NCBI GenBank assembly: GCA_905160935.1
Contig: CAJHZI010000192.1
Coordinates: 1,084,001-1,148,000 of the forward strand
Origin: Enchytraeus crypticus
Lineage: Eukaryota > Annelida > Clitellata > Enchytraeida > Enchytraeidae
Reading direction: 5' to 3'
DNA length: 64,000 nt
Shown: positions 1 through 64,000 of the stretch, one piece after another
How the letters are laid out: every line of letters starts with the position of its first letter
Numbering within the stretch: the first letter of the stretch is position 1
Program-made: the position numbers and the translations under genes
The notes under the pieces: model-generated
What the model was told of the DNA's origin: nothing
Seen by the model: only the letters and a program-made list of their open reading frames with translations
The model's database searches: none

Positions 1-149
1 ACATATTTGTCAATCTATATACATTTCAATATTTCTGTATATCTTAGAGATTTTCTAGACATCAAAACTGTTATTCGAAGTGTTTTGTTACATAAAAGAA
101 CGAACTACATTTGAAATAGTTTTAGTTAAGAGGGGTTGTTGTTGCACAT

Positions 150-297
150 GTTCCACAGAGCATGGGAAGGATGGTTCAATGAGAATAAGACGGAGATGAT
201 AATTCCAGGACAGTCGAGGGTTAAGCGAGGTCATTATGATGGAAGAACAAATGACGTCATCAAGCAAATGTTCAACCGACCACGACAGACAGTGGGG
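150..297 (+). CDS. possible internal exon of the unrecognised left-end gene
   Basis: An open frame of about 49 codons follows a CAG acceptor-like site and ends near weak GT sites (gtgggg, gtattg). The peptide includes AWEGWFNENKTEMIIPGQSR and reads as ordinary coding sequence, but I recognise no family. I could not join it in phase to the exons at 859 and 1621. A second open stretch at about 434-550 also fails to join. It could be an exon of the same gene or chance. Confidence 0.25.
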
Positions 298-858
298 TAT
301 TGAGAACTATCAGTTTCTATTACTGTTTCATCTTTATAGCATATGCGCTATCATTGTAATTAATTCTCTCTCTCTCTTTCTCAAACAGGAATTCCAAAAC
401 TAATATTTTCATATGCATTCAGTTGCTTCTCTCACTATTGAGCTCGCCATTGATCATTCCAAGAAGATTTTGACGACACGCAGAGTTCAGAAGACTTTCT
501 CTTCTCTACCCTATCCAAGGATTCAAGGAGAGTCAATTATGCAGACTCTATTTTAAAGCCAGCAAAATCTCACATTATAGGTCTATCACACAGGCTACAA
601 CATATCATACAGCATATTATACAGCATATTATTTTGCATATCATGGTGTATAATTCATTTAAGCATTTTGAGGTGAAACCTTAGCTTAGCTGTTCAATTC
701 AATTTAAATGTTGCTAATTTTTACACAACAAAAACGAAAACAACAATTACAGTTCTATTGCCTTTATGACAACATCTAGCACTATGAAGCAGAGGATGAT
801 AAATGTTAGAATTGATAGAGTTTATCGAATAATGCACGGGTGTGTTACTGTATTTCAG

Positions 859-1020
859 AGATTCGCTGATAAGATTAAAGAATCCAGGGGAGTTGACTGC
901 AGAGAAACACGCGAGATACATCGACAAGCGACTGGCGGCCGCCAAACCATACCCTGACGATGACTTGAAGAAATGTATTTCATCTGACAAAGAATCATAC
1001 ACATTTCCAGAATTAAAGTC
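859..1020 (+). CDS. internal exon, unrecognised gene
   Basis: The acceptor is tatttcag and the donor is the strong GTGAGT after ...AAAGTC. It encodes a charged stretch containing AEKHARYIDKRLAAAKPYPD. It joins in phase (TC + A = Ser) to the next exon at 1621. No domain is recognised. The stop codon just upstream of the acceptor (830-832, same frame) is consistent with intron sequence there. The splice sites and the phase match support a real exon; the function is unknown. Confidence 0.5.
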
Positions 1021-1620
1021 GTGAGTTATGATGAGTACTTTGAACCTTTTCCTACTTTATTTTCTCTCTTGCTTACTATAAATTTCAACTAAAACTAAAA
1101 AAATTACTTTCCGTTTAAGGTAAATTTAATCTTTAAGTCTTCGTACGTATCTCTTAAATTAATTAATTACAGAAAATCTCTGTTATTTCTAAGCTATAAT
1201 TATACCAGTGTTCCTGTTGTTGTACTAAATAGGCTATATTTTTTATCCAAGAATTCTGTAAGCAAACGTGTCAGTTCATGTTCTGATTTCATACTCAGTG
1301 AGTTCACTTGGTTGACTAAGAAGTTTATCCCATAACAAAAATAAATTCTCTACCAACCTTAACGTAGTATATGCTCTTGGCCACATTGGAATAGACCTAC
1401 GTCAACTGTACGAGTTTTAGAGGCTTGTAAAGAGAAAACTGAGGAAGAAAGTGAGAAATTGGAAGCCACACTTTTCCAAGTAAATCTTATATACACGTAT
1501 ATGTGATTCGGTAAAGTTTCTCTTGTTCCTTGAAAGTTTGTAGAATCGTAAATAATATTCCCTACAGTTTTCAAAATCGTCATGAAAGATTAACTCTATT
1601 CCTGTTTTATTTGATTTCAG

Positions 1621-1855
1621 ACCTGACTATGCCATCTACTACACTGAATCTAATGATTTAAAATTAATCAATCGACTCACGAGATGTCTGCAGCTGTTCA
1701 GCGTTAACGGTCAGAAACCCAAGGACGTGTACAAGGGAATGCTGAGGTTTACCCGCAAGAATAGCACTGTGTTTATTGTCGGCTCTAACTCTGAATTCGC
1801 TAAGCATAAACCTTCGAGTTCGGAATTTTTAAAGCTACCCGGCAAAGCGAGATAG
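1621..1855 (+). CDS. terminal coding exon, unrecognised gene
   Basis: It follows a strong acceptor (tttgatttcag) and runs 77 codons to a TAG stop at 1853-1855. The peptide begins PDYAIYYTESNDLKLINRL and contains FTRKNSTVFIVGS. The C-terminus is basic. No signal peptide, transmembrane segment or known family is visible. No canonical AATAAA follows within a few hundred bases. It is the 3' end of a gene that enters from the left edge of the window. Confidence 0.55.
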
Positions 1856-2077
1856 CGTAATATTAGTGTGAAGGACTAATGTTCGGTGTCTTGTTGCATA
1901 CGCGCTGTGATCTCTACGTGTTTGGGATGATGGTTTAATATAGGTACCTGTTTTAATGTTTCTTGTAATTGATACTGATATTATTCGCATGATATTTTTG
2001 TAATTTAATAGTAGGAAAAGAATAATTATGACAGTCGAATCTCATTTAAGCCCTGGGGGAGTAGTAGAGGTAACCAG

Positions 2078-2365
2078 GGTAACTGCAGGGTTACCATGGT
2101 GTATCCTGGGTTACCATGGTGTACCCTGGGTTACCATGATGTACCCCGGGTTACCGTGGTGTACCCTGGGTTACCATGATGTACCCCGGGTTACAATGGT
2201 GTACCCCGGTTACAATGGTGTATCCCGGGTTACCATGGTGTACCCGGGTTACCATGGTGTACCTTGGTTTACCGTGGTGTATCCTGATTTACCATGGTAT
2301 ATCCTTGGCTATCATGGTAAACCTATGGTTATCATGGTATATCCTGCGTTTCCATGGTGTATCCA
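2078..2365. repeat. 20-bp minisatellite
   Basis: About 14 tandem copies of a unit close to GGTTACCATGGTGTACCCTG, each carrying an NcoI-like CCATGG core. Copies drift towards the right end. The reading frames across it are a by-product of the repeat, since 20 bp is not a multiple of three and several frames stay open. Confidence 0.9.
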
Positions 2366-3060
2366 TCTCTTATTATCAGATCATCCAACACCCCATGATA
2401 TGGTCTTCCTCTAACTCTTTCCCTTGCATTCTTCTTTCTATTACATCCTGTAACCGTATATGCCGTATAGTATAGAACAGTATAAATCTGACATTTTATT
2501 CGTTATGCTTTGCGTTTGGGTTGTTGTGTGCTATTTTAACTATTTTAAGTTTTTCTTGTTTGTTTTAAACAGTTGCTTTCTCTCGAGCCTCATGCAGTTC
2601 TCCAGTAACTCAATCGCTTCTATCTTGGGTCATTTAATCTTATTCCCGTTTTACAAATGCATATATATTAAATCTAATATTGACGGTTTTAGACAATATT
2701 TCGGTGATTTATTACCTAATTTCGGGTACATTTAAGAGATAAATCGGCTTCTTGTTTGAACTGTTAACAATTAATGGTATTATTATTATATTTTAGGAAT
2801 TATTTAATTTATGCAATTGAAAGAATTGCTATGAACGTTAATAGCGTAACATTTGCATCTGTTTGGGCGTCATAGTCTTGAACGTTGTTAAAAATGAGCC
2901 TTTTATGTTATCTCTAAAAGATTATTTGATATGGCTGGATGATTTTGTCATTCTATGCTGGCCTACATTTGAATACAGGCAAAATAGAGCGAAAACAGTA
3001 TAGTACAGTACTTTACGGATTAATGAAACTCGTCGGACCTCGTAAGTCGGCCTATAAATT
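2366..3060. other. AT-rich intergenic DNA, nothing recognised
   Basis: Unique AT-rich sequence with short open frames only. I see no coding bias, splice-linked exons or repeat family. Confidence 0.5.
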
Positions 3061-3102
3061 ATCATCTTCGTCGTCGTCATCGTCATCATCATCATCATTC
3101 CT
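3061..3102. repeat. TCA/TCG trinucleotide microsatellite
   Basis: Run of TCA, TCT and TCG triplets. A similar run occurs at 13382-13412. Confidence 0.85.
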
Positions 3103-3560
3103 TGAATCCCAATGTAACAAAGGTCCAAAAATAGGATCCCGAGCTTATAAATTATACAAAATGTTATCGTTGCTCGCTTAAGATTAAGCTAATAAAGATG
3201 TACTTTTAACGAAAATGATGAGATTATTAGGTTAATTTATTTGTCAATTAATTAAGAAACCTGCGTCATTATCTCTGCCGGTGTTTGCATAATCTATTGT
3301 ATATCGATATTTGCGTGGACCTCAGATCGTAAAAGAAATACGATTTAACAAAGCTTCAATCAATCATAAAAATACAGGTGTCTTCCTTGTACAGTGTATA
3401 GCTGCTTGACTGTAAATACTGTGTATGGTTTAATTAATTAAACAGTTTTTATTACTTATACGTTTATAGTGTTTTCATCTACACTACATTCCCAATTGAT
3501 AATATCATGTGTTTAGCCACTATTGTGTTTTAGTTTATTTTGCATACTTACTCGGTATGA

Positions 3561-3862
3561 AAGTGGCGGATCCATGGGGGGGGGGGGGCCAAGGCCCCAC
3601 GAAATCTTTGTACAATTTTTAACTTCAAAATTGTGTCGTATATTAACAGAAATGAGTTTTAAAATGACGTTTCCCAGTGGTCTGTTAGGGTCCAAGAGGG
3701 TTGCGATCACAGTCAAGCATTTCCGATTAAAGCTTAAAACAAGCATCTGTGACGATATTATTAATTAATATCAGTCATTCAAAAATTAACTTTTCAATGA
3801 TTTATTAAAAGGTCGTGAAAAAATTTTCTGGCCCCCAAAAAATATTTCTTGATCCGCCCCTG
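3561..3862. mobile_element. hAT-like MITE, copy 1
   Basis: About 302 bp with terminal inverted repeats: left AGTGGCGGATCC, right GATCCGCCCCTG. It is flanked by an imperfect 8-bp direct repeat (CGGTATGA at 3553-3560, AGGTATAA at 3863-3870; 6 of 8 match). Interior blocks (AACTTCAAAATTG, GTCTGTTAGGGTCCAA) recur in the copy at 43571-43831. There is no transposase, so it is non-autonomous. The ends resemble hAT-type termini; assignment is by motif only. Confidence 0.75.
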
Positions 3863-4065
3863 AGGTATAATATCATTGAATGCTATTCTCGGATTTGAAT
3901 TCCATGACTATTGATCAAAATCATAATTGATCAAACTTGTAGCATGAGCGGTTATCTACTAGTGATATATAAATGAGTTGTTCTCCAAGGTCATATTTTA
4001 AGTAACGTCATGAGGTCGAAATATCCTGTTTGAATATCAAACAGCGGTTGGACGAGATCAGGTAT

Positions 4066-4395
4066 TGAAAATAACAAAACAGCAATTAGAGCGCAATTGT
4101 CATCCATGAAAATATCGAGCACTATTGAGACAAATCCAAGACGTTGTGCAAACAGCAGGTCAAAACCAGTGCGAATGTCAAATCCATAAAACTGGTTCAA
4201 AGATAAAAGGAATTCAAGAAAAGGAGGTTTACGTGCTGGTCGCATCTCATGGACACTGGATGGAAAAGAGAGATGGAAAGAGGTTGCTCTTCAAACAGTC
4301 TTCCCCAGTATATGTTAGAGCATCGAAACCCTGTTCCCAGTCTGATATGGGCAGGCTCTCCAACCCTGCAGATTCCAATAAACTCTGAGAGTTAG
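4066..4395 (-). mobile_element. LINE-A 3' fragment
   Basis: Antisense copy of the 3' end of the L2/CR1-like LINE. It carries the conserved stretch read on the minus strand as ...TTTGTCTCAATAGTGCTCGAT... and a degenerate TTG-rich tail. It matches the 3' part of the copy at 55975-57130. Confidence 0.7.
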
Positions 4396-6184
4396 GAAAG
4401 ATCCAAGGATTTAGGAAGACGATTAGTTCAGAACGAGGCTATATACAACGAAGAGTTAGATCCTTAACAAGTAGAAACGGGCGGTCAAGGCGGCCTGCCG
4501 TCCTTTTCGCTACAATGCCACATTGTTCAGTAAATATTGCTTTTTAAAATACTTATTTTAATTTAACTTATGGATTTCAAGTTAATAAGTTCCAGTGCTG
4601 TTAAGCTTCTTAGCTTATTAATTTTTTTGCTCTATTATACTACTGCTACGCTACACAATCTAAATTTTGTACAGAGGCTACATATGTAATTAAATATAGA
4701 GATGGTTAGAAGAAAGGTAGGTAGACTAGCTATAGTCAAAATTTGTACATATGTCATATATTCAAGTGTTTAGGGCTATAGGCCTATATGTGTTAGGGCT
4801 ACATTGAATGTGGCCATAACGCTGTATCAAACATGTGTTAATATCATTTGTAAATGCTCTGGATTAGCTATTGTGTTTGTTGTTTTTTTTAAATTTATAT
4901 ATCTATTTTCACCGTAGTTACATGTATGATTACTATTACTATATATTCAATATTATTATTTAATATTATATTATATTATTATATTATTATTATTTAATAT
5001 TTTAGTATTCTGTTAGCAATGTTAGCAAAGTATAAGGTTGAGTATGAATGACTGAGAATAAACATAGAATCTCAACACTTTCGGATGTCGTAATTTTTAA
5101 ATTAAAGATTCTCAAATTGTCCTTAAACATGCCCACTGCGGATTTTAGGACTCCTCCTGGGGACATTTTCGACTCTCAATAGTAGTTCTATTAATTATAC
5201 TTTTTGTGATACAAATAGGCGCATTTTGCTTCAGTTACTTAATGTTTAAAGAAGTAGGCTTGTTTTTATTCGCTTAAATTCAGCATATATAGTTACAGGA
5301 TCCGTAAACTGTAGAGTTTATAACGTTGTATGCGATGTTGTTATAAATGCTCTTTAACACATGATGAATTTTGTCTTTCAAATGATCAGCTTGTTCTGCT
5401 ATGTTATCAGTCTGTCGATACATTATTTTTTGTGTATTTAAGTTTTAATTAAATACAATTTAACGAGGATTTAACGTATGGTTCCTCATCTAGGGTGATA
5501 TCAGAAACATACGTTGAATGAGCAATTACAGCAGTCTTAGACCTCTAGAAATCAGCGGCCTCACTAGATTTATGAAACCAGTCTTTTACTCTCTCAACCA
5601 AAGCGCCGACAGAAGAATATTTAATAAAAAATGGCGCAATCGGTAGATTTAACATTACATATATTGACTCCGTTTCTGATTTGATTCCCAGTTTAAACGG
5701 TTTCACAAAATTTGAAAATTATTTAACTAGAAATGTTACATATTTACTAATACAGAGTAGTACGGATAGCGAAGGAGAGATAAAGGTTTAGACTATTTTA
5801 AGAATGAGACGGCTATTTAGTTGAGAAAAAGATTAGCAAACACTTACATTAAGTTTGCTGAATCGGTAGTTTTAGTGAAGCTTAATTAAGTTGTATTAAA
5901 TAGAATTATATAAATTGAATTGTAGATTTAATTTATTATAAATTAGCTATTATTGCACTTGAATCAGTGTAACTTATTTGGGTTGTCAACATGAAATACA
6001 CAAATCTTCCATTATATTATAATGTTAGTTTTCTTTTTATTATTTTTATTCACTTCGGTTTCTGTAGATGCTGAACTCTGACCTTTCAACTTTAATAACC
6101 ATTACATTTCTATCCTACTACTATTCTTTCCTCTCTTCTATGGTAAGCTATTATATACTATATTGACATATTGTCTACTACAAT
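4396..6184. other. AT-rich intergenic DNA with ATT microsatellite and S5 fragment
   Basis: No gene seen. Bases 4950-5005 are an irregular ATT/TATT microsatellite. Bases 5460-5560 resemble the S5 3' core in antisense (TTTAACGTATGGTTCCTCAT). The rest looks unique. Confidence 0.5.
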
Positions 6185-7066
6185 ATGTCAATATGTGCTT
6201 CAGTCACACCAGTTTCTTCTGTGAAGAATCTTGGTTTTGTCCTTGACCACCACCTCTCATTCCACGAACATATCACTAAAACATCACAGGCATGTTTCTT
6301 TCATATTCGCGATCTTCGTCGAATAAGACCATTTCTTTCTCTCGAGACTGCCACTACAATTGGCGCTGCTCTCGTGCAATCCAAACTGGATTACAGCAAC
6401 TCCCTATTTCTAAATCTTCCCAGTTGCGAGATTGATAGGTTGCAGTTCATCTAGAATTCCCTTGCACGTGCAGTCTTTCGTAGCTCCAAATATTCTCATG
6501 TTACTCCAATCCTCAAGTCCTTACACTGGCTCAAAGTTAGAGAACGCATTTTGTACAAGACAGTTTCTCTAACTTATAAGTCTATTACCACTCCTGTTAA
6601 TAGTTACATGTCCCACTTACTACAAGTGGGACAACCTACCTCCAGGCCCACCAGGACCAGGTCCTCTAAGTTAGTTACTCTTGAGAGACCGAGCCTTCCT
6701 TCACGTAGCAAGCTGTCTAGCGCTCCTTCCAGCATGCTGCCCCGCAGATCTGGAATTATCTTCCTTCCACTCTGCGCACTCCATCTATTCCTGATCAGCC
6801 TTTCCTACTATACGAACAGTTTCATAGGCGATTGAAATCTTTTCTCTTCGACTTTTCATATCCACCAAACGTCCACGAACTGAGACCAACACGTAAACCT
6901 CCATTCCGCTAGTGCCCTTCCTTGGACTGAACACCCGGATTTTGGCTCGCACCGCTTATGGACCCCTCACTCTGCTCATCGGCTTTGATTTGGTCTCACA
7001 GTGCTCAATGTTGTCATGGACAACAGTAGCACTCTAATCGTATTGTTGTTGGTGTTGTTATAGTAT
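6185..7066 (+). pseudogene. LINE-A (L2/CR1-like) 3' reverse transcriptase fragment, decayed
   Basis: Encodes the post-catalytic part of a non-LTR reverse transcriptase: PVSSVKNLGFVLDHHLSFHE, then RPFLSLETATTIGAALVQSK, LDYSNSLFLNLP, and after a stop codon a further NSLARAV-like segment. It continues to the family 3' end (TGTCATGGACAACAGTAGCACTC) and a TTG-rich tail. The in-frame stop at 6452-6454 and frameshifts show it is dead. It lacks the catalytic YADD region and so is 5'-truncated, as usual for LINE copies. Confidence 0.85.
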
Positions 7067-7414
7067 TCTATTGGTAGTGAATCTACTCTATTTTTGAGTT
7101 CATTCGATTGGTAACATAATATAACAAACACTGGGTTAGAAAGCACAATTGCTTGTTCTACTATCATCTATTATCTACTGAGCTACAGTTCATCTACTGA
7201 GCTATCTAGTTCAAGTCAGATATCTAGCGCTAATATGGACTTTAAAGTATTATTTAATTCATTATTAATTATACTACACTGAACTTTTATCCGTAATCTC
7301 TCGCAAAATTTGCACAAAACATATGCCTTAATTACTGTAATTTAAATACAAACTTTAAACTTTCTGGTAGCGGCGTAGGGTGCCGTATTAAATCCGATTA
7401 ATTATAAACATACC

Positions 7415-7470
7415 AATATATGTACCTTGAACTTGCCTTTTGGCAGAATACTATATAAAGAGATTAACAA
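7415..7470 (+). repeat. S3 SINE 3' fragment
   Basis: Contains TGTACCTTGAACTTGCC, a GGCAG half-hairpin and AGAGA, matching the S3 3' end. The copy is only the terminal ~55 bp. Confidence 0.55.
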
Positions 7471-7775
7471 ATGCATTTATGAAATATTTCATAATTCAAT
7501 AAATATAAGGTAGGATATGCCGTGAAAGAGCATTGCAATACTATTTAACGGTGTAAAATAGAGCAGCTGATCATACACGACAGGCATTTAATACAATGCC
7601 ATCGAATACAAACCAAATCTATTTAATCGTAAAATTAAAAATTAAATAGGGGCAACTATACTAGCGGCGGTCGCGTACAAGTGCCATAAATACTCCCGTA
7701 CATAGATAGCAGTCACTATTACAACACATTTATGTGATATTGATAGTACAAAATACTATTGTACTAACAATAGTG

Positions 7776-7866
7776 AATTGTTAGTTAGTACAGTTATATT
7801 GTTAGTACAGTGACATTGTTAGAACAGTGAATTGTTAGTACAGTGAATTGTTAGTACAGTGATATA
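7776..7866. repeat. 16-bp minisatellite
   Basis: About five imperfect copies of ATTGTTAGTACAGTGA in tandem, with a related unit again near 7890. Confidence 0.8.
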
Positions 7867-8234
7867 ATAATAAAGGTTTTTTAATAATAATTATATTGTT
7901 AGTACCCATCCATGTAGCAAAAAACCTTCATGTAGCACATTACTGATAACCCGTATCTAAAGAAGTTCATTCATTACTGTACATTGACAAATGAATTAGA
8001 ATTTTTGGTAGCCACGGTTTAAATAACTGAAAACAATACAAACATCTATTCAAACTGTTTTATGAAGTTTTAATCTCATAATTAATGTACTAGTTGGATG
8101 GAAGACTTGGCGCGAAACATCACGTATAATCAGGACCACAAGAGTCTGAATTTCAACAAGCTCATATCTCTTTGTATCCTTGTAGTATGGAAATAGGCGT
8201 TCAAATCTGCTTTATTTTGAAAGTATCTGTATGG

Positions 8235-8322
8235 GTAGACAGCATAGTTTTCTCGCGGAATGACGCTACTGCCCAGTAAATGCTAGTCGAAGCTGAGGAA
8301 AGAATAGGGGGCCCGAAGAAGC
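8235..8322 (+). repeat. S4 dispersed repeat
   Basis: The sequence GGGTAGACAGCATAGTTTTC through ATAGGGGGCCC matches blocks at 34340-34425 (plus) and 35080-35175 (minus). Family type unknown; there is no coding capacity. Confidence 0.6.
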
Positions 8323-8598
8323 AACATACATTTTTGTTCAGTATTTGATATCCAACTCATTTTTCAAACGTTTCCTAACTCAATCCAGTTGCCGGATATG
8401 ACCCTAAAATTAGTACTGATTAAAAAACTGGATGATTTTAACAGATATGATAACTTTACATTAAATTAGATCAAGACCCGCAAAGCAAACTTAGGCCTAT
8501 AATTTCTTAGAACCACTGTTGTATCAGATTTATTTAATTAGCATATGCCACCACACGACCGGGACACCGAGGTTGTTTTTGGCTGGCAATTAGGGCCG

Positions 8599-8950
8599 TT
8601 CCTGACAGCAGTGGGCGGGGTTAATAAGCTGCTGGGTGAGCACGATGTGATGAGTTTCTGACAGCAGTGGGCGGGGTTAATGAGCTGCTGGGAGAAAAAA
8701 AAGATAAGTTCCTGACAGTAGTGGGCGGGGTTAATGAGCAGGATGTGATGAGTTTCTGACAGCAGTGGGCGGGGGTAATGAGCTGCTGGGAGAAAAAAAA
8801 GATAAGTTCCTGACAGTAGTGGGCGGGGTTAATGAGCAGCTAGGTGAGTATGACGAGTTCCTGACAGCAGTGGGCGGGGTTAATGAGCTGCTGGTAGAGA
8901 ACGATATGATGAGTTCCTGAGAGCAGTGAGCGGAGTTAATGAGCTGCTGG
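8599..8950. repeat. ~54-bp GC-rich minisatellite
   Basis: Seven tandem units, each starting GTTCCTGACAGCAGTGGGCG and followed by GGGTTAATGAGCTGCTGGG. Unit lengths vary from 44 to 56 bp because of a variable linker (GAGCACGATGTGATGA or GAAAAAAAAGATAA). It is markedly more GC-rich than its surroundings. The minus-strand reading frame over it (repeated LTPPTAVRN) is a repeat artefact. Confidence 0.9.
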
Positions 8951-11507
8951 GTGCGCACCCTAGGAGTCCCAGTGCTCCCATTGGTTGCGCTGAAATCTGA
9001 AATGTGCGCCGATGATTTGTTTATTACATTTTATTTTTAGGCGTGGTGACTGCCATTGAGTATTTGATGCCAATAAATCAATGCTGTCAATAATGTTTAA
9101 AAAGATATCTGACATTGATATTATTACACTGATATCCCTAACAGAGCTTAATTCCCAAATAAAGGCTATTAAGAATCATAAAATTGGTAACTTTCATAAT
9201 TTCAGTTTCTATTTCATTATTAAATTGGAAAGATACTCCGACGTAGAGTTATTTTTCCTACTATTGCGGCTTTTGTACTTAACTTATTCTTTATTACGCT
9301 CCAATATTACTTGCAGATTTCCAGACTAAGTATCTAAAATCTCTAGTCATGAAGGAGCATGCACCAGTTGACGGACCTGAGATCTGAGCCTAGGCTACCT
9401 TACAGAGGGGCACTCACTTTCAATTGAACTCCCATGACCAACCAAATAGTAATTTTATTTGAGAAATTTATGTTATATAATATTTTATTTTATAGCATCT
9501 GAACATTCTGAAATACGGCACGATGGCTCATAGAATGTGTAGGGGGTCAGTCCACTCGCCAATATACCAACACAGAGGCGAGCGACAGATAAATTCTACA
9601 CCTCAAACAGCTTGGTGCTAGAATAAAGAGCCTCTCCTTTTTTATATGGGCCGTGTAACCATAACATGGCTCTTTCACTAAGAGCTTCGTCTGAACCTTG
9701 ATATAATATTACGCACGACATACGATATATTAACTAGCACTCTCAAAAGAAACCTATAGAAACATATCAATTAGGCTATTGAAAGTTGCAACACAACTAC
9801 ATTCTGCATCAACACAAAATAGTTATCAAGATAAGCATTACACAAATCGTCCCAAATTAAGCTACAAAACATTGCAATAGGCAAATAGCAGTCCATAATG
9901 CAAATTAGCGCAATATTGTTTATTAGATCGATCAATAACAGTGATAATAAGTTCTATAAAAGTTTTACCTACAGTGCAAAAGTCCAATGCATTTCCCAAC
10001 CAGTTGTCACCATTACATATCTAGACACACGATATTCTGCTTGCACATGCTACATATATATTAACATACAAATACACACCTATAGCAGAGCTGTGCCAAA
10101 TTACGGCTTCAAATCTTGTGAGAAAACACGTGAATACAAATGGCACTTAAAAAGGGCCTACTGTAATATTCAACAAACAATATTTTGTAGAAATTCTAAA
10201 GAGCAATTTTAGTGCATAGCAAGATTACCTTAAGTAACTCCAGCTTATTTCATTACTTTACACTGGCTCAAAAGATATATATAAGGTCTGGCTACTATTC
10301 CGAAAATGACAAAAGCCTGTTCTTGCCACCATTTTAATCTGAAGGGGATATTATGCACACCACCAATCTAAAGCAAACTGATGTTAGTAGGCATATGCAA
10401 AAACACATCTACAGCCCATATGCATATTTTCATATACAATACAAACGTGTACAGTGTAAATAAGCATGCAGCAACAGAAATTTATCATACACAAAACACA
10501 CTAACTTAACATTTGTTAATAGCTATAGGCTACCAAGACACATAGTCAATATACATATGCTCTGACACTTTACTATTCTTCAAACAATTTACAGAAGTAA
10601 TTCAGAAATCTCATACGATATCATATTCTAGGCCCTTCTACAATCTAATTAGGCATGAACCCTAATCAAAAAGAGTATTTTTCATGCAATTCCAGTTTTA
10701 ATTTCAGTTTCATGCAATTCCAGTTTTAAATCTCAGGGATCTCAGGGATCACCAGTTGATGCTATCTACTCATTTTTAACATTTCAACAAATCATTACAA
10801 TCTCGATCAATTTGGTATTAATAAATGGAAATTTTTTTTGTAGATTGGTGAAATTGAGGAGAAGCATTTATTTATTCATGCTGATATTTATCATATCATT
10901 GAATTTAATCATTCACCCGGTGTAAACAGGAATGAAAAAATCTGAAAATATTTTTCATCTATGCCATCAATCGAATTACAGGCTATTTCTTGTTCTTGAG
11001 AATCATGTGACTTCAATCAATAAATGACATGCATAGAAACGTGATTAAATAATTCAATGCATTGCATCCTAGCACATGTAAAAATAAATCTTACGTCAGA
11101 CTCTATCCATTTATACAGTACAAAGCATGCCTATATCAGACTATCCATTTATCCATGTTTTGTACTAACAAAACATGCCTATCTCAGTCTACTCATAGCG
11201 ACTGTTCAATTAGCGCACATCAGTATCAGTCTATGATTCATATTCATTCGTATATAAAAATCGCAACACAAGTTACATCAGCTTAGATCAGAGGTGACCG
11301 AGAGCAGACAGGTCAGCACCAGACATTTCTTATGCTACCAAGCCACAGATATTTCATAAGTTCGACAGCTACAGGGTGCAATAAAAAAGTAGGCAAACAC
11401 ATGACGTATATTCTACACTCTGTTTAAGAGTCAGAAAAATGTATACACTTATTCCCCTGCTACTTTCTTTTACAATAGTTGCACAATTAGCCTTCAATTA
11501 CTTTAAA
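8951..11507. other. intergenic DNA downstream of AMMECR1
   Basis: No repeat family or coding exon seen. Some of this may be long AMMECR1 3' UTR if the poly(A) signal at 11508 is skipped. Short open frames here lack splice support. Confidence 0.45.
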
Positions 11508-11513
11508 TTTATT
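11508..11513 (-). terminator. candidate AMMECR1 poly(A) signal
   Basis: AATAAA on the minus strand, about 350 nt past the AMMECR1 stop codon. Other AT-rich hexamers lie further on, so the true cleavage site is unproven. Confidence 0.4.
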
Positions 11514-11861
11514 TTTTGAAAAGGCACCGGAATACGAAACTTGTATCATGGCTAAACTCAGCGGCAGTATCTAAAAGTCTCAAAAATATCTCATGAATCT
11601 TATATTATTTTACAAACAAAGATTTTCACAAACGTTTTCATTTTTTAAAACCGAGCCTTACTATGCTATTGCACAGAGCTCGAATCTGCGTCTCTTGGTC
11701 ACTTGCATAAAAAATTACAGTCATGTCACCTCTGATCTTACTGATATACACACAAAAAAAATATATCAATTCACGCTAATAAGAGTTCACGCTAATAAGA
11801 GTCCTACGATGTAAAACGATGTGACGGACAGACAACACACATTTCCTAGTCCGTCCAACGA

Positions 11862-16488
<4,627 letters not shown>

Positions 16489-17319
16489 CTTGCTCTTTCG
16501 CTATCTACCAAGGCGTAGCCATTTACGAAAAAAACACTGTGTTGTATCAAATTTGCTTTTTGCAAGTGTTTTCCAAAATAATTTAAAACTGGCTGATTCA
16601 AATTTCAAATTTGATTCAAATTCAGCGTTTGAATTTTCCTACTTAAGTCTCTAATGTTGTTATTCCGTTTTATTTTAATGTAAATGGTGTTACAAGACTG
16701 ATCTCAAGCCTTCCGGAACCAGTATAATTAAGTTATAAAATTTAAAGATGGAAATTCTGTGAATATCCAGAGTTCTGTTCAGTTCGATTTGCAGAAAATG
16801 AAAGTTCGGTTGAGTTGAGCTTCCTTCTAAACAGGGTTAGGATTCGTTTCGAGTTTGGATCAGTTTCCTCTCACAAGAGTTCGGTTTGAGGTGGGGTCGA
16901 ATAGTTCGGTTCGGTTAGCGCTGTAATTAACTGTTTAACATGTGACTGGGTGACAAATGTGCTTAAAAAATACATTTAGTCACATTAAACTGAAACATTT
17001 TTCATCTTACTAAAAATTAAAGAAATAAAAATGAAGAGACTTTTATTTTTCCATATTTCTTAAATATCCAATATTGGCTAATAAATATTATTAAAATTGA
17101 TGTTTGGCTTTCTTACTCACCATCATCATCTTCTTCTTCCCTTGCATCCCAGTTTAACCAGGGTCGGGATTCGAATAGACTGTCTCAAATCCTCTCTGTC
17201 CTACATCATATCTTCCATCACTCAATCACCTATTTGAGACTTTTCCATTCGTTTAAATTTTTGTAGCAATTTCTGGAGCCAATAGGCGCTCATCAACCGG
17301 AGGCCCTTTCTAACATTGG
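16489..17319. other. AMMECR1 upstream region
   Basis: Region 5' of the AMMECR1 start. No TATA box or initiator can be assigned with confidence. Bases 16780-16915 carry several GTTCGGTT-like motifs. Bases 17115-17230 hold a CATCATCATCTTCTTCTTCC run and unassigned repeat-like sequence. Confidence 0.4.
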
Positions 17320-17440
17320 TGTCTATCTTAGTGCTTTAGTCGCCGTCTACGACACGTGCAGTCAAAGGTTGGTCAATTCGTTAAGCATCCCGGACACAAC
17401 ACGGGAAATTCTGCATTCTTACTGTGCCTTAAATATTAAA
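17320..17440 (-). repeat. S3 SINE 5' part
   Basis: Reads on the minus strand as TGTGTCCGGGATGC... and CTGCACGTGTCGTAGACGGCGACTAAAGC, the S3 head. Confidence 0.65.
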
Positions 17441-17849
17441 TACTACTTCGTGACTGCAGTCATACTCTAAGACTTAAACCACAAACCATGAAATATATAT
17501 CGTTGAGGAGTGTCCTCTAACCTGTCTGCCGGGTGGTCTGTATACGTTAAACTACCTTACAAGTGAAGCAACTGCCTGGATTAACGCTTACGCTAAATTA
17601 AATAAAAAAATATAGCATATAAAGTCATTTCACTGTCAAATGAAACTTTTACACGTAAATATGGGTCTATTGTTACGCTTACACGTAGATCTAACATAAA
17701 TAATACAAGTATCATCATTTAGCTTACCGTTTGCCTTGTCCTTGGATCTTGGACTTGCACTGTTTTGATCACGCTTTCCCTTGTGGTCTCTGTGTACTAA
17801 GTCGTCAGTGTGTGGTGCTTTGGCGCCTGTTTGAGTAAAGTCTGCAAGA

Positions 17850-17915
17850 GACGTCCCTGACATTGCCTATGGCGAGGAACCGGACGTTAAATTCTTATTG
17901 ATTGATTGATTATAG
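17850..17915 (+). repeat. S5 SINE 3' core
   Basis: GACGTCCCTGACATTGCC followed by GAGGAACCGGACGTTAAAT, ending in GATT repeats. The minus-strand frame beginning here (MSGTSLADF...) starts in this repeat, so I do not call it a gene. Confidence 0.65.
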
Positions 17916-17978
17916 AGTAGTCTGAGGGTGATGGAGCTGCATTTTCGTTGCTCATCCGTATATTGCAAGTGAAAAGTA

Positions 17979-18113
17979 AAGTTGGTAAAGCTAAGTTTAT
18001 CGTCAGCTTCCTCACTCGGAAGCGATGTCAGTGACGGGCGAGCTCAGGATTTGAACCCCGCACATACTGATTCGCGGTCGAATATCTTACCGACATCGCC
18101 ACTGGCTCCAACA
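17979..18113 (-). repeat. S1 SINE, near full length
   Basis: Antisense copy with the core CCTCACTCGGAAGCGATGTC, box B GGATTTGAACCCC and the head GTATCTTACCGACATCGCC-like ending TGGCTCCAAC. Confidence 0.85.
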
Positions 18114-18585
18114 AATCTTAATCTGAATCGTAAGAAGATTCAAAATTAAAAACCAATCATCTAATGTGTGCTATTTTATTATTTGTAATTATAATTATAA
18201 CCTTAGAATAATATTTTAATTTTATACCGAAATAGTTAAGAATACGCGTCTTGTTAGATTATAATCAAATTTAAGGCGTAGAGCGTACAGACCTTTATTG
18301 TCACCTTCGCCGTTAATTTCAATGCTATAGTTTGGGGCGGGTACAGACCGTACTGTTCGATTTGCTCTCATATGTTCTATAGTTTAAGATATCTAGTTTT
18401 TGCAAACTGATACTCAGAAGCCCCATCATTGAATTAGCCATAATTCTTTTATGAGACCTAAAGAGCTAGCCGTAGTTATTGCTTTAAAATAAACCTCTTA
18501 GCGTGACTCTTTTTGCCTTCTTCATCGGGTTTTTTCTTTTCTTTCTGCATCTAGCGTATGCACATGCGTCTGGTCTATTTTCAAA

Positions 18586-18630
18586 TTATTATTATTAATA
18601 TTATTGTTGTTATTATTATTATTATTATTT
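18586..18630. repeat. ATT microsatellite
   Basis: TTATTATT with GTT interruptions. It may be the tail of an unrecognised LINE end. Confidence 0.8.
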
Positions 18631-19170
18631 AACCCCCTAAAAAGGAGACTTTTTACACAAATCTTGCTCTTTACTCCGAAATGCCGTATCACCAAACGCA
18701 CCACTAAAACAAACTGCATTGTATCGCTGCAGAGCCATTGACAAACGTTGCCATAGGAAAGTTTTCTCACGTAGATTTACAGTAACAGGAGTAGTCCTCT
18801 TACCTATCACATCAATGAAATATGTGCCTGCAGAATTTATGGGTCCCAGGGTCTCAAAGACTAAGGGTGCAAATATGTATTTAGAAGATAATTCGATGTA
18901 TTTAACGTTTGTATTTGTTATTATTACTATTATTAATTTATTATTATTATAATTTTTAACTAAGGTTATTTTAAAATATTTGAGAAATCTTCTAAAGGAT
19001 ACGAGAGTGATAAATACAAGTAAATACTGAAGGGACCATTGTCAGAAGAGCTGAGCAAACACTCCACTCATCAGGTCATATAATGCAGGTTGCCCTTATC
19101 AGGAGCTTGGGCTCCGGAGCTGATTGAAGTTTCTCCAGCTCTCAGCTAGCCTGCCACGTACCTGCCTATT

Positions 19171-19240
19171 TCTGTCTAATTCTGTCTAATTTTGTCTAAT
19201 TCTGTCTAATTTTGTCTAATTCTGTCTAATTTTGCTAATG
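19171..19240. repeat. 10-bp tandem repeat
   Basis: Seven units alternating TCTGTCTAAT and TTTGTCTAAT, the last degenerate. Confidence 0.9.
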
Positions 19241-19311
19241 CTTACTATCTGCTTAATAAATGCAAGCAGAACGGTTGCGTGATCGACTTAGTTAATCGAA
19301 TCAATGCTTTA

Positions 19312-19480
19312 GGTGAATTGCACTTTCGTGGGTTCGAAACACAGTCACGCTGATCTGAGAGTAAAATCTCGGACATTCACTGGACTGGTTATACGGAAAA
19401 TGGACTAAATTGACTAACAGTTTAAACATGTGAAATTTAAAGTGATAGATATCGACATAGTTAATCATTTCACTGTAATG
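19312..19480 (+). repeat. S2 tRNA-like SINE
   Basis: GTGGGTTCGAAAC (box B), GATCTGAGAGTAAAATCTCG, GACATTCACTGGACTGG, then GATAGATATCGACATAGTTA and ATCATTTCACTGTAATG. Its 5' tRNA head is eroded. Confidence 0.75.
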
Positions 19481-19954
19481 CGTGCTTACGTTCAGGACTT
19501 ACTGTTTTACTGTTTATTGCTTAAGTTCATATACCTGTACGACAAAGGTGCCAATTTTTTCTAAATATGAGCATTTTTGCATACGTTTATATCTAGTACT
19601 ATATAAGAAGTTTATAGCGTAGTGGATGCATTAAAGCTTTTGACTCAACCGCTGTCGAGATCTGAGATACGGTTGCACGCAGCGCAGGCTTACCGTCGGA
19701 ACCTGGACACTCAGTGGAAAAAGATTCCGAGTCATTCCAGTTTATACACCTGTAGCCGTACATGAGCGAGGTAGTTAATAATCGCAAGTGTAACTTACTT
19801 GATTTGAGCATTTTAGGATGCTTGTTACTTTTTATAAGCATAGTTTAATAGCATACGTTCTAAATTGTGTAACAAAGAAAGAGTTCAGTTGAAGGATAGG
19901 GGTGGGAATAAAACAATCTTGCGGATATTTTAGTTCATTTGAAGGTGTAATAAG

Positions 19955-20057
19955 TATCGATGTTGTCATTGATGACTGTAGCACTCTAGTTGTTGTTGTT
20001 ATTATTATTATTATTATACTTATTTATTTTTATTTTTTATTTTATTATATTATTATT
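19955..20057 (+). mobile_element. LINE-A 3' terminus with ATT tail
   Basis: GATGTTGTCATTGATGACTG then TAGCACTCTAGTTGTTG and an ATT-rich tail. GTCATTGATGAC is self-complementary. The tail is the microsatellite into which the next element inserted. Confidence 0.75.
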
Positions 20058-20072
20058 GTTATTACTATTATT
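20058..20072. repeat. target-site duplication, left copy
   Basis: GTTATTACTATTATT, identical to 22408-22422 on the far side of the retrotransposon. The internal C makes the match more informative than plain ATT repeats. Confidence 0.65.
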
Positions 20073-22407
20073 TTTTACCCCGGTGTAAAGAACCTGGGGT
20101 TTGATAAAAACGATTCGAGCAATACGTGCTGAATCGCCGCCCGGCTACTCGAGGTCATCAATCGGCTTAAAAGAATTGTTGAAGCAGACTGCATTAAATC
20201 TTTGCAAAGTCATGGAAAGCCTTTGCCAAAGAAAAGATGTCTCTCGCTTATCGCCGGTTTGCTCTGCAATAAGTCTGCCTATGCCATTAATAAAGTCAAC
20301 TCCTTCGGGATTCATCGGGCCCATGGTTTCAATAGCCACCGGAACAACTTCATATCCTAAGGACAGATCACGGTATTTATCCAACTTCCTAGAGGCGGCA
20401 TGAACAGCAGCACCACCGGCTGTGACTGAAGTCGTATTCAGGTAGGAGTTTGCCATAGTGTCAATGACCGTGACGTCCCAAACGGCACATTTACCGTTGC
20501 ACCAGGGCACTAAAGTCATGCCGTCCGGACGCTTGCCGTCTGATCTGGACAACCCACTTGGTTCCTTATAGGAAGGGATGCCTGCTCTCGAAAGTGCTCG
20601 CCATATTATGTCATTTAAATTGTGATGGCGAGACATTCTACCTGAGCTTCGTTTGCAGGAGAGACCGTGGAGACCTAAAGCGTCGACTTCAAGACCGCAG
20701 GGGCACATGTGAGGCTCGCAAGTTTTCGCCCCTAAACGGAAACTAACAGCTACTCGAATCGCCTCATTGTCTAAAAATAGCCCACAAGAAGCAACAGGGA
20801 GAGCGTGAAGCCAGTCGCTGCTTCTTTTAGTTGATACAGCTAGGAGTCGTGCTCTGTCTACTGCATTGGACTGGGATTCTAACAGACTGTTATAAATCCG
20901 ATCCACTATAGGACGGTCCCATGATTTCTGGCTACTGACTGAGGTAGAAGGTGGAGCACTGGAGGTGAGGCTTTTGGACCAAACTGACAACGCAACGTCA
21001 ATGGAACTATCGGCAGAAAGGGAGCACTTATGAAGGATGGCGTCTTGCAACTGCCTCGTTCCCATCGCTGATGCCAAGAAGGCTGAAGGCGCGATATGGG
21101 AAACAAGACGAATTCCAAGACCACCCATGCTCACCGGTAGACTGGCTTGCTGCCACTGCAAATCAGACAAATCTGCGTTGATAACGGCGCACAAGCATTG
21201 CCTAAGAGCCTCGTCGTAGTCTAAAAGCCGCGGATTAGAGAAGCTCGGACTAGAGCGCAGAACGTGCATAAGTTTAGGTGCACTTAAAGAAAAGCGAAGG
21301 ATTGTTAAAGCATCATGAGCGGCTAGCGACTTCAAGCGCGATGCTGTACGTTTGAGGTCTTCAAGGCGACTGGATAAAGCGGTGGTAGTAGCTTCTTCTC
21401 CAGAGAGTGGCGCGCCGAGTAGAGAACTATGGGATAGGCACATTGGCACAAATGATGACAAAACTGAGTTGCCCGGAGATTTGCAAACTGATGATATGAC
21501 TTCGCACTTGGTACGATTCAACTGAAGCCCAAATTCTTGGCCTCTGTCGATGATAGTCCGTACATCATTTGCAATCGACGACTCGCAACCACCTAGAGTA
21601 ATGTCATCTAGGTATCCCACCGTGAGATCGCTAGAGAGAGAAGTAAGGAGAGGGTGAATGGTCAAGCAAAACAGCATGGGCCCTAAGGGATCCCCTTGTT
21701 GGACTCCTTCCTGTGACTCAATGCACCAGTCTCCGAACTTCAACCACGAAGGGCTTGAGTAAGCTAGATGGCAGAAACTATACAGCTCTGGTATCCTGTG
21801 ATGTATTTCGCTGAGCATTCGTGATCTACTCAAGCAATTAAAAGCATTACAGAAGTCTAGCTTTACCACGAAGTGATCAGCTGGCATTGACTCAGCGAAA
21901 CGGCGAGTAGCGTGAACAGCTGCCTCACAGCCACCTGGAATACCAGCTCCAAGTTGAATTGGGCTCAAGTATTCGCTGAGAGCAGACACTGCATAGCGAT
22001 TTGCGCATTTAGCGGCTAAACGACGCCAAGTGTAACCCACTGCAATGGGGCGAATGCCGCCAGATTTCTTATTGAGTGCGAAGAGTTTACCACCAAACAG
22101 CACCGGTTGGACCTCAGGGGGGCAAACACCTCTAAGAAGGAGATTCACGAAAGAAGTCAAAGCGGTCAAAAATGTCCCAGCCGACTCTCTACAAGTCACA
22201 AGCTCCAGAAGATGCTGAGGGCGAAGGCCATCAGGACCACCTGCTGAGCCTGCTGGAAAGCTACGTACAGCTTTGACAACATCCTGCTCTGAGACTTGAA
22301 TGGGCGGAGTCTCCATTGAGTCCGGAAGGGGTGCCATTATACTGCTACTAGCTGCGGGTGGGTGCTTGGCCTTCAGGATATTGAAAGTGTTTAATTTAGT
22401 TTAAAGT
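20073..22407 (-). mobile_element. non-LTR retrotransposon copy with intact reading frame
   Basis: A 2335-bp element between identical 15-bp direct repeats in an ATT-rich tract. In the minus orientation it has about 70 bp before the ATG (the frame opens after a TAA with NTFNILKAKHPPAASS), the 730-codon frame, and a ~70-nt 3' UTR. The UTR ends in a GC hairpin (CCCCAGGTTCTTTACACC then GGGG). No A-tail is seen. Full-length relatives probably have more N-terminal sequence, so this copy may be 5'-truncated. Confidence 0.8.
20145..22337 (-). CDS. retrotransposon reverse transcriptase / restriction-like endonuclease, intact
   Basis: 730 residues with no stop or frameshift. Reverse transcriptase motifs: AGSAGGPDGLRPQHL (residues 30-44), KLDFCNAFN (catalytic D161), EGVQQGDPLGPMLF (210-223) and YLDD (242-245, D244/D245). 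The C-terminal half has a Cys/His cluster, CEPHMCPCGLEVDALGLHGL through C561 (C540, C545, C547, H558, C561). A PD-(D/E)XK-like core follows: E592 in KEPSG, RPD at 603-605 and WDVT at 620-623. This order (RT, zinc knuckle, nuclease) is that of non-LTR elements with a restriction-like endonuclease such as R2 and relatives; the exact clade is not assigned. Base composition is richer in GC than the flanks. Possible alternatives are a live element or a domesticated copy. The upstream in-frame codons (ASSSI) before ATG suggest the annotated start is internal to the family protein. Confidence 0.85.
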   Translation of the reverse strand: MAPLPDSMETPPIQVSEQDVVKAVRSFPAGSAGGPDGLRPQHLLELVTCRESAGTFLTALTSFVNLLLRGVCPPEVQPVLFGGKLFALNKKSGGIRPIAVGYTWRRLAAKCANRYAVSALSEYLSPIQLGAGIPGGCEAAVHATRRFAESMPADHFVVKLDFCNAFNCLSRSRMLSEIHHRIPELYSFCHLAYSSPSWLKFGDWCIESQEGVQQGDPLGPMLFCLTIHPLLTSLSSDLTVGYLDDITLGGCESSIANDVRTIIDRGQEFGLQLNRTKCEVISSVCKSPGNSVLSSFVPMCLSHSSLLGAPLSGEEATTTALSSRLEDLKRTASRLKSLAAHDALTILRFSLSAPKLMHVLRSSPSFSNPRLLDYDEALRQCLCAVINADLSDLQWQQASLPVSMGGLGIRLVSHIAPSAFLASAMGTRQLQDAILHKCSLSADSSIDVALSVWSKSLTSSAPPSTSVSSQKSWDRPIVDRIYNSLLESQSNAVDRARLLAVSTKRSSDWLHALPVASCGLFLDNEAIRVAVSFRLGAKTCEPHMCPCGLEVDALGLHGLSCKRSSGRMSRHHNLNDIIWRALSRAGIPSYKEPSGLSRSDGKRPDGMTLVPWCNGKCAVWDVTVIDTMANSYLNTTSVTAGGAAVHAASRKLDKYRDLSLGYEVVPVAIETMGPMNPEGVDFINGIGRLIAEQTGDKRETSFLWQRLSMTLQRFNAVCFNNSFKPIDDLE

Positions 22408-22422
22408 GTTATTACTATTATT
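22408..22422. repeat. target-site duplication, right copy
   Basis: GTTATTACTATTATT, followed by more ATT microsatellite to about 22465. Confidence 0.65.
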
Positions 22423-23139
22423 ATTGTTATTATTATTATTATTATTAATATTATTATTATAAAAGCGGCAAGTAACTATGTCATATAGCTAGACTACAAA
22501 AGACGAAATGTAAGGTTTAATTTGATCTAATAGGGTTTAATATTTATAAATGCAGGAATATGCAAAATAAACGGTTCTAAATTAGTCTATGAGAATTTTA
22601 TTATTGTTCTTTATTTAAAATTTATTTATTTATTATTTATAAAATTGCATGTATTTACTTACTGTTCAGAAATCTGAACAGCAGACTAGTTCAGCTAGCA
22701 CTTAATTAATGATAATATTAAAAATTTCAACTTAATTCAAAAATACTTTAAAATTGACTAATTTAGAAGTGAAAATTGATTTCATTTTCACAAATTACAG
22801 TACTGACTAGTGTTTTGCTTTTGCTTTCTGTAAAATCAGAATGCAGTCCATAGCTAAGCTAAATGAATAAAAAATATTATTAAGATTAATTATTTTTAAA
22901 AGTTAATTAAATATTATTATTAGGTCAAAAATCAGATTGCGATCTAGAGCAGAGCTAGATTAGTAGTAAAACTTGGTAAACTAATTTTCTCATTTGGTTT
23001 CAAAGTAGCTGCTAAATGTAAAGAATCAATAGCAACTATTTCTAATACCAAATGAGGTCTCATATTAATTTGCTCTTTAGATTCATTTATTATACTAATC
23101 ACACAATCATCTCTATCAATAATTTAAGCTTTCATACAC
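22423..23139. other. ATT microsatellite then AT-rich unique DNA
   Basis: Bases 22423-22465 are the rest of the ATT tract. Beyond it I see no gene or known repeat. Confidence 0.5.
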
Positions 23140-23352
23140 CACTAAGTATATGAAGAAGAAGGCAACGGGAAACCACCTCAGAAGCCAAATTTTTCCCAAG
23201 CTATAGGCTTCATAAGGTATGGATAAGGCATTGACTTTGTGAATGGATTAACTTGTTGATCTAAGGAGTGCTCTTATGGAGCGAGAAAGCAGACTTTGAG
23301 TATGAATATGTACCTTGAACCTGCCACTTGGCAGTGCTCTGAAGAAGAAGAT
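23140..23352 (+). repeat. S3 SINE
   Basis: GGCAACGGGAAACCACCTCA, TTCCCAAGCTATAGGCTTCA, GGATTAACTTGTTGATCT, TGTACCTTGAACCTGCCACT and TGGCAG. The 5' ~70 bp are missing. Confidence 0.85.
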
Positions 23353-23697
23353 ATCACCAGGGTGCAATTAATGGCTTGCTTACAACTGCCATGGGCATAT
23401 CAAACTTAAAGTTTTCATTTGAGCTATTCCATTACATAGAGACCACGAGGATGCTCTACTGCTACAAATTTTCTTTTCTGTATGGAAAAGCAATCATACG
23501 TATTTAAGTTTTCTTCCTGAACAAGTTCTTTATCCAATATAAAGCGACGTACAGAATATAGGCCAACCTGTACATGTATCTTTAGGCTAATTCTGTACTT
23601 TTCGATTATATTTATAATTTATTGTTTCAGATAATTTTGTATTTCAATTAAAGCTAAATAAGTGAAATGAATGAAATTCTTTAATTAAGGTAATCAA

Positions 23698-23815
23698 CTG
23701 ACTCAGTAATACAATTAGTAATATTAACATAGCTACTAATATTAACATAGCTACTAATATTAACATAGCTACTAATATTAACATAGCTACTAATATTAAC
23801 ATATCTAGTAATATT
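23698..23815. repeat. 18-bp tandem repeat
   Basis: About six copies of ACTAATATTAACATAGCT, nearly perfect in the middle. Confidence 0.9.
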
Positions 23816-23998
23816 AACGCAGAGTATTATATCATAAGCTTGGTTGAATTGTATGCGCAGAAGACTCAATCTCTTTTAAATTGTTAATCAATCAAATTAA
23901 ATCGACATCCATTAAAAGTTATTTAATTCTATAAAGTATATATATTTCTATGAACAGTAAGCATTGCGTATATTAGTCAATAACTTCTCTGGGTTGCT

Positions 23999-48924
<24,926 letters not shown>

Positions 48925-49236
48925 ACTTGCCTTAAGATGAAACTAAATCTTTTGTTGCTTATCTTTGTATCGATGCTGTAAATGCTCTCCGTAAGAAGAC
49001 ATTGGGTAACTACTATCTGGTTGCTCCTATAAATGACCAGAACTTATTGCTAACATAATTTATATACATGATTGAAACTCCACTCAATAGGGCGCATCTG
49101 TTTATCACACAACTCTTCAGGGTGAATCAAGTCTGTATATCGCTTTTTAATTTATTTTGCAAATACTGGTATGGAATGAAATAGGGTACATCAAGCCTGT
49201 TTATCACTTACTATTTTAACACAAATACTGCCGTGG

Positions 49237-49242
49237 AATAAA
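49237..49242 (+). terminator. candidate receptor poly(A) signal
   Basis: AATAAA about 310 nt after the stop; a second AATAAA is at 49332-49337. Confidence 0.45.
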
Positions 49243-49349
49243 TCAAACATTATTAAAACATTTTATTTTACAGAGGACTCCCATGCGATACTACGCTGAC
49301 AGTCTTCGTTGATACCATTCAAAATATTTATAATAAAATCTGAAACAGC

Positions 49350-50555
49350 AACAACAGCATTTAATCTCAGAGCGTCCTTTTAAGTAAGTCTACGTAAGGC
49401 GTGGGCAACATTCATGATACAGACATTTTGTGTGTTAATTTTCAGTTAATTTTCAGTGTACCAAAAAGAAGACTCGAATTACATAAAGCTTTCAACTAGA
49501 AGCATGGTTTCTTTCATAAAATTATTAAATGTTTAGAAATGTTGCTCGTTTTATATGAACCTAGCAAGTTAAGGAAACTGAAACGACTAATTGAAATAGT
49601 TTTTTGCTGACTTTCTATGATTTACATGTTCGTATTTATCGAAACTAAACTAAGGGCACTACTACTGTAATTGTATTCTCATTGTATTTCTATGCTTATA
49701 ATTGAAACTGAAACTAAACTGTTATGTTGTTGTTGCTTACATTCATGTGTTTATGAATATCGCTGATGATGCTACTTTTGTTGACTTAATTATAATATTA
49801 ATGATTGAAACTAGGATTGATGAAGAATGATAACTGCTAACGAATGATAACTGATAACGAATATCTGAAAAAGAATGGTTTTTAGGATTTTATTCCTGTT
49901 CTATTATGAAAGGAAACTAAACGTATAATAACTGCTAAAATTTGGTTGCCTGTAATATTTTAATTAATGAAACTACGCTAGAAACTAACATAACTGTTGC
50001 TGACTGTATTATTTTTCAATTGCACGCTATTGCTAAATTATGTTTATGAAACTCATTTATTAGTGAAGTTTAGACTAAGGTAACTGTGAAATGTGGCTAA
50101 TATTATAGATTGCCAAATGCTTTAAGAAACTAACGTGTGAAACTAACATTTTGTGTAAATATATTGTTATTTGTATGTTGCTTTTTTACAAATTCTGTCA
50201 TTCATTAATTTTTCCGTCATCGAAGAGAAAATTGACTAGCATGATTCTCTATCTAAGTGTAGCTCTACATTGTTCCGTTATTTCCTTTCTCTTAAGGACT
50301 AAATTCTTCCAATTTTCCAGTCTAGACTAAGCTTCAATTTCTTTCACTGCTGAATTCAAGCGAAGGTTCCGTTTAGCTTTGCTTTCCGACACGCGTAGTG
50401 AACACTGTCAAGGCCGGCTGGTAGGGATATATGGAGCTTTACAACCGTGACCTCTGCTTGTCTGACAAGCTCGATATCAACTTGAATGATATCGACAGAC
50501 CACGAGTCAGTGATATGATCTTACTGAACTACACTGTGTCTTTACGAGAAAAATC
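49350..50555. other. unique region with recurring GAAACTAA motif
   Basis: No frame or family. GAAACTAA/GAAACTGA recurs near 49573, 49641, 49703, 49808, 49912, 49985 and 50123-50142. It is often followed by a stretch rich in ACTGTAAT or AACTGCT, suggesting a very degenerate tandem repeat. Confidence 0.5.
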
Positions 50556-50568
50556 GTCTTATATATAA

Positions 50569-50599
<31 letters not shown>

Positions 50600-50600
50600 A

Positions 50601-50661
<61 letters not shown>

Positions 50662-50664
50662 TGT

Positions 50665-50708
<44 letters not shown>

Positions 50709-50722
50709 GTATATATAGGATA

Positions 50723-50769
<47 letters not shown>

Positions 50770-50790
50770 TGCATATACATAATACAAATA
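50556..50790. repeat. TA microsatellite with TACA/TGTA interruptions
   Basis: About 200 bp of TA with regular breaks. The Tyr-Ile frames on the minus strand are artefacts. Confidence 0.95.
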
Positions 50791-50836
50791 CATGACATAT
50801 ACATTGTATGCATATATCCATGTGTTACACACAGTA

Positions 50837-51785
50837 CAGGGTGAGTAAAAAAAAGTGATAACACCTGAAAAAGTTTGAATATCTCAGGCTATTGTTAATA
50901 TTTTCAAAGCAAACTTTTACCAATTAATAAAGGACTAATTTATGATGGGGTCGCCATTTTTCATCAATTTTAATCTATGGATTGGCCAGATATTCAAGTT
51001 TCAGCAGAGAAACCCCCATTTTTTACCTAAAATGGCGTTTGCTACAAAGGTAAGGAAAAATTGCACTTCATTGGCGAGAAGGAAAAGGTGAACCCTCAGT
51101 ATTACGTCAATACTTTAGCTTTCGATCTGTTTGATGATTGCTAGGCTCTTCTACCAAATGGTTTCATCTTTCAGTAGGATGATGCTCCGACTCATGCATC
51201 TCGCCATGCACATGAATGAATCAGCGAGGGAAATCCGCATTTCATCATGAAGAGTGAATGGCCTCCAAACTCTCCCGATCAAAATTCTCTGGATCACCAT
51301 GTCTGTTGAACCATGCTGCATCTCTATCAGAAACACCAGTCGAAGCCTAAGAACAAGGAAGAACTGCAGGAAGTGCTACCTACCATCAATTTTGGAGAGA
51401 CTGCCCCAAACTGGAATCAACAAGGCTGTCCTAGCGTTCCGAAAGCTGCTGCAGTCCTGAAAAGCAACTGAAGGAAAGCATATCGAATAGGTAGTAATGC
51501 TAGCAGATACAACTGGTTCTTTCTGAACCACCACAACGACCCTTTTCAGTGCTAAAATTAAAATAAAATAAAATTAAAATTTTATTTACAGTACGTTCAA
51601 AAATAGGGGGTTTCTCTGCTGAAACTTTCATAATTGGCCAATCTATGTACTAAAATTGATGAAAATTGGTTACCACATCACAAATTAGTCCTTTAGTATT
51701 TGGTAAAAGTTTGATTTGAAAATATTAACAAAAGCCTGAGATATTCAAACTTTTTTCAGGTGTTATCACTTTTTTTACTCCCCAT

Positions 51786-51786
<1 letters not shown>
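50837..51786 (+). mobile_element. Tc1/mariner-like element, copy 2
   Basis: Same inverted ends (CAGGGTGAGTAAAAAAAAGT) and TA at 50835-50836. It holds broken transposase relics on the plus strand: QYYVNT, SRHAHE, SEWPPNSPDQN, MLHLYQKHQSKPKNKEELQE and a C-terminal segment lost in copy 1. The catalytic DDAP Asp survives but stops occur. The right end runs into TA repeats (51785-51860). Confidence 0.88.

Positions 51787-51860
<74 letters not shown>
51785..51860. repeat. TA microsatellite
   Basis: About 37 TA units at the right edge of the transposon. Confidence 0.95.
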
Positions 51861-51863
<3 letters not shown>

Positions 51864-52159
51864 GTTAATTATATTGCGACCAAATCTTGTAAATTCTCAT
51901 TAATCTCTTTAGCCATGAAATTCTAATCCCTAAACGCGTTCGTTAATATAGCTATCTATATCTTAATAGAATGGAAGAGTATTAAGTTATTGTTCGTTTA
52001 TCTTGTGTGTTCGTATTTGCTAGTGTTTGTACTTGTACTTGAGAGAAAGTGTCATGCCTATTCCAGTCCCATTGTAGACCTGTAGATGCCGTTTTACATT
52101 GAGCCACTCACAAGTGCTGATATATTTGCTTTAATAGAAGTTTTTACAATTATATTAAT

Positions 52160-52412
52160 TCATGAATATCTCATTAGCTCAATGGTTAGCGGCGTCAGGT
52201 AACTTCATGAAGTTTAATCTATCGATTCTGATGTGAATTGAACTCTCGCGGGTTCGATTCCCGGCTGCTCTGATCCGAGAGTAGTATCTCGGACATTCAC
52301 ATGACTGAATATAGGTCTACTTAAAATGGAATAAATTGCTTAACGGTTTTGACATAATATTATGTGGTATTATTAGTGATAGATATAGTTGATCCTCTCG
52401 CTATAGTGTATT
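52160..52412 (+). repeat. S2 tRNA-like SINE
   Basis: AGCTCAATGGTTAGCGGCGT (box A), GCGGGTTCGATTCCCGGCTG (box B), GTATCTCGGACATTCAC and a partial 3' end TGATAGATATAGTTGATC. Confidence 0.9.
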
Positions 52413-52424
52413 TAATCATGGGCT

Positions 52425-52492
52425 CGGCAAGCACTGACATCGCTTTCGAGTGAGGAAACTGACGCTAACGTTAGATTTACCAGCTTTTAATT
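52425..52492 (+). repeat. S1 SINE 3' part
   Basis: ATGGGCTCGGCAAGCACTGA, CATCGCTTTCGAGTGAGGAA, ACTGACGCTAACG and TTTACCAGCTTTT, directly after the S2 copy. Confidence 0.85.
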
Positions 52493-52631
52493 AGTTACAC
52501 TTACATAAATATACATGTATTGTAGGCCTAATAAACTCCGAAGTAGAAGAAATAATATACATGTAACTATGGGGGTATTCATTAATGAGAACATTGACAT
52601 AATTTGCAAAATGTGAAACTAAACATTCTCT

Positions 52632-52755
52632 TTCTCTTGAGAACTAGTATTCCGCCGAGTGGCAGGTCCAAAGTAGGCCTACATATTCCAATTCATAAAC
52701 TGCTTTCACTGTTCTTAAAGAGCCCTTGGTCGATTAACGTGTTAATTCTTTATTT
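52632..52755 (-). repeat. S3 SINE 3' part
   Basis: TCTCTTTCTCTTGAGAACTA, CCGAGTGGCAGGTCCAAAGT and TTAAAGAGCCCTTGGTCGAT, GTGTTAATTC. Confidence 0.75.
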
Positions 52756-52760
52756 ATCGG

Positions 52761-52762
<2 letters not shown>

Positions 52763-52810
<48 letters not shown>

Positions 52811-52854
52811 TGTATATAATATAATATAATACAACATATATATATATAATTATA

Positions 52855-52905
<51 letters not shown>
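52763..52905. repeat. TA microsatellites
   Basis: Two TA tracts (52763-52806, 52850-52905) separated by AT-rich sequence. Confidence 0.9.
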
Positions 52906-52907
<2 letters not shown>

Positions 52908-52993
52908 CTTTATTTGTTAATTCTTATTCCTAATTTAATATACGACATATATGTTAACAATGTACTTTTTATTGTAACTAACATAATTATATG

Positions 52994-53053
<60 letters not shown>

Positions 53054-53143
53054 CATATAATTATGTTAGTTACAATAAAAAGTACATTGTTAACATATAT
53101 GTCGTATATTAAATTAGGAATAAGAATTAACAAATAAAGGAAT
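52904..53143. repeat. 240-bp near-perfect palindrome with TA core
   Basis: The left arm, ATTCCTTTATTTGTTAATTC through ATTATATGTATGTATATA, is the exact reverse complement of the right arm ending AAATAAAGGAAT. Arms are ~98 bp around a ~44-bp TA run, which itself is self-complementary. No coding content. Confidence 0.93.
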
Positions 53144-53269
53144 TAACATCTCAGAAACAAACTTATGAATAAGTAGTCATTTAACAGACTGTCGTCAGCT
53201 AATTTTTTGTATTATTATTATTTTAAAATGCTATATTCTCTATGGCCTTAACTTTAATTCCGCAAACAA

Positions 53270-53614
53270 GCTGCCGCGTGTGCTTAAGAGGCGACTAAGC
53301 TAGTCCGGAGCTGAGGAAGGCAGAGGGTAGCGAGTCAAGGGACACACCTCACCAAGAAATTTCTCCCAGAGATTAAATTGCTAAATCCATTATAGAACTG
53401 AGGAAGGCAACAGGAAACCACCTCAAAAGCCATGTTATTCCCAAGCTATAAGCTTCATAAAGGTGTGAATGAAGCATGCATATGGCCATTAAATTTTGTG
53501 AAAGGATTATCTCGTTAATCGACGAAGTGTGCTTTAAGGAACGTTAAAAGCAGCATAGCGAGTTGGAATTATATGTACTTTGAACCTGCCGCTTGGCAGA
53601 ACAGTAGAAAGAGA
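53270..53614 (+). repeat. S3 SINE with partial duplication
   Basis: CGTGTGCTTAAGAGGCGACT, a second head part at ~53395 (AACTGAGGAAGGCAACAGGA), AACCACCTCAAAAGCCATGT, TGAACCTGCCGCTTGGCAGA and AGTAGAAAGAGAGA. Confidence 0.85.
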
Positions 53615-53741
53615 GAACTATAATTGCATTGTCATATATAGGTCTAAATGTAATTAATATCTTCTAAACTCATAATTACTACATGCAAGTATTTAATTGA
53701 TAATGTGAATAATCTAATGCACATAGGGGCCTAAATTGTTT

Positions 53742-53835
53742 CAGGTAATAATAACAACAATTAGAGTGCTATAGTCATCAATGACAACATCGAGCACTAT
53801 TGAGACAGAATCAATCCGGCGAGCAAAAACGAATA
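53742..53835 (-). mobile_element. LINE-A 3' end
   Basis: AACAACAATTAGAGTGCTAT, AGTCATCAATGACAACATCG, AGCACTATTGAGACAGAATC. A scrap of LINE-B end (ATCATGGACCTGCCATGAAA) follows. Confidence 0.85.
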
Positions 53836-54204
53836 TGTATCATGGACCTGCCATGAAAGTATTCTTAATAAAGTATTCTGAAAGTTTTCAAAATATAATT
53901 TTTAAGTAATTTCCTAGAATAGTAGGTCATAGAAATGGGTACACATTAACAGAAACAATTAGTATAGCAAGTCCAAATATCTCAAGCATGAAATAGACTA
54001 TTAAATGAGAGTTGTTGAAGTCTTGGAAATATTTCTCGTTCGGTACAGATTTTAATTTGTCACATTAAAAAGAATTAGCCTATTATTTTATTTGAAAAAC
54101 CTAAAAACCTATATGTTATGGGTTTTATGTATTTTTAAGTTTTCAAAAACAAAAACGAAAAAACTGAAACATAATAGGCTCAGCCTACTTTTGCCACCCC
54201 TGCC

Positions 54205-54420
54205 CACAATTAACAACAAACTTCAACAACATTTGTGCTACTGACGTCATTCGATCGTCATGCAATGACAGCATCTCATATAGAGTATTATTGAACCAAA
54301 TCCAAGCAGACGAGAAAAAAGGTAATAAAATTGTGCAACATACAAAATCCATAAAACTAATCCAAAGATAGAGAGATAGGGAAAGGACGTTTATGCGCTG
54401 ATCAAGCGTAGTAGAAATCA
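54205..54420 (-). mobile_element. diverged LINE-A 3' fragment
   Basis: CATGCAATGACAGCATCTCA, AGTATTATTGAACCAAATCC and ACAAAATCCATAAAACTAAT match LINE-A 3' sequence loosely. Confidence 0.6.
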
Positions 54421-54454
54421 TTCGATCATGGACATAGATACTTGATTGAACTAA

Positions 54455-54520
54455 TATTTGAACATGTGATATTAAAGTGAGAGATATCATCACTGATTAT
54501 AAATCTCACTATATTCTGCG
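54455..54520 (+). repeat. S2 SINE 3' end, diverged
   Basis: GAACATGTGATATTAAAGTG, AGAGATATCATCACTGATTA and TCTCACTAT. Confidence 0.6.
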
Positions 54521-55281
54521 TTAGATTTAATTTATAGTTCATCTCTTTTATGTAACATTATCTATTTTATTTATTTGAATCTATAAATTTGTAACTACAG
54601 TATAAAATTCTTTGGATATTACGTAAAAATAAGAAGATGATAAACAAACGCTGAGATTCCAAACAAACATGGTGGCTATATGCGCTTAGAAGTCTGTGGA
54701 AGAATTGTGTGTATCTTGAAATATTTCATTGCCGGACAGATTTCAATCCGGATTTTATTCACTTCTACTAAAGGTCCAATCAATCTCAATTCATGATGAG
54801 CTTATCGCGTGGAGAGGCTTACTCGATAATTGAGCTGCCCATTGGTAGGTGTTCAACGCTGCTATACAATCAGCAATGTTATTGACATTTGATTGTAAAT
54901 AAAAGTTGCAAGCATTCAAGTGGAAGCGGTTAATTTGACGTTTTTAGTGCTTGTTGTTGTAATAACAATTGAAGAATTCTTATAAATGAATATATATTAT
55001 TGTAAATCGACGAATGCTATTAATTTATGATGCTTTGTTCCACCTTATACTGATATCGATTTTTGAATGGGATTACTTCGTTGTCGAGATTTTTCGTATC
55101 TTTCATTTAGGGTTGGGTTTAACAAATAAAGTTTAGATTTAGCTTTTGATCGCTCTAATCTTAGCAATGCTAATGTTAAAGAGTGCACTGTTTAGTATAA
55201 ATTGTATACAATTGTAATTAGTAGCAATTATTATTATTATTTAATATATATTATTGTAAATAAATGAAATGTAAAATGTAA
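54521..55281. other. intergenic, nothing recognised
   Basis: AT-rich DNA without exon or repeat-family matches. Confidence 0.45.
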
Positions 55282-55420
55282 ACAAAAGGCAACGATTACT
55301 AATAACCATGGAAAGGAATGGAGGAAATAACGAAAACTACAAAAACAGAAACTTAAGAAAGGAAACATGGTAAACACATGCGGTATGTCATGTGTGTAAC
55401 TATACGGAATAAAAAAAATT
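55282..55420 (+). repeat. 5S-derived SINE, 3' tail only
   Basis: AAAAGGCAACGATTACTAAT, AACCATGGAAAGGAATGG, AACGAAAACTACAAAAACAG and TCATGTGTGTAACTATA, matching the tails at 46925 and 60195. Confidence 0.7.
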
Positions 55421-55461
55421 ATTTAAAAAAATTATTAATCACTTTCTCTTGCTCGATCGAT

Positions 55462-55560
55462 CTATACTGTAGAGCTTAGAGGCAGGTCCATGATACATAT
55501 TCGTACTCAGCCTACATTTAGGTTCCATAAAAATGCTCCATAGATCAACAATAGTTTATC
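55462..55560 (-). repeat. S3 SINE 3' part
   Basis: GAGGCAGGTCCATGATACAT, ATTCGTACTCAGCCTACATT and ATGCTCCATAGATCAACAAT. Confidence 0.7.
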
Positions 55561-55569
55561 CTTTCAAAA

Positions 55570-55640
55570 TTTCAGTGATATGTGAGCCCAGGATTTGAAC
55601 CCCGCACATACTGATCTGCGGTAGGGCACATACTGTTCTG
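55570..55640 (-). repeat. S1 SINE fragment
   Basis: GTGAGCCCAGGATTTGAACC, CCGCACATACTGATCTGCGG, with a short repeat of the last part. Confidence 0.75.
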
Positions 55641-55654
55641 CGGTTGTAAGTGAT

Positions 55655-55974
55655 GATCATTATTAAGTTATTAACTAGATTATCAGCGTATGTTCCATCA
55701 AATTGTTCAAACATCATGTAGTCATTAACAAGCTCAATTAAATCGTCATAATTGAAAAATTAACTTGATTGCCAACATATGCTCAATCTATTTATCGTCA
55801 TTAATCATTAACTAGGCTATCTATTTATGCACAATCAGTCACTACTAAGCCATTTAATTAATTAGGATGTCAGTATATGCTCCATCAAGTCATGGTAAAG
55901 AAGTCATTAACTGCCTCAATCAAACAATCATTGAATCATTAACTAAGTTATCAATATATACACACATACTTTGT
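55655..55974. repeat. degenerate ~75-bp satellite, left part
   Basis: Four imperfect units built on CATTAACTAGGTTATCA and ATATGCTCCATCAAGTCAT. The same motif resumes at 57131-57215 beyond the LINE-A insertion. Confidence 0.65.
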
Positions 55975-57130
55975 CAAATATAACAACAATAACAACAATT
56001 AGAGTGCTACAGTCATCAATGACAACATCGAGCACTATTGAGACAAAATCAAGCCTGTGAGCAAAATGAAGGTCCAAAAATGGTGCAAATTCCAAAATCC
56101 AGATAATCAGTCCAAAGTAAAGGGAATTAAAGAAAAGGAAGTTTAGGCGCAGGTCGCTGCTCATGGACACTGGATGGAAACGAGAGTTGGAAAAGATAGG
56201 TCTTCAACTGCCTATGGAACTACTCATAGGAAAGCAAGGCCGATGTTTGAAATCTTCAAATGAAGATTTCCGAAGATTGGATAGAAGAGAATTCCAGATC
56301 TGCGGTGCAGCATGCAGGAAAGAACGATTAGATAGCTTAGAGCGCGAAGTTAAGCTAGATCTCACAAGAGTAATTAATTTAGAAGACCGAGTAACAGCAG
56401 GCTGCATCACTTTAATCAAGTGAGACATACAAGTTTGTCCAGGGATGGTGATGGACTTATAGGTTAACGACGCTGTTTTGTAAATGATACGCTCTTTAAT
56501 CATTAGCCAGTGCAAAGACTTTAAAATAGGCATAACATGTTAGTACTTGGAACTACAAAAAATTGCTCGCGCAAGAGAATTCTGAACAAACTGCAATCGA
56601 TTTATCTCACAGCCAGGGAGATTTAAAAACAGGGAATTGCAGTAGTCCAATTTCGATTGCACATGAGTAGCACCAATTGTAGCAACTGTTTCACATGACA
56701 AATATGGACGTATTCGACGAAGATCTCGGATATGAAAGAAACATGCTTGTGAAGTTTTAGCTATGTGTTCATAGAAGGTTAGGTGTTTATCAAGGATAAC
56801 ACCGAGATTTCTCACAGAAGAAACAGGTGATATTGTAATACCCGAAGATAATGAAAGAGTTTTCCCATTCAGCTTCAAAAGCTGTTGAGGTGTCCCAACC
56901 AATAAGAATTCAGTCTGATGGATTAAGTGCCAAAAAATTAGCAGACATCCACGAGGATATAGACTGAAAACTTTGTTGCAGGAGGGTTTCAGCATCAGAG
57001 TAGGAGTTAGGGGTGAAACAAGTGTACATTTGAGTGTCATCAGCATATAGTTCACGATCAATAGAATGAGAAGAGATCAGTGAGCTTAAGGGTGTTGTAT
57101 AGAGGTTGAAAAGGATAGGACCAAAGCATC
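55975..57130 (-). pseudogene. LINE-A (L2/CR1-like) reverse transcriptase fragment
   Basis: Minus strand, with frameshifts: FGPILFNLYTTPLSSLISSH, then RELYADDTQMYTCFTP (catalytic YADD), SISSWMSANFLALNPS, VSSVRNLGVILDKHLTFYEH, HIRDLRRIRPYLSCETVATI, LDYCNSLFLNLPGCEINRLQ and LHAAPQIWNSLL. The 3' end is the family hairpin and TTG tail at ~55980. It is 5'-truncated just before the GP..FNLY motif and broken by stops. Confidence 0.93.
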
Positions 57131-57215
57131 ACCATCACGACATTAACTAGGTTATTAGTGTACGTATGCCTGATCAAATAATCATCATTAAGTCTTACAT
57201 GCTCATCTTCTTTGG
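57131..57215. repeat. degenerate satellite, right part
   Basis: ACATTAACTAGGTTATTAGT and GCCTGATCAAATAATCATCA continue the repeat at 55655-55974. Confidence 0.6.
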
Positions 57216-57249
57216 GGTAAATTTTCAGCAAATTTTGAAATATTATATT

Positions 57250-58345
57250 CTTCTTAGTGCACTGCCTACTGGCAGGTCCATGGTACATAACACCTCCACT
57301 CTTCTCTGTCTTCCGCCTTCCTCTTCATTTCCACATATGAGTGGGTCTTTAAATCATCTAACATACCTAATCTCGGCCTGCCCCTGCCTCTTTTTCCTTC
57401 CATTCTAACTTCTATGACCTCTTTTAATAGACCTTCCCCCCTTAGAATGTGTCCTATCCATCTCTTCTTCCTATTTCTTAATACATTTATCAACTGTCTA
57501 TCTGTGCCAACTCTCTCCAGGACTTCCTCATTTGTAACCTTTTGAGTCCAGCTATTCCTCTCCATTCTTCTGCAAATCCACATTTCCAATGCCTCCAGTT
57601 TCCTAATATCTTCCTTCCTTAAGGTCCATGTTTCACATCCATACAATAGCGTGGTCCAAATCAAAGTTTTCACTATCTTTATCTTTGTGTCTTTCTTTAG
57701 ACGTTTTGTTAATAGTTCTTTTCTACTACCAAAGGCCGCTTTTGCTTGTGCAATCCTACTGCATATTTCCGTCTCACATTTCCCATCATCGGTTATAGTA
57801 TGACCCAAATATTTGAAACTCCTTACCTGTTCCAATTTCGTACCATTTGTTGTGATATTAACTTCACCTTTATTATTGGACACTCTCATAACCCTGGTCT
57901 TTTTATATTAATCTTCATGCCATATCTTAAGGCCTTTTCTTTCAGCCTATCCATTATCTTCTGCAATCCAATCTCGCTGCCCGCTACCATTCCTTGGTCA
58001 TCTGCAAATCGTAAATCTTGTAACAAATTCCCTCCTACTTTTATTCTTTCTTCCATGTCTTCCATGGCTTCCTCCATCATTGCCTCAGCCTAAATGTTAA
58101 ACAGGAGCGGTGAAATGCTACAACCTTGTCTTACTCCACGTCCTATTTCACCTTCTTCTGAGTATTCGTGTTGGATTTTGATTACTGCTCTTTGATTCAT
58201 GTACAAGTTCAAAATTAGTCTTCTATCTCTCCAGTCAATTCCTATTCTTTTTAAGATATTTATCATCGCTATCCAATCAATCCTGTCAAAGGCCTTCTTG
58301 AAGTCTACAAAGCATACAAAACGTCATTTTCATATTTATTATTTA
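57250..58345 (-). pseudogene. LINE-B (RTE-like) reverse transcriptase fragment
   Basis: Minus strand: FVDFKKAFDRIDWIAMINIL, GRGVRQGCSISPLLFNI, stop, then DLRFADDQGMVAG (catalytic FADD), frameshift near 57890, SFKYLGHTITDDGKCETEI, LLYGCETWTLRKED, KRWIGHILRGEGLLKEV, RGRPRLGMLDDLKTH and EMKRKAEDREEWRCYVPWTC plus Q and stop. The stop codon lies inside the 3' hairpin CTGCCAGTAGGCAG. One stop and one frameshift make it dead, but it is the best LINE-B copy here. The 5' end and the N-terminal endonuclease are missing. Confidence 0.93.
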
Positions 58346-58436
58346 TAACTTTCAAAATGATTGCCAAATCTGGTAATAAATTCGGCTGGATTTGGCAAAA
58401 TTTGCCGGAACAGAATTTGCAAAAGTGCCAGAAGCA

Positions 58437-58440
58437 TTAT

Positions 58441-58492
<52 letters not shown>

Positions 58493-58505
58493 GTATATAT
58501 CATAT
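58437..58505. repeat. TA microsatellite
   Basis: TA run with TATG interruptions. Confidence 0.9.
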
Positions 58506-59047
58506 ATAATTATATAATTATATTTATAATAAAATATGCATAATATTACTATATAATATAATGTATAACATACAAATTTTGCTTGATATTTTACGGACCT
58601 GCAAGTACAGTACTAATGGCTAGTTTTGATCATCAGAATGAAATTTAAGAGTTTGGATCAATTTATTAAATGACTTAGTCAATTCCATTTTCCTAGAATC
58701 TTTGTAATCGTTTTAGCTTTAAAGAAAGCTGGTACTGTATTATTAAACCATATCGAGAGCTGTAAGACTGAATGAAATTTTTAAAATGAATGTGCTAAAT
58801 ATAATATATTGAGTACAGCTGACCTGAAATGCATCGTATTTATTCTGAATTTAGGAAGATACTAAATGCATGTAAGTTAAATATTTAAAAATTGTCTTTG
58901 CTGTATATATGGCTTGTATATTCCTACTATTTATATAAATAAATCTTTACGCACGTTTTATCCTTGATAGTACTGATATTTTGTAGTTGTCTCTTAAATA
59001 TATAGCGCTAATGTTATGCTGAAATGTTTGTGCATAATTTTTGCTAG
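58506..59047. other. likely intron upstream of the J-domain exon
   Basis: The first part of the J domain must lie further 5'; I could not find its exon here or between the LINE fragments. Confidence 0.45.
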
Positions 59048-59145
59048 GTGCCGATCCTGATTCAATACGGGCAAATTATAAGCGTTTAGCTACAAAGTGG
59101 CATCCAGATAAGCACCGTGGGGCCAACTATAACGAGGCTTTATGG
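59048..59145 (+). CDS. J-domain exon with HPD motif
   Basis: Acceptor TTTTTGCTAG, donor GTGGGT. Encodes ADPDSIRANYKRLATKWHPD then KHRGANYNEALW. Confidence 0.92.
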
Positions 59146-62100
59146 GTGGGTGCTACTGCTTCCTTAATGCAAATTACACATACCATTATTTCAATGCATA
59201 TTTTTGTATTATTATAATTGCATTTGTTAAATGCTGAATGCCTAAAAATACTCGTTACTGTACTTTTATTGATTAAAAACTTAAAAGTGTACTATTATTG
59301 ACAAAAAACTTATTAATATACTATAGCAGGAGGTGTTTGCAGGAATGACCGTCTTATATGATGCTACTTGTAAAGTATATTTGCACACTACTAGGCAATA
59401 ATTAGTACTGTTATATATAGAAATTTTGAGGAAGTATTAAAACTACTTTTTCAAAATATTATATTGAAAATGAATATATTTTAAGGAATATTATTTTATT
59501 TATTATATTATTTTTTACTAATAATAATAAAAATAAAGTTTTAACATCCTCTTCCTCATACAAGGATGATGTCAGGGATGTTCCACGTAATCAAGAACGT
59601 CTAAACTTAGAATGAATTAATATGGCATTCTTTCTTTAGGTTATTATTTTTTGAATAATTAAATTGCTATCGTATTTAGTGAAGATAGTTAGTATTGTAA
59701 TACAACTTATTATATGTTATATTAATTGATTTAGAAATTTCAACAAGTTAGTCAAGCCTACAAGCGGCTCATAACGGACCACGATGTAACATCTATGACC
59801 TTGGTATGATTTATGTTTCTAATTACACTAATTAATTATATTAATTACAATAGTAAACAACCTGGCAATCCTAATCCTCGTTCTCAGTCCAGGAATAGAT
59901 GAATAGATGAAGCGTTTGTAAAAATGAGTCGATCACAAAGGGCGACAAAGTAGAAACTGAGGTAGACAGTGGGATATGTCCTAAGAAGCCTTATTTTTCC
60001 AAGGTAAGATTTCAGCAAGATTTAGCGCACTTGGTTTAGTTGCGCGTCAAATCATCAAAGTTAAGCTTTATCGGCCTTGGTTAGTACTTTGTGGGTGACC
60101 ACTTTGGAAGACCGAGTGCTGACAGCTTTGAAGGAAAAATTCCAGGGTGATGGAAGGTTATTCGGCGCCGTCTGCAATTGATGCGCCATCAAAAGGCAAC
60201 GATTACTAATAACCACGGAGATGAAGTAAGAAATGGGCTTTAAACAAGCATCTGTGCTTCCTGACCCAGTGTGCCATTATGTTTATGTTATGTAAGACTT
60301 TAAGGCTAAAGTTTGTTAATGGTTTGTCTTTTATGGGATTAACTTGTTGATATCAGAGTGAAAGACAACTTGGAATGTACTTTGGATATGCTACTTGGAA
60401 GAGCACTGGAGAGAGAGATATTACTCATATGAATATGTGTACTGAATTTCTAAGTGTTTCCTTTCCCATGTAGCTGCACATAATATATTTTGTGCTCTGT
60501 TGCTGCTCTGCATTATGTGTTAATATTAGTAATGATATTAGTAATATTAGTAATATAGTAACTGGATTTATCTATATTATAGGTAATAAATGCTATTTAA
60601 AGAAATATCTGTTGACTTCTTTATTTAGGTCTGCCTTCTAAAAGTTTCGGTCTCTAAGCTTCATTTCATATATATTTACATGCAATAGTGTATTGTTCTC
60701 GATTGTTTTAAATCAAAGAAAAATGTGAGTTATATGAAGAAACTCCTATAAAATGTTGTATGCTGTATAAATTTTGTTTCGATACACATTTACTTTATAT
60801 ACAAACTGTTCATATGTTGAGATTATTTCATTTTGCAGGAAGAAATGTATCAATTGTATCAGCAAATATTCCATAAAGCTCAACCCGGTATGTAAATCTT
60901 TTGCGTATATACAAGCATCCTTGGATTCATATTCAAGATTCATTTCTATTTATTGGAATGGAAATGAAACTTATATATTATGTTGTTATGTAATAGTCTT
61001 CTCTATATTTTTATTTGAGGCAGTGAAAAATATATTTTAATCACAGTTTTTTTAATTTTGCGCTGCATTATTGACAATTGACTGGATTATAATAATTTTA
61101 ATGTAGTGAATACTTAAATATTTCTTGAAAATATATTTAAAATATTAATTGAAATGTTGAAATTGTATTTTAATTATCATCTTTTTCAAGTATTGCAAAT
61201 ATATATGTTCAAAATGCTCTAAATATTGTTTCCTCTGAAATTCCATTTAGGATTAGATGAAAAAGTGCTGTTATGTGTAATAATCATAATTACAATAATA
61301 AACGTAATAATAAAAGATTTCTCTGTTTAAATCAATTGATCGATCATATTTCAGTTTTTCAAAGGTCTAACTGATTTTGGCCTTTTTGTTACTAGCTTGA
61401 CTAGCCTCTAATTGATTAATGAATTAATTTGTTAATAAAATGAATTGGAATAAAGCGAAAATAATGATTAGACTTGTATAAAATAAATGTTGAAATGAAT
61501 TTGAGTGAGTTTTGTTTTCGTGCAGCCTCACATCATAGTGCCAATGGTTTTGATGACTCGAATGATGACTGCGATAGTGGGTCAGATGAAGCAAAGGGTA
61601 ATAAGTACAATGTTTTCCATTTGCTAAGTTTCTTAGATTGTAGGCGATGTAGACTTGTTGCTATATTTCTTTAATTTTAAGCTAATTTTACGTTACTACT
61701 TTTTTGCTTTTCCATATGAAATGGATTTTGCTTGGATGTGATGTTGAAGAATTGTTGAACCAAGTCCTAAGAGATCTTGTTTATCGAATCTTTATTCGTT
61801 GGATATTTCACATGTATTTAATGTTTGTATTCCAATATGCAGTGCATAATTTGAATGTATTTGTTAAGGGCTGTTTCTATCTGAACTTAGTTTTCAGTGG
61901 CTAAGCTCAATGATGTAAAATTATGTCGCAATCTGCTCGTGAAGTTCCAATAATTTGTAAACACTAAAGAATCATCTGTTAACTTCATTTTTAGAAGTGA
62001 CCATGCATGTATTAAGCCAACTCCCGCAGTATATAGCATAATTGTAGATATTTTGCTAAATTCTTCCCTTATTTGTATCGATATTGGACTTTTAAGGCTA

Positions 62101-63652
62101 TAAAGCTAACTTTAACTTGTGCTTCCATGTTCCCTTATCACCGTCAGTGATGATCCGACTAAGATTTAAATCTTTTGACCTCTCACTTAGGCAGCCGTCC
62201 TGTTCATTTGGCCATCCTACTGACTCATTCAGTGCCTACGTGCTATAGAATACTCATTCTAGGATTTCATTAAGTCTTGAAATTTGTAAAATATTACACT
62301 ATATATAGAAAATTGTAAGTTAAACTAATTGTTTCGATTGTTTTTCTTTTTAGATGGTGCCTTGCACGAGGTTGGTAGTTCATTTCTATTCTATAGTGAA
62401 CGTTAAAGCTAGTTAAAGTTATTTAACTTCTTTTAAGTTGTTTAAACTTTAGCTAGCTGCCGTGTGCTGCCACACTGTCACTACTATTGATTATGTTGTG
62501 ATTTTGCACACATTAGTTGCGTAAGATTGGAATGGCGTAGTTGTATTATGCACACATTAGTTGCGTAGGCTTGTCCTAGCATTCCAATGTTCTCTGAACT
62601 CCTTGCATCTTTTCTTTTCTTATATCTTCCATTTCTTTGCTACTCTTGAACATTTCATTCTCGCTCAGTTAAATTTTGCTGACTGTCATCGAATCTTTTA
62701 TACAAGATCTGTTTTTGAATTTATTTTATCTTCAGACTCATATCGTTTTAAACCATTTACAGATCCGAGAGATAAAATGTATTATACAGAGTCGTATAGA
62801 AACCTTCGGGTTTTCCCTGTCTTAGTCGTGAAATTTGAAAGCTGATATTTAATCATAATTATTATATTTTTCTTTTGTTGCTAACTTATAGATTTTTATA
62901 ATTTGTTTATTGCCTTTGTATTTTGTTTGCTTTAAGAAAATGACCTAGAACTTAAGTAAAAATATTGATTGAATTGATTATACGCTTACGCATGCTAACT
63001 TTTACAATTTCTGAGATCCGTTTGGATTTGATTTAGTAAAAATTGTAATTTATTAACAGGTTCACAACAATGGAGCCCATTTAACTGAGGAAGAACGTGA
63101 GAGAAGAAAATCTGAAAAAAAAAAAAAAAAAAAGAAGGTACCTATTAAACACGCAAACGGTTTCAATTGAGTTTTAGAGACACTCTCACTTCAAAACTGT
63201 GAATGAGGAACTTTTCTTGTTATGTTCAAATTGCTTGTGAATTAGATTTACTGTTTAGCGGAGTAGTCCTTACTCTCTTTAGTGTCATTTTTACAAATAA
63301 ACGTTTACTTTGACCCATTTTAATAAGCAGAAGGTCAGAGAGAAGATAACCAAAGTTAGAGTAAAATTCACATATGAAATTATAAATTTATATTGATAGA
63401 ACTGGTTGTTCTTGATCATTTGCGTGGATGGAGCCAGTGGTGATGTCGGTAAGATATTCGACCGCAGTTCAATATGCATGTGGTTCATATCCTGGGCTCG
63501 CCCGTCATGACATCGCTTTCGAGTGAGGAAACTGACGTTAACAGTATCTTTTGCTATTTTTTATCATTTGCTTGTAATATTTTGTTTGTATCTTTGTTTT
63601 GTAGCAAAGAAAAGAAAAGAAGAAACTTGAAAAGCAAGGGGATTTTACTAAG
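59048..63652 (+). CDS. J-domain (DnaJ-family) protein, internal exons of a gene leaving the window
   Basis: Seven exons (59048-59145, 59735-59803, 60839-60887, 61526-61597, 62354-62370, 63060-63137, 63605-63652) join in phase. They encode the J-domain core with the essential HPD (KWHPDKHRG) and helix III (KFQQVSQAYKRLI), then EEMYQLYQQIFHKAQ, an Asp/Ser-rich acidic stretch (DDSNDDCDSGSDEAK) and a long basic/charged region (LTEEERERRKSEK, polylysine, KEKKKLEKQGDFTK) likely to be helical. J domains stimulate Hsp70 ATPase; a co-chaperone role is inferred. No glycine/phenylalanine or zinc-finger region follows, so it is a class C (DNAJC-type) protein of unknown subtype. The first and last exons lie outside the recognised region. 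Confidence 0.85.
59735..59803 (+). CDS. J-domain exon, helix III
   Basis: Acceptor TTGATTTAG, donor GTATGA. Encodes KFQQVSQAYKRLITDHDVTS and MTL, phase 0 at both ends. Confidence 0.9.
60000..60290 (+). repeat. 5S rRNA-derived SINE
   Basis: CATCAAAGTTAAGCTTTATC, GGCCTTGGTTAGTACTTTGT, GGGTGACCACTTTGGAAGAC and CGAGTGCTGACAG follow 5S rRNA through its internal control region to its 3' end. The tail AAAAGGCAACGATTACTAAT follows. It lies in a J-protein intron. Confidence 0.85.
60330..60418 (+). repeat. S3 SINE 3' part
   Basis: GGGATTAACTTGTTGATATC, TGTACTTTGGATATGCTACT, TGGAAGAGCACTGGAGAGAG. Confidence 0.75.
60839..60887 (+). CDS. J-protein exon 3
   Basis: Acceptor TCATTTTGCAG, donor GTATGT. Encodes EEMYQLYQQIFHKAQP, ending in phase 1. 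Confidence 0.85.
61526..61597 (+). CDS. J-protein exon 4, acidic
   Basis: Acceptor TTTTCGTGCAG, donor GTAATA. Encodes ASHHSANGFDDSNDDCDSGS and DEAK, phase 1 at both ends. Confidence 0.85.
62097..62230 (-). repeat. possible very diverged S1 SINE
   Basis: TAAAGCTAACTTTAACTTGT, CACCGTCAGTGATGATCCGA and a weak box-B-like AGATTTAAATCTTTTG follow the S1 order in antisense. Confidence 0.3.
62354..62370 (+). CDS. J-protein 17-nt microexon
   Basis: Between TTTCTTTTTAG and GTTGGT. Adds DGALHE and moves the phase from 1 to 0, which the next exon needs. Skipping it would shift the frame. Confidence 0.65.
63060..63137 (+). CDS. J-protein exon 6, basic with poly-Lys
   Basis: Acceptor TTATTAACAG, donor GTACCT. 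Encodes VHNNGAHLTEEERERRKSE then seven Lys from a 19-A run. Confidence 0.85.
63428..63555 (+). repeat. S1 SINE, near full length
   Basis: GGAGCCAGTGGTGATGTCGG (box A region), GTGGTTCATATCCTGGGCTC (box B region), CATCGCTTTCGAGTGAGGAA and ACTGACGTTAACAG. It ends ~50 bp before the acceptor of J-protein exon 7. Confidence 0.9.
63605..63652 (+). CDS. J-protein exon 7
   Basis: Acceptor TTTGTTTTGTAG, donor GTAGTA. Encodes QRKEKKKLEKQGDFTK, phase 0 at both ends. Confidence 0.82.
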
Positions 63653-64000
63653 GTAGTAATAAATAGCTTACCGGAATCTTAATTAATCTACTAACATTGG
63701 GGGTTAATATGCAGCTTTTGACATGCCTATTAAATTCTACATCTTCATTTAAAGTGTATTCAACTTTATTAGTGTTTTATTTTTTTATACTTGCAGCAAT
63801 TTATGACATTTTGATGCTTTCAAGCTGGAGTTATTATAGAGATGGTGTATAACTTTAAATTCACTATCGTTAGATTGCATGCCTTAAAACTGAGAGTTAG
63901 AGATTCAATGCCTGATTGCTATTCACTGATTTAAAATATGGACACTAGAAAACTATATGATAAAAAATACGGAGAAAGCAGAGATTCTTTGTAACTTGCC

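Follow-up and report, generated by a model that had tools for sequence, protein, structure and literature searches.

The 64,000-nucleotide stretch of the Enchytraeus crypticus genome analyzed here (the window) very probably carries a recent 5′-truncated copy of a non-LTR retrotransposon that belongs to the restriction-like-endonuclease (RLE) type and is specific for (TAA)n. The body of the element, assigned to family A, lies on the minus strand at 20078..22393; its limits were drawn from similarity to other copies, with the final bases placed by eye, and from the position of the 3′ hairpin, and the 5′ limit is approximate (∼22393; BLAST puts it at 22397). The 3′-terminal hairpin CCCCAGGTTCTTTACACCGGGG (20078..20099) stands directly ahead of an A-rich tail that grades into (TAA)n (19999..20077), and the other half of the target is a (TAA)n tract flanking the 5′ end (22409..22460), all in the minus-strand sense. 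Viewed on the plus strand, the copy is flanked by (TTA)n tracts at 19999-20072 and 22409-22460, which read as (TAA)n in the direction of the element. An earlier sequence-only reading of the window had placed the frame inside an ATT microsatellite, as found here on both sides; that the microsatellite is the integration target is a reading absent from that account.

The open frame of this copy (minus strand, 22337..20145) runs for 730 codons plus a stop from ATG to stop, as previously reported, and for 751 codons from stop to stop. It had also been described as intact, a description that has to be withdrawn: the ATG at 22337 corresponds to an internal Met, and ∼261 N-terminal residues present in the 991-aa full-length copies are missing, so that the frame is incomplete as a gene and corresponds to the C-terminal part of the 991-aa protein (RT, linker, Cys/His knuckle, and RLE-like C-terminus). 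The motifs listed in the sequence-only reading could all be located. The RT core (RVT_1, residues 89-282 of the 730-aa frame; 21492..22073) was delimited by Pfam and sequence and includes K159-L-D161 and YLDD at 242-245, while the Cys/His cluster at 540-561 forms the knuckle C540..C545-x-C547-x9-H557-x3-C561 (20655..20720). The RLE-like core (20385..20531) contains RPD at 603-605 (within KRPDG, which starts at 602), WDVT at 620-623, and K651, and was defined by sequence and by a weak collinear alignment to R2.

One other related piece was found in the window at an E value of <0.001 (tblastn). It is a fragment from the 3′ part of an older related family, family B (18640..18912), in the same minus-strand orientation as the family A copy and 51% identical to it over 70 aa, and it also sits between (TTA)n-rich tracts (18585-18629 and 18913-18959). 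The earlier statement that every other LINE copy in the window is broken could be checked in part, for this fragment; two frames that look LINE-like (56543-57076 and 57269-57907) had no Pfam match. The window copy's TAA tract is bordered by a short repeat, AACAACAAYTAGAGTGCTACAGTCATCAATGACAACATCGA (19957-20033), of which three further copies are present in the window (47538-47616, 53746-53793, and 55980-56031). The window also holds a 616-bp (AG)n array (27669-28284) that gives rise to long spurious minus-strand open frames, and a tandem array of ∼350 bp composed of 54/98-bp units (8598-8951).

A search of the genome (524 Mb in 802 contigs) with the window protein gave 61 scored matches among 9,622 candidates, 50 of which had a protein identity of at least 98%; by this count, the window frame is not unusual in the genome. 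Chance opening of the frame was rejected because dozens of copies keep it. Full-length family A elements are 3.36 kb long and carry a 991-aa frame, with a 1,008-codon open frame in many copies. Two copies (L036 and L038) carry a frame-changing base upstream of the first Met, unlike other copies, and the family C frame (see below) opens at a Met matching this first Met of family A; the family A protein is therefore most likely 991 aa in length. Of 20 family A copies taken with flanks for comparison, 14 had a full 5′ end, and the distance from the 5′ end to just past the hairpin was 3,355 to 3,357 bp in 13 of these and 2,958 bp in one. Divergence among the 14 was 0.06 to 1.16%, with a mean of 0.59% (91 pairs, gapped), and the window copy is identical to copy L024 over all 2,190 coding bases. 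These values bear out the earlier suggestion of a young, possibly active insertion; the window copy belongs, as a very recent member, to an expansion of several non-LTR retrotransposon families.

At the 3′ end of family A, the hairpin is followed by an A-rich run and then by (TAA)n. The linker between hairpin and TAA has a median length of 35 nt and is composed largely of A (1,579 of 1,882 bases in 56 copies). The sequence TAATAATAA was found within 110 bp after 56 of the 61 copies, compared with a background of 1.2 to 3.3%; four of the five that failed this strict test (L055, L060, L064, and L080) have interrupted TAA runs, and the fifth (L059) has (TTA)n. All 20 copies fetched first had (TAA)3+ within 120 bp of the hairpin. 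An earlier scan gave 32 of 41, and for four of its nine misses (L042, L062, L063, and L072) an altered hairpin was the sole reason. Pattern searches across the genome, which are independent of the choice of copies and count exact 19-base ends only, identified TAATAATAA within 30 nt downstream of 731 of 1,161 plus-strand 3′ ends. For the remaining 430, longer tails, decay, or other sites are possible; TTATTATTA was found at 34 of the 1,161 ends, often after a TAA run. Counts were taken from one strand, with one entry per site among the matches listed, and totals with several ends per site were left out (2,142 for the 3′ end, 88 for TTATTATTA, and 156 for family C, all reverse, and 260 for the 5′ end, forward). 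Control searches with the pattern reversed gave zero matches in all seven cases.

The 5′ side of the insertions showed the same association. From 39 5′ stretches taken, one without a joint (L099) was dropped, and a scripted test identified a tract within 60 bp of the junction in 36 of the remaining 38 (background, 0.8 to 2.8%), although in L097 the matching tract is not adjacent to the joint. The two copies that missed the test also have TAA tracts, farther upstream in L036 and upstream of an inverted stretch of element sequence in L084. By eye, this stretch in L084 derives from the element's own coding part; it separates the TAA tract from the 5′ end, is oppositely oriented, and resembles a 5′ inversion. 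Genome-wide, 43 of 47 exact minus-strand 5′ ends had TAATAATAA within 30 nt upstream. The ATT microsatellite is thus the integration target. Short extra bases and partial 5′ repeats were present at the 5′ joints, and at the joints of L095 and of G000:C209:252135-252189 the first bases of the element, TTCGCTAT..TTCGCTAGAGG, had been partly copied again.

A-rich LINE tails can seed microsatellites, and it could be argued that family A inserts without preference and that the TAA grows afterwards from its poly(A) tail. The A-rich linker between hairpin and TAA, which at times grades from A-runs into TAA, speaks for such growth, but the 5′ ends have no tail and are also preceded by TAA (43/47 and 36/38), oriented as it is at the 3′ ends, making this account of the insertions highly improbable. 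Some of the 3′ TAA could nevertheless have grown from poly(A) tails, an origin that only the 5′ side excludes. Still less credence can be given to retention of the frame as a domesticated host gene, which the sequence-only reading had allowed for as a frame under selection. The frame is long and open, and the pooled pN/pS among 19 family A copies was 0.22 (171 pairs; L033 was omitted for a 3-base insertion), but there are many near-identical copies, among which similarity stops at the ends of the element in 20, and the element is 5′ truncated into a microsatellite and has transposon-like ends. The pN/pS value is itself only indicative, since copies were chosen by protein score, which lowers pN, and it is compatible with selection on source copies before insertion.

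RVT_1 was identified in the window frame with an E value of 1.9e−15, and it was the only Pfam match to the full-length frame at E values up to 10. A profile built from three families of this genome matched five R2-type sequences in the PDB (8.1e−10 to 6.1e−8), followed by other RTs at 0.36 and 1.3. Three of the five are named R2 retrotransposon, and two (8gh6 and 8ibw), presumably R2Bm, are named "reverse transcriptase-like protein." Second alignment stretches, weak and individually nonsignificant, run in the order knuckle, GR..RH, and PD...DVTV, and within them the family A knuckle (Cx1Cx9Hx3C) pairs with that of 8gh6. The C-terminus bears a PD-x15-D motif, and the order of RT, Cys/His knuckle, GR..RH, and PD-x15-D is that of RLE LINEs. 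Together, the R2-type PDB matches and the collinear weak stretches support the RLE layout proposed in the sequence-only reading, at the level of sequence. No nuclease in the PDB was matched by a profile restricted to the RLE region, and AlphaFold2 models of window sequences, run without a usable alignment, had pLDDT values of 36.7 and 34.5. Assignment to the RLE-type non-LTR group draws on the R2-type RT and on the 5′ truncation and target specificity observed here. Near the N-terminus, a Cys/His motif (C20-x2-C23-x6-H30-x6-H37-x-H39-x6-C46) is kept in families A and C; it had no library match and is a putative DNA-binding motif of the single 991-aa frame.

A search with the family B fragment of the window scored 150 of 6,689 candidates. 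Among these, family C was recognized as ∼100 matches of nearly equal score, with ∼60% identity to the family B query and frames of up to 982 codons; families A and C are 51 to 52% identical. The layout is shared by a broken copy of family B (L102), and at their 3′ ends families B and C likewise fold into hairpins (z-scores modest, −1.2 to −1.8). The sole family C copy read (L101) is flanked only by broken TAA-like runs, and the genome pattern search identified a TAA repeat at 48 of 82 exact family C 3′ ends. Another A, B, or C element was present in 12 of 61 family A 3′ flanks (200 bp), compared with 2 of 200 tiles drawn from 5′ flanks as a control, indicating that insertions stack; 14 of 320 window tiles contained such an element, the window copy itself included. 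In 11 of the 12 cases the neighbor had the same orientation and in L052 the opposite one, as read from the best matches, since tblastx matches occurred in both senses and made a scripted count unreliable. Families A, B, and C therefore stack within the same (TAA)n tracts. A different dispersed repeat, (A)AGGTTTAACGTCCGTTTCCTCAT, was found after the TAA tract in 13 of 61 3′ flanks (L022, L035, L042, and ten more) and in 2 of 200 control tiles, and also occurs in the window (∼39978, minus strand); it may be another element linked to TAA, or TAA tracts may arise from it.

Insertion of family A can be pictured as target-primed reverse transcription. The single protein would bind its own RNA through the 3′ hairpin, and its C-terminal nuclease would nick the (TTA)n strand of the microsatellite, as suggested by the motif order and by R2 as described in parts of PMC10499050. 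The freed TTATTA-3′ end could then prime on the A-rich/UAA tail of the RNA, from which the RT would copy toward the 5′ end, frequently halting early, and joining of the upper end would add a few bases. In the genome, 2,303 exact 3′ ends stand against 104 exact 5′ ends (22 to 1), an excess predicted by target-primed reverse transcription with its 3′ start and frequent premature stops, although unequal decay of the two 19-base words could add to the ratio. The extra bases and partial 5′ repeats at the joints fit template jumping at the upper side. Since insertions have (TAA)n on both sides, a tract that has received one copy can accept others.

Proteins of this sort frequently appear in invertebrate annotations as unnamed entries. 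No relatives were found in IMG/VR, GTDB genome contigs, or plasmids. Families A, B, and C are not described in the portions available of PMC3774820, PMC3636483, PMC4640811, PMC5035012, PMC7650587, PMC3849965, PMC11203168, PMC3124438, PMC5678591, PMC7998251, or PMC10499050. Insertion into (TAA)n by an RLE LINE is nevertheless clearly a known strategy and not a new kind of system, since Dong, of the R4 clade, already uses (TAA)n (sections of PMC3774820 and PMC7998251); in part of the latter, this target is given for an ostracod and for most insects, molluscs, and cnidarians. The earlier view that the frame is unlike R2 or L1 thus stands for YLDD and for the knuckle spacing but loses weight with (TAA)n-specific RLE LINEs already in print. 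R2 supplies the closest solved RTs and has the same order of RT, linker, knuckle, and RLE-like C-terminus; it differs in its target, which is 28S rDNA rather than (TAA)n, in chain length (1,114 to 1,390 aa for the matched PDB chains versus 991 aa), and in the spacing of the knuckle. In RLE elements, the CCHC knuckle before the nuclease is given as Cx2-3Cx7-8Hx4C in the section available of PMC5678591. The HERO clade includes families with microsatellite targets, and Togen, of the NeSL clade, targets (TG)n (part of PMC4640811); both are RLE elements resembling family A by description only, and the Togen repeat differs.

That the three families are true members of the R4/Dong clade is a serious possibility, if one held at somewhat less than even confidence, and it competes with a separate clade, not with the insertion mechanism. 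The shared (TAA)n target, the RT with a putative C-terminal RLE layout, and the R2-type RT speak for membership. Against it, Dong and R4 have an HDV-like ribozyme (PMC3774820, in part), whereas an Rfam search around the L022 5′ end (L022:2300-6000) identified none among six chance-level matches at E values up to 10, though a diverged ribozyme could escape; the window itself had no Rfam match at gathering thresholds. Dong is further described, in part of PMC7998251, as having a SANT/Myb-like domain and no N-terminal Zn fingers, while families A and C have the N-terminal Cys/His motif, and the full-length family A frame gave no Pfam match to SANT/Myb. Family A also has YLDD where the AF/YADD active-site motif is reported for non-LTR elements (section of PMC3774820), and its knuckle spacing, too, speaks against a simple placement with Dong. 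None of these differences is decisive. More doubtful is the proposal of a separate RLE-LINE clade, characterized by YLDD, a tight knuckle, the N-terminal Cys/His motif, a short 3′ hairpin, and no ribozyme, which would have reached (TAA)n independently, keep its landing sites open, and build one-way multi-family stacks.

In this genome, many insertions of several families lie in one simple repeat and can be read at both ends, so that target choice, priming, and 5′ joining are measurable statistically. An enzyme that reads (TAA)n would also lend itself to comparison with R2 in site-directed insertion. Should the clade prove separate from Dong, microsatellite targeting would have arisen more than once among RLE elements.
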